NCBI RefSeq assembly: GCF_004345825.1
Contig: NZ_SLXM01000003.1
Span: 1 to 64,000, forward strand
DNA from: Tenacibaculum skagerrakense
GTDB taxonomy: Bacteria; Bacteroidota; Bacteroidia; Flavobacteriales; Flavobacteriaceae
Length of the DNA stretch: 64,000 bases
Direction of reading: 5' to 3'
How positions within the stretch are numbered: the first letter of the stretch is position 1; each line of letters opens with the position of its first letter. Below the pieces are notes generated by a model. The model did no database searches and had not been told where the DNA came from. It saw nothing but the letters and a program-made list of their open reading frames with translations. A program made the position numbers and the translations under genes. Shown piece by piece: positions 1-64,000 of this stretch.

Positions 1-5
1 GGATA

Positions 6-49
6 ATTCTAATTTTATATTAGAATGAAAAAGGGGACTTTTAGTCCCC
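6..49 (-). terminator. Terminator downstream of secA
   Basis: On the minus strand a 7-bp stem (ggggact at 33-39 with agtcccc at 43-49, loop of three) is followed by a run of T, the usual intrinsic terminator form. A second A/T-rich stem (6-13 with 19-26) lies beyond it. Another 8-bp stem, ctctgtac/gtacagag at 63-83, sits between the terminator and the secA stop codon and may protect the 3' end of the message. Confidence 0.75.
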
Positions 50-87
50 AGTATAATAAAACCTCTGTACTTTCAGTACAGAGTGAT

Positions 88-3000
88 TTAGTTATTATGT
101 AATACCCAAGTTCCTTGTTCTATTAAAGGAATGGCTTGTTTGTATTTAACATCTTTTTCTTCACCAGACATTACGTTTTTAATTGTAACTCGTTCATTAC
201 GTCCGATTTTCGGTTGTTCTCTAACAACAGTTTCAATAATTTGTTGTTCTTGTGTTTGTTGGTTACGAGCATTATTAAAAGCTTGTTGTGTTGAATTTTG
301 AACTTCGTCTTTACGTAAGTCTAATTTTTCTCTCTTTTGTTCACGAGCTTCAGAAATTTGAGACTCATCTTCTGTAGGAAGTTTTCCTTTGAATAAGAAA
401 GAAAGTACTTCTTTATTGATTTTATCAATAGTTTCTTGGAAAAGTTCAAATGCTTCGAACTTGTATACTAATAATGGATCTTTCTGTTCATAAGTAGCAT
501 TTTGAACAGTTTGTTTTAACTCGTCCATTCTACGTAAATGATCTTTCCAGTTCTCGTCTATAATTGCAAGTGTAATGTTCTTTTCAAAATCGTTAACTAA
601 AGACTTAGCTTCTGTTTCATAAGCTTCCTTTAAATTGGTAACCACACGAATTGTTTTAGAACCATCAGTGAAAGGAACTACAATTCGCTCATAACGATCT
701 CCTTCGTTTTCATATACATTTTTGATAACAGGGAATGCTTGTGTCGCATTTCTTTCAGCATCTTTTTTATAGTTTTCTGATACTATTTTGTATAGTTCAT
801 CAACTAATACTTGTTCATCTTTACTGTTAAATTCTTCTTCAGTGAAAGGAGAAGTCATAGATGAAAAACGAATTAATTCAAACTCAAAATTTTGAAAATC
901 TTTATTCATTTTATTAGCACGCACAACTGCATCACAAGTATCATAAATCATATTTGCAATATCAATTTGTAAGCGTTTTCCATCTAAAGCATGACGACGG
1001 CGTTTGTATACAAACTCACGTTGAGAGTTCATAACATCATCATATTCTAATAATCGTTTACGTATTCCGAAGTTATTTTCTTCTACTTTCTTTTGAGCTC
1101 TCTCAATTGATTTTGTGATTAAACGATCCTGAATTACTTCACCCTCTTTCAATCCTAATCGATCCATCATTTTGGCAATTCTATCAGAACCGAATAAACG
1201 CATTAAATTATCGTCTAATGCAACAAAGAATTGAGAAGAACCAACATCTCCTTGACGACCAGCACGTCCACGTAACTGACGGTCAACACGACGAGAATCG
1301 TGACGTTCTGTACCAATAATAGCTAAACCACCTGCTTCTTTTACTTCATCAGTTAATTTAATATCGGTACCACGACCAGCCATGTTAGTTGCAATTGTAA
1401 CTTGTCCTGGTTTACCAGCTTCTGCAACAACATCAGCTTCTTTCTTGTGTAATTTTGCATTTAAAATATTATGAGGAATTTTGCGCATTGCTAACATTCT
1501 TCCTAATAATTCTGAAATTTCAACAGAAGTTGTACCTACTAACACGGGTCTGTTCTGCCCAACTAGTTTAACAATTTCTTCAATTACAGCATTGTATTTT
1601 TCACGAGTAGTTTTGTACAGTAAATCTTCTCTATCATCACGAGAAATTGGTTTATTTGTAGGGATTTCTACAACATCTAACTTGTAAATTTCCCAGAATT
1701 CTCCTGCTTCAGTAATTGCAGTACCTGTCATTCCAGATAATTTACGATACATTCTAAAGTAATTCTGTAACGTAACAGTTGCAAAAGTTTGTGTAGCATC
1801 TTCAATTTTCACATTTTCCTTTGCTTCAATAGCTTGGTGTAATCCATCAGAGTAACGACGACCGTCCATAATACGACCTGTTTGTTCGTCAACAATCATT
1901 ACTTTATTATCAACTACAACATACTCAACATCTTTTTCAAAAAGAGTATATGCTTTTAAAAGTTGATTCATAGTATGGATACGTTCACTCTTTACACTAA
2001 ACTCTCTATATAATTCTTCTTTAAGCTCAGCTTTTTGTTCTGGAGTATTTTCTGCTTTTTCAATTTCAGCAACTTTTATACTAATATCTGGAAGTACAAA
2101 AAATGTACTGTTTTGAGTTTTGTCAGATAAATGAGCAATACCTTTATCTGTTAAGTTAATTTGATTGTTCTTTTCTTCAATCGTAAACCATAACTCAGCA
2201 TCTACTTCAGGCATTAATTTGTTATTGTCCTGCATGTAGAAGTTTTCAGTTTTTTGTAATACTTGTTTTATTCCTTCTTGAGACAAGAACTTAATTAAGG
2301 CTTTATTTTTAGGCAATCCTCTATAAACTCTTAACAATAAGAATCCTCCGTCTTTTGTGTTCCCTTCGTTTAATAGCTTTTTAGCTTCCGCTAATACACC
2401 TACTAAATATTTGTTTTGTAAGCTAACTAAGTCTCCAACTAATGGTTTTAATTCGTTGAATTCATGAAGATCACCTTGAGGTACGGGACCAGAAATAATT
2501 AAAGGAGTACGAGCATCATCAATTAACACCGAATCAACCTCATCAATAATTGCATAATTAGGTTCACGTTGCACTAAGTCTTCTTTAGAAGAAGCCATGT
2601 TGTCTCTTAAATAATCAAAACCAAACTCATTATTAGTTCCGTATGTAATATCTGCGTTATAGGCTTTTCTTCTTTCTTCAGAATTAGGTTGATGAAAATC
2701 GATACAGTCCGTTGATAATCCATGAAACTCAAAAATTGGAGCCATCCAAGCACGGTCACGTTTTGCTAAGTAGTCGTTTACCGTAACAACATGAACACCT
2801 TTTCCAGTAAGAGCATTTAAGTACACAGGTAAGGTAGATACTAATGTTTTACCTTCTCCAGTCATCATTTCAGCAATTTTACCTTGATGTAAAACAGAAC
2901 CACCAATTAACTGAACATCATAATGAACCATATCCCAAGTTACTTCTTTACCAGAAGCGTCCCAAGAATTAGCCCAAAATGCCTTGTCATCCTCTAAACT

Positions 3001-3438
3001 TATATGTGGTCTGGTAGCAGATAACTCACGATCATATGGTGTTGCTGTAACCTCTATTTCTTCATTATTAGCAAAACGTTTAGCAGTTTCCTTCACTACA
3101 GCAAAGGCTTCAGGCATAATTTCAGCTAAAACAGCTTCTGATGCATTGTAAGTCTCATCTTTAAGTTTGTCTATCTCAGCATAAATTTCTTCTTGACGAT
3201 CAATATCTGCTGTTTTTACTTCTGCTTCTAGTTTTAAAATCTCATCTTCAAATTTTTGAGTAGCCTCTTTAATTTTAGATTTGAATTCGGTTGTTTTTTC
3301 TCTTAATTGATCGTGCGTAAGATTGGCAATTTGACTTTCGAAAGACCTAACTTTATCTACAATTGGTTGTAAAGATTTTAAATCTTTCTGCTGTTTGTCT
3401 CCTACAAAAAGTTTAATAATTGAGTTTAAAATGCTCAT
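88..3438 (-). CDS. secA: Preprotein translocase ATPase SecA
   Basis: This is the ATP-driven motor that pushes unfolded preproteins through the SecYEG channel. At 1116 residues it is longer than the roughly 900 of E. coli SecA. The extra length matches the insertion usual in Bacteroidota, here around residues 320-440 within the first ATPase lobe. Visible motifs are Walker A TGEGKT (193-198), Walker B DEVD (299-302), NMAGRGTD and the RQLRGRAGRQGD helicase motif VI. The C terminus ends in TWVLHNN without the cysteine/histidine zinc tail that binds SecB in proteobacteria. The start follows an untranslated leader of about 100 bp, and an intrinsic terminator lies after the stop. It stands as a single transcription unit. 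Identification is certain. Confidence 0.98.
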   Translation of the reverse strand: MSILNSIIKLFVGDKQQKDLKSLQPIVDKVRSFESQIANLTHDQLREKTTEFKSKIKEATQKFEDEILKLEAEVKTADIDRQEEIYAEIDKLKDETYNASEAVLAEIMPEAFAVVKETAKRFANNEEIEVTATPYDRELSATRPHISLEDDKAFWANSWDASGKEVTWDMVHYDVQLIGGSVLHQGKIAEMMTGEGKTLVSTLPVYLNALTGKGVHVVTVNDYLAKRDRAWMAPIFEFHGLSTDCIDFHQPNSEERRKAYNADITYGTNNEFGFDYLRDNMASSKEDLVQREPNYAIIDEVDSVLIDDARTPLIISGPVPQGDLHEFNELKPLVGDLVSLQNKYLVGVLAEAKKLLNEGNTKDGGFLLLRVYRGLPKNKALIKFLSQEGIKQVLQKTENFYMQDNNKLMPEVDAELWFTIEEKNNQINLTDKGIAHLSDKTQNSTFFVLPDISIKVAEIEKAENTPEQKAELKEELYREFSVKSERIHTMNQLLKAYTLFEKDVEYVVVDNKVMIVDEQTGRIMDGRRYSDGLHQAIEAKENVKIEDATQTFATVTLQNYFRMYRKLSGMTGTAITEAGEFWEIYKLDVVEIPTNKPISRDDREDLLYKTTREKYNAVIEEIVKLVGQNRPVLVGTTSVEISELLGRMLAMRKIPHNILNAKLHKKEADVVAEAGKPGQVTIATNMAGRGTDIKLTDEVKEAGGLAIIGTERHDSRRVDRQLRGRAGRQGDVGSSQFFVALDDNLMRLFGSDRIAKMMDRLGLKEGEVIQDRLITKSIERAQKKVEENNFGIRKRLLEYDDVMNSQREFVYKRRRHALDGKRLQIDIANMIYDTCDAVVRANKMNKDFQNFEFELIRFSSMTSPFTEEEFNSKDEQVLVDELYKIVSENYKKDAERNATQAFPVIKNVYENEGDRYERIVVPFTDGSKTIRVVTNLKEAYETEAKSLVNDFEKNITLAIIDENWKDHLRRMDELKQTVQNATYEQKDPLLVYKFEAFELFQETIDKINKEVLSFLFKGKLPTEDESQISEAREQKREKLDLRKDEVQNSTQQAFNNARNQQTQEQQIIETVVREQPKIGRNERVTIKNVMSGEEKDVKYKQAIPLIEQGTWVLHNN

Positions 3439-3504
3439 TTTGAGTATGTTTTAATCTGAATTAAGTTCAGAGTATAATTAGTTATTTGGTGCTTAAAAGT
3501 AAGC

Positions 3505-3530
3505 AAAAAAAAAGCCTCTATAAGAGACTC
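3505..3530 (-). terminator. Terminator downstream of the DUF2795 gene
   Basis: Reading the minus strand, a short stem (agtctct / agaggct) is followed directly by nine T residues (3504-3513 region). It separates the DUF2795 gene from secA, so secA is probably transcribed from its own promoter. Confidence 0.6.
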
Positions 3531-3545
3531 TTTGAATTTATGTTT

Positions 3546-3767
3546 TTAATATTCATCTTCGTTCCAAAGATAATCCTCTTCTGTAGGATAATCTGGCCAA
3601 ATTTCTATGATAGAATCGTAAATCTCACCTTCATCTTCGATATCCTGTAGATTTTCTACCACTTCCAAAGGAGCACCAGTACGAATAGCATAATCAATTA
3701 ATTCGTCTTTGGTTGCCGGCCAAGGTGCATCTGCTAAATAAGATGCTAATTCAAGTGTCCAATACAT
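3546..3767 (-). CDS. DUF2795 family small acidic protein
   Basis: This is a 73-residue acidic protein matching the DUF2795 pattern as I know it: an N-terminal LELASYLADAPWPATKDELI stretch and a very acidic tail ending in EDEY. Its function is unknown; the family is widespread in Bacteroidota and Actinobacteria. I placed the start at MYWTLELASY because the family normally begins there. An in-frame ATG nine codons upstream (3792-3794) is possible but adds an unconserved extension. It lies upstream of secA in the same direction, but the terminator in between argues for separate transcripts. Confidence 0.8.
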   Translation of the reverse strand: MYWTLELASYLADAPWPATKDELIDYAIRTGAPLEVVENLQDIEDEGEIYDSIIEIWPDYPTEEDYLWNEDEY

Positions 3768-3864
3768 TTCTAAATCTGTTTTAGTGTTTTGCAAAAATAA
3801 AATTTAAACTGAAAAAGTCAAGTTTTTTTTTGAAAATGTAATAGTTAATAAAAAAAGAACTTTT

Positions 3865-4437
3865 TTATAGCTTTTTAGGTATCCATTTCACCTCTTCGGC
3901 TTTCAAAAGGAAAGTCAACTTTCGTGCCAACACAAAAAGGTAGTCAGAAAGTCGGTTTAGATACATTAAAATACTAGAATCTACGGTTTCTTCTTCATTT
4001 AAAGCTACGCTTAAACGCTCTGCTCTTCTGCATACACAACGAGCTATATGACAGAATGACACAGCTTGATGCCCACCTGGCAAAATGAAATGAGTCATAG
4101 GAGGTAATTGCGCATTCATAGTGTCAATTTCATGTTCTAAAAATTCTATTGAACTATTATTTATTTTAGGAATATTTAAACGCTCTTTTCCATTTTTTAA
4201 GATTTCTTTTTCTGGAGGAGTTGCTAACATTGCTCCAAGCGTAAATAATTCATCTTGTATTTTTATTAAGGAACTTTTAGAGATATCATCTATTTCTTGA
4301 TCTCTAACAAGACCTATATAAGAATTTAATTCATCTACTGTTCCATAACTTTCTATTCGTAAGTGGTGTTTTGGAACTCTTGTACCACCAAATAGAGCAG
4401 TGGTTCCTTTATCTCCAGTTTTAGTATATATTTTCAT
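3865..4437 (-). CDS. Cob(I)alamin adenosyltransferase, PduO type
   Basis: It transfers the adenosyl group of ATP to cob(I)alamin, giving adenosylcobalamin. The 190 residues have the normal family length. The N-terminal KIYTKTGDKGTTALFGGTR and YGTVDELNSYIG segments form the ATP site of PduO/MMAB-type enzymes, and a C-terminal CRRAERLSVAL helix completes the family pattern. It lies 39 bp downstream of a thioesterase gene on the same strand, so the two may share a message. It bears on the rest of the window because the CarH-type regulator at 41920 would need adenosylcobalamin as its light-sensing cofactor. Confidence 0.95.
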   Translation of the reverse strand: MKIYTKTGDKGTTALFGGTRVPKHHLRIESYGTVDELNSYIGLVRDQEIDDISKSSLIKIQDELFTLGAMLATPPEKEILKNGKERLNIPKINNSSIEFLEHEIDTMNAQLPPMTHFILPGGHQAVSFCHIARCVCRRAERLSVALNEEETVDSSILMYLNRLSDYLFVLARKLTFLLKAEEVKWIPKKL

Positions 4438-4476
4438 TGAGTTAATTTATATGATTTCCTTACTTTTTAATTTAGT

Positions 4477-4881
4477 CTAGGAAACTTTTAGTTTTTCCAA
4501 GATATATTCAGGACAACGAATAGGTTTCATTGTTTTTTGATTTAAGAAGGCTAAGATAGTATTACCAGTACATATAATTTCTTGATGTTGATTTTTTATT
4601 TCATAATCAAACTCTATTTTAACACTTGGAGCTTTTTTTAATATGGTAGTGATTGTTAATTCATCATCATAAAAAGCAGATTTCTTAAAATTGCAATTCA
4701 GGGAAATTACAGGAAGAATTATTCCTGTTTTTTCCATATATTTGTATGTAATCCCTAGGGAACGAAGCCATTCTGTGCGGCCTATTTCAAAGTATTGAGC
4801 GTAATTTCCGTGATAAACTACCCCCATTTGATCTGTTTCGCCGTATCGTACCCTTACATTAGAATTGTGATTAACTGTCAT
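4477..4881 (-). CDS. Acyl-CoA thioesterase, YbgC/FadM type (4HBT)
   Basis: This 134-residue single hot-dog-fold protein hydrolyses acyl-CoA or 4-hydroxybenzoyl-CoA-like thioesters; the exact substrate cannot be read from sequence. The family signature is clear near the N terminus: VRYGETDQMGVVYHGNYAQYFE contains the catalytic aspartate (D in ETDQMG), followed by GRTEWLR. It begins about 170 bp from, and divergent to, dnaA, and is followed by the cobalamin adenosyltransferase. Confidence 0.92.
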   Translation of the reverse strand: MTVNHNSNVRVRYGETDQMGVVYHGNYAQYFEIGRTEWLRSLGITYKYMEKTGIILPVISLNCNFKKSAFYDDELTITTILKKAPSVKIEFDYEIKNQHQEIICTGNTILAFLNQKTMKPIRCPEYILEKLKVS

Positions 4882-4953
4882 TAAGTTTTTTATCGAATCT
4901 TACATAAAAAAAAAATAAAAATCAATACCAATTTGATTTTTTTTTACTGAAAT

Positions 4954-5027
4954 TTATTCACACTTTTGTTCACCCGTAGGGAGGGTAATTAAACATATTT
5001 TTTTTCGCAATTTTATAGTTGTGAACA
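4954..5027 (+). promoter_or_regulatory. Candidate DnaA box and repeats upstream of dnaA
   Basis: TTATTCACA at 4954-4962 fits the relaxed DnaA box TTATNCACA. Nearby, TGTTCAC (4967-4973) and GTGAACA (5021-5027) form an inverted pair. This could be an autoregulatory DnaA site. One clear box is not enough to call an origin of replication. Confidence 0.35.
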
Positions 5028-5050
5028 TAATTTTTTTCTGAAAAACTTAA

Positions 5051-6475
5051 ATGAATAAATCTGCTGAATTAGTTTGGTTAAACTGTTTGTCTTTTATAAA
5101 GGACAATATAAAACCTCAGGCATACAAGACATGGTTCGAACCAATAAAACCTGTTAAGTTGTCTGGAGAGGCATTAACTGTACAAGTTCCTAGTAAGTTT
5201 TTTTATGAATGGTTAGAAGAACATTATATTAAATTATTAAGAGTAGCTTTAATCAAAGAATTAGGAGAGCACGCTAAGTTAATTTATGATGTTCGAATGG
5301 AGAATACTTACAGTAGTAACAGTCCGCAAACTGTTAAAATTCCAAGTTCAAACAGAAATCCTTTAAAACCTCAAAAGGTAACAGTTCCTTTAGAATCTAA
5401 AAGGGAGTTAAAGAATCCTTTTATAATTCCTGGTTTACAAAAAGTTAAGATAGAATCTCAGTTAAATCCAAATTATAATTTTGATAATTTTGTTGAGGGA
5501 GATTCTAATAGATTAGCACGTTCTGCTGGAATAGCCGTAGCAAATAAACCTGGAGGAACATCTTTTAATCCATTACTTATATATGGAGGAGTAGGTTTAG
5601 GGAAAACTCATTTAGCACACGCTATTGGGGTTGATATTAAAGACAAATATCCTGATAAAACAGTTTTATACATTTCTTCTGAAAAGTTTACACAACAATT
5701 TATCGATTCTGTAAAATCAAATACAAGAAATGATTTCATTCATTTCTATCAGATGATTGACGTATTAATTATTGACGATGTTCAGTTTTTATCTGGTAAA
5801 GCAGGTACACAGGATGTATTCTTCCATATTTTTAACCATTTACATCAAAATGGAAAACAGGTTATTTTAACTTCAGATAAGGCGCCTGTTGATATGCAAG
5901 ATATTGAACAGAGATTATTATCTCGTTTCAAGTGGGGATTGTCTGCGGAGTTGCAAAATCCTGATTATGAGACTCGAGTTTCAATATTGCAACGTAAGTT
6001 GTTTAGAGATGGTGTTGAGATGCCAGAAGATATTGTAGAGTATATTGCGAAGAATGTAAAATCTAATGTAAGAGAACTTGAAGGTGTTATTATTTCAATG
6101 ATTGCTCAAGCATCATTTAATCGAAAGGAATTTACATTAGAATTAGCTAGACAGATAGTTGATAAATTTGTTAAGAATACGAAGAAAGAAGTTTCTATAG
6201 ACTATATACAAAAAGTAGTTTCTAAGTATTTTGATATGGATGTGGCAACATTACAATCAAAAACTCGAAAAAGACATGTTGTTCAAGCGCGCCAGTTAGC
6301 TATGTATTTTGCTAAACGAATGACTAAATCTTCATTAGCGAGCATTGGTAGTCAAATTGGACAAAGAGATCATGCAACTGTTCTTCATGCATGTAAAACT
6401 GTTGATAATTTAACTGAGACAGATAAGCAATTTAGAAAGTACGTAGACGATTTAACAAAGAAATTAACATTCTAA
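5051..6475 (+). CDS. dnaA: Chromosomal replication initiator DnaA
   Basis: This AAA+ protein opens the replication origin and also acts as a transcription factor. It has 474 residues, the normal length. Domain I starts with ELVWLNCLSFIKDNI, a variable linker covers about 85-135, and the ATPase domain has Walker A GGVGLGKT (179-186) and the Walker B region VLIIDDVQFL. The C-terminal DNA-binding domain has the signature QRDHATVLHACKTV. The gene heads a plus-strand run with a phosphatase and a methyltransferase, the order I expect in Flavobacteriaceae. A possible DnaA box lies in the upstream gap. Confidence 0.99.
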   Translation: MNKSAELVWLNCLSFIKDNIKPQAYKTWFEPIKPVKLSGEALTVQVPSKFFYEWLEEHYIKLLRVALIKELGEHAKLIYDVRMENTYSSNSPQTVKIPSSNRNPLKPQKVTVPLESKRELKNPFIIPGLQKVKIESQLNPNYNFDNFVEGDSNRLARSAGIAVANKPGGTSFNPLLIYGGVGLGKTHLAHAIGVDIKDKYPDKTVLYISSEKFTQQFIDSVKSNTRNDFIHFYQMIDVLIIDDVQFLSGKAGTQDVFFHIFNHLHQNGKQVILTSDKAPVDMQDIEQRLLSRFKWGLSAELQNPDYETRVSILQRKLFRDGVEMPEDIVEYIAKNVKSNVRELEGVIISMIAQASFNRKEFTLELARQIVDKFVKNTKKEVSIDYIQKVVSKYFDMDVATLQSKTRKRHVVQARQLAMYFAKRMTKSSLASIGSQIGQRDHATVLHACKTVDNLTETDKQFRKYVDDLTKKLTF

Positions 6476-6488
6476 AATTTAATTTTAT

Positions 6489-6938
6489 ATGAGAATACTT
6501 ATGGTTTGCTTGGGGAATATTTGTCGTTCGCCATTAGCTGAAGGTATTCTAAGATCAAAAATTATTTCTGATACTGTTATCGTAGATTCTGCAGGTACTT
6601 CAGGATTTCATCAAGGAGAGTTACCGGATCCAAGGTCAATAGCTGTAGCTAGATTGAATGGGATTGATATTACGAATCAACGTTCACGAAAGTTTTTAGT
6701 AGAAGATTTTGATAACTTTGATTTAATTTATGCTATGGATCAAAGTAATTATCGTAATATTTTAGACTTAGCTAGAAACAGTGAAGAGGAATCTAAAGTG
6801 AGAATGATTTTAAACGAATCACATCCTAATCAAAATTTAAATGTACCTGATCCTTATTATGGAGGAGATAAAGGTTTCGATAATGTATTTAGGATGTTAG
6901 ATGAAGCATGTGAAATTATTGCTTCTCAAATACAATAA
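6489..6938 (+). CDS. Low molecular weight protein-tyrosine phosphatase
   Basis: This small cytoplasmic phosphatase (149 residues) hydrolyses phosphotyrosine by a cysteine phospho-intermediate. The CX5R loop is at the N terminus (C7 and R13 in VCLGNICRS). The general acid aspartate is in the NVPDPYYGG segment near residue 121, at the usual distance. It starts 13 bp after dnaA and ends 7 bp before the methyltransferase, so the three genes are probably co-transcribed. Its substrate is unknown; no tyrosine kinase or capsule gene lies nearby. Confidence 0.95.
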   Translation: MRILMVCLGNICRSPLAEGILRSKIISDTVIVDSAGTSGFHQGELPDPRSIAVARLNGIDITNQRSRKFLVEDFDNFDLIYAMDQSNYRNILDLARNSEEESKVRMILNESHPNQNLNVPDPYYGGDKGFDNVFRMLDEACEIIASQIQ

Positions 6939-6945
6939 GTAGCTT

Positions 6946-7650
6946 ATGTTAGGTAAACTTTATTTAATTCCAACAACTTTAGGAGATACAGAACCATTGG
7001 AAGTAATGCCTATTTCTGTTAAAAAAGTAATTGAATCGCTCGATTATTTTATTGTTGAGAACGAAAAAACAGCAAGAAGGTATATTAAGAGAATTACACC
7101 TAGCAAAGTGCAGTCTGAGCTACATTTCATGAAGATTGATAAGTTTTCACACGAACTAGAAACAAGAAATTATTTAGATGTTTGTCAGCATGGGATTTCG
7201 GTAGGAGTTTTATCTGAAGCGGGAGTTCCGGGTGTAGCTGATCCAGGAGCAACGATAGTAAAACAAGCACATGAAAAAGGAATACAAGTAATTCCTTTAG
7301 TTGGTCCGTCTTCTATTTTATTAGCAATGATGGCTTCGGGAATGAATGGTCAAAATTTTGCTTTTAATGGGTATTTACCTATTGATAAATCTGATAAGAA
7401 GAAAGTTTTAAAGGAGTTAGAAAAAGTTTCAAGAGATAAAAAACAGTCACAAATTTTTATTGAAACTCCTTACAGAAACGGTAAAATGTTAGATGATTTA
7501 CGAACTACTTTACAACCAAATACTAGACTTTGTGTGGCTTGTGATATTACTTTGCCAACAGAATACATTAAAACACTTCCTGTTTCTAAATGGAAATCTG
7601 AAAACCCTGATTTACACAAAAGGCCTGCAATTTTTATTATACAGGCCTAA
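6946..7650 (+). CDS. SAM-dependent methyltransferase, RsmI-like (tetrapyrrole methylase fold)
   Basis: This 234-residue protein has the tetrapyrrole/corrin methylase fold shared by RsmI, which 2'-O-methylates C1402 of 16S rRNA. Family stretches are KLYLIPTTLGDTEP at the N terminus, SEAGVPGVADPG in the SAM-binding loop and PLVGPSSILLAMMASG. The motifs deviate somewhat from classical RsmI (GVPGVADPG where RsmI has GTPLISDPG), so it may be the shorter paralogue common in Bacteroidota rather than RsmI itself. The target is therefore uncertain. It follows the phosphatase by 7 bp. Confidence 0.85.
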   Translation: MLGKLYLIPTTLGDTEPLEVMPISVKKVIESLDYFIVENEKTARRYIKRITPSKVQSELHFMKIDKFSHELETRNYLDVCQHGISVGVLSEAGVPGVADPGATIVKQAHEKGIQVIPLVGPSSILLAMMASGMNGQNFAFNGYLPIDKSDKKKVLKELEKVSRDKKQSQIFIETPYRNGKMLDDLRTTLQPNTRLCVACDITLPTEYIKTLPVSKWKSENPDLHKRPAIFIIQA

Positions 7651-7683
7651 TTAAAAATCTATAATGTAATAAGTAATTGTTTT

Positions 7684-8259
7684 TTATACGGTAGCTTTTT
7701 TGTCTGCTTTGATGTGAGAAACATCGTATCCTGCAAATTTCTTTAAATACGATTCTATTGACGTTCCATATGAATCTCTAAATTGAAACTTACCATAAGA
7801 ACGTAAAAACTTTTTTACGTTTCCAGCACCTGCTAAATGAGCTGCTGCTAAAATTCCAGATTCAGTTATAACGATACCTTTTATGCGTTTTCCTACAAAA
7901 CGGGAAATATCCCTTCTTAAAATCCATTTATTCACCTTACAAAGTGCAGTGAAAGCCCTCTCTTGTAGTTCAGGGTTTTTCAGGAATTTTTGAGTATCAT
8001 AAATTTTAAAACGACGTAATGTGCTTTTACCAAATTGGTATTTCCCAAGATATCCGAGAGTATTTACAACTCTATATTTACCTTGTGATTCTTTAAAAGC
8101 TAAAGCTTCTTTAAATCCTATGAAGTCTTTTTCTAGGATTAATAGGTCCTCGGTTGTAGTGTAGTTTATTGGCTTAGTTTTCTCTGATAATTTCCCCTTC
8201 TTATCTGTAAAACTAAATAGTGTAATAAAAATTAAAATTGCCCCTAATTTTCTGATAAT
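7684..8259 (-). CDS. Lysozyme/transglycosylase-like exported protein with non-standard start
   Basis: The open frame runs from a TAA at 8275-8277 to the stop at 7684 and encodes about 191 residues. It opens with a basic/hydrophobic signal-like stretch (IRKLGAILIFITLFSF). A lysozyme-like core follows: KESQGKY, with a likely catalytic Glu near residue 57, then GYLGKYQFG, then SGILAAAHLAGAG, ending near FAGYDVSH. No ATG, GTG or TTG occurs before a GTG at 7933-7935, which would leave only 83 residues and remove the signal peptide and the catalytic part. ATA (8265), ATT (8259) and ATC (8256) are the only plausible starts just after a good promoter. I chose ATT, read as Met-Ile-Arg-Lys. A recent ATG mutation or base error is the alternative. 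Confidence 0.6.
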   Translation of the reverse strand: MIRKLGAILIFITLFSFTDKKGKLSEKTKPINYTTTEDLLILEKDFIGFKEALAFKESQGKYRVVNTLGYLGKYQFGKSTLRRFKIYDTQKFLKNPELQERAFTALCKVNKWILRRDISRFVGKRIKGIVITESGILAAAHLAGAGNVKKFLRSYGKFQFRDSYGTSIESYLKKFAGYDVSHIKADKKATV

Positions 8260-8284
8260 TAATATACTTTCTGTTTAGCGGGCG

Positions 8285-8317
8285 CAAATATATGACAAAA
8301 ATACAGTTCAAAACAAA
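8285..8317 (-). promoter_or_regulatory. Bacteroidota-type promoter for the lysozyme-like gene
   Basis: On the minus strand TATATTTG (8292 to 8285) matches the TAnnTTTG -7 box exactly, and TTTG (8317 to 8314) lies 21 bp upstream as the -33 box. The predicted start of transcription is only 15-25 nt before the first codons of the lysozyme-like gene, which supports reading that gene from its signal peptide. Confidence 0.65.
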
Positions 8318-8461
8318 CTTTGAGATTTTGTATATTATAAGGTTTTATCAAAAATGTACTTTTATTAGCTAATTTTTGATAATATATTAATAGTTAAACT
8401 TGTATGATTGTTAAATTTCCTAAAAAGCTGTTAATCAGTTGTAAATAATTTTTTGTTAAAA

Positions 8462-9493
8462 TTATCGCTTAATTCCTTGATTATTAATCCATCGTTGATA
8501 TTTTGCTGCATTTCTGTTGTGCTGAGATAGTGTTTTCGCAAATTCATGAAAGCCAATATTATCTACACTTGCACACATAAAATAATAGTCGTGTTTTTCT
8601 GGATTTAAAACAGCTTCAATAGAAGAAATATCAGGCATTGAAATTGGAGAAGGGGGTAGGCCTACATTTTTGTATGTATTGTATGGTGATTTTTTGGTGT
8701 TTTCAATATCCCTGAACAAAACTCTTTTCACTATAAAATCTTGCCCATTAATTTCTCTTAAAGCGTAAATAATAGTTGGATCTGCTTCTAGAGGCCATTT
8801 GTTTTTATATCTATTTAAGTACAGACCAGCTACTTTAGGTCGTTCAGATGTCTGAGCAGTTTCTTTTTGAACAATAGATGCTAAGGTTATAACTTGTTCT
8901 TTACTTAAGCCCAATTTATTTGCTTTTTCTAACCTGTTTTTATTCCAAAATTTATTGTATTGATCAAGCATTTTATCTCTGAATCTCTCAGGTGAAGTAT
9001 TCCAATAAACTTCATACTGATTAGGTATAAACATTCCTAATACAGATTTTTCGGTAAAATTATTCTTGTTTAAAAAAGCAGTATCTTTAAATGCGGTTAC
9101 TAATGATACACTATCTGCTTCAATTTGTTGTGCAATTCTACCTGCTAATTTCTCTAATGTATCTTGATTATTAAAAGTAACTTTAACAGCTGTTTGATTT
9201 CCTGAGCGAAATAAATTTACTAAATCATTAAGACTCATTCCTTTTTTTAATACATACATTCCTGCTTTAGGGTTAGAAAATTTTTTCTTTTCTGATACCC
9301 AATTAAAATCATCTTTATTCTCAATAACTCCATTCAACGAATTCTGTAAGTCTTTCATTGAACTATTTGTTTTGATAAAGATTGTAGTGTCCTTTTTTAC
9401 AGCAGGAGCAAATATTTTGTTATAAAAATAATATCCTACAGCACTAGAGATAATGAGTAAAACACTAATTATAATAATGATCTTATTTTTCAT
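8462..9493 (-). CDS. mltG: Endolytic murein transglycosylase MltG
   Basis: MltG cleaves nascent peptidoglycan strands in the inner membrane and so sets glycan chain length. The 343 residues start with one membrane anchor (IIIIISVLLIISSAVGYYFY), then a LysM-like/YceG region. The catalytic part contains LASIVQKETAQTSERPKVAGLYLNR split over two segments, with the conserved Glu in VQKE, followed by LEADPTIIYAL and the NTYKNVGLPPSPI segment. All are hallmarks of the YceG family. Its first 11 bp overlap the end of the upstream GNAT gene, so it belongs to the dapF-GNAT-mltG operon, a cell-wall related set. Confidence 0.96.
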   Translation of the reverse strand: MKNKIIIIISVLLIISSAVGYYFYNKIFAPAVKKDTTIFIKTNSSMKDLQNSLNGVIENKDDFNWVSEKKKFSNPKAGMYVLKKGMSLNDLVNLFRSGNQTAVKVTFNNQDTLEKLAGRIAQQIEADSVSLVTAFKDTAFLNKNNFTEKSVLGMFIPNQYEVYWNTSPERFRDKMLDQYNKFWNKNRLEKANKLGLSKEQVITLASIVQKETAQTSERPKVAGLYLNRYKNKWPLEADPTIIYALREINGQDFIVKRVLFRDIENTKKSPYNTYKNVGLPPSPISMPDISSIEAVLNPEKHDYYFMCASVDNIGFHEFAKTLSQHNRNAAKYQRWINNQGIKR

Positions 9494-10010
9494 TGATTAA
9501 TTGAAATATAATTTCGTCTTTAAAGTTTCCTTTGCAATATAGCCAGTCTTTTTTAGTTCCAACTTCCTTAAAGTTTTGTTTTTTAAATAACGAAATGCTT
9601 TTTTGATTATCAATAGCAATATTAGCAAATAATTGATGTAAATGCAGATTTGAAAAGCTGTAATTTATGAGTAATTGTAACGCTTCACTAGCATAGCCAT
9701 TATGTTGATGCTTTTCGTGAATTACAATTCCAATACCTGCTCTTTTATGTTGTGGGTTAAAATCAAATAAATCTATAAGTCCAATAGGTTGATTTTGATT
9801 CGTTTCTTCTATTACTAAACGTAATTGCTTAGCTTCATAAATATCTAAATGACAATTCTCAATATATTGTTTCAATAAGTACTTAGAAAAAGGAGTTTGC
9901 GTATGACTAACTTCCCAAAAAAGCTCATTATTTTCTATTTGAAAGAGAAAATCTAAATCTTCGGGCTCAACAGCCCTTAACTTGATATGATTACCTGTGA
10001 GTAATTGCAT
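9483..10010 (-). CDS. GNAT N-acetyltransferase, RimJ/RimL-like
   Basis: This 175-residue acetyltransferase of the Acetyltransf_3 type begins IKLRAVEPEDLDFLFQIENN. It has an acetyl-CoA loop region near HEKHQHNGYASEALQLLINY and ends with the SISLFKKQNFKEVGT segment of the fold. Such proteins acetylate amino groups on proteins, antibiotics or small molecules, and the substrate is not deducible. It overlaps dapF by 1 bp upstream and mltG by 11 bp downstream, so translation is probably coupled. Confidence 0.88.
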   Translation of the reverse strand: MQLLTGNHIKLRAVEPEDLDFLFQIENNELFWEVSHTQTPFSKYLLKQYIENCHLDIYEAKQLRLVIEETNQNQPIGLIDLFDFNPQHKRAGIGIVIHEKHQHNGYASEALQLLINYSFSNLHLHQLFANIAIDNQKSISLFKKQNFKEVGTKKDWLYCKGNFKDEIIFQLINEK

Positions 10011-10786
10011 TAAATTTCAATTTCGCCTTTAAAGACAAATTCTGCTGGACCTTTTAAAAACACGTTTTTGTAAGAATTATTTTCTACATCAAATGAAATA
10101 GATAATTGTCCGCCTTCTACTTTAATATTGATTTCTTTAGCTTGAGTTTTATTAGTGTTATGCATTGCTATTGCTGCTGCAGTGGCTCCAGTTCCACATG
10201 CTAAAGTTTCGTTTTCTACACCACGCTCATAGGTTCTAATTCTAAATGAGTTTGTGTCTAACTGTTCAACAAAGTTTACATTACTACCTTCAGAACCATA
10301 AATACCATTACGAATTTCTTTACCTTTATTATATACATCAAAAGAACTAATATTTTCAACTATTTCAACATGATGTGGAGAACCTGTGTTTGTAAAAACA
10401 TAACCGTTTTTTAGCTCCACAGTATCAACATCAATCATTTGTAAAGAAACGATTCCATTATTTATTGTTGCATGATGTAATCCATCTATGGCATTAAAAG
10501 TAGTTATATTGTTTATAACACCTAGTCTATTGGCAAAAGCAACAATACATCGTCCTCCATTTCCACACATAGTGCTTTGATTTCCATCTGCATTGAAATA
10601 CACCATTTTAAAATCTACATTATCGTCATTTTCAAGTAAGATTAATCCATCTCCACCGACTCCAAAATTACGATTACACAATTTATTGATAAGCACTTTG
10701 TTTTCTTTAGGAAAAAATGAAGTTCTATTATCAATTATTACAAAGTCGTTACCTGTTCCTTGGTATTTATAAAAAACTAAATTCAT
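10010..10786 (-). CDS. dapF: Diaminopimelate epimerase
   Basis: It converts LL- to meso-diaminopimelate, the last step before lysine and the peptidoglycan cross-linking residue. It has 258 residues. The two catalytic cysteines are visible: C74 in TMCGNGGRC and C197 in LACGTGATAAAIA. The N-terminal KYQGTGNDFVIIDNR is also typical. It is the first gene of a three-gene minus-strand operon with a GNAT gene and mltG, linking precursor supply with wall processing. dapA of the same pathway is at 19264 but is not in this operon. Confidence 0.98.
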   Translation of the reverse strand: MNLVFYKYQGTGNDFVIIDNRTSFFPKENKVLINKLCNRNFGVGGDGLILLENDDNVDFKMVYFNADGNQSTMCGNGGRCIVAFANRLGVINNITTFNAIDGLHHATINNGIVSLQMIDVDTVELKNGYVFTNTGSPHHVEIVENISSFDVYNKGKEIRNGIYGSEGSNVNFVEQLDTNSFRIRTYERGVENETLACGTGATAAAIAMHNTNKTQAKEINIKVEGGQLSISFDVENNSYKNVFLKGPAEFVFKGEIEI

Positions 10787-10866
10787 TAGAGCAAATATAC
10801 GTATTTACTAAGGAAAAAAGGGGTGTTAAATAGCGGTTAAAGTACGTTAAAGAGAAGTTAAACAGA

Positions 10867-10896
10867 TTGTGTTAAAATGTTAAAATTGTATCTTTG
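10867..10896 (+). promoter_or_regulatory. Promoter of the htrA-like gene
   Basis: TATCTTTG at 10889-10896 matches the TAnnTTTG box, and TTG at 10867-10869 lies 19 bp upstream as the -33 element. The distance to the ATG at 10919 is about 20 bp, a usual leader length in this phylum. Confidence 0.6.
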
Positions 10897-10918
10897 AGTA
10901 GCTTAAAAATTTAATAAT

Positions 10919-12304
10919 ATGAAAAGAGTTTTAGGAATATTGACTATTGCATTTTTGGGAGGAGTTTCTTCCTTAGGAGTTTATAAAATTTTTATTGAAA
11001 AACCACAAGTAATTGTAGAGAAAACAGTAGAGCCAGCATTGCAAACAATGAATGCTAGTTATACTCCAACAGTATTAAATACAGCCTCTGCACCAACAGA
11101 TTTTACCGAAGCAGCAGAGAAAACAGTAAATACAGTTGTTCACGTAAAAAATACAGCAATTAAAGAAGTATACAATCCTTTTGAAGAGTTTTTCGGAACA
11201 GGAAATGGAAAGAGAAAGCAAGAGAGAGTTGGAACTGGTAGCGGGGTAATCATTTCTTCTGACGGTTATATTGTTACCAATAATCACGTAATTGATGGAG
11301 CAACTGATTTAGAAGTTACATTAAATAATAAAAAGAAATACAAAGCAGAATTAGTTGGTGCAGATGCAACTAATGACATTGCGTTGTTAAAGATTGATTC
11401 AGAAATTGAATTGCCTTACATCACTTTTGGAAATTCTGATTATGCAAAAATTGGAGAGTGGGTATTGGCAGTGGGTAATCCATATAATTTAAACTCAACT
11501 GTAACTGCTGGAATTATAAGTGCAAAAGGAAGAGATTTACAAGGAAATACAAGTATTGATGCGTTTATTCAAACAGATGCAGCAGTAAATCCAGGAAATA
11601 GTGGAGGAGCTTTGGTAAATACAAGAGGAGAGTTAATTGGTATTAATACAGCAATTAGTTCAAGAACAGGTTCCTTTATCGGGTATTCATTTGCAGTTCC
11701 ATCGAATATAGCAAAGAAAATTATCGATGATTTATTAGAGTTTGGTAATGTTCAGGAAGCTGTAATGGGATTCAGTTTTAGACCTGATAGAGATGAAGTT
11801 GAAGGTGTTGAAATTATAGAAGTTACACCAGGAGAAGGAGCTGATTTAGCAGGTTTAAAGCAAGGAGATATTATTAAGAAAATCAATAATATAAAAATCA
11901 GTAAAATAGCTGATTTAAAAGGACAGTTAAATGCCAAAAGACCAGGGCAATCGGTAGAAGTTACTATTGATAGAGAGGGAGAATCTATCACAAAAACGGT
12001 TACTCTAATGAAAAGAACTTCTTTTGATTCCAGAGTTTTAGGCATAAGATTAAAAGATTTAACAGAGAAAGAGAAAAAAGAAAGAAAATTAGAAAACGGA
12101 GCTAAGATAGTGCAAACTACAAATCCGGCTTTTGTTGAATATAATGTAGGTGAAGGTTATGTAATAACTAAAATCAACGGAAATAAAATATATTCTGCAT
12201 CTGAAGCAGCTACTTTATTAGATAGTTATTCGCAAAGAAGTGGAAGAAGATTAATAATAGAACTCGTAAGTCCAGAAGGACAAATTGAGCGATACGGATT
12301 GTAA
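10919..12304 (+). CDS. Periplasmic serine protease, DegP/HtrA (Do) family
   Basis: This periplasmic chaperone-protease removes misfolded envelope proteins. The 461 residues start with a membrane anchor or signal segment (VLGILTIAFLGGVSSLGVY). The trypsin-like domain shows the catalytic triad H123 (TNNHVI), D153 (NDIALL) and S228 (NPGNSGGAL). Two C-terminal PDZ domains follow at about 275-365 and 370-460. It has its own promoter and an intrinsic terminator, so it is a single-gene unit. Stress control by an ECF sigma factor is common for the family, but no specific site was recognised here. Confidence 0.96.
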   Translation: MKRVLGILTIAFLGGVSSLGVYKIFIEKPQVIVEKTVEPALQTMNASYTPTVLNTASAPTDFTEAAEKTVNTVVHVKNTAIKEVYNPFEEFFGTGNGKRKQERVGTGSGVIISSDGYIVTNNHVIDGATDLEVTLNNKKKYKAELVGADATNDIALLKIDSEIELPYITFGNSDYAKIGEWVLAVGNPYNLNSTVTAGIISAKGRDLQGNTSIDAFIQTDAAVNPGNSGGALVNTRGELIGINTAISSRTGSFIGYSFAVPSNIAKKIIDDLLEFGNVQEAVMGFSFRPDRDEVEGVEIIEVTPGEGADLAGLKQGDIIKKINNIKISKIADLKGQLNAKRPGQSVEVTIDREGESITKTVTLMKRTSFDSRVLGIRLKDLTEKEKKERKLENGAKIVQTTNPAFVEYNVGEGYVITKINGNKIYSASEAATLLDSYSQRSGRRLIIELVSPEGQIERYGL

Positions 12305-12317
12305 AATGTAAAGCTTG

Positions 12318-12350
12318 AAAAACTCGATATTTTTAATATCGAGTTTTTTT
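12318..12350 (+). terminator. Terminator after the htrA-like gene
   Basis: A perfect A/T-flanked stem with core actcgatatt (12322-12331) pairs with aatatcgagt (12335-12344) around a 3-nt loop and ends in a run of seven or more T. It is a strong intrinsic terminator. Confidence 0.9.
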
Positions 12351-12382
12351 ATTTTTTGGTTTACGAAATCGTTTGAAATAAC

Positions 12383-12390
12383 TACTTTTG
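12383..12390 (+). promoter_or_regulatory. -7 promoter box of gap
   Basis: TACTTTTG at 12383-12390 matches TAnnTTTG. A TTTG at 12355-12358 could be the -33 box, though the 24-bp spacing is long. The box supports starting gap at 12424 and not at the ATG at 12388, which lies inside it. Confidence 0.55.
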
Positions 12391-12423
12391 CACCAAATTT
12401 TTAAAAATTTAGTTAACACAACT

Positions 12424-13866
12424 ATGTCAACAATAACAAATTACGAAAAAGAAGTGGTAAATCAAGCTCAAGTTAGAAGAGCTACTACTGAATTTATCAA
12501 TATTGTAAATGATTTATGGTATGATAAATCAATTGAATTAGTGTTATTTAGAAATCCTTTAGTAGACAAAAGAGCTAGCGAGGTTTTAAATTTAATTGAT
12601 TACGCTAGAGAGTTTGTAACAAAACCTATTTCTATTGAGGATGCTTTAAGTATTGCTAAAGCTATTCAAACTATTGATTTGCCTGCGTCTAAATTAGATA
12701 TTGGTAAATTAGCGTACGAATATTATTTAATTGAAGATGCTGATTTAGATACAGTTGATTTCGTAAAAAATCAATTAAAAGATGCTACAGAGGCTACAAA
12801 CTTTGAACCAAAAGATGTGGTTCTTTATGGTTTTGGTCGAATTGGTCGTTTATTAGCAAGAGAGTTAAGCTCAAAAATGGGTAAAGGTTCTCAATTACGA
12901 TTAAGAGCTGTAGTAACTCGTGGTAAAATAGACGAATCTGTTTTAGAGAAAAGAGCTTCTTTATTAAGCGTTGATTCTGTTCATGGAGATTTCTTAGGAA
13001 CTGTTCAAGTTGATGCAGAAAACAATGCATTAATTATTAACGGTACTACTGTTTATATGATTTCGGCTAACGGACCAGAAGAAATCGATTATACTTCTTA
13101 TGGAATTAATGATGCTTTAGTAATTGATAATACGGGAGCTTTTAGAGATAAAGAGGCTTTAAGTCGTCATTTAACAGCTAAAGGAGCAAGTAAAGTGTTA
13201 TTAACAGCACCAGGTAAAGGAGTACCAAACATTGTTCATGGAGTTAATCATAAGGAAAACAATCCTGATTCAATTGATATTTTCTCAGCGGCTTCTTGTA
13301 CAACAAATGCCATTACACCAGTATTAAAGGTATTAGAAGATAACTTTGGAATTAAAAAAGGACATTTAGAGACGATTCATGCATATACTAATGATCAAAA
13401 CTTAGTAGATAACATGCATAGTAAATATCGTAGAGGAAGAGCAGCTGCTTTAAACATGGTAATTACTGAAACAGGAGCTGGTAAAGCAGTTTCTAAAGCA
13501 TTGCCTGCATTAGAAGGTAAATTAACTTCAAATGCAATTAGAGTTCCTGTTCCTAATGGATCATTAGCTGTTTTGAACTTACAATTAAATTCAGAAACTA
13601 CTGTAGAAGCGGTTAATGCAATTATGAAGCAATATGCTTTAGAAGGAGATTTAGTTGAGCAAATTAAATATTCATTAAGTAATGAATTAGTATCTAGTGA
13701 TATAGTAGGTACAACAGCTCCTTCGATTTTTGATAGTAAAGCTACAATTGTAGATGGAGATACAATTGTAATTTACGTTTGGTATGATAACGAATATGGT
13801 TATTCTCACCAAGTAATGCGTTTGGCTAAGCACATAGCAAAAGTTCGTCGATATACTTATTATTAG
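12424..13866 (+). CDS. gap: Glyceraldehyde-3-phosphate dehydrogenase, long form
   Basis: It oxidises glyceraldehyde-3-phosphate to 1,3-bisphosphoglycerate in glycolysis. From the chosen ATG it has 480 residues, far above the usual 335. About 130 N-terminal residues precede the NAD-binding motif GFGRIGR (136-142). The active-site Cys292 is in SAASCTTNAITP, and the end carries the WYDNEYGYSHQV motif. This long form is normal for many Bacteroidota; the role of the extra helical region is unknown. I rejected an ATG 12 codons upstream because it overlaps the -7 box. The gene stands alone between two terminators, as expected for a strongly expressed gene. Confidence 0.95.
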   Translation: MSTITNYEKEVVNQAQVRRATTEFINIVNDLWYDKSIELVLFRNPLVDKRASEVLNLIDYAREFVTKPISIEDALSIAKAIQTIDLPASKLDIGKLAYEYYLIEDADLDTVDFVKNQLKDATEATNFEPKDVVLYGFGRIGRLLARELSSKMGKGSQLRLRAVVTRGKIDESVLEKRASLLSVDSVHGDFLGTVQVDAENNALIINGTTVYMISANGPEEIDYTSYGINDALVIDNTGAFRDKEALSRHLTAKGASKVLLTAPGKGVPNIVHGVNHKENNPDSIDIFSAASCTTNAITPVLKVLEDNFGIKKGHLETIHAYTNDQNLVDNMHSKYRRGRAAALNMVITETGAGKAVSKALPALEGKLTSNAIRVPVPNGSLAVLNLQLNSETTVEAVNAIMKQYALEGDLVEQIKYSLSNELVSSDIVGTTAPSIFDSKATIVDGDTIVIYVWYDNEYGYSHQVMRLAKHIAKVRRYTYY

Positions 13867-13889
13867 TAGACAACTACTATTTCAACTTT

Positions 13890-13922
13890 AAAAATCCGAG
13901 GTAAATACTTCGGATTTTTTTT
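13890..13922 (+). terminator. Terminator after gap
   Basis: The stem aaaatccga (13891-13899) pairs with tcggatttt (13910-13918) and runs into an uninterrupted T tract to 13922. It closes the gap transcript. Confidence 0.88.
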
Positions 13923-13967
13923 GTTTAAAAATAGTAAATTGCAAAACCATTTTTTTAAACTTTATAC

Positions 13968-16543
<2,576 letters not shown>

Positions 16544-16548
16544 TATTC

Positions 16549-17232
16549 TTGTTTAAACAAAAAAACATAAAAAGATTACTATTTGTACTGTACGCAATAA
16601 TTTGTGTAATCAGCATATATTTAATTGTGGTAGATCATGAATATAAGTTTGAAATTAAGCCGTTTCCTACACTTATTTTGGTAATCCTCTACTTGATTGA
16701 AACAAAGAAATATACCAAAACGTATATTGGTTTTTTGTTATTAAGTATGATAGGTGATGTATTAACGTCAATTCCTTACGGTTTTAATTACGGTATTATA
16801 AGTTATGGTTTATCGTATCTGTTGTTGGTAAATTCAATACGAAAACATATAAATAAGGAAACTTATAAGTTGTTATTAATATACTTACTCTTATTTGGGT
16901 TCCTATTTACTATAGTGTACGTTTTTGTTTTAAATGATCCGGGTAACTCTATGATTCCAATATTATTTTATGGTGTCTGTATTTGTCTAGTTACTTCATT
17001 TATATTAATGAATTACATAGAAAGTATGGAGCATGCTAATTTTATTTTACTTGTTGCAATCGGTTTTCGTATAATTTCTGATTCTATTTATGCAATTGTA
17101 TTGTTTAGTGAATCGGATGTGTATTTTGATATTTTCTCTTTAAGTACCTTGTTAATATCTAATTTCTTATTTTACAGAGGTTTTTTGTTTAATGAAAAGC
17201 AAGTTTCTAATTTTTTTCAACGAATGATGTAG
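16549..17232 (+). CDS. YhhN-family integral membrane protein, copy 1
   Basis: This 227-residue protein has about eight hydrophobic helices and fits the YhhN/TMEM86 family, whose animal members are lysoplasmalogenases. The conserved acidic positions appear as MIGDVLTSIP and ISDSIYAIVLF. Translation appears to begin at TTG (16549-16551), 6 bp after ligA, immediately before the basic KQKNIKR segment and the first helix. It is the first of three tandem diverged copies. Lysoplasmalogen or alkenyl-lipid hydrolysis is possible by family, but activity in Bacteroidota is unproved. Confidence 0.75.
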   Translation: MFKQKNIKRLLFVLYAIICVISIYLIVVDHEYKFEIKPFPTLILVILYLIETKKYTKTYIGFLLLSMIGDVLTSIPYGFNYGIISYGLSYLLLVNSIRKHINKETYKLLLIYLLLFGFLFTIVYVFVLNDPGNSMIPILFYGVCICLVTSFILMNYIESMEHANFILLVAIGFRIISDSIYAIVLFSESDVYFDIFSLSTLLISNFLFYRGFLFNEKQVSNFFQRMM

Positions 17233-17263
17233 CCTTAAGTTTAGAAAAGTAAATTCATACAAT

Positions 17264-17935
17264 TTGAATAGAGTTACCAAAATAGCATTATATATTGGGT
17301 TTATTATAACCAGTGTGTTATACCTTTACATGTTAGCAACTGTAACACCAGAGAATAATGCTTTAAGGAATTCTTTAAAACCGGTTCCAATTATTTTTCT
17401 TTTGATGTTGTATAGTTTTGAGAGTAAAAAAAAGAGTCCTTTGATAATATCTACCTTTTTATTTATAGTAATAGCAGATATTGTAAGTTCTTCATTGAAC
17501 ATGTTTTGGTTAGCTCTTTTAATTTATGGAATTGGAAATTTTCTTCTTGTAAAAATGATGTTGAATACTATTTCAAAAAATGCAAAGAAGGAAGTAGGTA
17601 TTTACTTTATTTTATCATTAATTTTATTTTTAATTGTATTTATATATGTAATTCAAGATAAAGGGAATTGTTTTTTTTCTATATTATTTTATGGAGTTAC
17701 AGTTTCACTGTTATTTTCAGTTTCTCTCTTGAATTATAAGCATAATATGATTTTAGCTAATGCATTATTATTTTTAACAATAAGCGTTAGAGTTATTTCT
17801 GATGCTGTTTATGCTATCGTAATTTTTAATATTTCAAATGTCTATTTTGATCTAGTTTCTTTGAGTATTTGGATGCTTTCTTGTTTCTTGTTTTATAAAT
17901 CTTTCATATTAAGGGAAAAGCAAATTTCTAAATAA
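17264..17935 (+). CDS. YhhN-family integral membrane protein, copy 2
   Basis: The protein has 223 residues, mostly transmembrane helices, and is homologous to the genes on either side. It keeps ISDAVYAIVIF near the C terminus, but the first acidic motif is altered to IADIVSSS where copies 1 and 3 have GDV. It may therefore have lost or changed activity. The start is a TTG at 17264, 31 bp after copy 1, chosen because a basic residue and a hydrophobic helix follow at once. Confidence 0.7.
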   Translation: MNRVTKIALYIGFIITSVLYLYMLATVTPENNALRNSLKPVPIIFLLMLYSFESKKKSPLIISTFLFIVIADIVSSSLNMFWLALLIYGIGNFLLVKMMLNTISKNAKKEVGIYFILSLILFLIVFIYVIQDKGNCFFSILFYGVTVSLLFSVSLLNYKHNMILANALLFLTISVRVISDAVYAIVIFNISNVYFDLVSLSIWMLSCFLFYKSFILREKQISK

Positions 17936-17952
17936 CTAAACTATACGTCTAC

Positions 17953-18618
17953 ATGAAAAACTTTACAATAATTCTCGTATCAATAGTGTTTTTAATAGTT
18001 TCATTTTTTGAAATATATGGAACTATAATTCAGAGTGAACTGTTAGAATTTATCTGTAAACCACTAATAACAGTCTTATTAGCTATTTTGTATTTGATTT
18101 CAGTAAAAAAGCCAAGTTTTTTGTTTATTTCGGCGTTATTTTTTTCTTTCTGGGGTGATGTTTTATTGTTGTTTCCAGAAAAGTATTTTGTTTTTGGTTT
18201 AGTTTCTTTTTTATTGACTCATCTTTTATACATAAGAATTATAAAAGGATTTTTACCAAAAATTAAAGTAACGACTTTTATCAAATCTGCTTTACCTTTT
18301 GTTTTTTACTTTGGGGGAATTGTTTTTTTAACTATAAACAATTTAAAAGAATTATTGATTCCAGTAATAGTGTACGGATTGGTTATTTCTGCTTTCGGAA
18401 CTTTTTCTTTAGTAAATTATATAAAAAACAAAGCAACCGAAAATTTATGGTTGCTTGTTGGTGCCTTAATTTTTATTCTTTCTGATAGTATAATTGCTAT
18501 CAATAAATTTTACTTGAATACTATTGACTTAGGAAGCTTAATTATGATTACATATATTGTTGCTCAATACATGATTTGTAAAGCCATGATAGCAAAATCT
18601 CTTAATTCTGAATTATAG
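17953..18618 (+). CDS. YhhN-family integral membrane protein, copy 3
   Basis: This 221-residue multi-helix protein begins with ATG, 17 bp after copy 2. It is the most canonical of the three: FWGDVLLLFPEKYFVFGLVSF and LSDSIIAINKF (each given only in part) carry the two conserved aspartates of the YhhN family. Its stop overlaps the convergent DoxX gene by 6 bp. The three copies probably form one transcript with ligA or a short operon of their own; no terminator is seen between them. Confidence 0.78.
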   Translation: MKNFTIILVSIVFLIVSFFEIYGTIIQSELLEFICKPLITVLLAILYLISVKKPSFLFISALFFSFWGDVLLLFPEKYFVFGLVSFLLTHLLYIRIIKGFLPKIKVTTFIKSALPFVFYFGGIVFLTINNLKELLIPVIVYGLVISAFGTFSLVNYIKNKATENLWLLVGALIFILSDSIIAINKFYLNTIDLGSLIMITYIVAQYMICKAMIAKSLNSEL

Positions 18619-18996
18619 TTTTAAGAAGGGAATGTCTTTTCGGTTTTGAAATAATAAAATTCCACCAGCTAGTAAGGTAATAACAGCCATTATAAATAAA
18701 GTTCCACCGTCATTATTATGTTCGATACCAATTTTAGTTAAATGAGAGAAAATAGCACCTCCCATTAATCCTAGAGTTAAACCAGCACCAAGCCAAACTT
18801 TTTTGGGTACAAACAATAAAATAGAAGCAATCAATTCTAAAACTCCAGTTCCTATACGCATTAAGTGTTCGTTTTCACCGGCTACTTTGGTGAATAAATC
18901 AATGCTTTCTTGAGCTCCAGTAAATTTAAAAAATAAAGTTTGTAGCATAATGATAGCCGCAATAAGTTTCAGTATTAATGGTAAGTATTTTTTCAT
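18613..18996 (-). CDS. DoxX-family membrane protein
   Basis: This 127-residue protein has four predicted membrane helices, matching small DoxX/DoxD-like proteins. The pattern is LIAAIIMLQTLFFKFTGAQES, then IGTGVLELIASILLFVP, then LGLMGGAIFSHL. The family has no single defined role; some members take part in quinone-linked or oxidative-stress processes. It is transcribed towards the YhhN genes and overlaps the last by 6 bp at the 3' ends. Confidence 0.82.
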   Translation of the reverse strand: MKKYLPLILKLIAAIIMLQTLFFKFTGAQESIDLFTKVAGENEHLMRIGTGVLELIASILLFVPKKVWLGAGLTLGLMGGAIFSHLTKIGIEHNNDGGTLFIMAVITLLAGGILLFQNRKDIPFLKL

Positions 18997-19235
18997 AATT
19001 ATTTAAAATTTGTTTCGGGTTTAGACGCATAAAAATGAATTTCATTTCAAAAATGTTAAAATAAAATGATTTTATAATAAATATATAATTATAAGCGCTT
19101 TACTGAAACTTGTATAATAACTTATTATTTGAGTGATAAAGTTGAATCACTTATTTCTAAAGTGAAGAAAATTAAACAAGCTTAAAAAATTTGTGTATTC
19201 TGTAAATAAACCATTTTTCATATTAAATAAAGCAG

Positions 19236-19243
19236 TAATTTTG
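19236..19243 (+). promoter_or_regulatory. -7 promoter box of dapA
   Basis: TAATTTTG at 19236-19243 matches TAnnTTTG, about 20 bp before the dapA ATG. The remainder of the 267-bp gap (18997-19263) is very A/T rich and contains a small inverted repeat, AGTGAT/ATCACT (19132-19151), of unknown meaning. Confidence 0.5.
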
Positions 19244-19263
19244 AATCAAATTTAAAGAAGGAA

Positions 19264-20139
19264 ATGCAAAAATTTATTGGAACAGGAGTTGCTTTAGTCA
19301 CTCCTTTTTTTGAAGATGGTTCGGTTGATTTCGATGGATTAGAAAGATTAGTTAATTACCAAATAAATAATGGAATCAATTATTTAGTTGTTTTAGGAAC
19401 AACAGGCGAACCTGCAACATTGACTAAAGAAGAAAAGGAGGCAGTTAAAACTAAGATAATTGAAGTAAATAATGTTAGACTACCTTTGGTTCTTGGAATT
19501 GGAGGCAACAACACAGCTGCTGTTGTAGAAGAAATAAAAAACACCGATTTATCTAATTTTGATGCTATTTTATCAGTTTCTCCTTACTATAATAAGCCAA
19601 CGCAAGAAGGAATATATCAGCATTTTAAAGCTATAGCAGAAGCGACTGAAAAGCCTATAATATTGTATAATGTACCTGGAAGAACATCCTCAAATATGTC
19701 TCCAGAAGTAATTGTTCGTTTGGCAAATGATTTCGATAATATTATAGCTGTAAAAGAGGCTAAAGGAGATATGGTGCAAGCAATGAAGATAATTCAAAAT
19801 GTACCTAAGGATTTCTTAGTGATTTCAGGGGATGATATGATTGCTTTACCTATGGTTTTAGCTGGTGGGGCAGGAGTAATAAGTGTTATTGCTCAAGGAT
19901 TGCCAGAAAAGTTTTCTAGTTTAATCCAATTGGGATTAGAAGGAAAGCCTAAAGAAGCTTACGAGTTACATTACAATGTGGCTGATAGTATTGATATGAT
20001 TTTTGCAGAAGGAAACCCAGCAGGAATAAAGGCTATGTTACAAAAATTAGGGATTTGTGAAGATCAAGTACGTTTACCTTTAGTAAAAGCTTCAGAAGAG
20101 TTACAAACAGAAATATCTGATTTTATAGATCATCAATAA
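19264..20139 (+). CDS. dapA: 4-Hydroxy-tetrahydrodipicolinate synthase
   Basis: It condenses pyruvate with aspartate semialdehyde in the first committed step to lysine and diaminopimelate. The 291 residues form the TIM-barrel aldolase family. The Schiff-base lysine is K164 in [10 protein letters not shown] and the conserved tyrosine is in ILYNVPGRT. The N-terminal [10 protein letters not shown] and the [10 protein letters not shown] segment are also diagnostic. It is a single gene with its own promoter and a strong terminator. dapF lies elsewhere in the window. Confidence 0.97.
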
Positions 20140-20166
20140 ACCAAATACTTCTATAAGAAATTAAAT

Positions 20167-20198
20167 AAAGCTCATAGTCTAGAATTATGAGCTTTTTT
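20167..20198 (+). terminator. Terminator after dapA
   Basis: The 10-bp stem aaagctcata (20167-20176) pairs with tatgagcttt (20186-20195), followed by T residues. It separates dapA from ferritin. Confidence 0.9.
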
Positions 20199-20229
20199 GC
20201 ATCTTTGTTGTACTGTAAAATAAAGAATT

Positions 20230-20739
20230 ATGTTATCACAAAAAATAGAATCAGCATTAAATAAGCAAATACAAATAGAGGCACAGTCATCACAAGTATA
20301 TTTAGCAATGGCATCTTGGGCAGAAGTTCAAGGATTTGAAGGAGTTTCTCAATTTATGTACGCACACTCAGATGAAGAGCGTATGCACATGCTAAAACTA
20401 GTTAAATTTATAAATGAACGTGGCGGACACGCAATGGTTCCAGCTTTAGAAGCTCCATCACCAAAGTTTGGTTCATTCAAAGATATGTTTCAAACCTTGT
20501 TTGATCATGAAGTAATGGTATCGCAATCAATTAATGATTTAGTGCATATTACGTTAGAGGAAAGAGATTACGCAACTCATAACTTTTTACAATGGTATGT
20601 AGCAGAACAAATAGAAGAAGAAGCATTGGCTAGAAATATACTAGACAAAATTAATCTAATTGGAGATGATAAAGGAGGCTTGTACTTATTCGACAATGAT
20701 GTGAAGCAATTAGTTGGGCAGCAAAATGCTCCAAAGTAA
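20230..20739 (+). CDS. Ferritin (non-haem)
   Basis: This 169-residue iron-storage protein is expected to form a 24-subunit shell in the cytoplasm. The four-helix pattern carries the ferroxidase ligands: E17 in IQIEAQSS, the E-E-x-x-H group in SDEERMHMLK, and the later EQIEEEALARNI. No haem-binding methionine of bacterioferritin is evident, so it belongs to the FtnA type. It is preceded by the dapA terminator and a near-consensus -7 box (CATCTTTG). Confidence 0.95.
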   Translation: MLSQKIESALNKQIQIEAQSSQVYLAMASWAEVQGFEGVSQFMYAHSDEERMHMLKLVKFINERGGHAMVPALEAPSPKFGSFKDMFQTLFDHEVMVSQSINDLVHITLEERDYATHNFLQWYVAEQIEEEALARNILDKINLIGDDKGGLYLFDNDVKQLVGQQNAPK

Positions 20740-20836
20740 ATTTAACAAACGTTTAATAGGAACATATAGTTAATTGTACGTTATTGCACACGAACTCGTA
20801 ACTACGAATTCATTTTAATAATACATAATTAATTAC

Positions 20837-20844
20837 TAATTTTG
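20837..20844 (+). promoter_or_regulatory. -7 promoter box of the bamD operon
   Basis: TAATTTTG at 20837-20844 fits the TAnnTTTG box. Transcription would start near 20849-20851, so the ATG at 20849 would be almost leaderless while the ATG at 20858 would have a very short leader. Confidence 0.55.
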
Positions 20845-20857
20845 CAAAATGCAAAAA

Positions 20858-21688
20858 ATGATCAGAAAGATATATTTCGTTTTATCGTTAGTACTATTAA
20901 CCTCTTGTGGAGAGTACCAAAAGGTTTTAAATAGAGGTTCTATTGAAGAGCAGTATAAGATGGCGGTAAAAATGTATGAAGCTAAAAAGTATAGCAAAGC
21001 TTTACGTTTATTTGAAAAAGTTACGCCCGCATATCGTACAAAACCACAAATGGAGAGAATCCAATATATGGTTGCTAATTCAAATTTTAATGAAAAAAAT
21101 TATAGTATAGCAGGATACTATTTCAATCGTTTTTCACAAAATTATCCTAAAAGTTCTAAACAAGAGGAAGCAGATTTTTTATCAGCTTTGAGTTATTATA
21201 AAGCGGCACCTGTATACAGTAAAGATCCAACGGATACTAACAAAGCATTAGAATCTTTTCAATCTTTTATTGATAAATACCCAGATTCTCCTCGTTTAGC
21301 TGAAGCAAATAAATATTATAACGAATTACAGTTTAAGTTAGAAACTAAAGCTTTTGAAATAGCAAAAGGTTATTATATCACAGCTCAAACTGATTCAAGA
21401 AACTATAGAGCAGCAATAACGGCTTTTGATAATTTGATTACTGATTATTTAGGTACTCGTTACAAAGAAGAGGCTTTATATTTAAGATTTAAAGCAGCTC
21501 ACGACTTTGCGATGAAAAGTATAGACCGAAAAAAAGAGGAGCGTATCAACAATGCTCTTAAGGCATATGAAAAGTTAAAGCGAAATTTCCCTGAATCGAA
21601 GTTTAAAAAGGAGTCTGAGGAAATGTTAGACGTATTAAATAAAGAACAAGAGAGAATACAGCAATTAATAGTTAATAGTAAAAGTTAA
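20858..21688 (+). CDS. bamD: Outer membrane assembly lipoprotein BamD
   Basis: It is the TPR-type lipoprotein partner of BamA in folding beta-barrels into the outer membrane. From the chosen ATG it has 276 residues, with a lipoprotein signal (IYFVLSLVLLTSC) followed by GEYQKVLNRG, which is strongly conserved in Bacteroidota BamD. Helical repeats extend to the C terminus, including RYKEEALYLRFKAAHDFA. I prefer the ATG at 20858 over the one at 20849 because the promoter box ends at 20844. It is followed 2 bp later by the omega subunit gene and then coaBC, forming a tight operon. Confidence 0.93.
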   Translation: MIRKIYFVLSLVLLTSCGEYQKVLNRGSIEEQYKMAVKMYEAKKYSKALRLFEKVTPAYRTKPQMERIQYMVANSNFNEKNYSIAGYYFNRFSQNYPKSSKQEEADFLSALSYYKAAPVYSKDPTDTNKALESFQSFIDKYPDSPRLAEANKYYNELQFKLETKAFEIAKGYYITAQTDSRNYRAAITAFDNLITDYLGTRYKEEALYLRFKAAHDFAMKSIDRKKEERINNALKAYEKLKRNFPESKFKKESEEMLDVLNKEQERIQQLIVNSKS

Positions 21689-21690
21689 AT

Positions 21691-22011
21691 ATGAATTATA
21701 AAGAAACGAAGGCAGCTGTTACTACAGTTACTTATAACAGAGAAGCAGTAGAAGCACAAACAGATAACATTTACGAAGCCATTTCTATTATAGCAAAGAG
21801 AGCAGATCAAATTAATTCTGATTTAAAAAAAGAATTAGTTGATAAGCTTGATGAATTTGCTACTTATAATGATAGCTTAGAAGAAGTTTTCGAGAACAAA
21901 GAGCAGATTGAAGTTTCTAAATTTTACGAGCGTTTACCAAAACCTACAGCGATTGCTGTTGAAGAATGGTTAAACGAGAAGATCTATCACAGATCTCCAG
22001 ACACAAAATAA
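21691..22011 (+). CDS. RNA polymerase omega subunit, Bacteroidota type
   Basis: This 106-residue protein matches the short RpoZ/RPB6-like family of Bacteroidota. Core segments are TDNIYEAISIIAKRADQIN, which corresponds to the omega core helix, and FYERLPKPTAIAVEEWLNEKI. Omega helps fold the beta' subunit of RNA polymerase. Sequence similarity to proteobacterial omega is slight, so the identification rests on family recall and the conserved gene order bamD-omega-coaBC. The spacing to both neighbours is only 2-3 bp. Confidence 0.85.
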   Translation: MNYKETKAAVTTVTYNREAVEAQTDNIYEAISIIAKRADQINSDLKKELVDKLDEFATYNDSLEEVFENKEQIEVSKFYERLPKPTAIAVEEWLNEKIYHRSPDTK

Positions 22012-22014
22012 TGT

Positions 22015-23226
22015 ATGTCTGTACTTCAAGGAAAAAAGGTACTATTAGGAATTACAGCTGGAATTGCAGCTTATAAAACCGCTAGTTTAGTACGTTTATT
22101 TATAAAATCGGGCGCAGAAGTCAAAGTAATTATGACTCCTGCGTCTAAAGATTTTATAACACCTCTAACACTTTCTACACTTTCTAAAAATCCTGTTCAT
22201 TCTACTTTTTACGATCAAGAAGATGAGAATGAATTATGGAATAATCATGTTGAGTTAGGTTTGTGGGCAGATATTATGCTAATTGCTCCAGCTACAGCAA
22301 ATACATTATCGAAAATGACCAATGGTGTTTGTGATAATTTATTATTAGCAACCTATCTATCAGCTAAATGTCCTGTGTATTTTGCTCCAGCTATGGATTT
22401 AGACATGTACAAACATGCTTCTACGAAAAATAGCTTAGAAAAATTACAAAGTTTTGGAAACATCATGATTCCTGCAACTTCGGGTGAATTAGCTAGTGGA
22501 TTAGTTGGTGAAGGAAGAATGGCCGAGCCTGAGGATATTGTAAGTTTTATAGAAAGTGATATTCTTTCTAAACTACCTTTAAAAGGTAAGAAGTTGTTAT
22601 TAACAGCAGGTCCAACTTATGAAGCAATTGACCCAGTTCGTTTTATAGGAAACCATTCTTCTGGAAAAATGGGATTTGAAATTGCTAAAGTTGCAGCAAA
22701 ATTAGGAGCAGAAGTGTATTTAGTTGCTGGACCTTCACATCAAAAAGTATCACATTCTTTAATTCATAGAATTGATGTTACATCGGCTCAAGAAATGTAT
22801 GATGCTTGTCATCAATATTACAAAGAAGTTGATATTGCAATATTGTCTGCAGCAGTTGCAGATTATCGACCAAAAAATGTGGCCGACCAAAAAATAAAAA
22901 AGAAAGATACTTCGTTAGTAATAGAGCTTGAACCTACACAAGACATTTTAAAGTCACTAGGAATAGCAAAAAAGAATCAATTTTTAGTTGGTTTTGCCTT
23001 AGAAACTAATGATGAAGTTTCAAATGCTAAAAAGAAAATTGAAAGCAAAAACCTTGATGTTATTGTGCTGAATTCACTTAGAGATAAAGGCGCAGGTTTT
23101 GCTGGAGATACAAATAAAATTACTATTATTGATGCTAGTTTTAAAGAAACAGTATATGATCTTAAATCAAAGAGTGAAGTTGCTGTTGATATAATTAACG
23201 AAATTATTACAAGAATTTCGAATTAA
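22015..23226 (+). CDS. coaBC: Bifunctional phosphopantothenoylcysteine decarboxylase/synthetase
   Basis: It carries out two consecutive steps of coenzyme A synthesis. The 403 residues contain an N-terminal flavoprotein CoaC domain (KKVLLGITAGIAAYKTASLVR, split here; later the PAMDLDMY segment) and a C-terminal CoaB domain starting near residue 186 with KKLLLTAGPTYEAIDPVRFI. The CoaB domain includes NHSSGKMG and SAAVADYRPK. It follows the omega gene by 3 bp. Confidence 0.97.
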   Translation: MSVLQGKKVLLGITAGIAAYKTASLVRLFIKSGAEVKVIMTPASKDFITPLTLSTLSKNPVHSTFYDQEDENELWNNHVELGLWADIMLIAPATANTLSKMTNGVCDNLLLATYLSAKCPVYFAPAMDLDMYKHASTKNSLEKLQSFGNIMIPATSGELASGLVGEGRMAEPEDIVSFIESDILSKLPLKGKKLLLTAGPTYEAIDPVRFIGNHSSGKMGFEIAKVAAKLGAEVYLVAGPSHQKVSHSLIHRIDVTSAQEMYDACHQYYKEVDIAILSAAVADYRPKNVADQKIKKKDTSLVIELEPTQDILKSLGIAKKNQFLVGFALETNDEVSNAKKKIESKNLDVIVLNSLRDKGAGFAGDTNKITIIDASFKETVYDLKSKSEVAVDIINEIITRISN

Positions 23227-23234
23227 TTTTAGTT

Positions 23235-23293
23235 ACCTCGAGCGCAGTTGAGAGGTTAATAATTTAAACTAAGGTCTTGACTGCGCCCGACCT
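23235..23293. repeat. Imperfect inverted repeat with ACTGCGC core
   Basis: Two 22-bp arms, 23235-23256 and 23272-23293, are imperfect inverted copies sharing an ACTGCGCyCGA core (14 of 22 positions agree). The same core occurs at 48742-48755 and 50727-50740, so this is one member of a small dispersed intergenic repeat. It fills most of the coaBC to DUF4835 gap. Confidence 0.55.
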
Positions 23294-23312
23294 GACAACT
23301 AGTTAGTGCTCT

Positions 23313-24215
23313 ATGTTTGTTAAGAGATTATTTTTTGTTTTAACGTTATGTTTATCGTCTTTAATTCTAATTGCTCAAGAAGAGTTAAATGCGGTAGTTG
23401 TTGTAAATTCTGATAGAGTACAAAGCACCAATAAACAGGTCTTTTCTACGCTAGAACAATCTATAACTGAATTTATCAATCAAACAAGATGGACTAGCAA
23501 AAAAGTACTTCCTCAGGAACGAATTAATTGTGCATTTACAATTATTATCAACGAACAGAATGGGAATAATTTTACAGGAAGTATTCAAGTACAATCAGCA
23601 CGACCAGTTTATAATGCCTCTTATGAAACGACATTATTAAACATCAACGATACTAGTTTAAGTTTCCAATATAATGAGTTTGAACCGTTGATTTTTAACC
23701 CAAATAGTTTTGATTCTAATTTGGTTTCTGTGATTGTATTTTATGTGTATACAATTATTGGAATTGATGCAGATTCTTTTGCCTTAAATGGCGGAGAAAA
23801 TTATTTAAAACAAGCTCAAAATGTGATGCTTCAAGCACAACAAAGCGGAGATGCTGCTTGGCAAAATGAAGTAGGAGCACAGAATAGATTTACATTAATA
23901 GACAATTTATTGTCGGCAAAATTTAACACGCTAAGAGCCATTTATTACAACTATCACAGATTAGGTTTTGATAATTTTACAGAGAAAGAAATTGAAGCTA
24001 AAAAAGCAATTGCTCAAGCAGTTATAGATTTAGAGAAGCTTTTTAATATAACAGTTGGGAATTATATGATTCGAGTATTTTTAGATGCCAAGTCAGATGA
24101 AATCGTAAATATATTTTCAACAGGTAAATCTTCAGGTTACGAAGCCAAAGTAAAAGAGATTTTAGAGCGTGTAGCGCCGACTCAAAATAGTAAGTGGAAA
24201 GAAATAAAGTTGTAA
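23313..24215 (+). CDS. DUF4835 family exported protein
   Basis: This 300-residue protein has a signal peptide (LFFVLTLCLSSLILIAQ) and the full DUF4835 pattern: ELNAVVVVNSDRVQSTNKQVF near the start (shown in part), then SIQVQSARPVYN, and FIRVFLDAKSDEIV-like text near the C terminus. The family is common in Bacteroidota next to coaBC and recN, but its function is unknown. Given the neighbouring bamD operon, an envelope role is plausible; that is inference from context only. Confidence 0.85.
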   Translation: MFVKRLFFVLTLCLSSLILIAQEELNAVVVVNSDRVQSTNKQVFSTLEQSITEFINQTRWTSKKVLPQERINCAFTIIINEQNGNNFTGSIQVQSARPVYNASYETTLLNINDTSLSFQYNEFEPLIFNPNSFDSNLVSVIVFYVYTIIGIDADSFALNGGENYLKQAQNVMLQAQQSGDAAWQNEVGAQNRFTLIDNLLSAKFNTLRAIYYNYHRLGFDNFTEKEIEAKKAIAQAVIDLEKLFNITVGNYMIRVFLDAKSDEIVNIFSTGKSSGYEAKVKEILERVAPTQNSKWKEIKL

Positions 24216-24301
24216 ATTCTAGTTAAACTTTTTTAGGTAATGAAATTGTTGTCTTATTCTTTCTAAAATTCCTTATTTTTACGGGCTATAAAAGATAGCT
24301 T

Positions 24302-25954
24302 TTGTTACATCATTTAACCATACAAAATTATGCACTAATAGATGAGTTATCTATCAGTTTTTCTGATGGTTTATCTATTATTACTGGAGAAACAGGTTCT
24401 GGAAAATCAATACTTTTAGGAGCTTTAGGATTAGTCCTTGGAAATAGGGCCGATTTAAGTTCGTTGAAAGAAAGTGATTCAAAATGTATTATTGAAGCTG
24501 ATTTTGATTTGTCTTCTTATGCATTAAAAGATTTTTTTGAAGAAAATGATCTTGATTATGAAGAGAAAACTATCATTAGAAGAGAAATTTTACCTTCAGG
24601 TAAATCAAGAGCTTTCGTGAATGATTCACCAGTTGTTTTAAGTGTGTTAAGTGAATTAAAATCGAAGTTAGTAGATATTCACTCACAACATCAAACACTT
24701 CAACTCTCTGATACGTTATTTCAATTTTCTGTAATTGATGCAATTGCTAAGAATGATAAACGTGTAGCCTCGTATAAAAGAGGATTAAAAAAGTATAATT
24801 CACTTGTTAAAGAGCTTCGTTTATTAAAAGAAAATCAAGAACAAGAGAATCAACAATACGAATATAATTTACATTTATTCAAAGAGTTAGAAGAAGCTGA
24901 TTTAAAAGAGAATGAACAAGAAGATTTAGAAGCTAAATTAGATGTTTTAAATAATGTAGAAGATATTAAAACTAGTCTCTCTGAAGCTTTACAGATTACG
25001 ATTAACGAAGAAGTTGGTGTTCAAAATTTGTTATACTCTTTAGAACATGCATTAGAAAAAATCAGCACATTTTCTAAAGAATATGAAGATTTACATTCAA
25101 GAGTTTCTAGTATAAAGATAGAGCTTGATGATATTGCTGTAGAATTGGAGAAATCAAATGAAAATGTAGAATTCAATCCAAATGAGTTAGAAATAGTTAA
25201 TGAACGATTACAGCTTATCTATTCTTTACAGAAGAAACATCAAGTTGCTACATTGGAAGAATTATTACAAATTCATGAACAGCTAGCAGAAAAAGTAGAA
25301 GGTGTTGAAAATGCTTCTGAAGTTATTGATAAAAAGCAGCAAGAAGTTAATGAGGTAGCGGTTAAACTTGATGAAGTAGCTTCCTTAATTACAACAGAAA
25401 GAAGCAAAGCAATTCCTAAGTTAACAAAAGAGTTGGAGTTTCTTCTTGCAGAGTTAGGTATGCCAAATGCACGTTTTTCTATTGAAATTTCTCCGTCAGA
25501 GAGTTATTTAAGTAATGGTAAAGACGAATTAGCATTTTTATTCTCAGCGAATAAAGGAGGGAACTTTGGAGAATTAAAGAAAGTAGCTTCTGGAGGAGAA
25601 TTGTCAAGAATCATGTTGTCAATTAAAAAAATCCTTTCAGAAAATAGTAAGCTACCAACCATAATTTTTGATGAAATTGATACTGGAGTTTCTGGAGAAG
25701 TTTCAAATAAAATAGCTACCATAATGGAGCAAATGAGTAAGTATATGCAAGTAATAGCCATTACACATTTACCTCAAATAGCTTCAAAAGGAAAGTCGCA
25801 CTTTAAGGTGTTTAAAGAAGATAAAAATGGTAAAACAGCATCTAATTTAAAATTACTTTCAACCGATGAAAGAGTTGCTGAAATAGCCGAAATGCTTAGT
25901 GGTAAAGAAATATCAGAAAGCGCATTAATACATGCAAAAGAACTATTAAATTAA
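24302..25954 (+). CDS. recN: DNA repair protein RecN
   Basis: This SMC-like ATPase takes part in double-strand break repair. The 550 residues have the family layout: Walker A GETGSGKS (29-36), a long coiled coil over about 150-360, then the ABC signature VASGGELSRIMLSIK and Walker B PTIIFDEIDTGVSG. The start is TTG at 24302, directly before LHHLTIQNYALIDEL, which is the normal N terminus; no ATG fits. It is followed by a TPR gene 5 bp downstream. Confidence 0.97.
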   Translation: MLHHLTIQNYALIDELSISFSDGLSIITGETGSGKSILLGALGLVLGNRADLSSLKESDSKCIIEADFDLSSYALKDFFEENDLDYEEKTIIRREILPSGKSRAFVNDSPVVLSVLSELKSKLVDIHSQHQTLQLSDTLFQFSVIDAIAKNDKRVASYKRGLKKYNSLVKELRLLKENQEQENQQYEYNLHLFKELEEADLKENEQEDLEAKLDVLNNVEDIKTSLSEALQITINEEVGVQNLLYSLEHALEKISTFSKEYEDLHSRVSSIKIELDDIAVELEKSNENVEFNPNELEIVNERLQLIYSLQKKHQVATLEELLQIHEQLAEKVEGVENASEVIDKKQQEVNEVAVKLDEVASLITTERSKAIPKLTKELEFLLAELGMPNARFSIEISPSESYLSNGKDELAFLFSANKGGNFGELKKVASGGELSRIMLSIKKILSENSKLPTIIFDEIDTGVSGEVSNKIATIMEQMSKYMQVIAITHLPQIASKGKSHFKVFKEDKNGKTASNLKLLSTDERVAEIAEMLSGKEISESALIHAKELLN

Positions 25955-25959
25955 GGAGT

Positions 25960-26475
25960 ATGAGTGATAATAGAGCAGAGGATTTATTCTTCGAAGCAGA
26001 TCAATTGATCGAAGAAAATAAGATAGTTGAAGCTAAAGAAATGTTATTAGAATTATTAGATGAGTTTCCAGATTACGGAAGAGCTCACAATCATTTAGGG
26101 TGGTTGTATAATTTAAAGTATAACAATTTTCCTAAAGCAAAAAGACATTTAGAATTGGCGATTAAATTCGCGCCAGATTACCATGCTGCCTACAGTAATT
26201 ATGCATATTTACTAATAGATATGTATCTTAATGATGAAATGATTACTTTTGGCAACAAAGTAGTACAAAGTTCTGTTGTAGATAAGTCAACTATTTATAA
26301 TAAAATGGGACAAGCATATGAATTAAAAAAAGATTTAATGAATGCTCATAAGTATTATAAATTAGCAGTTCAAGAGACTTTAAACAACAAAACGTTAGAA
26401 TCAATTTATGCGTCAATAAATAGAGTAAAACGTAAAATGAGTTTTATTCAACGCTTAAAATTAATTAACCAATAG
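25960..26475 (+). CDS. Tetratricopeptide repeat protein
   Basis: This 171-residue protein consists of about three to four TPR units, for example EAKEMLLELLDEFPDYGRAHN, HLELAIKFAPDYHAAYSNY and IYNKMGQAYELKKDLMNAHK (each partly quoted). It has no signal peptide, so it is probably a cytoplasmic scaffold. It lies 5 bp after recN and 18 bp before fabI, and may be co-transcribed with both. Its specific partner is unknown. Confidence 0.82.
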   Translation: MSDNRAEDLFFEADQLIEENKIVEAKEMLLELLDEFPDYGRAHNHLGWLYNLKYNNFPKAKRHLELAIKFAPDYHAAYSNYAYLLIDMYLNDEMITFGNKVVQSSVVDKSTIYNKMGQAYELKKDLMNAHKYYKLAVQETLNNKTLESIYASINRVKRKMSFIQRLKLINQ

Positions 26476-26493
26476 GAAAATAAACACTAAAAC

Positions 26494-27306
26494 ATGTATA
26501 ACTTATTAAAAGGTAAGAAAGGAATTATTTTCGGAGCTTTAGATCAAAATTCAATTGCTTGGAAAGTTGCAGAAAGAGCTCACGAAGAAGGAGCTGAGTT
26601 TGTATTAACTAATGCACCAATTGCACTTAGAATGGGGCAATTAAATGAATTAGCTGAGAAAACTGGATCGCAAGTGATTCCTGCCGATGCTACTTCTATG
26701 GAAGATTTAACAAGTTTAGTTGAAAAATCTATGGAAATTTTAGGAGGAAAATTAGATTTTGTTTTGCATTCAATTGGAATGTCTGTAAACGTTCGTAAAG
26801 GAAAGCACTATACAGATCCTAACTACGATTTTACAACTAAAGGCTGGGACGTTTCTGCTGTATCTTTTCATAAAACAATGAATGTTTTATATAACAAACA
26901 AGCAATGAACGAGTGGGGAAGTATTGTAGCATTAACCTATATGGCTGCACAAAGAGTTTTCCCAGATTACAACGATATGGCAGACAATAAAGCATATTTA
27001 GAGTCTATTGCGCGTAGTTTTGGATATTTCTTCGGAAGAGATCATAAAGTTCGTGTAAATACAATTTCACAATCGCCAACGGTAACAACTGCAGGTAGCG
27101 GAGTAAAAGGATTCGATGGATTCTTAGCATATGCAGAAAAAATGTCTCCGTTAGGAAATGCAACTGCTTTAGAGTGCGCAGATTATACAATTTCATTGTT
27201 TTCTGATTTAACTAAAAAAGTAACATTACAAAACTTATTCCACGATGGAGGATTCTCTAACATGGGTGTGAGTGATGCAGTAATGGAAAGATTTACAGAA
27301 GAATAA
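26494..27306 (+). CDS. fabI: Enoyl-ACP reductase FabI
   Basis: This NADH-dependent enzyme catalyses the last reduction of each fatty-acid elongation cycle. The 270 residues form the divergent SDR fold. The N-terminal GKKGIIFGALDQNSIAWKV holds the FabI-type nucleotide loop, LDFVLHSIGM is typical, and the catalytic group appears as YMAAQRVFPDYNDMADNKA, containing the tyrosine and the lysine of the Y-x6-K arrangement. A terminator follows the gene. FabI is the target of triclosan and similar inhibitors in other bacteria. Confidence 0.95.
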   Translation: MYNLLKGKKGIIFGALDQNSIAWKVAERAHEEGAEFVLTNAPIALRMGQLNELAEKTGSQVIPADATSMEDLTSLVEKSMEILGGKLDFVLHSIGMSVNVRKGKHYTDPNYDFTTKGWDVSAVSFHKTMNVLYNKQAMNEWGSIVALTYMAAQRVFPDYNDMADNKAYLESIARSFGYFFGRDHKVRVNTISQSPTVTTAGSGVKGFDGFLAYAEKMSPLGNATALECADYTISLFSDLTKKVTLQNLFHDGGFSNMGVSDAVMERFTEE

Positions 27307-27337
27307 ATTTTTCTTATTAAAAGAATCAAAATACAAG

Positions 27338-27366
27338 AATGCAAATCTTTAGATTTGCATTTTTTA
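27338..27366 (+). terminator. Terminator after fabI
   Basis: The 11-bp perfect stem aatgcaaatct (27338-27348) pairs with agatttgcatt (27351-27361) over a 2-nt gap, so the effective loop is larger. A T run follows. Confidence 0.88.
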
Positions 27367-27379
27367 TTAGGTATAATTT

Positions 27380-28159
27380 ATGAGCAAAATATCTTTCATA
27401 GAAAAAGAGTTAGAAGGTTTACGATTAACGTTAAGAGAGCACGAGCTTTACGCTTCTTTAAAGAATATTGATGATGTAAAAGTCTTTATGGAATCTCATG
27501 TATTTGCAGTTTGGGATTTTATGTCGCTTCTAAAAGCGTTACAACGTGAATTAACTTGTGTAAGTTTACCTTGGTTTCCAAAGGTTAATACTAAAACAGC
27601 TCGTTTTATTAACGAAATAGTTTTAGGAGAAGAGACTGATGTAAATGAATTAGGAGAACCTAAAAGTCATTTTGAAATGTATGTTGATGCAATGAAACAA
27701 GTGGGAGCGAATACCTCTTTAATTGCTAACTTCATTTCAGAAGTGTATGATGGAAATGATATTAAAGAGGCTCTTAAAAAGAGTAATGTTAATGAGGGTG
27801 TTTTAGACTTTGTGTCTTTTACTTTTGAAGTGATTCAAACAAAAGAATCTCATTTAATTGCATCTGTTTTTACGTTCGGTCGTGAAGATTTAATTCCAGA
27901 TATGTTTTTAGAAATTGTTAAAAACACTGAAGAAGAAAGTAATGCTAACTACAGTAAATTAACCTATTACTTAAAGAGGCATATTGAATTAGATGGAGAT
28001 GAACACGGACCATTATCACTTGAAATGATAGAGGAATTATGTGGGGATGACCAACAAAAATGGGAAGATGTGTTATTTTATGCTAAAAAAGCTTTAAAAA
28101 TGAGAGTTCATCTTTGGAACGGAATTACCAAAGAAATTAATGAATCTGTCCTAGTATAA
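27380..28159 (+). CDS. DUF3050 protein, haem-oxygenase-like fold
   Basis: This 259-residue protein matches DUF3050. Signature pieces are [24 protein letters not shown], the [11 protein letters not shown] segment, [22 protein letters not shown] and [11 protein letters not shown]. The family is placed in the haem-oxygenase-like superfamily, and the recurring Glu and His residues at the expected helices suggest a di-iron oxidase or oxygenase. That reaction is inference. The gene sits directly against a glycosyltransferase gene, with the stop codon next to the following ATG, so translation is coupled. The substrate is unknown. Confidence 0.82.
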
Positions 28160-29116
28160 ATGAATTTATCCTTTTCCATAATTGTACCGGTTTATAATCG
28201 ACCAAAAGAAATTGATGAGTTACTTTATAGTTTAACGAAACAAGACTTCGGAGATGATTATGAGGTTTTAATTGTGGAAGATGGATCAGATATTTCATCT
28301 GAAGATATTATTAAAAAATACGCTTCAAACCTACATTTAAAATATTACTATAAAGAGAACTCTGGAGCTGGAATGTCACGTAATTTCGGAATGGAAAGAG
28401 CTACAGGGAACTACTTTATTATTTTAGATTCTGATGTTATTTTACCAACTACTTATTTAAGTAGTGTAAAAAATGCTTTAATACATAATTTTACGGATGC
28501 TTTCGGAGGACCTGATAAAGCACATGAGAGTTTTACTCCATTGCAGAAAGCTATTAATTATTCTATGACTTCTGTTTTTACTACAGGAGGAATTCGTGGC
28601 AAGAAAAAAAGTGTAGGGAAGTTTCAGCCAAGAAGTTTCAATATGGGAATTTCTAAAGAAGCTTTTAAAAAAACAAAAGGTTTCAATCATTATAAAGTAG
28701 GAGAGGACATTGATTTATCTTTTCGATTATGGAGCGAAGGATACGACACACAGTTAATTACTGAAGCTTATGTCTATCACAAAAGAAGAACAAGTATCAA
28801 ACAATTTTTTAAGCAAACCTTTTCTTTTGGAACAGCACGCCCAGAATTGAATAGAAGATTTCCAAGTACAAAGAAAATTACCTATTGGTTTCCATCTTTA
28901 TTTATTGTAGGTTTAGATATATTCTTAGTCTTAGCGTTGTTTGGTTACTGGCAATTTTTATTGTGTTATGTAGCTTATTTTGTTGTTTTGTTCCTAGACT
29001 CTTTACTACAGAATAAAAGTTTTAAAGTTGCTTATTTAAGTATTGTAACTACTCTCACTCAATTTTATGGTTACGGATTAGGTTTTTTAAAATCGTACTT
29101 TTTTAAGAGTTCTTAA
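28160..29116 (+). CDS. Family 2 glycosyltransferase with C-terminal membrane helices
   Basis: It transfers a sugar from a nucleotide-sugar donor. The 318 residues start with SFSIIVPVYNRPKEIDELL, contain the metal-binding DxD as ILDSDVILP and the later VGEDIDLSFRLW motif, and end in two or three hydrophobic segments (about 240-310) that anchor it in the inner membrane. The acceptor is unknown. It is coupled to the DUF3050 gene upstream and followed by a repeat element. Confidence 0.92.
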   Translation: MNLSFSIIVPVYNRPKEIDELLYSLTKQDFGDDYEVLIVEDGSDISSEDIIKKYASNLHLKYYYKENSGAGMSRNFGMERATGNYFIILDSDVILPTTYLSSVKNALIHNFTDAFGGPDKAHESFTPLQKAINYSMTSVFTTGGIRGKKKSVGKFQPRSFNMGISKEAFKKTKGFNHYKVGEDIDLSFRLWSEGYDTQLITEAYVYHKRRTSIKQFFKQTFSFGTARPELNRRFPSTKKITYWFPSLFIVGLDIFLVLALFGYWQFLLCYVAYFVVLFLDSLLQNKSFKVAYLSIVTTLTQFYGYGLGFLKSYFFKSS

Positions 29117-29148
29117 TGATTTTTAAATGTAAATAAATCTGAACGATA

Positions 29149-29236
29149 CGTCATTACGAGGAGGAGGTAACGACGAAGTAATCTTACTTTTGATTTGCAG
29201 ATTGCTTCATTTCGTTATACTTCATTCGCAATGACG
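29149..29236. repeat. Palindromic dispersed repeat, CGTCATTACGAGG type
   Basis: The element starts CGTCATTACGAGGAGG and ends CATTCGCAATGACG, so its termini are inverted copies. Internally, CGAAGTAATCTT pairs approximately with AGATTGCTTC. It lies in the gap between the convergent glycosyltransferase and cutC genes. The same terminal bases bound four other elements between 48.6 and 56.1 kb. It probably forms a hairpin RNA that could end both transcripts. Confidence 0.65.
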
Positions 29237-29268
29237 GTAAAATATCTCTGCAGTAATCACATTTTTGA

Positions 29269-29985
29269 TTAATAAGAATTTTGTGAAGAAGTTATAACGT
29301 TTAAAATCCTCTTTATTTCTTCTGAGTCAGAAACTGTTTGAGTAATTCCATCGAAGCTTAAAGCGGAACTTTCTTCAATTTTACTAGAAGCTGAAGCATG
29401 AACTTCAGTAAAACCTGCTTTTTTGAATTCATAAACATTATTAGAATTTATTCCAGAACCAGGTAGAATGATAATCTGATGACCAAATTGTTGATTTAAT
29501 TCTTTCAATAAAGAAATACCTTCTAACGCTTTGTTTTGTTGACCAGAAGTTAATACTCGATTAACTTTTAACTCAATTAATTTCTTAATTCCGTCAATTG
29601 GATTCGTAATCAAATCAAAAGCTCGGTGAAAAGTAAAAGGAAGCGGATAAGTTAAAGAAATCAATTCTTCAGTTCGTTCTATATCGATTGTATTATCTTT
29701 TCTTAAAACACCTGAAACAATCCCATTCACTGCTAATGATTTACATTTTACAATGTCTTGTTTCATTATTTCAAATTCATCCTCAGAGTACACAAAGTTT
29801 CCACTCCTAGGTCGAATTAACACAAAGGTTTCTATGGTTAATTCAGAAGTTACTTTTTGTATCAATCCGTATGAAGGTGTTATACCTCCTAAACTTAATT
29901 CTGAACATAATTCTATTCGATGAGCTCCAGCTTTTTCTGCATTAAAAGCCGATTGATATGAATTTGCACAAACTTCTAATTTCAT
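29269..29985 (-). CDS. cutC: CutC-family protein (copper homeostasis/TIM barrel)
   Basis: This 238-residue TIM-barrel protein of the CutC family begins LEVCANSYQSAFNAEKAGAHR and carries LCSELSLGGITPSYG, then FVLIRPRSGNFVYSE, HRAFDL and ILPGSGINSNNV. The family was named for copper tolerance in E. coli, but a direct copper role is doubtful and the enzymatic activity is not established. It overlaps the GH20 gene by 1 bp, so the two are translated together. Such cutC-glycosidase pairs suggest a link to sugar metabolism. Confidence 0.93.
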   Translation of the reverse strand: MKLEVCANSYQSAFNAEKAGAHRIELCSELSLGGITPSYGLIQKVTSELTIETFVLIRPRSGNFVYSEDEFEIMKQDIVKCKSLAVNGIVSGVLRKDNTIDIERTEELISLTYPLPFTFHRAFDLITNPIDGIKKLIELKVNRVLTSGQQNKALEGISLLKELNQQFGHQIIILPGSGINSNNVYEFKKAGFTEVHASASSKIEESSALSFDGITQTVSDSEEIKRILNVITSSQNSY

Positions 29986-32246
29986 TATTCAATAATTATT
30001 TCATCAATAAATGTCCAAGCATTAAAGCCTCCACCTTGTCTTCCTTCCGGAATAATTCCGTAGTTGGGAATTTCTATTTGTATCGTTTTAGTTTCTATAG
30101 CATCGAAATTAGTAGTAAAGTTTACTAGCAAGCTATCATTTTTAATTTCGTACTTATGTTTTGCTTTATTGTCAAATACTATATTAATATTTTCAGGAGC
30201 GTAAATCCATTGTCCGTTTCCATTATGAAAACGCATTTTGATACTGTTTATAGACGTTAAAGTGTCTAAATCAATGGTGATTTTTACATCGTCTCCAGAG
30301 AAACCAAGCCATTCTTTATCACCATATCGTTTATCACTACCAGAAATTCCATTAATTAAAGCTTGTTTTCCTCCAGCGTTGTAAGATCGATGTGGCTCAA
30401 CATTTAAACTAATTTTTTTACCAACTGCTTTGTGTAATTTAACTTTTGTTGTAAATAAGGAACTTACTTGTTTTTCAGTATCAAAACTCGCTGCTTTAAT
30501 ATGGGTAGTTTTATCAATTAGAATCGGAGTTTTATACACATCTGAAGTAATAGATGGAGTTGTTCCATCTAAAGTATATCTAATAACAGATTTCTTTGAA
30601 GCTGACTCTAAAGAATACACAAGTTCATCATTTTCATTTTTAGATAAATCCCCTTCGATTTCATGTAAATGATTTGCAAAGTTGACTTTTTTACTTTTTA
30701 ATTGTTCATGGAAAATTTCAAGTCTGTTTTCAAAGTTTTCAAAATTTCTATGTTCGGGTTTAGACCAAAGAACTTCGGCTAAAGCTACTGCTCTAGGAAA
30801 AGCCATATATTCAACTTTTTCAGGAGTTTTTATGTACTCAGTCCAAATATTTCCCTGAGCTCCTAAAACATATTTAGATTCTTCTTGGGTTAGTTCTTCT
30901 GGAATAGGATTAAAACTATAAACTTTCTCTAGAGGCAAAAAACCACCAATGGCTAAAGGTTCGTTTTCATTTTCAGATTGATAATAATCGAAATAGCAAT
31001 GAGATAAAGGAGTTAAAATTACATTATGATGTTCTTTTGCTGCTTTAACTGCACCTTCTGTTCCTCGCCAAGACATAACCGTAGCATTTGGAGCTAAACC
31101 TCCTTCTAAAATTTCATCCCAACCAATAATTTGTTTTCCTTTAGAATTGATGTATTTTTCCATTCTCTTGATGAAATAGCTTTGCAAACCATGTTCGTCT
31201 TTTAAGTTTTTTTCTTTGATTAATTCTTGACAAAAAGTCGAGTTTTTCCAATTCGTTTTAGGAGTTTCATCTCCTCCAATATGAATGTATTTTCCAGGAA
31301 ATAATTCAATTACTTCATCTATTACATCTTCCAAAAATTTAAAAGTTGTTTCCGAAGGACAATATACTTCGCTAAAAACGCCCCATTTTTTAGCAACTTC
31401 AACTTTTTCTCCAGTGCATCCCAATTTTGGATACGCAGCAATGGCAGCTTGAGAATGTCCAGGCATTTCTATTTCAGGAATGATTTCAACAAAACGTTCA
31501 GAAGCATATTTCACAATCTCTTTTATTTCTTCTTGGGTATAATAACCTCCATATCTTTTACCATCAAATTTCTGTGGTTGATCATTATAATGTCCAATAA
31601 GTGTTTCATCTCTAAATGCTGCAATTTCTTGTAGCTTAGGATATTTCTTTATTTCAATTCTCCAACCTTGATCTTCAGTTAAATGCCAATGAAAAGTATT
31701 GTATTTCAATGAGGCAATAACGTCAATGTATTTTTTAATGAATGATACAGAAAACATATGTCTAGCAACGTCTAAATGCATTCCTCGATAAGCAAATTCA
31801 GGCTTATCTTTAATTTCTAAACATTGTATCGCAATTTCTTTTGAATCATTTTTTGTTGGTACTAATTGTAGTAAAGTTTGTACTCCATAAAAAGCACCTT
31901 TAGCTGTCTTAGACTTTATTTGAATGTTATTTTCTGTAATTGACAAATGATATTCTTCATCGTTTTTAATTTCGTTATCAATCAAAAAAGTAATAGTATT
32001 CGTCTCGTTATTAGCGTTTGGTTTTATGTTAAGATTTGTTGCTACATACGTATTAAAATAATTGATTACTATTGATACCTCAGAATCTCCTGTAACATGA
32101 GTTCCACTTGAAAAAACAAATGAACCTTTTTTAACTTCTTGATACTCTGGTATAGGAATAATAGCCGGTTGAATTGCTTTCTTAGATTCTTTTGTACATT
32201 GAATACATAGTAATAAAAACGGAATGAAGTATTTTAAAATTTTCAT
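29985..32246 (-). CDS. Beta-N-acetylhexosaminidase, GH20 lipoprotein
   Basis: It removes terminal beta-linked GlcNAc or GalNAc by substrate-assisted catalysis. The 753 residues start with a lipoprotein signal with Cys17 (FLLLCIQC). A GH20 N-terminal domain follows, then the catalytic barrel with the D326-E327 pair in IHIGGDETPK and the FHWHLTEDQGWR motif. The C terminus has a chitobiase-like CHB_HEX domain (YTLDGTTPS) and a discoidin-type domain (residues about 610-750). It is probably anchored on the outer membrane. It lies divergent from the GH92 gene with only 41 bp between, so the promoters are shared or back to back. Confidence 0.96.
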   Translation of the reverse strand: MKILKYFIPFLLLCIQCTKESKKAIQPAIIPIPEYQEVKKGSFVFSSGTHVTGDSEVSIVINYFNTYVATNLNIKPNANNETNTITFLIDNEIKNDEEYHLSITENNIQIKSKTAKGAFYGVQTLLQLVPTKNDSKEIAIQCLEIKDKPEFAYRGMHLDVARHMFSVSFIKKYIDVIASLKYNTFHWHLTEDQGWRIEIKKYPKLQEIAAFRDETLIGHYNDQPQKFDGKRYGGYYTQEEIKEIVKYASERFVEIIPEIEMPGHSQAAIAAYPKLGCTGEKVEVAKKWGVFSEVYCPSETTFKFLEDVIDEVIELFPGKYIHIGGDETPKTNWKNSTFCQELIKEKNLKDEHGLQSYFIKRMEKYINSKGKQIIGWDEILEGGLAPNATVMSWRGTEGAVKAAKEHHNVILTPLSHCYFDYYQSENENEPLAIGGFLPLEKVYSFNPIPEELTQEESKYVLGAQGNIWTEYIKTPEKVEYMAFPRAVALAEVLWSKPEHRNFENFENRLEIFHEQLKSKKVNFANHLHEIEGDLSKNENDELVYSLESASKKSVIRYTLDGTTPSITSDVYKTPILIDKTTHIKAASFDTEKQVSSLFTTKVKLHKAVGKKISLNVEPHRSYNAGGKQALINGISGSDKRYGDKEWLGFSGDDVKITIDLDTLTSINSIKMRFHNGNGQWIYAPENINIVFDNKAKHKYEIKNDSLLVNFTTNFDAIETKTIQIEIPNYGIIPEGRQGGGFNAWTFIDEIIIE

Positions 32247-32287
32247 TTTAGTATATTAGGGAACTTAAAAATAAGAATCTAAACCAA

Positions 32288-35212
32288 ATGAAGCTTAAAA
32301 CAATACTCCTTTTCTTAATAGGATTATTACTGTATAGTTGTAAAAAAGGAACAATTACTCCCGCAAAAATCACAAAACCTTTAATTTCATATGTGAATCC
32401 GTTTATTGGAACAGGTGGCCATGGACATACCTATCCTGGTGCAACAATGCCTTTTGGGATGATGCAATTAAGTCCAGATACTCGTTTGGATGGATGGGAT
32501 GGTTGTTCTGGGTATCATTATTCTGATGAATATATCTACGGATTTTCTCATACGCATTTAAGTGGAACTGGAGTTTCAGATTATGGAGATATCTTATTAA
32601 TGCCTACGAATGATATTGTTTTTAATAATGGAGCAGATGGCAAAGAAGGTTATCGATCAAAGTTTTCTCATGAAAAAGAAGTTGCAGAAGCAGGTTATTA
32701 TAAAGTCCATTTAGATGATACAAATATTGATGTTGAATTAACCGTTTCTGAACGAAGTGGAATGCACCGATATAATTTTCCAAAAGGCTCTAAACAAATT
32801 ATAATTTTAGATTTAGAGCATCGAGATGAAGTATTAGATTCAAAAGTGACTGTTAATTCTAAGAATACCATTTCTGGATATAGAAAATCAAAAGCATGGG
32901 CAACTAATCAAAATTTATTTTATGATATTCATTTTAGCCAACCATTTGAAAAAGTAACTTTTTTAGATGATGCTCAAAGTGGTAAGAAAGTAAAAGCGGC
33001 TTTTGATTTTGGTATTTCTAAGGGGATTGCAATGGAAATTACTATTGGAATTTCAGCCGTTGATGAAAAAGGAGCACAAAATAATTGGCAACAAGAGATT
33101 AGCAATAAATCATTTCAAGAAGTATATATTGATGCACAAGATATTTGGGAGAAGCAGTTAAGAAAAATTGTAGTAGAGAGCGATAATGATGATTATAAAA
33201 CGAATTTCTACACCAGCATGTATCATGCAATGATTGCTCCCAATATATATCAAGATGTTGATGGTAGATATAGAGGAATGGATTTAGAAATTCATCAAAC
33301 TAAAGATTTCGATTATTATACCGTTTTTTCTCTTTGGGACACATACAGAGCTACACATCCTTTATATACTATTATTGAACAAAAACGAACGAATGATTTT
33401 ATCAATACATTTTTAGCAAAGTATGAGGAAGGTGGAATTATGCCAATTTGGGATTTATCTGCAAATTATACAGGTTGTATGATTGGTTATCATGCTGTTC
33501 CTGTAATAGCTGATGCGTATTTAAAAGGAATTCAAGGATATGACGCAGAAAAAGCATTACAAGCCATGAAACATTCTGCAACTCGTGATAAGTTGGGATT
33601 AAAATCATATAAAAGTCTTGGTTATATTCCTGTAGAGAAAGAAAGTGAATCGGTTTCTAAAACCTTAGAATATGCCTATGATGATTGGACGATTGCTCAA
33701 ATGGCAAAAGCAATTAATAAGCCTGCGGATTATAAAACGTATATAAAAAGAGCTCAGAATTATAAGAATATTTTTGATCCGAAATCTCAATTTATGAGAG
33801 GTCGTTTTAGAAATACTTGGTTTGCTCCGTTTGATTCTTACGAAGTAAACTTTAATTACACAGAAGCAAATGCATGGCAGTATAGTAATTATGTTCCTCA
33901 AGATATTTCTGGCTACATAAAGTTACTAGGAGGGAAGTTGGTTTTAGAAAAGAATTTGGATACGCTATTTAAAGCTGAAGCAGAGACCTCAGGTCGTCAT
34001 CAAGCAGATATCACGGGATTAATTGGTCAGTATGCGCATGGAAACGAACCTAGTCATCACATGGCTTATTTGTACAATTTTGTGGGAAAACCTCATAAAA
34101 CTCAAGAAAAGATTCAGCAAATTTTAACGGAACAATATACAAATTCTCCAGATGGAATTTCAGGAAACGAAGATTGCGGACAAATGAGTGCTTGGTATAT
34201 TTTTAGTTCTTTAGGGTTTTATCCCGTAACTCCAGGTTCAAATCAATATATCATTGGAAAACCATTGTTTAATAAAGCTTCTTTTAATCTTGAGAATGGA
34301 AAAGTATTTACTGTTCAAGCCAAGAATCTGAGCGATAAAAATGTGTATATAAAAGAAGCTTTTCTAAATGGAAAGTCATTGAATAGGACTTACATTACTC
34401 ATGAAGAAATTGTCAATGGAGGCACTATAGTTTTTGAGATGATCGATACTCCTTCAGATTGGGGAACGAAAGAAGAAGAACATCCAGTTACAAGTATAAA
34501 TGAATATTTAATTGTTCCAGCTCCATTTATAGAAAAAGGAGAAGTAGCTTTTAAAGGAAGTACGCAGGTTGTTTTAGCGAATGTAGAGAAACATGTACTA
34601 ACTTATTATTCATTAAATGGAAGTGCATACCAAGAATATAAAAATCCTTTTACAATTGAAGAAAAGTCGACGCTACAAGTTTATTCTCAAAGGGGGGAAA
34701 TTAAAAGTTCGATTATAACTACCGATTTCTATAAAATTGATCCGAATATAAAAATCGAATTAAAAACAAAGTATGCGAATCAATACAATGCTGGTGGAAA
34801 TAACGCTTTAATTGATGGAATTCTAGGAACAGAAGATTTTAGAACAGGTACATGGCAAGGATACTGGAATGAAGATGTGGAAGCAATTGTTGATTTTGGA
34901 AGGCGGAAACAAATTTCCAGTGTTGAAATAAATTTTTTACGCGATCAGCGAAGTTGGATTTTCCTACCTACTGATGTTGAAATCTATTATTCCAACAACG
35001 GAAAATCATTCCGAAAAATTAAAGAATGGAAAGCACCAAAGCCATTTCAGACAGATGAAGTTAAGATTAATAAAGTGCAAGTGAATCAGCGTTTATTTGC
35101 TCGTTACATAAAAATCAAAGCCAAAAAATTAGGAGAATTACCAAAATGGCATTTAGGCTATCCACACGATGGACGTTCATGGATTTTTGTTGATGAAATA
35201 ATGATAAAATAA
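32288..35212 (+). CDS. Alpha-mannosidase, GH92 lipoprotein
   Basis: GH92 enzymes are calcium-dependent exo-alpha-mannosidases that trim high-mannose N-glycans. The 974 residues begin with a lipoprotein signal (Cys18 in LLLYSC) and the typical YVNPFIGTGGHGHTYPGA. Further motifs are GYHYSDEYIYGFSHTHLSGTG (partly quoted) and GNEDCGQMSAWYIFSSLGFYP, which carries the catalytic acidic residues. The extra C-terminal part (from about 740) contains a CHB_HEX-like stretch and a discoidin-like domain, as in the divergent GH20 protein. A glycosylasparaginase and a sugar permease follow at 4-5 bp spacing. Confidence 0.96.
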   Translation: MKLKTILLFLIGLLLYSCKKGTITPAKITKPLISYVNPFIGTGGHGHTYPGATMPFGMMQLSPDTRLDGWDGCSGYHYSDEYIYGFSHTHLSGTGVSDYGDILLMPTNDIVFNNGADGKEGYRSKFSHEKEVAEAGYYKVHLDDTNIDVELTVSERSGMHRYNFPKGSKQIIILDLEHRDEVLDSKVTVNSKNTISGYRKSKAWATNQNLFYDIHFSQPFEKVTFLDDAQSGKKVKAAFDFGISKGIAMEITIGISAVDEKGAQNNWQQEISNKSFQEVYIDAQDIWEKQLRKIVVESDNDDYKTNFYTSMYHAMIAPNIYQDVDGRYRGMDLEIHQTKDFDYYTVFSLWDTYRATHPLYTIIEQKRTNDFINTFLAKYEEGGIMPIWDLSANYTGCMIGYHAVPVIADAYLKGIQGYDAEKALQAMKHSATRDKLGLKSYKSLGYIPVEKESESVSKTLEYAYDDWTIAQMAKAINKPADYKTYIKRAQNYKNIFDPKSQFMRGRFRNTWFAPFDSYEVNFNYTEANAWQYSNYVPQDISGYIKLLGGKLVLEKNLDTLFKAEAETSGRHQADITGLIGQYAHGNEPSHHMAYLYNFVGKPHKTQEKIQQILTEQYTNSPDGISGNEDCGQMSAWYIFSSLGFYPVTPGSNQYIIGKPLFNKASFNLENGKVFTVQAKNLSDKNVYIKEAFLNGKSLNRTYITHEEIVNGGTIVFEMIDTPSDWGTKEEEHPVTSINEYLIVPAPFIEKGEVAFKGSTQVVLANVEKHVLTYYSLNGSAYQEYKNPFTIEEKSTLQVYSQRGEIKSSIITTDFYKIDPNIKIELKTKYANQYNAGGNNALIDGILGTEDFRTGTWQGYWNEDVEAIVDFGRRKQISSVEINFLRDQRSWIFLPTDVEIYYSNNGKSFRKIKEWKAPKPFQTDEVKINKVQVNQRLFARYIKIKAKKLGELPKWHLGYPHDGRSWIFVDEIMIK

Positions 35213-35216
35213 TAGG

Positions 35217-36227
35217 ATGAAAGGCAGAAAATTTATAAAAAGTATACCAGCAATTAGTCTAAGTTTGCTCTCGTTGCTAACTATATACAATTGTGTCAGC
35301 AAGAAAGAAGAGTCAAGTGCTGAAGAAAAAAAGGAGAAAGTTCAGTCACAAATTACTACAATAGCTATTGGAACTTGGAATTTTCCTGACGCGATTAATG
35401 CGGCGGCAGAAGTCCTCAAAAATGGTGGTTCTGCGTTAGATGCAGTAGTTGAAGGTTGTAAAAAGGAGGAAGCAAATCCGAAGAATCAAACTGTTGGAAT
35501 TGGAGGTTTACCAGATAGAGATGGAGATGTTACGCTAGATGCTTGTGTAATGAATGAGAAAGGTGATTATGGAGCTGTAGTTGGAGTGAAAAACATAAAG
35601 CATGTAATTTCTTTGGCTAGAAAGGTAATGGAAGAAACGCCTCACGCAATTTTGGCTGGAGAAGGAGCAGAGAAATTTGCATTAACTAACGGTTTTGTTA
35701 AGGAGGATTTATTAACGGAAGATTCCAAGAAAGCATGGGAAGATTGGAAAGTGAAATCAGAATACAAACCAATTATAAACATTGAAAACCACGATACGAT
35801 TGGAATGTTAGCTTTGGATGCTGAAGGAAATATTTCTGGAGCTTGTACAACAAGTGGATTGGCTTATAAAATGGCAGGTAGAATTGGAGATTCACCTATA
35901 ATTGGCTCTGGTTTGTATGTTGATAATGAAGTTGGAGGTGCAGTTGCTACTGGATTAGGAGAGGAAGTGTTAAAAACAGTTGGTAGCTTTTTAATTGTTG
36001 AGTTAATGCGACAAGGGAAATCGCCACAAGAAGCTTGTGAAGAGGCTATTAAAAGAATTGTAAGTAGACCAAATAGTAATTATAAAGATTTTCAAGTGTG
36101 TTATATTGCATTAAACAAAAAAGGTGAAGTAGGAAGTTATTCAATTCACGAATGGTTTAGCTATAACATGTTTAAAAATGGAGAGACAAAAAATATTCAA
36201 TCAGATTTTTATTTAAAGACCAAATAA
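35217..36227 (+). CDS. N4-(beta-N-acetylglucosaminyl)-L-asparaginase
   Basis: This Ntn-hydrolase cleaves the GlcNAc-Asn bond that joins N-glycans to peptide. The 336 residues carry an N-terminal export signal with a possible lipobox cysteine near residue 26. The autocatalytic site is Asp-Thr in NHDTIGM, with Thr194 as the new N-terminal nucleophile after cleavage. The alpha part shows GGSALDAVVEG and TVGIGGLPDRDG; the beta part shows SGACTTSGLAYKMAGRIGDS. It sits between the GH92 gene and the permease, completing a pathway for N-glycan breakdown. Confidence 0.95.
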   Translation: MKGRKFIKSIPAISLSLLSLLTIYNCVSKKEESSAEEKKEKVQSQITTIAIGTWNFPDAINAAAEVLKNGGSALDAVVEGCKKEEANPKNQTVGIGGLPDRDGDVTLDACVMNEKGDYGAVVGVKNIKHVISLARKVMEETPHAILAGEGAEKFALTNGFVKEDLLTEDSKKAWEDWKVKSEYKPIINIENHDTIGMLALDAEGNISGACTTSGLAYKMAGRIGDSPIIGSGLYVDNEVGGAVATGLGEEVLKTVGSFLIVELMRQGKSPQEACEEAIKRIVSRPNSNYKDFQVCYIALNKKGEVGSYSIHEWFSYNMFKNGETKNIQSDFYLKTK

Positions 36228-36232
36228 TTCAT

Positions 36233-37558
36233 ATGACAACAACCAATAAATCGTATAAAACGGCTTTTGTTTTCTTAACCTCTTTATTCTTCTTATGGGG
36301 ATTTATTACCGTATTAGTAGATTCTTTAATTCCTAGATTAAAAGAAGTATTTACATTATCTTATTTTCAAGCAGGACTAGTTCAGTTTGCTTTTTTTGGT
36401 GCTTATTTTTTATTATCAATTCCTGCAGGGAATATTCTTGCTAGAATAGGTTATAAGCGCGGAATTGTATTAGGACTAATAACAATGGCTTTGGGTTGCC
36501 TATTGTTTTATCCAGCTGCTTCCTATCGTATTTTTGGTGTTTTTATGTTGGCTTATTTTGTGTTGGCTGGAGGAATGACAATTCTTCAAGTTGCAGCAAA
36601 TCCTTATGTAGCAGTTTTAGGTTCTGAAGATGGCGCTAGTAGTCGATTGAATTTATCTCAGGCTTTTAATTCTTTAGGAACAACAATAGCACCAGCAATT
36701 GGAGCAATGTTAATTTTAAGTGATAAAGTTAAAACTCAAGAAGAAATTGCAAGTTTGGCAAGCGCTGAAAAAGAAGCATATTATATTTCTGAAGCATCAG
36801 CAGTACAAACACCTTTTTTAAGTATTGCTTTTTTTGTAGTGTTGTTGGCCGTCATATTTGTTTTTGTAAAGCTCCCTAAAGTAATGGAAAAAGTTCCCAA
36901 TGAAGGCTATAAGACGTTATTAAGCAAAAAGTCTTTAGTAATGGGAGTAATTGCCATTTTTGTGTATGTTGGAGCTGAGGTAGCTATTGGTAGTTATTTG
37001 GTAAATTATTTTATGGATATGAATTTAGCGCCTTTAATTTCTTCAAATGAAACTATGATGTCTATTGCTAATACAATTGCTACCTTATTTAATAAATCAT
37101 TTACAGATTCAGATCCAAAATCTTTATTAGGTGTATTTGTTGTTTTTTATTGGGGAGGAGCAATGATTGGTCGTTTTATTGGCGCTTACTTAACAAAAAT
37201 ATTATCACCAGTAAGAGTATTAGGACTTTTTGCATCTTTAGCTATCTTAATGATTATTATTTCTGTAGCAACAACAGGTTTAGCTTCTATGTGGGCAATT
37301 TTAGCAGTTGGATTATTTAACTCTATTATGTTCCCGACAATTTTCTCTTTAAGTTTAGAAGGTTTAGAAGATCTTAAACCACAAGCTTCAGGTGTTTTAT
37401 GTACAGCTATTTTTGGAGGAGCTGTTATTCCTCCGTTATACGGAATGTTAGTGGATAGTTTAGGTTTTAAATTAGCTTTTGTATTGATTATGATGTGTTA
37501 TATCTACATTTATTATTATGGAAGAACAAAAACAAAAAGTCAGTTAGAGGAAGTATAA
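36233..37558 (+). CDS. Sugar permease of the FHS family (MFS)
   Basis: This 441-residue protein has twelve predicted membrane helices and belongs to the fucose/glucose-galactose permease branch of MFS. Conserved parts are FFLWGFITVLVDSLIPRLKE, the LARIGYKRGIVLGL loop and NPYVAVLGSEDGASSRLNLSQAFNSLGTTIAP (quoted in pieces). It most likely imports a monosaccharide released by the neighbouring glycosidases, such as GlcNAc or mannose; the choice cannot be made from sequence. It is the last gene of the GH92-asparaginase-permease operon and is followed by a bidirectional terminator. Confidence 0.9.
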   Translation: MTTTNKSYKTAFVFLTSLFFLWGFITVLVDSLIPRLKEVFTLSYFQAGLVQFAFFGAYFLLSIPAGNILARIGYKRGIVLGLITMALGCLLFYPAASYRIFGVFMLAYFVLAGGMTILQVAANPYVAVLGSEDGASSRLNLSQAFNSLGTTIAPAIGAMLILSDKVKTQEEIASLASAEKEAYYISEASAVQTPFLSIAFFVVLLAVIFVFVKLPKVMEKVPNEGYKTLLSKKSLVMGVIAIFVYVGAEVAIGSYLVNYFMDMNLAPLISSNETMMSIANTIATLFNKSFTDSDPKSLLGVFVVFYWGGAMIGRFIGAYLTKILSPVRVLGLFASLAILMIIISVATTGLASMWAILAVGLFNSIMFPTIFSLSLEGLEDLKPQASGVLCTAIFGGAVIPPLYGMLVDSLGFKLAFVLIMMCYIYIYYYGRTKTKSQLEEV

Positions 37559-37576
37559 AAAGTATTTGAAATACAT

Positions 37577-37607
37577 AAAAAAAGCTCGCCTTTAGCGAGC
37601 TTTTTAA
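37577..37607. terminator. Bidirectional terminator between sugar permease and arsC
   Basis: The stem agctcgc (37583-37589) pairs with gcgagct (37595-37601), flanked by A on one side and T on the other, so it can end transcription from both convergent genes. Confidence 0.9.
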
Positions 37608-37610
37608 TTT

Positions 37611-37952
37611 CTACAAAATATCATTGATGCTTTCAGGAGGTCTACCAATAACAGCTTTTTTATTGTTTACTACTATTGGTCTTTCAATTAGTTTAGGATT
37701 TTCAACCATAGCTTTAATAATCTCTTGATCGCTTAATTCTTTTCCTTTGTAATCTTCTTTCCAGGTTTTTTCATTTTTTCTTACCAGTTCTATTGGAGAG
37801 ATATTAAGAAGCGTTATAAGTTCAGATAATTCCTTTTCATCTAAAGTTTCGTCTAAATACTTAACAACTGTAAATTCTTTTCCGCTTTCTTCTATAATAG
37901 CTAAACCTTGTCTAGATTTAGAACATCTTGGATTGTGGTATATTTTTATCAT
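37611..37952 (-). CDS. arsC: ArsC/Spx-family thioredoxin-fold protein (arsenate reductase)
   Basis: This 113-residue protein of the glutaredoxin-coupled ArsC family begins KIYHNPRCSKSRQGL with the single catalytic Cys, followed by VVKYLDETLDEKEL, LVRKNEKTW and the RPIVVNNKKAVIGRPPE anion loop. It reduces arsenate to arsenite. No arsenite pump or arsR lies nearby, so a different or general thiol role remains possible. The downstream neighbour prfB is on the same strand, separated by a heptanucleotide repeat. Confidence 0.92.
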   Translation of the reverse strand: MIKIYHNPRCSKSRQGLAIIEESGKEFTVVKYLDETLDEKELSELITLLNISPIELVRKNEKTWKEDYKGKELSDQEIIKAMVENPKLIERPIVVNNKKAVIGRPPESINDIL

Positions 37953-37973
37953 GTTTTTTTATTATAAATTTTA

Positions 37974-38015
37974 TCTTTAGACTTTAGACTTTAGACTTTA
38001 GACTTTAGACTTTAG
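37974..38015. repeat. 7-bp tandem repeat (ACTTTAG)
   Basis: Five exact copies of actttag (37981-38015) are preceded by a sixth copy with one change (tctttag, 37974-37980). The array ends inside the prfB stop codon region. Copy number is likely to vary by slippage between strains. Confidence 0.9.
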
Positions 38016-39106
38016 ATTTCTTTCTGCCCCATCATCATTAAGTAAGCCTTTAAAAACGGATTAATATTTCCATCCATAACAGCATCAACATTACCAGTTT
38101 CATGAGCTGTCCTAACGTCTTTAACAAGTTTGTAAGGGTGCATTACATAATTTCTAATTTGGCTTCCCCATTCATTTTTCATTTTGTTAGCTTCAATATC
38201 AGCTCGAGCGGCTTGTCTTTTTTGAAGTTCAATCTCATATAATTGAGATTTTAACATTTGTAATGCAGTAGCTCTGTTATCATGCTGTGATCTTGAATTA
38301 GAACACTGAATTTGGATTCCAGTAGGTTTATGAACTAACTGTACTTTAGTCTCAACTTTATTTACATTTTGTCCTCCAGCACCGCTAGATCTGGCTGTTG
38401 TAATTTCAATGTCTGCTGGATTGATTTCAATTTCAATAGAATCGTCCGCAACAGGATATACATATACTGATGAAAAAGAGGTATGTCTTTTAGCATTGCT
38501 ATCAAAAGGAGAGATTCTAACCAATCTGTGTACACCGTTTTCACCTTTTAGCCAACCAAAAGCATAATCACCGTCAAATTCTAACGTAACTGTTTTTATT
38601 CCAGCAACATCACCTTCTTGGAAGTTTAACGTTTTTACTTTAAATCCTTGTTTTTCAGCCCACATAGTGTACATACGCGTGAGCATTTCTGTCCAGTCAC
38701 AACTTTCAGTTCCACCAGCTCCAGCTGTAATTTGAATCACTGCGCTTAAACTATCTCCTTCTTCAGAAAGCATGTTTTTAAACTCAATATCTTCTAAAAA
38801 AGAATTTGTCTTTTCGTATTGTTCATTAATTTCACTTTCTTCAACATCACCTTCTTTATAAAAATCATATAAAACGTTTAAGTCTTCACTCATGGCTAGA
38901 ACTTCATTGTAATCATTCACCCATTTTTTCTTTAAACGTAACGATTTCATTAAGCTTTCAGCTTCTTTTGGGTTATTCCAAAAATCAGGATCAGCAGTTT
39001 TCTCTTCCTCGTTAGAAATTTCAATTAATTTCTTGTCAATCTCTAAATAACCTTTTAACTTGGCAACGCGTTCAGCGATATTTTTTAGCTGTTCATGTGT
39101 AATCAT
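38012..39106 (-). CDS. prfB: Peptide chain release factor 2
   Basis: RF2 recognises UGA and UAA and triggers release of the peptide. From the chosen ATG it has 364 residues, with the catalytic GGQ motif ([16 protein letters not shown]) and the acidic N-terminal helices. The reading frame is continuous through GGT TAT TTA GAG at the place where most bacteria have an in-frame UGA and a +1 frameshift, so the usual autoregulation is absent. I chose the ATG at 39104-39106, nine codons after an alternative, because it matches [10 protein letters not shown] of the family and lies just after a -7 box. Confidence 0.96.
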
Positions 39107-39119
39107 ATTTGCAAAAATA
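39104..39119. promoter_or_regulatory. Back-to-back promoter boxes of prfB and threonine aldolase
   Basis: On the minus strand TATTTTTG (39119 to 39112) matches TAnnTTTG for prfB. On the plus strand CATATTTG (39104-39111) is one base off the same box for the aldolase gene and overlaps the prfB start codon. Only 35 bp separate the two divergent starts, so transcription of the genes may compete, and prfB may be nearly leaderless. Confidence 0.45.
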
Positions 39120-39141
39120 CACTTTAAAAACATACTTAAAA

Positions 39142-40161
39142 ATGGAAATAAACTTAATAAGCGATACAGTTACAAAACCTACTGAGGGAATGTTAAAAGC
39201 AATGATGAATGCTAAAGTAGGAGATGATGTTTTTAAGGGAGATCCAACAGTTAATATGTTACAAGAAAAAGTAGCAGATATGTTTGGTATGGAAGATGCT
39301 TTGTTTTTTCCATCTGGAACAATGGCAAACCAAACAGCTATTAAGTTACACACACAACCAGGAGATAAATTATTTTGCGATAAATGGGCACATGTTTATA
39401 ATTATGAAGGTGGAGGAGCAGCGTTTAATGCTGGTGTTACTTGTACATTAATTGATGGAAACAGAGGAATGTTTACAGCAGAGCAGTTACGATATGCTGC
39501 TGAAGGAAGATCAGATATACATGTTCCTTATTCTAGATTAGTTTGTATTGAGAACACTACCAATAAAGGCGGAGGTGCTTGTTGGGATTTTGAAGAGTTA
39601 AAGAAGATTGAACAAGTTTCTCGTGAATTTAATTTAGCATATCATTTAGATGGAGCAAGATTGTTTAATGCGCTGGTTGCTAAGAATGAAACACCAAAGC
39701 AATACGGAGAGTTGTTTGATACCATTTCAATTTGTTTATCAAAAGGTTTAGGAGCACCAATAGGTTCTATTTTAGTGGGAAGTAAAGAGCATATGGAAAA
39801 AGCATTACGAATCAGAAAATTATTTGGTGGTGCAATGCGACAAGTTGGGTATTTAGCTGAAGCGGCAAATTATGCATTAGATAATCATGTTAATAGATTG
39901 GCAGAGGATCACCAGAAAGCTAAAGAAATAGAAACAGTTTTAGGCGACCTTCACTTTGTAAAAAAAGTTGAACCTGTTGAAACTAATATTATCATTTTTT
40001 ATGTAAACGATACTATCAATCCGATGGAGTTTATTGAGGTAATGAGAAGCAAAGGAATTTTAATGATCTCAATGGGGGAAGGTAAAATACGCATAGTTAC
40101 CCATCTTGATTATACAGACTCAATGCATAAAAAGCTTTTAACAGAGTTAAAAAATTTCTAA
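39142..40161 (+). CDS. ltaE: Low-specificity threonine aldolase
   Basis: This PLP enzyme splits threonine into glycine and acetaldehyde. From the chosen ATG it has 339 residues. Start region [15 protein letters not shown], the [17 protein letters not shown] segment and the PLP lysine in [16 protein letters not shown] identify the family. The ATG at 39142 is preferred over one at 39109 because family members begin MEINLISDT and the upstream ATG lies within the promoter. The 3' end overlaps the convergent outer-membrane protein gene by 4 bp. Confidence 0.94.
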
Positions 40162-40655
40162 AAGAAGATTCTTACGATAGGTGATAAGGCAGATGCATAG
40201 ATGCTTTCGTTAGTATTGTATAAAACATCATATCGTAAACCAATTACAAAATTATTTGAAATTTGATATGCCGCACCAAAATACAAAGCGGGGTAATTAT
40301 AGCTTTCACGGAAATCTCCAAATGAACTATTTACAAATAATTGTTCGTATTCAGCAGAAAGCTGAATTTCATATATAGGATTTACTAAACCAAGAAGTCC
40401 ACTACTAAAAACATTGGATTTTACATCATTTCTTTTGGCATATTGATATCCTAAATTAACACCCATAGCAAAAGTTTCGTTGAATTCGTAAATGGAAGAA
40501 GGAAATATGGCTACATTGGATGTATTATTACCAAAACCAACGCCAAAACTACCACCAAATCGTACCTTGTCCCAGAATTTTGAATCATTAGCTTCTTGAC
40601 TAATTCCAGTGAAAGCAATTGATAGAAAAATAAGTAAAAATACTTTTTTCATCAT
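40158..40655 (-). CDS. Predicted outer-membrane beta-barrel protein
   Basis: This 165-residue protein has a signal peptide ([16 protein letters not shown]), alternating hydrophobic strands rich in Gly and aromatic residues, and a C terminus ending in Phe (PIVRIFF), all typical of small beta-barrels in Flavobacteriaceae. Its function is unknown. It overlaps the upstream membrane protein gene by 4 bp (ATGA) and so belongs to the operon led by the ECF sigma gene. Confidence 0.8.
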
Positions 40656-41296
40656 TCATCCAGTTTAGCTAAATCTTTGTAATTCTTATTTAGCTTACGA
40701 AGTAAAATTCCGTATAATAAGTAATAAAACAAGACTAAACATCCAATCATTAATAATATGACAATAGTTTGAGATATTAAAAATGCTGTTACTAGTTCTG
40801 AACTATCAGCAAATTTTCCAGCTTCATTTGGCATTAGCATTTCAATACCATTTGGAGTATTAAGAATAATAATATTGAAAATAATCATTAATAAAACACC
40901 TCCAATAATGTTATAGTACATATAATACTTAACTGTTTTACGAGTTTTAATAATTTTACTCATTAAACTCTTGGTGTTATCAGTAGTATTAATCGAAGTG
41001 AAATTTTTGTAAAATAGATATAAGAAAACAATAACAACTACAAGATTAAAATAATAGGTGTAGTTGAGCAATGTTAGCATGTTTAACTCTTCATAGATAT
41101 CCAAATATTTAGTTTTAGATATCATGATGTTTAAAACACTCCATAGAACAAATTCCATCAGCCCAATAATAAAAATCCATTTTACAATCGACGAAGATCG
41201 TAACTTAGTCATTCTATAAATATCAACTTTTGATACTTTTTGATCATCCTCAGGCTGGTTTTCCCAAGCTTTTTTATACTTATCTAATAAATCCAT
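40652..41296 (-). CDS. Four-helix membrane protein of the sigma operon (possible anti-sigma)
   Basis: I do not recognise a named family. The 214 residues have a soluble N-terminal part of about 35 residues (DLLDKYKKAWENQPEDDQKV), then four hydrophobic helices at about 38-60, 78-98, 122-146 and 172-200, and a short cytoplasmic tail. It sits 6 bp after an ECF sigma gene and overlaps the outer-membrane protein gene. In that position membrane proteins often restrain the sigma factor, so an anti-sigma role is plausible, but no known anti-sigma domain is visible. Confidence 0.65.
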   Translation of the reverse strand: MDLLDKYKKAWENQPEDDQKVSKVDIYRMTKLRSSSIVKWIFIIGLMEFVLWSVLNIMISKTKYLDIYEELNMLTLLNYTYYFNLVVVIVFLYLFYKNFTSINTTDNTKSLMSKIIKTRKTVKYYMYYNIIGGVLLMIIFNIIILNTPNGIEMLMPNEAGKFADSSELVTAFLISQTIVILLMIGCLVLFYYLLYGILLRKLNKNYKDLAKLDE

Positions 41297-41302
41297 ACGT
41301 GT

Positions 41303-41797
41303 TTATGGGTTTAATACTTTTTTTAATTTATCCTTTGCTCTGTTCATTTTAACACGAGCATTCACTTCACTTATTCCCAACGTTTCTGAGATATCTTTAT
41401 ACGATTTATCTTCTAAATAAAGAAACACTAGAGCTTTGTCAATATCATTTAACTTCTGAATTGCATTGTATAATGCTTTCAGTTGTTTTTCTTCTGTATC
41501 ATCATAATCAACAGACTTAATTTTATAGGCTATGTCTGATATGTCTTGAGTTTTTACAGATTTAGTAGATTTTCGGTATAAAGAAATAGCTGTATTTAAT
41601 GCAACTCTATACATCCAAGTACTAAACTTCGCATCACCTCTAAATTTGGAATAATTTTTCCAAACTTGAATAGTTATCTCCTGAAACAAATCATTATGAT
41701 CATTCGAATTTGTAGTATAAATTCTACAAATTTTATGAACTATATTCTGATTTGATTCAAAATCATTTAAAAACTTGTCTTCAAGACTATCTGACAC
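41303..41797 (-). CDS. ECF-type RNA polymerase sigma factor
   Basis: This 164-residue group 4 sigma factor has region 2 with DLFQEITIQVWKNYSKFRG and FSTWMYRVALNTAISLYR, and region 4 with LVFLYLEDKSYKDISETLGI followed by the VNARVKMNRAKDKLKKVL helix. The start is GTG (41795-41797) ahead of SDSLEDKF. It heads an operon with a four-helix membrane protein and a beta-barrel, and is divergent from the CarH-like regulator across 122 bp. In some actinobacteria a LitR photoreceptor controls an adjacent ECF sigma (LitS); the same link here is only a hypothesis. Confidence 0.93.
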   Translation of the reverse strand: MSDSLEDKFLNDFESNQNIVHKICRIYTTNSNDHNDLFQEITIQVWKNYSKFRGDAKFSTWMYRVALNTAISLYRKSTKSVKTQDISDIAYKIKSVDYDDTEEKQLKALYNAIQKLNDIDKALVFLYLEDKSYKDISETLGISEVNARVKMNRAKDKLKKVLNP

Positions 41798-41813
41798 AAT
41801 TTCCTCTAGTTAG

Positions 41814-41904
41814 TTTAAACAATAAGTAGGTCGAATATATAAAATGTTACATATTAACGCTCAAAATTTATCTAAAAGCTAAAAAATTAATATATTTGTT
41901 TAAT
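41814..41904. promoter_or_regulatory. Regulatory region between sigma factor and CarH-like regulator
   Basis: Two copies of a TTGTTTAA(A/T) motif lie here: 41814-41822 (minus orientation, TTTAAACAA on the plus strand), close to the sigma start, and 41896-41904 (plus). The second overlaps an exact -7 box, TATATTTG at 41891-41898, whose likely -33 partner is TTTA at 41867-41870 (20-bp spacing). The placement suits a repressor that blocks its own promoter. Three more copies lie before crtI. Confidence 0.45.
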
Positions 41905-41919
41905 AAAAGCCTTGTAACG

Positions 41920-42813
41920 TTGAACAATATAAAGACAGTTTTTACTATTAAAGACCTTGAGAACATATCTGGAATCAAGGCTCATACCATAAGAATATGG
42001 GAAAAGAGATATAATTTATTAGAGCCTAATAGGTCAGATACTAATATCCGTTATTATTCTTCCGAAAGTTTATTAAAATTATTGAATGTCGTTCTTCTTA
42101 ATAAACATAATTATAAGATTTCTAAGATAGCAGAAATGTCTGAAGAGCAAATTGTTACTAATGCAAGAGAGCTAGCATTTAAATATGCTGTTAATGATGA
42201 GGCTATCAATGCGTTCAAAATGGCAATGTTTCAATTTGACAAAGTACTTTTTAATAATACTTATAATAAGCTATTACATAAGAAAACGTTTAGGCAGATT
42301 TTCAAAGAGGTATTTCTACCTTTTTTAAATCATATTGGTCTTCTATGGCAAACCAATACACTAATGCCAGCTCATGAACATTTTATTTCTAATTTAATTA
42401 TTCAAAAAATTCAATTAAATACAGAAAAATTAGAATATGCTGCTACTAATGAAGATTACACTTATGTGTTGTTTTTACCAGATGGAGAAATTCATGAAAT
42501 AGGATTAATGTATCTGAATTACGAATTGGTTTTAAGAGGTTGTCAAACCATTTATTTAGGACAAAGTTTACCGTTAGATAATTTAAACTACTTTTTTGAA
42601 GGAGAGCTTAAAGTTTGTTTTATAACATCTATGACAGTTAAACCTTATGATGATAAATTAGAAGACTATTTTTCTGAGATTGATGCTATCTTAAAAGGAA
42701 CAGATCATAAACTCATAGCTATGGGGAAAAAAGCTGAGGAAGCTAAAAATTATAATTTTACATCAAATATTTTATTGTACCCTTCTGTTATTGAGATGTT
42801 AGAAGATTTTTAA
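41920..42813 (+). CDS. MerR-family B12-dependent photoreceptor regulator, CarH/LitR type
   Basis: It has 297 residues from the chosen TTG. The MerR winged helix comes first (FTIKDLENISGIKAHTIRIW), then a helical B12-cap domain, then a Rossmann-type cobalamin-binding domain. Diagnostic features are the W-x9-EH motif (W143, E153, H154 in LLWQTNTLMPAHEH) and the E-x-H-x-x-G ligand motif (H192 in DGEIHEIG). By analogy, it binds adenosylcobalamin and represses carotenoid genes in the dark, and light destroys the Co-C bond and frees the DNA. An earlier TTG at 41896 is part of the promoter box, so I start at MNNIKTVFTI. The residue after the Trp is Gln, where T. thermophilus CarH has His132. Confidence 0.88.
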   Translation: MNNIKTVFTIKDLENISGIKAHTIRIWEKRYNLLEPNRSDTNIRYYSSESLLKLLNVVLLNKHNYKISKIAEMSEEQIVTNARELAFKYAVNDEAINAFKMAMFQFDKVLFNNTYNKLLHKKTFRQIFKEVFLPFLNHIGLLWQTNTLMPAHEHFISNLIIQKIQLNTEKLEYAATNEDYTYVLFLPDGEIHEIGLMYLNYELVLRGCQTIYLGQSLPLDNLNYFFEGELKVCFITSMTVKPYDDKLEDYFSEIDAILKGTDHKLIAMGKKAEEAKNYNFTSNILLYPSVIEMLEDF

Positions 42814-42820
42814 TTTTATT

Positions 42821-42880
42821 TTGTTTAAATATTAGTTAAAATAATTAAACAATTGGGTTTTTTTTTATACTTTTAAACAA
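42821..42880 (+). promoter_or_regulatory. Candidate operator/promoter region of the crt operon
   Basis: Three copies of TTGTTTAA(A/T) occur: 42821-42829 (plus), 42844-42852 (minus) and 42872-42880 (minus). The first two form an inverted pair; the third overlaps a near-consensus -7 box, TACTTTTA (42868-42875). This arrangement suggests co-operative binding by a MerR-type tetramer, most simply the CarH-like regulator encoded just upstream. Confidence 0.45.
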
Positions 42881-42894
42881 TAAAAATTAACCTT

Positions 42895-44364
42895 TTGAAT
42901 AACAAAATATCTATAATTGGCTCAGGGTTTTCTTCACTTTCTGCCGCTTGTTACATGGCAAAAGCAGGTTACGAAGTAACGGTGTTTGAAAAAAATAATA
43001 CGTTTGGCGGTAGAGCTAGTCAATACTTAAACAATGGTTTTACCTTTGATATGGGGCCTACTTGGTATTGGATGCCAGATGTCTTTGAAAAATTCTTTGC
43101 CGATTTTGGTAAAAAGCCTTCAGATTATTATCAATTAGAAAAACTAGACCCAGCCTATCAGGTTTACTTTGATACTTTGGATAGTATTACTATTCCTGGA
43201 AACTTTGAAGAAATTTGCGAGATATTTGAGCAAGAGGAGAAAGGAAGTTCAAAGCATTTGAAGAAGTTCATAAATGCAGCTAAACAAAATTATGATATTG
43301 CAGTTAAAGATATTGTTTACAGACCTGGCGTTTCTCCGTTAGAATTAATAACACCACAAACTGCAGTTCGTGTAAGTCAGTTTTTTTCTACTATTCGTAA
43401 GCAAGTACGAAAAAAGATTAAAAGTAAGAAGTTAATCCAAATTCTTGAATTTCCTGTATTGTTTCTAGGCGCTAAACCAAGTAATACACCTGCTTTTTAT
43501 AATTTTATGAATTATGCAGACTTCGGCTTAGGTACTTGGCATCCAAAAGGAGGTATGTATAAAGTGGTAGAAGGAATGGTTACACTTGCTGAGCAATTGG
43601 GAGTAAATTTTGTAGCTAGTGCAAATGTTGAAGAGATTATTGTTGATAAAACTAGTAAAGTTGAAGCTATTATAATAAATGGTAAAAGATTAGAGACTGA
43701 TTTAGTTTTAAGTGGTGCAGATTATGCTCACACAGAATCATTACTACCAGAAAACGTAAGACAATATTCTAAGGACTATTGGAATAAACGAGTTTTTGCA
43801 CCTTCTTCATTACTTTTTTATGTAGGATTTGATAAAAAACTAAAAAATGTAGAACATCATACATTATTTTTTGATACCGATTTTGATGTTCATGCGGAGT
43901 CTATTTATGATACTATAACTTGGCCCGAAAAACCTCTTTTTTATGCAAGCTTTCCAAGTATAACTGATGGTTCGCTTGCACCAGAAGGTAAAGAAGCAGC
44001 AACTTTTTTAATTCCACTAGCACCTGGATTAGAAGATAATCAGGAACTTAGAGACAAATATTTTGATATCATTTTAGAAAGATTAGAAAAATTAACTGGA
44101 CAAAATGTAAAAGAAAATATTATCTTTAAAGAGAGCTATTGTGTTAATGATTTTATTAAAGATTATAATTCTTTTAAAGGTAATGCATACGGATTAGCAA
44201 ATATTTTAACACAAACAGCATTTTTGAGACCAAAAATAAAGAGCAAAAAAGTTAAGAACTTATATTTCACTGGTCAATTAACGGTTCCGGGACCTGGCGT
44301 GCCACCATCGTTAATTTCAGGAAAAATAGCATCAGATTTAATCCTAAAAACTTCCCTTTCATGA
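42895..44364 (+). CDS. crtI: Phytoene desaturase CrtI
   Basis: This FAD-dependent enzyme desaturates phytoene to lycopene. The 489 residues start with the dinucleotide motif ISIIGSGFSSLSAACYMAKAG (quoted in part), then FEKNNTFGGRAS and FDMGPTWYWMPDVFE, and end with the CrtI signature around LYFTGQLTVPGPGVPPSLISG. The start is TTG at 42895. Its end overlaps crtB by 4 bp (ATGA). It is first in a four-gene operon behind the B12-type regulator, and light control is expected. Confidence 0.97.
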   Translation: MNNKISIIGSGFSSLSAACYMAKAGYEVTVFEKNNTFGGRASQYLNNGFTFDMGPTWYWMPDVFEKFFADFGKKPSDYYQLEKLDPAYQVYFDTLDSITIPGNFEEICEIFEQEEKGSSKHLKKFINAAKQNYDIAVKDIVYRPGVSPLELITPQTAVRVSQFFSTIRKQVRKKIKSKKLIQILEFPVLFLGAKPSNTPAFYNFMNYADFGLGTWHPKGGMYKVVEGMVTLAEQLGVNFVASANVEEIIVDKTSKVEAIIINGKRLETDLVLSGADYAHTESLLPENVRQYSKDYWNKRVFAPSSLLFYVGFDKKLKNVEHHTLFFDTDFDVHAESIYDTITWPEKPLFYASFPSITDGSLAPEGKEAATFLIPLAPGLEDNQELRDKYFDIILERLEKLTGQNVKENIIFKESYCVNDFIKDYNSFKGNAYGLANILTQTAFLRPKIKSKKVKNLYFTGQLTVPGPGVPPSLISGKIASDLILKTSLS

Positions 44365-45203
44365 AAACTATTTTTGACAATGTTTCCTACAAATGCAGTA
44401 AGCTAGTAACTACAAGTTATAGCACCTCTTTTTCATTGGCTACACGCATGTTATCTAAATCAATTAGAGAGCATATTTATAATATATATGGTTTTGTTCG
44501 TTTTGCCGATGAAATCGTAGATACGTTTCACGATTACGATAAAGAAGGGTTATTGAACAGGTTTGAAAAAGATTATTATTTGTCTTTACATCAAGGAATT
44601 AGTTTAAATCCGATATTAAATTCTTTCATTCATACGGTAAAAGCTAATAATATTACAGATGATTTAGTCCAGGCTTTTTTAAGTAGCATGAGAGCAGACT
44701 TATCAAAAACTGAGTATAAAACACAAGAAGAGTATGACCAATATATTTATGGGTCTGCAGATGTAGTTGGATTAATGTGTCTTCGTGTTTTTGTTAAAGG
44801 TGATGAAGAAAAGTACAATAAATTGAAAGAAGCTGCAATGCGTTTAGGTTCAGCTTTTCAAAAGGTAAATTTTTTAAGAGATTTAAAGGATGATGTAGAG
44901 TTGTTGAATAGATCTTATTTTCCTAATGTAAATTTTCATCAATTAGATAATAAGTCCAAAGAAGAAATTGTAAAAGATATTGAAGCTGATTTTGAATTTG
45001 CTTTTTCTAATGGAATATTGCAATTACCTGTTGAAGCAAAGTTTGGTGTTTATATGGCGTACAGATATTACAGAAAACTATTAAATAAATTAAAAGCTAC
45101 TCCATCATCAAAAATAATGGACACTAGAATTAGGATTTCTAATCCAATGAAGATAAATTTGTTGGCAAGAAGTTATGTAAAATATAAATTAAACCTTATT
45201 TAA
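44361..45203 (+). CDS. crtB: Phytoene synthase CrtB
   Basis: It joins two geranylgeranyl diphosphates head to head to form phytoene, the entry step to C40 carotenoids. The 280 residues contain both metal-binding aspartate motifs, FADEIVDTFHDYD near residue 50 and NFLRDLKDDVELLNRSYFP near 170. The TTSYSTSFSLATRML start is typical of the family. It overlaps crtI by 4 bp and crtZ by 1 bp, so the operon is translationally coupled. Confidence 0.96.
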   Translation: MKTIFDNVSYKCSKLVTTSYSTSFSLATRMLSKSIREHIYNIYGFVRFADEIVDTFHDYDKEGLLNRFEKDYYLSLHQGISLNPILNSFIHTVKANNITDDLVQAFLSSMRADLSKTEYKTQEEYDQYIYGSADVVGLMCLRVFVKGDEEKYNKLKEAAMRLGSAFQKVNFLRDLKDDVELLNRSYFPNVNFHQLDNKSKEEIVKDIEADFEFAFSNGILQLPVEAKFGVYMAYRYYRKLLNKLKATPSSKIMDTRIRISNPMKINLLARSYVKYKLNLI

Positions 45204-45655
45204 TGTTAGTATTCGCTTTAGTTACTTTAGGAACTTTTATTTTAATGGAAGGTGTAACTTGGTGTACACACAAATATGTTATGCATGGGTTTGGGTGGTA
45301 TTTACATGAAGATCATCACCAACCAGGGTATCCTCACGTTTTTGAAAAGAATGATGCTTTTTTCGTTGTTTTTGCGATTCCAAGTATGTTGTTATTCTTT
45401 TTTGGTATTCGTCCAGAACTAAACTTTCTATTTTTTATAGGTTTAGGAATCTTGTTTTATGGTATTGCTTATTTCTTGATTCATGATGTACTGATTCATA
45501 GAAGATTTAAATGGTTTGATAAAACAGATAATTGGTACTTTAGAGCCTTGCGTAAAGCACATAAAATACACCATAAAAATATGGGTAAACACGAAAGTGA
45601 GTGTTTTGGAATGTTATATGTTCCTATGAGATATTTTAAAGAATATTTAAAATAG
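45203..45655 (+). CDS. crtZ: Beta-carotene hydroxylase CrtZ
   Basis: This di-iron membrane hydroxylase adds 3-OH groups to the beta-ionone rings and converts beta-carotene to zeaxanthin. The 150 residues carry the four histidine clusters of the fatty-acid hydroxylase superfamily: HKYVMHG, HEDHHQPG, HDVLIHRRF and HKIHHKN. Several membrane helices lie between them. The ATG overlaps the crtB stop by 1 bp, and the TAG stop overlaps the GTG start of the cyclase gene by 1 bp. Confidence 0.95.
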   Translation: MLVFALVTLGTFILMEGVTWCTHKYVMHGFGWYLHEDHHQPGYPHVFEKNDAFFVVFAIPSMLLFFFGIRPELNFLFFIGLGILFYGIAYFLIHDVLIHRRFKWFDKTDNWYFRALRKAHKIHHKNMGKHESECFGMLYVPMRYFKEYLK

Positions 45656-46338
45656 TGGAATACCTATACTTACTTCTCAATATAGGTTCAATAAGCATTC
45701 CTTTGTTGTATTCTTTTGAAAAGAATATGCGATTTATAAAACATTGGAAAGCTGTTTTATTATCTCTAACTATAGTTGCTACAGTATTTTTAATTTGGGA
45801 TGCTATATTTACCAAAAATGGTGTGTGGGGTTTTAATCCAGATTATCATTTACCGTTTTTGCTATTTGGAATGCCGATAGAGGAGTGGTTATTTTTCTTC
45901 TGTATACCTTATGCAAGTATTTTTATTCATTATTCTTTAGCGTACTTTAAACCAAACTTACTGATTGCCAAAGATATTACAAAAGCAATTACAATTACCA
46001 TTATCTGTGTGCTACTACCAATACTTTTTTTCAATTTTGATAGAGCCTATACTGCGGTAAATTATTCTTTTTTAATTGTTTTGTTAGGAGTAAGTCTTAT
46101 TTATGGTTTAGAGTATTTACGACGTTTCTACATTGCTTTTTTAATCATTCTAATTCCGTTTTTTATCGTAAACGGTATTCTAACTGGAACAGGACTTGAA
46201 GAGCCTGTTGTTTGGTATAATAATGATGAAAACTTAGGAATTCGTTTATTAACCATTCCAATAGAAGATATTGGCTATGCCTTTACCATGTTATTTGGTA
46301 ATGTATTTTTAATTGAGAAGTTTAAGAAAAAGGACTAG
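45655..46338 (+). CDS. Lycopene cyclase, fused CrtYcd type
   Basis: It closes the ends of lycopene to beta-ionone rings. The 227-residue, roughly seven-helix protein contains two homologous halves. Each carries the P-x-E-(E/D) motif: GMPIEEWLFFFCIPY in the first half and TIPIEDIGYAF in the second. It is therefore a fusion of the CrtYc and CrtYd subunits found as separate proteins in actinobacteria, a form usual in Flavobacteriaceae. Translation starts at GTG (45655). With crtI, crtB and crtZ it completes a route to zeaxanthin. No ketolase (crtW) is present here. Its end overlaps the convergent PD40 gene by 4 bp. Confidence 0.93.
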   Translation: MEYLYLLLNIGSISIPLLYSFEKNMRFIKHWKAVLLSLTIVATVFLIWDAIFTKNGVWGFNPDYHLPFLLFGMPIEEWLFFFCIPYASIFIHYSLAYFKPNLLIAKDITKAITITIICVLLPILFFNFDRAYTAVNYSFLIVLLGVSLIYGLEYLRRFYIAFLIILIPFFIVNGILTGTGLEEPVVWYNNDENLGIRLLTIPIEDIGYAFTMLFGNVFLIEKFKKKD

Positions 46339-47270
46339 TTTCTTTTTAATTCTTTAATATCAATCTTAATCTTATATATCCTACTAAGACCGTTTATATA
46401 ACTCTTTGCAAGTTCATTAAACTCTGATAAATTAGTAGCTTTTTTATTCTTTGTTTCGTCTCTTTTGCTTGTAAAATATAGGTTTTCAGAAACCTTATCA
46501 TAAAAAGGAGAATACTCCATTCTATTTGAATTTATTTGGTTTCCTAAATTTTTTCGTTTTAAAAACTCACCGTTTTCATCTTTAAAACTGATGTATAAAT
46601 CGCCACTTCCTAGACCGTCTTTAGCTCCGTAAACCGTATATAGTATGAAATCTTCATCAGGTGAAATAAAGGCATTAAATTCATATCCCTTACTGTTAAT
46701 GTTTTCATTTAATTGGATTGGATGTTCGTAGGTCGTTCCGTTCCATTTTGAAAGAAGAATATCATCTTTACTTATTGTTGTAAATTTATCAGAAGTATAG
46801 TATAGATTTCCATTTTTACTTAAAGAAGGATAAAACTCGTTGTATTGAGTATTTATTGGACTTCCAACATTTTTTGGTTTAGACCAAGCTGAATCTATGG
46901 ATGCACGTTCTACATACCAAATATCATAATCACCTTCTTCAGTAGTATTATCTTTTGGTCGATTAGATGAAAAATACAATCTTAAATTATCGGGAGTTAA
47001 AAAAGGTTCAATGTCTCTATGTTCTCCTGAAAACGAAACAATTTCAAAGTTTTTCCATTCATCTTTTACTTTTTCTGCCTTCACAATAGCTCCTTTCGTT
47101 TCATTCAAATTTTGAATAGTAAAATAAGCTTCTTTTTCATTATAAGAAATGGTAAAATCTCTACAACTTAAGAATTGCTTAAAAGATTCATCTACTGGAA
47201 GAACTTTATTTGTTTGGCTGTAACCTAAAAATGATACTAAAAAAATGTACCCAAAGAAAATAACTTTCAT
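46335..47270 (-). CDS. Exported WD40-like (PD40) beta-propeller protein
   Basis: From the chosen ATG it has 311 residues, a signal peptide (VIFFGYIFLVSFLGYSQ) and several PD40/TolB-like blades, recognisable as LTPDNLRLYFSSNRP, SLSKNGNLYYTSDK, ISPDEDFILYTVYG and FYDKVSENLYFTSKRD. Such propellers bind proteins or glycans, but the partner is unknown. I start at 47270 (MKVIFFGY) because it places the basic and hydrophobic signal directly at the N terminus; an ATG at 47297 is in frame. It lies between the crt operon and argH, with no clear functional link. Confidence 0.78.
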   Translation of the reverse strand: MKVIFFGYIFLVSFLGYSQTNKVLPVDESFKQFLSCRDFTISYNEKEAYFTIQNLNETKGAIVKAEKVKDEWKNFEIVSFSGEHRDIEPFLTPDNLRLYFSSNRPKDNTTEEGDYDIWYVERASIDSAWSKPKNVGSPINTQYNEFYPSLSKNGNLYYTSDKFTTISKDDILLSKWNGTTYEHPIQLNENINSKGYEFNAFISPDEDFILYTVYGAKDGLGSGDLYISFKDENGEFLKRKNLGNQINSNRMEYSPFYDKVSENLYFTSKRDETKNKKATNLSEFNELAKSYINGLSRIYKIKIDIKELKRN

Positions 47271-47336
47271 AAATAAAAGATTTTCTCCAAAGTACATTTT
47301 AATATGTGTAAGTATTACTTAGTATGACAACTTTAA

Positions 47337-48617
47337 CTAAAATTTAGCAGCAAGCTTTTCCTTAATTTTATCTAAACTTAAGTTATGAATACTCCCAATA
47401 TGAGTGTGTTTTTTTGACAAATCAGGAACATAAGTGCCCTTTTCAACTTCAGCACTTATTTTGATATAGGCTTCTCTAAATGGAATTCCGTTTGTTACTA
47501 AGTTATTGATGTTATCTACGGTAAAGAGGTATTTGTATTTATCATCATGTATATCAATTTCCTTAACTATAACTTGTTGAATGCTATAATTGAAAATGTC
47601 TAGAATGGTTTTCATATTCTCAAAACCATTAATCATATTTTCTTTAAGTAATTGAAAATCTCTATGATAACCACTCGGTAAATTATTAGAAATTAAAAGC
47701 ATTTCGGTTTGTAATACTTGTAGTTGATTACATTTTCCTCTAACCAATTCAAAAACATCTGGGTTTTTTTTATGAGGCATAATGCTACTTCCTGTAGTTA
47801 ATTCATCTGGAAAAGTAATAAAACCAAAATTCTGACTCATATACAAGCAAATATCCATTGAAAATTTACTCAAAGTATTTGCTAAATTTCCTAAGGAACT
47901 TGCAATTATTCGTTCATTTTTACCTCTAGCCATTTGGGCGGCAATCACATTGTACTTTAGTGTTGCAAAATCTAATTCTTTAGTTGTTATATCTCTATCT
48001 ATAGGGAAGGAACTACCATATCCTGCAGCAGAGCCTAACGGATTTTGATCAACTATTTTTAGTGAAGATGTAAGCAGTTCTATATCGTCTAACAACGTTT
48101 CTGCATAGGCAGAAAACCATAAGCCAAAAGAAGAAGGCATTGCAACTTGTAAATGAGTATAGCCTGGTAGTAACGTATCTTTATATCGATTAGCTAAAGA
48201 AATAAGTGTGTTAAAAAGTGTTTTAACTTGTTCAATAATGATAGTAAGCTCACTTTTATAATACAGTTGTAAAGCCACCAAAACTTGATCGTTTCTTGAT
48301 CTTGCTGTATGAATTTTTTTACCAGTTTCTCCAAGTTCTTTGGTAAGTTCAAACTCTATTTTTGAATGCACATCCTCAAAATCTTGTTCGATGGTAAATT
48401 CATTGTTTTCAATTTGTACTAATAACTTATCAAGTACATTGATAAGTGCAGTTGCTTCTTCAGAAGAAATAATACCTACAGAAGCTAGCATTTTTGCATG
48501 AGCTTTAGAAGCTATTACATCGTATTTTGCAATATGAATATCGATTTCTCTATCGTTTCCAACGGTAAAATTTTCAATGGCTTTGTCTAGAGAAAATTCT
48601 TTTTTCCAAAGTTTCAT
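47337..48617 (-). CDS. argH: Argininosuccinate lyase
   Basis: This is the last step of arginine synthesis, splitting argininosuccinate into arginine and fumarate. The 426 residues show the superfamily signature GSSIMPHKKNPDVFELVRGK, the TARSRNDQV motif and the GYTHLQVAMPSSFG segment with the catalytic residues. It is the last gene of the minus-strand arginine cluster, separated from the deacylase gene by a 244-bp gap filled with repeats, so part of its transcription may depend on read-through of that region. Confidence 0.97.
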   Translation of the reverse strand: MKLWKKEFSLDKAIENFTVGNDREIDIHIAKYDVIASKAHAKMLASVGIISSEEATALINVLDKLLVQIENNEFTIEQDFEDVHSKIEFELTKELGETGKKIHTARSRNDQVLVALQLYYKSELTIIIEQVKTLFNTLISLANRYKDTLLPGYTHLQVAMPSSFGLWFSAYAETLLDDIELLTSSLKIVDQNPLGSAAGYGSSFPIDRDITTKELDFATLKYNVIAAQMARGKNERIIASSLGNLANTLSKFSMDICLYMSQNFGFITFPDELTTGSSIMPHKKNPDVFELVRGKCNQLQVLQTEMLLISNNLPSGYHRDFQLLKENMINGFENMKTILDIFNYSIQQVIVKEIDIHDDKYKYLFTVDNINNLVTNGIPFREAYIKISAEVEKGTYVPDLSKKHTHIGSIHNLSLDKIKEKLAAKF

Positions 48618-48635
48618 AATAAATGGTGTTTGTTT

Positions 48636-48855
48636 GTCATTCCTACTAAGGCAGGAATCTAAATAAACTAATATAGATTCTGCATCAAGTAAGGAATGAT
48701 AACTTATCTTATTTTTAGTATTTAATACAGATTCGTATGATTTCGACTTCGCTCAATCTCCTTATCATTGTAATTGGTAGCTGAGCGGAGTCGAAGCTAT
48801 TCTACAACTAGAAGTAATCTTTAGATTCCTTCATTTATTCTTCATTCGAAATGAC
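48636..48855. repeat. Composite of palindromic dispersed repeats
   Basis: The argH upstream gap holds at least two elements. The first (48636-48700) begins GTCATTCCTACTAAGG and ends GGAATGAT, with internal GGAATCT/AGATTC. The second has arms TTCGACTTCGCTCA (48742-48755) and TGAGCGGAGTCGAA (48782-48795), inverted with one mismatch. A third end, CATTCGAAATGAC, lies at 48842-48855. No gene is seen. The repeats resemble those at 29149, 51742 and 55955. Confidence 0.65.
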
Positions 48856-48861
48856 ATTAAA

Positions 48862-49926
48862 TTATTTTATTACTTGTTCTAAAATCTTAATATAAATATC
48901 TATTCCTTCTTTGATTTCATCAATATTGATGTATTCATCAGCGGTATGAGAACGTGTACTATCTCCAGGTCCTAATTTTACAGATTGACAACTTAATACA
49001 GATTGATCTGAAAGGGTAGGAGATCCATAAGTAGTTCTACCGATAGCTATTCCTGATTGTATTAGCGGGTGATTGATATCTATTGAAGACGAGTTTAATC
49101 GTAAACTTCTTGGTACCATTACACAAGGTGCCTCCTTTTTTAAAATATCTGCGATTTCTTGATTAGAGTATTTATCGTTTACACGAACATCAACAACTAA
49201 ATCAACTGCAGAAGGAACTGCGTTATGTTGTTTTCCCGCTTTAATTTGAGTTACCGTCATTTTTACATCACCTAAAACATCTGAAGTTTTCTCAAATTGA
49301 TAATTTTTAAACCATTCTAAAACTTCAATAGTATTGTAAATCGGATTGTCGTTATTTGGATGTGCAGCATGACTTGGAGTTCCTTTTACTTTTGCATCAA
49401 ACACGATTAATCCTTTTTCTGCAATGGCTAATTGCATTTGAGTAGGCTCGCCAACGATAGCTACATCTATCTTAGGAATAATTGATAGCATGCTATTTAA
49501 GCCATCAGGACCGCTACTTTCTTCTTCAGCAGAACCAACAAAAACTAAATTGTATTTTAAGTTTTTTTGATTGTAGAAATAACTAAATGTAGCTAATAAA
49601 GAAACTAAACAACCACCGGCATCATTACTACCTAATCCATATAATTTCCTATCCTCTACAATAGCTTTGAAAGGATCTTTTGTGTATCCGTTGTTAGGAT
49701 ATACAGTATCGTGATGAGAATTTAAAAGAATGGTAGGTTTACTTTCATCAAAGTATTTATTAACTGCCCAAATATTATTTTTAGTCCTTTTGAATTCTAT
49801 ATTATGAATTGTACACCAATAAGCTAGTAAATCACCAGTTTTATCTTCTTCAGAAGAAAAAGAAGGAGTTTCAATGAGTTTTTTGAGTAAATCAATAGCG
49901 CTATAGGTTAATTCTTTTTGTGTCAT
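48862..49926 (-). CDS. M20 deacylase, probable N-acyl-citrulline deacylase (ArgE-like)
   Basis: This 354-residue zinc peptidase-like enzyme of the M20/ArgE/DapE family has metal-binding NSHHDTVYP and GLGSNDAGGC segments and the catalytic Glu pair in VGSAEEESSGPDG. The pathway context (an acyl-ornithine carbamoyltransferase and no ornithine-type argF) makes N-acetyl- or N-succinyl-citrulline the likely substrate rather than acetylornithine. That assignment follows from the known Xanthomonas and Bacteroides routes and is not proved by sequence. Its ATG overlaps the argB stop by 1 bp, which decides the start against an upstream ATG. Confidence 0.88.
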   Translation of the reverse strand: MTQKELTYSAIDLLKKLIETPSFSSEEDKTGDLLAYWCTIHNIEFKRTKNNIWAVNKYFDESKPTILLNSHHDTVYPNNGYTKDPFKAIVEDRKLYGLGSNDAGGCLVSLLATFSYFYNQKNLKYNLVFVGSAEEESSGPDGLNSMLSIIPKIDVAIVGEPTQMQLAIAEKGLIVFDAKVKGTPSHAAHPNNDNPIYNTIEVLEWFKNYQFEKTSDVLGDVKMTVTQIKAGKQHNAVPSAVDLVVDVRVNDKYSNQEIADILKKEAPCVMVPRSLRLNSSSIDINHPLIQSGIAIGRTTYGSPTLSDQSVLSCQSVKLGPGDSTRSHTADEYINIDEIKEGIDIYIKILEQVIK

Positions 49927-50702
49927 TATTGTTGAAATGTGGTACATTTTATATGTGGTTCAAAAGGCATTTTATTATTTCCGATGTGTACAGTTGATAC
50001 TCCTTTTTGTATAGATTGTAAACAATTGTGTATTTTCGGTAACATTCCGTCGTTTATAATACCTTCGTTTTTAAGTTGTTCAAATTTTTGATTATTAATG
50101 TATTCAATAACCGAATTGTCGTCTTCAATATTACTAAGTACACCATTTTTCTCAAAGCAGTAATAAAGAGCAACTTTATATTCTTTTGAAAGTGCTACAG
50201 CTAATTCCGAAGCAATAGTATCTGCATTGGTATTTAATAATTGTCCTTTTTGATTATGAGTAATTGCACAAAAAACAGGAGCAATATTATTTGCTAATAA
50301 AACACTAATAGTTTCTGTATTAATATTTACAACATCACCAGCAAAACCATAATCAATGTCTTTTACAGGTCTCTTTAAAGCTACAATAGTATTGCCATCA
50401 GCGCCCGAAAACCCAACTGAGTTAGCATTTCTCGCTTGCAATTGAGCAACAATATTTTTATTGATTTTACCACCGTAAACCATGGTGATAATTTCTAAAG
50501 TTTCTTCGTCTGTAATCCGTCTTCCGTTTACCATTTTAGGTTCAACTCCCATTTTAAGAGAAAGTTCTGAAGCTGATTTTCCTCCACCATGTACTAATAG
50601 CTTTGGAGTTTCTAATGTAGCAAAATCATCTAAGAACTCATTTAGTAAGACCTCATTATTAATGATGTTTCCTCCAATTTTTATAATCTTAAGAGTTTTC
50701 AT
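49926..50702 (-). CDS. argB: Acetylglutamate kinase (N-acylglutamate kinase)
   Basis: It phosphorylates N-acylglutamate. From the chosen start it has 258 residues. The N-terminal LKIIKIGGNIINN and the LVHGGGKSASELS loop bind phosphate, and GFSGADGNTIVALKR and NTNADTIASELAVAL are family segments. I use the ATG at 50702 because MKTLKIIKIGG is the family start; an ATG 18 codons upstream lies within the repeat between argB and argF'. It overlaps the deacylase gene by 1 bp. Confidence 0.95.
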   Translation of the reverse strand: MKTLKIIKIGGNIINNEVLLNEFLDDFATLETPKLLVHGGGKSASELSLKMGVEPKMVNGRRITDEETLEIITMVYGGKINKNIVAQLQARNANSVGFSGADGNTIVALKRPVKDIDYGFAGDVVNINTETISVLLANNIAPVFCAITHNQKGQLLNTNADTIASELAVALSKEYKVALYYCFEKNGVLSNIEDDNSVIEYINNQKFEQLKNEGIINDGMLPKIHNCLQSIQKGVSTVHIGNNKMPFEPHIKCTTFQQ

Positions 50703-50718
50703 GCTTTTAATTTTAGTG

Positions 50719-50778
50719 AAAAGTCTTTCGACTGCGCTCAAGGTGACAAAAGTCAATTAGAGCTAAGTCGAGACTTTT
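50719..50778. repeat. Hairpin with TTCGACTGCGCTCA repeat
   Basis: Between argF' and argB, arms aaaagtct-ttcgact (50719-50733) and agtcga-gactttt (50766-50778) are imperfect inverted copies. The left arm includes TTCGACTGCGCTCA (50727-50740), also present with one change at 48742. It may act as a partial terminator or mRNA-processing site inside the operon. Confidence 0.5.
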
Positions 50779-51720
50779 TTAAGTATTTAGTTCTTCTAAT
50801 ATTTGCTTAAGCACAATTTGCGCTGCATAGGTTCTATTATTTGCCTGATTGATGACGATTGAATTATCTGAATCTAGTACAGCATCTTCAACAACTACAT
50901 TTCTTCTTACAGGTAAACAATGCATAAATTTGGCATTATTTATTTTTTTCTGAGTAATCATCCAGTTTTCATCCTGTGAAAGTATATTTCCATAATCTTT
51001 ATAAGAGCTCCAGTTTTTAACGTACACAAAATCAGCATCTTTAAGAGCTTCATCTTGGTTATAAGTTACTTTAGTGTTTTTTGTCACTTCTGAATTCAAT
51101 TCATAACCTTCTGGATGTGTAATTGTAAAATCAACAGGTAGCAGTTGCATCATGGTAACAAAAGAATTTGCCACAGATTGTGGTAACGCTTTCGGGTGTG
51201 GAGCCCAAGATAACACAACTTTAGGTCTTTTATTTGTAGAAAATTCATTAATAGTTATTGCATCAGCAAGTGCTTGTAAAGGGTGAGCTGTTGCACTTTC
51301 TAAATTTACAACTGGAATATTTGCATACTTTGTAAAACTATTGATAATCACTTCTGCATAATCTAAATCCTTGTTTTTTAATGATGGAAAAGCTCTTACA
51401 GCAATGATATCAGCATATTGCGCTATAACCTTGGCAGCTTCTTTTATATGTTCAGAAGTATCAAGGTTCATGATGGTTCCGTCTTCAAACTCTAAATTCC
51501 AAGAATTATTAATTTGAAGGCATATTACATCCATTCCTAAGTTTCTTGCTGCTTTTTCTGTACTTAATCTAGTTCTTAAGCTAGCATTAAAAAACAGCAT
51601 TACTAGTGTTTTATTAGTTCCTAAATTTTTGTATTCGAAAGGAGCCTTTTTTAATTGAATTGCTTCGTTTATAGTTTGAGATATGTTTGTGATATCATTT
51701 ATATCAGTATATTTTTTCAT
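50779..51720 (-). CDS. N-acyl-L-ornithine carbamoyltransferase (acetyl or succinyl)
   Basis: It transfers a carbamoyl group to N-acylornithine to make N-acylcitrulline. The 313 residues contain the carbamoyl-phosphate site FNASLRTRLSTE, HPLQALADA and the late HCLPVRR motif. The overall pattern, including NSWNLEFEDGTIM and SWAPHPKALPQSV, matches the acetyl/succinyl-ornithine class rather than ordinary ArgF. In this class one position (Glu in Xanthomonas, Pro in Bacteroides, as I recall) selects acetyl or succinyl. By rough alignment it is Ser89 here, so the acyl group is unresolved. Confidence 0.92.
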   Translation of the reverse strand: MKKYTDINDITNISQTINEAIQLKKAPFEYKNLGTNKTLVMLFFNASLRTRLSTEKAARNLGMDVICLQINNSWNLEFEDGTIMNLDTSEHIKEAAKVIAQYADIIAVRAFPSLKNKDLDYAEVIINSFTKYANIPVVNLESATAHPLQALADAITINEFSTNKRPKVVLSWAPHPKALPQSVANSFVTMMQLLPVDFTITHPEGYELNSEVTKNTKVTYNQDEALKDADFVYVKNWSSYKDYGNILSQDENWMITQKKINNAKFMHCLPVRRNVVVEDAVLDSDNSIVINQANNRTYAAQIVLKQILEELNT

Positions 51721-51741
51721 GGTTTTGAGTTTTTAGTATAA

Positions 51742-51821
51742 CGTCATCCTGAACTTGTTTCAGGATCTCAAGAGAATTTGAATTATCATTAATGAGATGC
51801 TGAAATAAATTCAGCATGACG
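51742..51821. repeat. Palindromic dispersed repeat, CGTCATCCTGAA type
   Basis: The element between argD and argF' starts CGTCATCCTGAACTTG and ends TTCAGCATGACG. Each half contains its own hairpin (cctgaa...ttcagg and gctgaa...ttcagc), with GATCTC/GAGATG near the centre. The complete 80-bp unit can fold into one long stem. Confidence 0.75.
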
Positions 51822-51830
51822 ATATTAATT

Positions 51831-52970
51831 CTATACTTTCTGTAACTCTAATGCTTTTGTTAGTGCATCGATAAATACATCTACATGTTCTTTCTTTAAT
51901 GTTAAAGATGGAAGAATACGTAGTAGGTTCGGGTTTTTTGAACTTCCTGTGAAGATATGATGGTTATAAATCAAATCTTTCCGCAATTCAGCAATTGGAA
52001 AGTCAAATTCTAATCCAAGCATTAGTCCCCGACCTTTGATATTTTTTATTTCTGATATATGATTTGTTTTATTGATAAAATACGATGAAACTTCCTCAAC
52101 GTTTTGCAATAAGTTTTCGTTTTCAATAGTTTCTAAAACGCATAAAGAAGCAGTGCAGGCAAGATGATTACCTCCAAAAGTAGTTCCTAATAAACCAAAA
52201 GAAGCTTTAATTTTATGGTGAATTAGGATTCCTCCGATAGGAAAACCATTCCCCATTCCTTTAGCCATAGAAATAATATCAGGTTCAATTCCATGCTTTT
52301 GAAAAGCGAAAAAATCTCCTGTTCTTCCAAAGCCAGATTGTACTTCATCGGCTATCAATAAGCTTCCGAATTTTTGACAAAGTGTTTCTGCTGTTTTGTA
52401 AAATTCAGTTGTAGCTTCATCTAAACCACCAACTCCCTGAATAATTTCTGTGATTACAGCACAAACATCTCCTTTAGCTAGTATATCAGTCAATGCATTT
52501 ACATCACCAAATTCGATAAATTCAACAGCTTGTTGTGCATTTACTGGAGCTACAATTTTAGGATTGTCTGTAGCAACTACAGCCGCAGAAGTTCTTCCAT
52601 GAAATGAATTCTTGAAAGCAACTATTTTATGTTTTCCAGTATGAAAAGATGCTAGTTTGATAGCATTTTCATTCGCTTCCGCACCTGAATTACATAAAAA
52701 CAATTCATACGATTCACATTTTGAAAGTTTTGTTAGTTTTTCAGCTAAGGCTTCTTGTAGTGGATTTTGAATTGAATTACTATAAAAACCTAAAGTAGCT
52801 ACTTGCTTTTGTAATTTTTCAACATAGGTAGGATGTGAGTGTCCGATTGATATTACTGCATGTCCACCATATAAGTCTAAGTATTGTGTTCCATTTTCAT
52901 CGTATACGTATACATCTTTTGCCTTTACAGGTGTAATGTCGAATAAAGGGTAAACGTTAAATAAACTCAT
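51831..52970 (-). CDS. argD: N-acetylornithine aminotransferase-type (class III PLP)
   Basis: It converts N-acylglutamate semialdehyde to N-acylornithine. The 379 residues have the class III pattern: GGHAVISIGHSHP, LCNSGAEANENAIKLA, FKNSFHGRTSAAV, LIADEVQSGFGRTGDFFA and the PLP lysine in ISMAKGMGNGFPIGG. The assignment as ArgD rests on context between proC and argF'; ornithine aminotransferase is the main alternative from sequence alone. It overlaps proC by 4 bp. Confidence 0.94.
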   Translation of the reverse strand: MSLFNVYPLFDITPVKAKDVYVYDENGTQYLDLYGGHAVISIGHSHPTYVEKLQKQVATLGFYSNSIQNPLQEALAEKLTKLSKCESYELFLCNSGAEANENAIKLASFHTGKHKIVAFKNSFHGRTSAAVVATDNPKIVAPVNAQQAVEFIEFGDVNALTDILAKGDVCAVITEIIQGVGGLDEATTEFYKTAETLCQKFGSLLIADEVQSGFGRTGDFFAFQKHGIEPDIISMAKGMGNGFPIGGILIHHKIKASFGLLGTTFGGNHLACTASLCVLETIENENLLQNVEEVSSYFINKTNHISEIKNIKGRGLMLGLEFDFPIAELRKDLIYNHHIFTGSSKNPNLLRILPSLTLKKEHVDVFIDALTKALELQKV

Positions 52971-53767
52971 AGTTGTTCTTTTTTAATGGTATTAATTTTA
53001 TTGTAGGATGCAACCATCCCTTGAATTAGAGAAGAACTTAAACCTTTATGTTCCATTTCGTTTAATCCTTCTATAGTACAACCTTTCGGTGTAGTAACTC
53101 TATCAATTTCCTGTTCTGGATGGTTACCAGATTGAATTAATAAGTTAGCAGCACCTTCACTCGTAAACATGGCTAATTCTTGTGCTTCTTTAGCATCAAA
53201 ACCTAACTGAATTGCTGCTTGAGTAGTTGCTCTAATTAAGCGCATCCAAAAGGCAATACCACTTGCACAAACTACTGTTGCAGATTGCATTAAGCTTTCT
53301 GAAATAGCCATTGAGTTTCCTAATTGATCAAAGATGGTTTTGGCTAATTCAATACGTTCATTTCCTTTTGTATTGGCACATAAGCAAGTCATTGATTTTC
53401 CAACAGCGATTGCCGTATTTGGCATAGCTCTGATGATAAAATGCTCTTGTCCTATAATAGCTTCGATCTTTTCTATTGAAAAACCTGTAATTGTTGAAAT
53501 AATCACATGCTTTTCAGTAAGAAAACCTTTTACATTCTTTAATATGTTTTCAAAGTGTTTTGGCTGAACGGCAAAGATTAATATATCAGAATTTTTAATA
53601 GCTTCTTCGTTGTTTGTAGTTATTTCTACATTACCAAATGCATTAAATTCTTCAATTTCTTCTAGAGTTCTCTTTGTTAGGTATAAGCTTGCAATAGCAT
53701 TAGCATTAATCAATCCTTTAGCTATTGATTTTCCTAAATTTCCTGTTCCTATGATTGCTATTTTCAT
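52967..53767 (-). CDS. proC: Pyrroline-5-carboxylate reductase
   Basis: It makes proline from pyrroline-5-carboxylate with NAD(P)H. The 266 residues start with MKIAIIGTGNLGKSIAKGL (Rossmann loop), carry FAVQPKHFENIL, RAMPNTAIAVGKSMT and the C-terminal TPKGCTIEGLNEME signature. It lies within the arginine operon between argC and argD, overlapping argD by 4 bp, so proline and arginine synthesis are tied together at the level of glutamate-derived intermediates. Confidence 0.96.
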   Translation of the reverse strand: MKIAIIGTGNLGKSIAKGLINANAIASLYLTKRTLEEIEEFNAFGNVEITTNNEEAIKNSDILIFAVQPKHFENILKNVKGFLTEKHVIISTITGFSIEKIEAIIGQEHFIIRAMPNTAIAVGKSMTCLCANTKGNERIELAKTIFDQLGNSMAISESLMQSATVVCASGIAFWMRLIRATTQAAIQLGFDAKEAQELAMFTSEGAANLLIQSGNHPEQEIDRVTTPKGCTIEGLNEMEHKGLSSSLIQGMVASYNKINTIKKEQL

Positions 53768-53778
53768 GAAAATAAGAT

Positions 53779-54756
53779 TTAGAAAAAATTAGCTTTTAAT
53801 TGTAAACCTTCTGTTTCTTCAAAGCCAAACATTAAGTTCATATTTTGAATCGCCTGTCCAGAAGCACCTTTCACTAAATTATCAATACAGCTAGTAATCA
53901 ATAATTGATTTTCATGCTTGTGTAAATGAATTAAACATTTGTTTGTATTCACCACTTGTTTCAAATGAAGAAAATCATCACTTATAAATGTAAAAGCAGC
54001 ATCTTTATAAAAACTTTTATATAACGCAACAGCAACATCTAAACTGTCATCAAATTCAGTATATACAGTAGCAAATATTCCTCTGGAAAAATTTCCTCTA
54101 TTAGGTAGAAAATGAACTTTGTGTTCGTTTTTTCCATGAAGATTACTAATAGTTTGATTGATTTCTCCTAAATGTTGATGTACAAAAGGCTTGTAATACG
54201 AGAAGTTATTATCTCTCCAAGTAAAATGACTTGTTAGTGATAGACTTGTTCCTGCACCAGTCGCGCCAGTAACTGCATTTACATGAATATCATTTTTAAT
54301 TAACTTATGAAAGGCTAATGGAATAATTGCCAGTTGAATTGCAGTAGCAAAACATCCTGGATTTGCTATATAATTAGCATTTTTTATTTCTTCTCTATAA
54401 ATTTCTGGTAAGCCATAAACATATTGATTTCCTTGAAAAGTCGAATCACTTTCTAATCTGAATTCGTTGCTTAAATCAATAATTTTTGTAGTTTTTGAAA
54501 ATTCATTTTCAGACAAAAATTTTCCTGAATTACCATGACCTAAACACAGAAAAACAACATCTACATTTGGATTTATAGTATTTGTAAACTTTTGATTTGT
54601 TGTACCAACTAAATCTTGATGTATATGACTGATATTGTTTCCAGCATTAGAAGTACTAAATACAAAATCGATTTCTACCTCTTTATGATGAATCAATAAT
54701 CTAATTAACTCTCCAGCTGTATAACCAGCACCACCTATAATTCCAACTTTAATCAT
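53779..54756 (-). CDS. argC: N-acetyl-gamma-glutamyl-phosphate reductase
   Basis: It reduces N-acylglutamyl phosphate to the semialdehyde. From the chosen ATG it has 325 residues: VGIIGGAGYTAGELIRLL forms the NADP loop, NPGCFATAIQLA holds the catalytic Cys, and THFTWRDNNFSYYKPF and VHFLPNRGNFSRGI are typical. The start at 54756 is chosen because it gives the canonical MIKVGIIGGAGY; it overlaps the argG 3' end by 8 bp. The next gene, proC, follows 11 bp later. Confidence 0.95.
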   Translation of the reverse strand: MIKVGIIGGAGYTAGELIRLLIHHKEVEIDFVFSTSNAGNNISHIHQDLVGTTNQKFTNTINPNVDVVFLCLGHGNSGKFLSENEFSKTTKIIDLSNEFRLESDSTFQGNQYVYGLPEIYREEIKNANYIANPGCFATAIQLAIIPLAFHKLIKNDIHVNAVTGATGAGTSLSLTSHFTWRDNNFSYYKPFVHQHLGEINQTISNLHGKNEHKVHFLPNRGNFSRGIFATVYTEFDDSLDVAVALYKSFYKDAAFTFISDDFLHLKQVVNTNKCLIHLHKHENQLLITSCIDNLVKGASGQAIQNMNLMFGFEETEGLQLKANFF

Positions 54757-55936
54757 GATGTACAGTGTTTTGATAGATTTTAGTTTGATTTCCATAGATG
54801 TTTATAAAACCTTTAGCATCTTCAGCTGTCCACGCATTATTCATTTCCCCATAACTTCCAAATTTAGATTGTAGTAAATCGTTTTTAGAGTTAATTCCGT
54901 CTAATGAAAAATGATATGGTTTTAAGGTAATAAATACTTCACCAGAAACTTGTTTCTGACTACTACTTAATAAGGCTTCTAAATCTCTCATAACCGGATC
55001 TAAATACAAGCCTTCATGTAAATGAGTTCCGTACCAATTAGCGACATAATCTTTATGCTGTAATTGCCATTTGGTTAGGTTGTGTTTTTCTAATAAATGA
55101 TGTGCTTTTATCAATATTATTGCTGCAGGAGCTTCAAAACCAACTCTACCTTTAATTCCAAGAATAGTATCACCAACATGAATATCTCTACCAATAGCGT
55201 ATTTTGAAGCTAATTCATTTAACTGCTCAATAACTACAGCAGGTTTGCTAATTTGCTTATTTAAAGCAATTGGCTCTCCATTTTTAAATGTAATAGATAT
55301 AGTTTGTTCTGAAGTAGCCTCTAGTTGAGAAGGATATGCTTCATTTGGTAAAGGTAGGTGAGAGGTTAAGGTTTCATCTCCACCTACACTTGTTCCCCAT
55401 AATCCTTTATTAATAGAGTATTTCGCTTTCTCCCATTTCATATCTACACCATGACTTTGTAAGTATTCAATTTCTTCTTGTCTACTTAGTTTTTGATCTC
55501 TAATTGGTGTAATAATTTCAATTTCTGGTGCTAAGGTATTAAATATCAAGTCAAATCTTACTTGATCATTTCCTGCTCCGGTACTTCCGTGCGCAATGTA
55601 TTTTGCATCGATACTTTTTGCATAATTAATTATTTCTATTGCTTGAATAATTCTTTCTGCACTAACTGATAATGGATAGGTATTATTCTTAAGAACATTA
55701 CCATAGATTAAATATTTAATTACCTTTTCGTAGTAATTACTAATAGCATTTATATTTTTATAAGTTTTTACACCCAATTCATATGCTTTAGTTTCTATAT
55801 TTTTGATTTCTTTTTCTGAGAAACCACCGGTATTTACACTTACGGCATGCACTTCAAAACCTTTATCTTTGGTTAAATGAACTGCACAATATGAGGTGTC
55901 TAATCCACCACTGTAGGCTAAGACTAATTTTTTCAT
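54749..55936 (-). CDS. argG: Argininosuccinate synthase
   Basis: It joins citrulline and aspartate with ATP. The 395 residues begin with the pyrophosphatase P-loop VLAYSGGLDTSY, then AHGSTGAGNDQVRFD and the GGDETLTSHLPLPNEA region. It precedes argC with an 8-bp overlap, and a 119-bp gap containing a palindromic repeat separates it from the GNAT gene that heads the cluster. Confidence 0.97.
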   Translation of the reverse strand: MKKLVLAYSGGLDTSYCAVHLTKDKGFEVHAVSVNTGGFSEKEIKNIETKAYELGVKTYKNINAISNYYEKVIKYLIYGNVLKNNTYPLSVSAERIIQAIEIINYAKSIDAKYIAHGSTGAGNDQVRFDLIFNTLAPEIEIITPIRDQKLSRQEEIEYLQSHGVDMKWEKAKYSINKGLWGTSVGGDETLTSHLPLPNEAYPSQLEATSEQTISITFKNGEPIALNKQISKPAVVIEQLNELASKYAIGRDIHVGDTILGIKGRVGFEAPAAIILIKAHHLLEKHNLTKWQLQHKDYVANWYGTHLHEGLYLDPVMRDLEALLSSSQKQVSGEVFITLKPYHFSLDGINSKNDLLQSKFGSYGEMNNAWTAEDAKGFINIYGNQTKIYQNTVHHD

Positions 55937-55954
55937 TTTATTTTAATTAGCTTC

Positions 55955-56050
55955 CGTCATTCTGAACTTACTTATGTTGACTTTATTTTTGTATTGTAAA
56001 GTCTTGTCTTATTATTTCATAAGCTTTCGGATATTCGAAGCAGTATGACG
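55955..56050. repeat. Palindromic dispersed repeat, CGTCATTCTGAA type
   Basis: The gap between the GNAT gene and argG is almost filled by this element: CGTCATTCTGAACTTAC at one end and CGAAGCAGTATGACG at the other, with a longer, less regular centre that includes ataagctttcgga. It is a diverged member of the family at 29149, 48636 and 51742. Confidence 0.6.
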
Positions 56051-56055
56051 AGTTA

Positions 56056-56676
56056 TTATTTTTTCTCTTTTTTTAAGAATAAATGTTGTTTGATTCTTTT
56101 CAACCTAGCGAATGTCTTTTCAGTTATTTTTCTTTTAGGTTGATTGCTATTTTCTGTAGCAGGATCATACAACATTCCAGTACATAAACACATCTTCTGA
56201 TTTGTTCTTTGCAAAACATCATAGTTTACACAAGTTCTACAGCCATTCCAAAAGGTTTGATCTGTAGTTAGTTCAGAGAAGGTAACAGGTTTATATCCTA
56301 AATTACTATTTAGTTTCATCACAGCTAATCCTGTTGTAATACTAAATATCTTTGCCTCTGGAAATTTTTTTCTAGAGTGATCAAATACTTTCTGCTTTAT
56401 TTTTTTGGATAAGCTTAGACCTCTATAATCAGGATGAACAATTAATCCAGAATTGGCAACAAATTTTCCATGACTCCAAGATTCTATGTAGCAGAAACCA
56501 GCAAACTTATCATTGTCTAAGGCAATAACAGCGTTTCCTTCTTGCATTTTAGAAATAATATATTCAGGTTGTCTTTTAGCAATACCTGTTCCTCTAATTT
56601 TTGCGGCATTTTCAATAGTAATGCAGATTTCTTCTGCGTAACGACTATGTGATATATCTGCAATAATGATCTCCAT
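56056..56676 (-). CDS. GNAT acyltransferase, probable N-acylglutamate synthase
   Basis: This 206-residue protein of the GNAT fold has the acyl-CoA loop region HPDYRGLSLSKKIKQKVFDH and an AVMKLNSNLGYKPV segment. It heads the arginine cluster. No argJ and no standard argA are present in the cluster, although all other acylated-pathway genes are, so it is a reasonable candidate for the missing glutamate N-acyltransferase. The C-terminal part has four cysteines within about 20 residues (NGCRTCVNYDV, then QKMCLCTG), which could bind a metal or act as a redox switch. It is probably the first gene after the operator-like palindrome. Confidence 0.75.
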   Translation of the reverse strand: MEIIIADISHSRYAEEICITIENAAKIRGTGIAKRQPEYIISKMQEGNAVIALDNDKFAGFCYIESWSHGKFVANSGLIVHPDYRGLSLSKKIKQKVFDHSRKKFPEAKIFSITTGLAVMKLNSNLGYKPVTFSELTTDQTFWNGCRTCVNYDVLQRTNQKMCLCTGMLYDPATENSNQPKRKITEKTFARLKRIKQHLFLKKEKK

Positions 56677-56800
56677 TATTTTGATGTTTAATTGTTTTGT
56701 TTGTTGTACTTATTTGTTTTAATCAGAACCGGACTCACCTAAGTTCTATAAAGTAGAATTGCCCTTACGGGCGAGGAAAAAATCGTCGTGCATTTATATT

Positions 56801-56818
56801 GTTATCAGTAATGATAAC
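56801..56818. promoter_or_regulatory. Palindrome, candidate arginine-operon operator
   Basis: GTTATCA at 56801-56807 and TGATAAC at 56812-56818 are perfect inverted arms with a 4-bp centre, about 125 bp before the first arginine gene. An ArgR-type or other dimeric regulator could bind it. No regulator gene is adjacent and the sequence does not clearly match the E. coli ARG box, so the function is tentative. Confidence 0.35.
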
Positions 56819-57020
56819 TTCTTTAGATAAAATATAAAATGTAAATGTAAGATGCATAATAAGGATAAATAAGATGGTACAAATATTACTAGACTCTTCA
56901 GCTAGAAAGACTAGCTACGTCGCATGGGGCGGCGGCGTCGGATGTAAATTTGATTTGTCTTATTGTTTGAATGCATGGTGTAAATGTATAAAAAAAACGA
57001 ATACACAAAACTTTATTTTC

Positions 57021-57062
57021 AAAAAATTACAATTCATCATTAAAAAATTACAATTCAGTATT
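57021..57062 (+). promoter_or_regulatory. Tandem 21-bp repeats, candidate LytTR operator A
   Basis: Two 21-bp units, 57021-57041 and 57042-57062, share aaaaaattacaattca and differ only near the end. The repeated TACAATTCA cores begin at 57028 and 57049, exactly two helix turns apart. LytTR regulators bind two short direct repeats with this spacing. A LytTR regulator is encoded at the end of the operon that starts at 57130. Confidence 0.55.
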
Positions 57063-57129
57063 GTTTAGTTTCAAAATAAACAATATCAGAGCACCTTTGT
57101 TGTGTAATTAATCTTAAAATCAACATAAC

Positions 57130-57546
57130 ATGAAAGTTTTAATCACTTTATTAATCGCACTAACAACAACTACCTTTAGTTTGTTTTCTCAAAATGCACA
57201 AACTATTACGGTAACTATTTCTAATGTTTCATCTAATGAAGGAACTGTAAAGTTTGGGTTGCATAACAAAGAAACGTTTATGAAGATGAATCCTCTTCAA
57301 GTAGCTGAAAGTACCATAGAAAACGGAAAATGTAAAATTGTATTTAAAAATGTTCCCGCTGGAGAATATGCAATTACATGTTTTCATGATAAAAACAACA
57401 ACGGTAAAATGGATTTTCAATCAAACGGTATGCCTTTAGAAGCTTATGGAGCATCTAACAATGTGATGAATTTTGGTCCTCCACAATACGACGATGCAAA
57501 ATTTACCATTACCGATAAAGATGTATCTTTAGATATTAAATTATAA
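57130..57546 (+). CDS. DUF2141 exported protein
   Basis: This 138-residue protein has a signal peptide (VLITLLIALTTTTFSLFSQ) and one beta-sandwich-like DUF2141 domain. Typical pieces are VSSNEGTVKFGLHNKETF, FKNVPAGEYAITCFHDKNNN (a D-x-N-x-N calcium-like loop continuing GKMD) and the GMPLEAYGASNN region. Its role is unknown. It is the first gene of the operon and is followed 20 bp later by a 2TM-fused kinase, so it may be a periplasmic partner or a regulated output of the signalling system. Confidence 0.88.
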   Translation: MKVLITLLIALTTTTFSLFSQNAQTITVTISNVSSNEGTVKFGLHNKETFMKMNPLQVAESTIENGKCKIVFKNVPAGEYAITCFHDKNNNGKMDFQSNGMPLEAYGASNNVMNFGPPQYDDAKFTITDKDVSLDIKL

Positions 57547-57566
57547 GAAGAATTTAAAGCTGAAAT

Positions 57567-58916
57567 ATGAGTATTGCAAACTATTGGAAAACTGAATTAA
57601 AAAACGACATTATTGTCTGTGTAAAAATGACTGTATTTTTCGGAGTTTTATTTACATTAATCAACAGACAATTCACTATTAGAGGAGCAAGTATTGTCTT
57701 TATGTTTTCAGCTTTATACTCATTTATTCTTGGATTAGGAAATGGCATTATTAATGAATTTTTAAATGATAAATGGGATTGGGTTAGAGAAACAAATAGC
57801 AGAGTTTGGGCAGGGATAATAGCAACTGTAATTTATACAACTGTTGGAGTTTTTGTAATTCACTACATACAATATGTTCTTGTACTTGATAACGAGTTTA
57901 GTGTTTTGTTTATTGAAAGAATGCTTTATGTACACTTATTTGCTATTGTTCTTTCGTTAGGAGTTGCTGCATTTTTTCATGCAAAAGGTTTTATGATTGA
58001 GTGGAAGAAAACCATGAATCAAGAAACTACACAACAGCAAATTGTTGCGAAAACTGAAACGGCTAAATTCGAAACTTTAAAAAGTCAAATAGATCCACAT
58101 TTTTTATTCAATAGCTTAAATGTGTTAACTTCTTTGATAGGAGAAAATCCAATTCAAGCAGAAAAATTTACCACTAAGCTATCTAAAGTATATCGATATG
58201 TTTTAGAGCAGAGAAATAAAGAATTGATTCCTATTTCCGAAGAGTTACAGTTTGCAAAAACATATATGGAACTGCTACAAATGCGTTTTGAAGATGCATT
58301 GGAGTTTGAATTACCAACTGCAGTTAGTAATAATGACTTAAAAATAGTTCCGTTGTCTTTACAATTACTATTAGAAAATGCAGTAAAGCATAACGTAGTT
58401 TCAAGTTCTAAACCATTAAGAATATCAATTTTTGAAGAAGATGGTTATTTAAAAATTCAAAATACTATAAATCCGAAAGAAGCGATAGGAAAAAAGAGCA
58501 CAAAAGTAGGATTACAGAATATTGCAGATAGATATGGATTGATATCAGATGAAGAAGTTCATATTGAAAATAATAACAAAACATTTACAGTGAGTTTACC
58601 ACTGTTACTTAAAACGAATAACACCATGAAAATTATAGATGACTTTGAAAATAGTAGATATATAAAAGCAGTTGAAAAGGTTGAAAGAATGAAAGAGTTT
58701 TATCAAAACTTAATAACCTATATCATTTTTATACCAATATTCATATTCATTAACTTACGCTTTTCTCCACAATTTCACTGGTTTTACTTTCCAATTATCG
58801 GATGGGGAATAGGAGTATTATTTCACGGATTAGAAGCCTATAACTACAGTTTGTTTTTAGGAAAAGATTGGGAAGAAAGAAAGATCAGAGAGTTAATGGA
58901 TAACGATAAGTTTTAG
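57567..58916 (+). CDS. LytS-type histidine kinase with C-terminal 2TM domain
   Basis: The 449-residue membrane sensor kinase has four or five N-terminal helices over about 15-140, then a His_kinase domain with phospho-acceptor H178 (QIDPHFLFNSLN), an N box LLLENAVKHN, and VGLQNIADRYG. The kinase proper ends at VSLPLLLK near 349. A 2TM domain follows (354-449), with KVERMKEFYQNL, two helices, IIGWGIG and LGKDWEERKIRELM. The linker includes an in-frame ATG (58626) exactly where a separate 2TM gene would begin, as if a gene fusion had occurred. It presumably phosphorylates the LytTR regulator at 60172. Confidence 0.93.
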   Translation: MSIANYWKTELKNDIIVCVKMTVFFGVLFTLINRQFTIRGASIVFMFSALYSFILGLGNGIINEFLNDKWDWVRETNSRVWAGIIATVIYTTVGVFVIHYIQYVLVLDNEFSVLFIERMLYVHLFAIVLSLGVAAFFHAKGFMIEWKKTMNQETTQQQIVAKTETAKFETLKSQIDPHFLFNSLNVLTSLIGENPIQAEKFTTKLSKVYRYVLEQRNKELIPISEELQFAKTYMELLQMRFEDALEFELPTAVSNNDLKIVPLSLQLLLENAVKHNVVSSSKPLRISIFEEDGYLKIQNTINPKEAIGKKSTKVGLQNIADRYGLISDEEVHIENNNKTFTVSLPLLLKTNNTMKIIDDFENSRYIKAVEKVERMKEFYQNLITYIIFIPIFIFINLRFSPQFHWFYFPIIGWGIGVLFHGLEAYNYSLFLGKDWEERKIRELMDNDKF

Positions 58917-58920
58917 TGTT

Positions 58921-59217
58921 ATGAAAACCGATGAAGAAAAATTAAGATTTATAAAAGCTCAAAAACGAGTTCAACAAATCAAAGAGTTTTATAGCCATTT
59001 ACTAGTATACATGATTATTATACCAATACTAATTGTAATAAATTTAAAATATACACCAAATTATCACTGGTTTTGGTTTTCAATGATTGGATGGGGAGTT
59101 GGCCTAGCATTACATGCATTACAAATCTTCGAAGGTTATAAAATCTTTTTAGGACAAGATTGGGAAGAGAATAAAATTAAAGAATTAATGAAACAAGATT
59201 ATAAAAATGGAAAATAA
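58921..59217 (+). CDS. Stand-alone 2TM-domain protein, copy 1
   Basis: This 98-residue protein consists only of the 2TM domain: a basic N-terminal helix AQKRVQQIKEFYSHL, two hydrophobic helices separated by a short loop (TPNYHWFWF), GWGVGLALHALQIF, and the acidic/basic end GQDWEENKIKELM. It is closest in form to the kinase tail and to copy 2. It begins 4 bp after the kinase. Such domains could compete with or bind the kinase tail in the membrane; this is inference. Confidence 0.88.
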   Translation: MKTDEEKLRFIKAQKRVQQIKEFYSHLLVYMIIIPILIVINLKYTPNYHWFWFSMIGWGVGLALHALQIFEGYKIFLGQDWEENKIKELMKQDYKNGK

Positions 59218-59488
59218 ATATATAGAAGAACAGAAATATTTAAAAGCTAAAAAGAAAGTAAAAGAAATTAAAGGGTTTTATATTCACTTGACACTTTTTC
59301 TTTTAAATACACCGATAATTATTGCAGTTAATTTACTTACATCACCACAGTTTCAATGGTTTTGGTTTTCTGTTTTAGGTTGGGGAGCAGCCGTAGGAAT
59401 TCATGCGTTTTTAGCATTTAATGAAAATCTTTTAGGAAAAGACTGGGAAGAAAAGAAGATTCGAGAATTAATGAATAAAAACAATTAA
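59207..59488 (+). CDS. Stand-alone 2TM-domain protein, copy 2
   Basis: A 93-residue 2TM protein with KAKKKVKEIKGFYIHL, two helices, SPQFQWFWFSVLGWGAAVGIH (partly quoted) and GKDWEEKKIRELM. Its start lies within the last 11 bases of copy 1, so translation is coupled. It has the short inter-helix loop shared with copy 1 and the kinase tail. Function unknown. Confidence 0.87.
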   Translation: MENKYIEEQKYLKAKKKVKEIKGFYIHLTLFLLNTPIIIAVNLLTSPQFQWFWFSVLGWGAAVGIHAFLAFNENLLGKDWEEKKIRELMNKNN

Positions 59489-59490
59489 TT

Positions 59491-59832
59491 ATGGAACGTA
59501 ATTATATAGAAGAACAACGCTATTTAAAAGCGAAAAAAAGAGTAAAAGATATAAAAGGTTTTTATGGCCATTTTATAGCGTACGTTGGAGTAAATATCTT
59601 TTTAACAGCTATAATTGTTTTTGGAATGATGAATGATGGAAAAAGTTTTACAGATTCTATTACACATTTCGGGGCATACTCAACTTGGTTGTTTTGGGGT
59701 ATTGGAGTTTTTTTTCATTGGTTGGGAGTTTTCGGCTTTGGAAATGTAATATCTAAAGACTGGGAAGAACGTAAGATTAGAGAGCTAATGGAAAAAGAAC
59801 AGAATAAGGATAAAAGATTATTAAATAAATAG
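59491..59832 (+). CDS. Stand-alone 2TM-domain protein, copy 3
   Basis: A 113-residue 2TM protein. The N terminus, NYIEEQRYLKAKKRVKDIKG, is nearly the same as in copy 2, but the loop between the helices is about ten residues longer (MMNDGKSFTDSITHFGAYS) and the second helix begins TWLFWGIGVFFHWLG. The end is SKDWEERKIRELM plus a basic tail. It represents a second subtype together with copy 4. It starts 2 bp after copy 2. Confidence 0.87.
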   Translation: MERNYIEEQRYLKAKKRVKDIKGFYGHFIAYVGVNIFLTAIIVFGMMNDGKSFTDSITHFGAYSTWLFWGIGVFFHWLGVFGFGNVISKDWEERKIRELMEKEQNKDKRLLNK

Positions 59833-59839
59833 TAGTGAT

Positions 59840-60160
59840 ATGTTTTTAGAAAATAACAAAGATGAAGCTAATTATTTAATAGCTAAAAAGAGAGTTGAAG
59901 ATTTAAAAAAGTTTTATAAACACCTTGCAGTGTACATTATTATCAACGTTTTCATATCTGTTATGAAAATCCGTAGAAATATTAATAATGGAGAAACTTT
60001 CGAAGAAGCTTTATTTGATTTTGATACATTTGCGGTTTGGATTTTTTGGGGAATTGCAATCGCTATTCAAGCATTTAAACTATTTGGATTAAACTTTCTT
60101 TTCGGTAGAGATTGGGAGCAGAGAACTATCCAAAAGCACATGCGTAATAATAGATATTAA
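59840..60160 (+). CDS. Stand-alone 2TM-domain protein, copy 4
   Basis: A 106-residue 2TM protein with AKKRVEDLKKFYKHLAVYI, a long loop (RRNINNGETFEEALFDFD), a second helix with VWIFWGIAIAIQAFKLFG, and a diverged end GRDWEQRTIQKHM. It is the most divergent copy and lies 11 bp before the regulator gene. The GWG motif of copies 1-2 is replaced by FWGI. Function unknown. Confidence 0.86.
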   Translation: MFLENNKDEANYLIAKKRVEDLKKFYKHLAVYIIINVFISVMKIRRNINNGETFEEALFDFDTFAVWIFWGIAIAIQAFKLFGLNFLFGRDWEQRTIQKHMRNNRY

Positions 60161-60171
60161 AAATTAATATA

Positions 60172-60927
60172 ATGAACGTACTTATCATAGAAGATGAAAA
60201 GCCAGCAGCAAGAAGATTAAATAGAATGCTTAATGAGTTGGGAATAGAGGTAAACACCATGTTACATTCTGTAGAGGAAGCTTTAAATTGGTTTCAAGAG
60301 AACGCGCATCCTGATTTAATTTTCTTAGATATTCAATTGTCTGATGGTTTATCATTTGAAATTTTTGAAGAAATTCCGGTGAAGTCAGCAATTATTTTCA
60401 CAACAGCTTATGATGAGTATGCTTTAAAAGCGTTTAAATTAAATTCTATTGATTATTTATTAAAGCCAATTGATGATGACGAGTTAAAAGTGGCTGTAAA
60501 TAAATATAAAGAGCAACAACCAGCTGAAAGTAGTTTGCAGGTGAATATTGATGAAATACGTAAACTATTAATAAATCCAATTGATCGTAAGTATAAGAAG
60601 CGATTTACTATTAAAATTGGACAGCATATTAAGATTATTCATACAGATAATATTGAGTGTTTGTATTCCGAAAATAAAGCGACATACATTCATACCAGTG
60701 AAAATAGAAACTATTTAATAGACTACTCATTAGAACATTGGCATGATCAACTAAATCCAGAGTCTTTTTTTAGAGTTAATAGAACATATATAGTGCATGT
60801 TAATGCCATAAAAGATATTGTAGCTTACAGTAATTCTAGATTAAAGTTAGTACTTCACTCTTATGACGAGCAAGAAATTATTGTAAGTAGAGAGCGTGTA
60901 AAAGATTTTAAAAATTGGATTGGTTAA
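60172..60927 (+). CDS. LytTR response regulator (LytR/AlgR type), copy 1
   Basis: This 251-residue regulator has a receiver domain (acidic pocket IIEDEKPAARR, phospho-acceptor D53 in FLDIQLSDG, conserved lysine in YLLKPID) and a C-terminal LytTR DNA-binding domain from about 145 (IKIGQHIKIIHTDNIECLYS, RVNRTYIVH). It closes the operon that starts with the DUF2141 gene and is the likely partner of the 2TM-fused kinase. The last 86 coding bases before the end are identical to those of the second regulator. Confidence 0.95.
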   Translation: MNVLIIEDEKPAARRLNRMLNELGIEVNTMLHSVEEALNWFQENAHPDLIFLDIQLSDGLSFEIFEEIPVKSAIIFTTAYDEYALKAFKLNSIDYLLKPIDDDELKVAVNKYKEQQPAESSLQVNIDEIRKLLINPIDRKYKKRFTIKIGQHIKIIHTDNIECLYSENKATYIHTSENRNYLIDYSLEHWHDQLNPESFFRVNRTYIVHVNAIKDIVAYSNSRLKLVLHSYDEQEIIVSRERVKDFKNWIG

Positions 60928-60956
60928 CAGTTTACTAGTAAAAAACAACAGTTCAC
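60926..60956 (+). promoter_or_regulatory. Direct repeats AACAGTTyAC, candidate LytTR operator B
   Basis: AACAGTTTAC (60926-60935) and AACAGTTCAC (60947-60956) are direct repeats exactly 21 bp apart. They closely resemble known LytTR half-sites of the ACAGTTAAG type with 12-bp spacing. They lie between the first regulator, overlapping its stop codon, and the second kinase gene at 61011. Confidence 0.65.
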
Positions 60957-61010
60957 TTAATTAAGTTTTAAGGAGTTTAAATTATACTTCATTTTAGTAG
61001 TAAAAAAAGT

Positions 61011-62411
61011 ATGTATAAATTTGTTTCACCGTTAAAAAAGTCAATATTAATTGTTTTTTCTCTTCACTTATTAGCTTTCATCCTTCTATTTTTCACTGCT
61101 AAAATTTCACAGCCAGATATTTTTAGAGTTATTCCAATTACATTATCAATATCTCTTATAGTAATTTTTTTTTCTATTTTATTTTTCGAAAATAGTCAAA
61201 ACAAACGAAGAGGTTTTTTGTTAATGTCGGTTACAATTTTTGTTCTGTGTTTATTTGTAACAAACTTTATTGATAAAAACTATTTAGTTCTTTTACATAT
61301 AAAAGGCTTTATAATAGGTCTTTTAGGGGTTGCTTTTGGAGCTTTGTCTTTTTTGATTCAAGTTTTAATTGCAAAAGATAAATCTGTCTCAGATAATAAA
61401 AAAGGTCTAGTTAAGTATTCGTTAAAGCAAATCATATTAATTCCTTTGTCGGGCGTAATTTTTTATTCCATTATCATTTATATAGGAAGTTCATATTCTT
61501 TTAATATACTAACAGTTTGGACAGAACTTTTTCCAATAGGTTTTTTAACTACATTTATTGCTTTTCATTTCTTAAATAAGATTTATAGTAAAGGGTTAGA
61601 AGTAAATCGCACCAGAAATATTTTCTTATTGTATTTAACTATTTTAACGCTTTTAGTCTCGTTTTTAATTTTTTCAAGTGAAGCTTTTTACCTTTTTAAA
61701 GGTAACATGGTTAGTAGAATTACGATGATTGCAATACCGATAATAATATTGCATTTACCTTATGTTATCTATGTCATTCTTCTAACACATTTTTATTATT
61801 TAAAAAAGTTAGATAATCAAGAAAAAGAAGAGTTGAAACAAAAGTCTTTAGCTTCAGAAATAAATTATTCTTTATTGAAAAAACAATTGAGTCCTCATTT
61901 TTTATTTAACAATATAAATGTTTTGACAGGTTTAATTGAGGAATCACCCTATAAAGCTATAGAGTTTTCACAAAGCTTATCAAATGTGTATAGGTATTTT
62001 TTAGATAATGAGAAAAATGATGTTATTAAATTAAAGGATGAAATAAAGTTTGCAGAAAGTTATTTAGAATTAATGAGAATGCGATTTGAAGATGGAGTTC
62101 AATTAAAACTAGATGTAAATGAGGAAGCATTGGAAAAATATATTTTAACTAATTCCCTCCAACAAGTATTGGAGAATATTTTTAAACATAATGAAGTATC
62201 CTATGAAGTGCCTATGGAAATAGAAATATGTTCAGAAAATAATTATTTACAAATTAAAAATAAAAAAAATAAAAGATATTCAGAGTTTATAAGAAGAGGA
62301 ATTGGGATAAATAATATAATGAAGAGGTATGCATTTATTTCTAACAGTGAAGTAGAGATTGAAGAGTCAGAAAATTTATATATAATTAGATTACCATTAC
62401 TTTCAGATTAA
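61011..62411 (+). CDS. LytS-type histidine kinase, second module
   Basis: This 466-residue membrane kinase has seven or eight N-terminal helices (about 10-260), a different sensor from the first kinase, and then a coiled stretch and the His_kinase domain with H296 (QLSPHFLFNNIN). The ATP region shows VLENIFKHN and GIGINNIMKRYAF. It ends cleanly at IIRLPLLSD with no 2TM domain. The next gene, a LytTR regulator, starts after 1 bp. The divergent sensor part implies a different signal from the first module. Confidence 0.92.
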   Translation: MYKFVSPLKKSILIVFSLHLLAFILLFFTAKISQPDIFRVIPITLSISLIVIFFSILFFENSQNKRRGFLLMSVTIFVLCLFVTNFIDKNYLVLLHIKGFIIGLLGVAFGALSFLIQVLIAKDKSVSDNKKGLVKYSLKQIILIPLSGVIFYSIIIYIGSSYSFNILTVWTELFPIGFLTTFIAFHFLNKIYSKGLEVNRTRNIFLLYLTILTLLVSFLIFSSEAFYLFKGNMVSRITMIAIPIIILHLPYVIYVILLTHFYYLKKLDNQEKEELKQKSLASEINYSLLKKQLSPHFLFNNINVLTGLIEESPYKAIEFSQSLSNVYRYFLDNEKNDVIKLKDEIKFAESYLELMRMRFEDGVQLKLDVNEEALEKYILTNSLQQVLENIFKHNEVSYEVPMEIEICSENNYLQIKNKKNKRYSEFIRRGIGINNIMKRYAFISNSEVEIEESENLYIIRLPLLSD

Positions 62412-62412
62412 A

Positions 62413-63153
62413 ATGACTGCATTAATAATAGAAGATGAGTTACCTTCGGCAAGAAGATTAGAACGTTTATTGATAAAAAACAATATTACAGTAGTCAAAT
62501 CATTGACTTCAATAAAAAGCTCTATTTCTTGGTTCAAAAATAATAATCATCCAAATTTAGTTTTTTTAGACATTCAATTATCTGATGGATTATGTTTTGA
62601 AATATTTAAAAAAATAGATATACATTCAAATATTATTTTCACTACTGCTTACAGCGATTATAGTATAAAGGCTTTTGATTTTAATAGTATTTCGTATTTG
62701 TTAAAACCAATTAATGATAATGACTTAATTAAAACACTTTTAAAAGCTAGTCAAATTTGTGAAAGGGAGGAAAACTATAATAATTTAATGAAAATACATT
62801 CAGAATTTACTTCTCATAAATTCAAGACAACTTATACAATAAAGTTTGGAAACAAAATTAAAATTATAAAAGATAGAGATATTCATTATTTTGAAAGTAA
62901 TGATAATTATACATATTTGAATTCTAATTCCAGTAAAGGAATAGTAAATTTTTCTCTTAGTAAACTTGAAGAAATTTTAAATCCATTTTATTTTTTTAGG
63001 GTTAATAGATCAATTATCATTAATAAAAATCAAATAAAACAGGTGGAAAAGTACAGTAACTCAAGATTAAAGTTAGTACTTCACTCTTATGACGAGCAAG
63101 AAATTATTGTAAGTAGAGAGCGTGTAAAAGATTTTAAAAATTGGATTGGCTAA
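62413..63153 (+). CDS. LytTR response regulator, copy 2
   Basis: This 246-residue regulator has a receiver (IIEDELPSARR; VFLDIQLSDGLCFEIF with the phospho-acceptor Asp; YLLKPIND) and a C-terminal LytTR domain (YTIKFGNKIKIIKDRDIHYF, RVNRSIIIN). Over most of its length it is clearly diverged from copy 1, but its last 31 codons are nearly the same and 86 bases are identical. It overlaps the convergent MFS gene by 4 bp. Confidence 0.95.
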   Translation: MTALIIEDELPSARRLERLLIKNNITVVKSLTSIKSSISWFKNNNHPNLVFLDIQLSDGLCFEIFKKIDIHSNIIFTTAYSDYSIKAFDFNSISYLLKPINDNDLIKTLLKASQICEREENYNNLMKIHSEFTSHKFKTTYTIKFGNKIKIIKDRDIHYFESNDNYTYLNSNSSKGIVNFSLSKLEEILNPFYFFRVNRSIIINKNQIKQVEKYSNSRLKLVLHSYDEQEIIVSRERVKDFKNWIG

Positions 63154-64000
63154 TAAACAGAATCCTTTTTGGAATTTAGCAAAGCAAAAACTGGACCTAT
63201 TACTAAAAACATAAATAGGTATTGTATATTAATATAATCCGACAAAAAATTAATTGTTTGAATACTTACTATAGTTAGAGAAAATCCTACGCAATTTACA
63301 ATGGTTAACGCAGTTCCTTTAATTTCTTTAGGAGCATTTTTAGCGACTAGTGTTGAAAAAAGAGGAGAATCCATAATTACTGCAAATCCCCATATCAACA
63401 ATAAGAAAAACAGCCAGATTTCATTAAATAGAAATAGTGTAGGAGATATCAAACAGCATATACCTGATAGTAGTAATGCAGCTGTAGCTATTTTTTGTTC
63501 ACCCCATTTTAACGATAAATATCCACCTACTACACAAGCTAGACTACCAATAGCTATGATTATAAAAGACCATAAAGAGATGTTAAAAGAGGATTCTGGG
63601 TGTAACGTATTATACGTTTTAAGTATCAAAGGAATAAAGACCCAAAAAGTATATAATTCCCACATATGACCAAAATAACCAAAAGCAGCAGAACGAAAAG
63701 ACTTATTTTTAAACACATCTACTATAGCATTTAAATGCAATTTATCGGTGCGTTTTCTAAAAGGACCATCAGGAATTAAAACTAACATTGCTCCACCACC
63801 AAGAACAGCTAAAATAGAAGTACCAGCAATAACCGATTCCCAAGGTAAAGAAGTTTTTAAAGCAGTTAGTAAGTGAGGAAGAGAAGTTCCTAAAACTAAA
63901 GCTCCTACTAAAAAACCTAAAGATTTTCCTAATTGTTTATTAAAATAATCCGCTGCAATTTTCATTCCTACAGGATAAATACCAGCTAAAAAGAAACCAG
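63150..64000 (-). CDS. MFS transporter (partial, 5' end beyond the window)
   Basis: The visible 283 codons cover the middle and C-terminal parts of a major facilitator. The reading frame stays open to the window edge, where GFFLAGIYPVGMKIAADYF marks an internal loop, so the Met at 63965 is not the start. Helices recur at regular spacing, with RKRTDKL in the central loop and NAPKEIKGTALTIVNCVGF in a late loop. The substrate is unknown. The stop codon overlaps the end of the second regulator gene. Confidence 0.85.
   Translation of the reverse strand, partial: GFFLAGIYPVGMKIAADYFNKQLGKSLGFLVGALVLGTSLPHLLTALKTSLPWESVIAGTSILAVLGGGAMLVLIPDGPFRKRTDKLHLNAIVDVFKNKSFRSAAFGYFGHMWELYTFWVFIPLILKTYNTLHPESSFNISLWSFIIIAIGSLACVVGGYLSLKWGEQKIATAALLLSGICCLISPTLFLFNEIWLFFLLLIWGFAVIMDSPLFSTLVAKNAPKEIKGTALTIVNCVGFSLTIVSIQTINFLSDYINIQYLFMFLVIGPVFALLNSKKDSVY

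Follow-up and report, generated by a model that had tools for sequence, protein, structure and literature searches.

A histidine kinase that carries a 2TM domain (Pfam PF13239) beyond its catalytic domain is encoded, in the Flavobacteriaceae, together with free homologues of that domain, and a functional coupling of the kinase tail with the other 2TM units is strongly supported by their strict co-occurrence, by tail-less orthologues of the kinase, by the order of the subtypes and by purifying selection. We propose that the kinase is part of an autoregulated LytTR two-component system and is built into a 2TM membrane assembly tuned by the free homologues, a reading that we hold with about as much belief as doubt. 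The locus at its origin lies in a 64,000-nucleotide stretch of Tenacibaculum skagerrakense DNA, here called the window, with the following features:

57028–57057, plus strand: LytTR-type box of two 9-bp direct repeats with a 12-bp spacer, before the DUF2141 gene (pattern search; profile across array loci)
57130–57546, plus strand: DUF2141 protein with an apparent signal peptide, by eye (PF09912, 109 bits)
57567–58916, plus strand: histidine kinase of 449 aa with four N-terminal helices, catalytic core and C-terminal 2TM tail (PF06580, 88 bits; alignment; predicted model)
58626–58628, plus strand: in-frame ATG (Met354) at the kinase/tail junction, candidate internal start (kinase alignment; upstream A context)
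58665–58901, plus strand: 2TM tail of the kinase, short-loop, residues 367–445 (PF13239, 92 bits; tree)
58921–59217, plus strand: copy 1, stand-alone 2TM, short-loop (PF13239, 94 bits)
59207–59488, plus strand: copy 2, stand-alone 2TM, short-loop, 11-nt overlap with copy 1 (PF13239, 88 bits)
59491–59832, plus strand: copy 3, stand-alone 2TM, long-loop (PF13239, 83 bits)
59840–60160, plus strand: copy 4, stand-alone 2TM, long-loop (PF13239, 73 bits)
60172–60927, plus strand: receiver-LytTR response regulator R1 (PF00072 and PF04397)
60927–60955, plus strand: second 9-12-9-type box, before a second kinase/regulator pair (pattern search)
61011–62411, plus strand: second histidine kinase, without 2TM tail (PF06580 only)
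62413–63153, plus strand: second receiver-LytTR regulator R2, its last 33 residues the same as in R1 (domain search; sequence comparison)

The 57567–60160 stretch opens with a histidine kinase gene of the PF06580 type, with the Pfam 2TM domain at its C-terminus, and continues with four stand-alone 2TM proteins of 93–113 aa. Its preliminary description as five homologous 2TM units in a row is borne out by PF13239 scores of 73–94 bits against a curated cut-off of 24.8 bits, the units being 27–50% identical in pairwise comparison. The range then given also takes in the body of the kinase, whereas the 2TM units occupy 58665–60142, and the motifs ascribed to the units need loosening: in the translations the K-x-x-K-x-I-K-x-F-Y helix, said to be in each unit, is exact only in copies 2 and 3, the HWFWF of the short-loop units is exact only in copy 1, and copy 4 ends in DWEQRTIQKHM instead of the DWEE-x-K-I-x-E-L-M end claimed for all five. 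Searched as a whole, the 3.7-Mb genome contains exactly five 2TM domains, and since all of them fall at this one locus, chance is excluded. From the kinase through copies 1–4 to R1 the intergenic gaps are 4, −11, 2, 7 and 11 nt, which makes one transcript, and hence co-transcription of all six genes, likely. The DUF2141 gene, 20 nt ahead of the kinase gene, is probably the first gene of the operon; such a gene lies just upstream of the array in 38 of the 40 other genus loci (these 38 having upstream DNA) and within about 1 kb upstream in 10 of 40 family loci, and a TPR-like gene was seen by eye before the tailed kinase in about 29 of 40. The regulator, the DNA boxes and the DUF2141 gene, all of which belong with the array, had been omitted from the preliminary description. 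Judged by its domains, with a PF06580 kinase and a receiver-LytTR regulator within one operon, the system would be of the LytS/LytR type. The phosphoacceptor histidine and the N and G boxes are present, H178, N271 and G315 being invariant among 66 kinases, and the named relatives of the kinase are mostly from Tenacibaculum, with identities of up to 90%.

Directly 3' of the array, a second, tail-less kinase and a LytTR regulator stand behind a box of their own (60927–63153). This pair was not found as such in locus L108, with which the window is compared below, and kinase/regulator pairs also follow the array in L009 and L033. The last 33 residues of R1 and R2 are fully identical (96 of 99 nt), and of the last 98 residues only 52 are shared; the common DNA-binding end would point to recent gene conversion or recombination, and because of it both regulators may read one and the same box.

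How closely tail and free copies travel together is seen best in the genome draws. Genomes with 2TM domains make up 50 of 58 in the genus, 130 of 149 in an even draw from the family and 57 of 247 in a draw from the phylum, where those with at least four matches all belong to the Flavobacteriaceae or to one sister family of the order, and one more distant genome has three. In the family draw, at least two domains are present in 116 genomes, one in 14 and none in 19. The 19 are mostly small (18 at 2.3 Mb or less), and the system may have been lost during genome reduction. A kinase orthologue at E <= 1e-75 was found in 117 of the 149 genomes, with 116 matches reaching into the tail, and these 116 genomes are exactly the 116 that have at least two 2TM domains, as against 0 of 33 others (the two surveys were matched by eye, for all genomes with a kinase match and all but 12 of those without one); the one genome in which the match stops before the tail, G185, has zero 2TM domains. 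The genus draw agrees, as all 50 genomes with a tailed kinase have at least three 2TM domains and none of the other eight has any, these being one with a tail-less orthologue (G018) and seven without a kinase orthologue. Both of the tail-less close orthologues found are in genomes without 2TM domains. In the tail-less loci kinase and regulator adjoin with a box upstream (338 and 251 aa in L152; 334 and 247 aa, with DUF2141, in L153), and the L152 kinase gives a weak 2TM match with an iterated profile and none with the Pfam model or a cleaner profile. That kinase and regulator can exist without any 2TM counts against the 2TM-assembly reading.

Since the threshold of at least two domains is a genome-wide count, 20 further tailed family loci were read, most of them in genomes with few 2TM domains. 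One or two free copies adjoin the kinase in 19 of these and none in the remaining one, L172, and a regulator was tagged in 19 of the 20. Adjacent free copies thereby stand at 103 of the 104 tailed loci read, the exception, L172, having a double tail and zero free copies, and a lone tail as the only 2TM unit occurs at 0 of 104. Loss of a whole operon removes tail and copies together, so that part of the co-occurrence is trivial, and the informative facts on coupling are the absence of lone tails and the two tail-less kinases. That tail and copies are kept or lost together suggests that they form one working membrane assembly. The preliminary idea that the small subunits could assemble with the sensor or titrate it, for a graded control, gains support in part, on the side of functional coupling. 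A locus from another family of the class, L093, has a single unfused 2TM gene followed by a tail-less kinase and a regulator, with a box, and is perhaps the older arrangement.

The same layout, with tailed kinase, free copies and regulator, is widespread among the sampled Flavobacteriaceae and also found in three sister-family genomes. In 84 array loci (the window, 40 from the genus, 40 from the family and 3 from the sister family), which were picked for a kinase-tail match and are therefore a more biased sample than the even draws, the gene order is tailed kinase, one to seven stand-alone 2TM units and regulator, usually of 251 aa; 81 of the 84 have a tagged regulator, the others being L038, which is cut by its contig end, L056 and L067. 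The preliminary view of an expansion in one operon was thus too narrow: the architecture is family-wide, and a DNA box goes with it as, in the genus, does a second operon that we predict to be a target.

The two subtypes proposed from the window, one comprising the tail and copies 1 and 2 and the other copies 3 and 4, separate as clades in a tree of 387 2TM domains from 101 loci, from which six weak matches in kinase N-termini and two short matches had been removed. The short-loop clade (171 members, support 0.92) contains all 85 kinase tails together with window copies 1 and 2, the long-loop clade (170 members, support 0.87) includes copies 3 and 4, and the remaining domains fall outside both. 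The distance from FY to WE is mostly 53–58 residues in stand-alone units of the short type versus mostly 62–71 in the long type. Along the array, the tail is of the short type in 84 of 84 loci; long-type copies occur in 80 loci and take the last place in 78, and 55 have a stand-alone copy of the short type. The partnership is nevertheless loose, given that the number of free copies per tailed locus runs from 0 (with a double tail) to 7 and that four of the 84 arrays have no member of the long clade. The most economical reading, we infer, is that tail and free copies make up a single assembly, in which a short-type tail usually has one or more long-type partners.

That 2TM units can stand side by side within one chain follows from natural fusions: six genus loci (L012, L025, L040, L041, L045 and L046) have two short-type units in a single ORF, and two family loci (L087 and L172) encode a double-tailed kinase. 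In an AlphaFold monomer of one fused pair (pLDDT 76, with a low pTM of 0.52), each unit shows an unbroken helix some 45 residues long, then a membrane helix of some 20 residues and, at its end, a helix of some 15. No solved relative of 2TM was found at a useful E-value by sequence, with copy 1 as query, or at E <= 0.001 by fold, with the fused pair as query. For the kinase, the monomer model (pLDDT 85, again with a low pTM, 0.50) has four N-terminal helices, a helical phosphoacceptor domain, the catalytic domain, a disordered linker at 353–360 and tail helices at 360–399, 407–424 and 433–448; among solved structures the GanS kinase domain matches it best. Among 82 kinases, with the truncated ones of L016 and L043 left out, the tail is better conserved than the N-terminal membrane part, with mean pairwise identities of 0.58 and 0.30, and the core has 0.69; in the 66 of them that were aligned for invariant residues the tail keeps A368, F378, Y379, N396, W405, G412, W413, G416 and W435. 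In the proposed reading the kinase would be tethered to the membrane at either end, N-terminally by its four helices and C-terminally by the short-loop 2TM tail, which follows a flexible linker of about 14 residues. Co-transcribed free 2TM proteins, some short-loop and others long-loop, the latter near-universal partners, would pack against the tail and one another, and this packing would set the reach of the catalytic domain to its own histidine or to the regulator; as a short linker joins the catalytic domain to the tail, tail packing should alter that reach.

The output side of the proposal concerns the box. The pattern ACARTTYA-N13-ACARTTYA matches the genome twice, at 57028–57057 and 60927–60955, with one match for the reversed control, and when two mismatches are allowed 13 times, versus 3 for the control. 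A box profile built without the tested locus, near relatives being kept in, reaches a score of at least 18 upstream of 68 of 82 array loci, versus 0 of 164 controls; L016 and L043, with less than 400 nt upstream, are left out of these counts. All 39 genus loci, window included, are among those with a box, and 14 of the 82 have none at this threshold. Relaxing the pattern adds two one-mismatch sites in the same genome, 2.3 kb apart, of which one precedes a gene for a TonB-dependent receptor and the other a DUF2141 gene followed by a TPR-like gene, and we predict this operon to be a second target of the regulator. The region (L145, positions 5365–8820, on contig 2 of genome G000) holds the receptor, DUF2141 and TPR-like genes with the two boxes. 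By eye, the combination of a receptor-like gene, a box and a TPR-like gene recurs in five further genomes of the genus, which were selected because they have boxes at this place; four of them have a DUF2141-like gene and two a DUF2306-like gene (one DUF2306 confirmed). This second predicted target makes uptake or outer-envelope homeostasis the likely biology of the system.

If the regulator binds the 9-12-9 box upstream of its own operon, as predicted, the amount of free 2TM protein would follow output, and the result would be a membrane feedback of adjustable gain. From the observed domains, gene order, conservation, selection, co-occurrence and conserved boxes we infer box binding, packing, the effect on the kinase, the signal and the sign of the feedback, for which analogy with MgrB and the LytTR Regulatory Systems slightly favours inhibition. 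The predicted control of the copies by their own regulator is also what one would expect if the free 2TM proteins were effectors, membrane-stabilising or transport-assisting and made on demand, with the unit on the kinase reading their state of assembly. That copy number varies between species like an output dose would fit such a role, and so would a further box, for the copies themselves, which 8 of 40 family loci have within or beside the gap between kinase and array; this box is in keeping with the main proposal too. We nevertheless consider the effector role unlikely, as it explains the strict link to the tail only if sensing needs the effector, and the free copies are very small, have no other domain and have no known activity or solved relative.

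Each window copy is under purifying selection: in a comparison of the window with L108, dN/dS comes to 0.016 for the tail, to 0.11, 0.007, 0.042 and 0.079 for copies 1–4 and to 0.013 for the regulator, values that come from one genome pair with dS near saturation for several genes. Single copies can decay, as one in G016 is broken by a stop. A recent, functionless local tandem duplication is ruled out by the family-wide array and by the selection on the window copies. A broader version of that idea, in which tail and copies are mere membrane anchors or assembly chaperones of the kinase, non-regulatory and multiplied by tandem duplication, has in its favour that short-type copies do multiply within the genus and that 2TM appears to serve as an anchor elsewhere, for example in L099 and L100. 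In these loci 2TM is fused, by eye, to an apparent dihydrofolate reductase, as a membrane-anchored form of the enzyme. The anchor reading is decidedly unlikely here, as in the model the kinase already has four N-terminal membrane helices and as the copies keep their subtype, their order and strong purifying selection.

A more particular form of the proposed assembly involves the junction between kinase and tail. Although the linker is variable, 62 of 82 kinases have a methionine at column 354 and 79 have one somewhere within the linker, the overall methionine frequency being 2.2%. The window ATG at 58626–58628 has an A at −3, −6, −12 and −13, the positions at which A was found to favour initiation in Flavobacterium johnsoniae (PMC6847099), and an A at −3 is found for 78% of the 79 linker ATGs, 74% of 237 stand-alone 2TM starts and 31% of 175 other methionine codons of the kinases, a signal that is weakened by the A-rich linker, by a common lysine at residue 349 (60 of 82) and by shared ancestry. 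The junction ATG may be a working internal start that releases the tail as a further free subunit, or else a relic of gene fusion. It is tempting to speculate that the kinase is a tethered membrane rheostat, its catalytic domain leashed by one subunit of a hetero-oligomer in which short and long paralogues stand beside it in lineage-specific numbers, with free tail also supplied from the internal ATG and gain set by counting subunits, and we offer this only tentatively, as a possibility well short of probable. No description of subunit counting as gain control of a histidine kinase was found in the passages searched of the open-access literature.

With this analysis 2TM, until now an anonymous domain, becomes a testable component of a two-component system of its own, which 116 of the 149 Flavobacteriaceae genomes sampled contain. 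It also brings to light a histidine kinase architecture in which a conserved membrane domain past the catalytic domain is strictly linked to its own paralogues. The output is made measurable by the predicted DNA site and by the operon predicted as a target, with its TonB receptor, DUF2141 and TPR genes. Should the free copies gate the kinase, the number of their genes would act as a natural gain control of the sensor, and species with 0 to 7 free copies, together with the natural tail-less variants, provide ready comparisons.

The domain, the kinase type and the regulator type were already known, and it is the arrangement of tail plus free copies that appears to be new; among the best-ranked matches in the open-access literature, no description of a unit of tailed kinase and free 2TM copies was found. 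Phage-shock-type systems were considered and set aside, as PMC11237479, in the passages seen, uses '2TM' generically and does not describe this unit. A coevolution study of F. johnsoniae reports parallel mutations in two genes whose locus tags are neighbours, one a LytTR gene and the other a histidine kinase gene (PMC10197871). The Pfam model PF13239 recognises all five window units far above its cut-off; it names the domain only, whereas here there are a kinase tail and free copies ordered by subtype. Compared with LytS/LytR-type systems, the kinase core, the phosphoacceptor region and the receiver-LytTR regulator are all standard, but the conserved membrane domain after the catalytic domain and the homologous free subunits between kinase and regulator are not.

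LytTR Regulatory Systems such as HdrRM and BrsRM, as far as they are described in the passages seen of PMC6193735, consist of a LytTR regulator and a membrane protein that inhibits it, with no kinase partner, and have 9-bp repeats with a 12-bp spacer. The present system resembles them in its co-encoded membrane protein, its LytTR regulator and the 9-12-9 box upstream of its own operon, but it has a kinase and a receiver domain in addition to their two proteins and is for that reason not classed with them. That the free 2TM proteins might act on the regulator by holding it at the membrane, as in those systems, is suggested by the shared box geometry and by the last copy, mostly long-type, usually lying directly 5' of the regulator, but it is most unlikely given that the homologous domain is fused to the kinase and not to the regulator, which has a receiver domain, and that no 2TM-LytTR fusion occurs among the loci read. 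A parallel to the mode of action proposed here is MgrB, a small membrane protein of 47 aa that acts on the kinase PhoQ through membrane helices (PMC10576120); for the 2TM copies, a genetic coupling to the kinase is what the data show. MgrB, however, is one protein and is not described in the text seen as homologous to PhoQ, whereas the kinase tail has up to seven co-inherited homologues of its own domain beside it.
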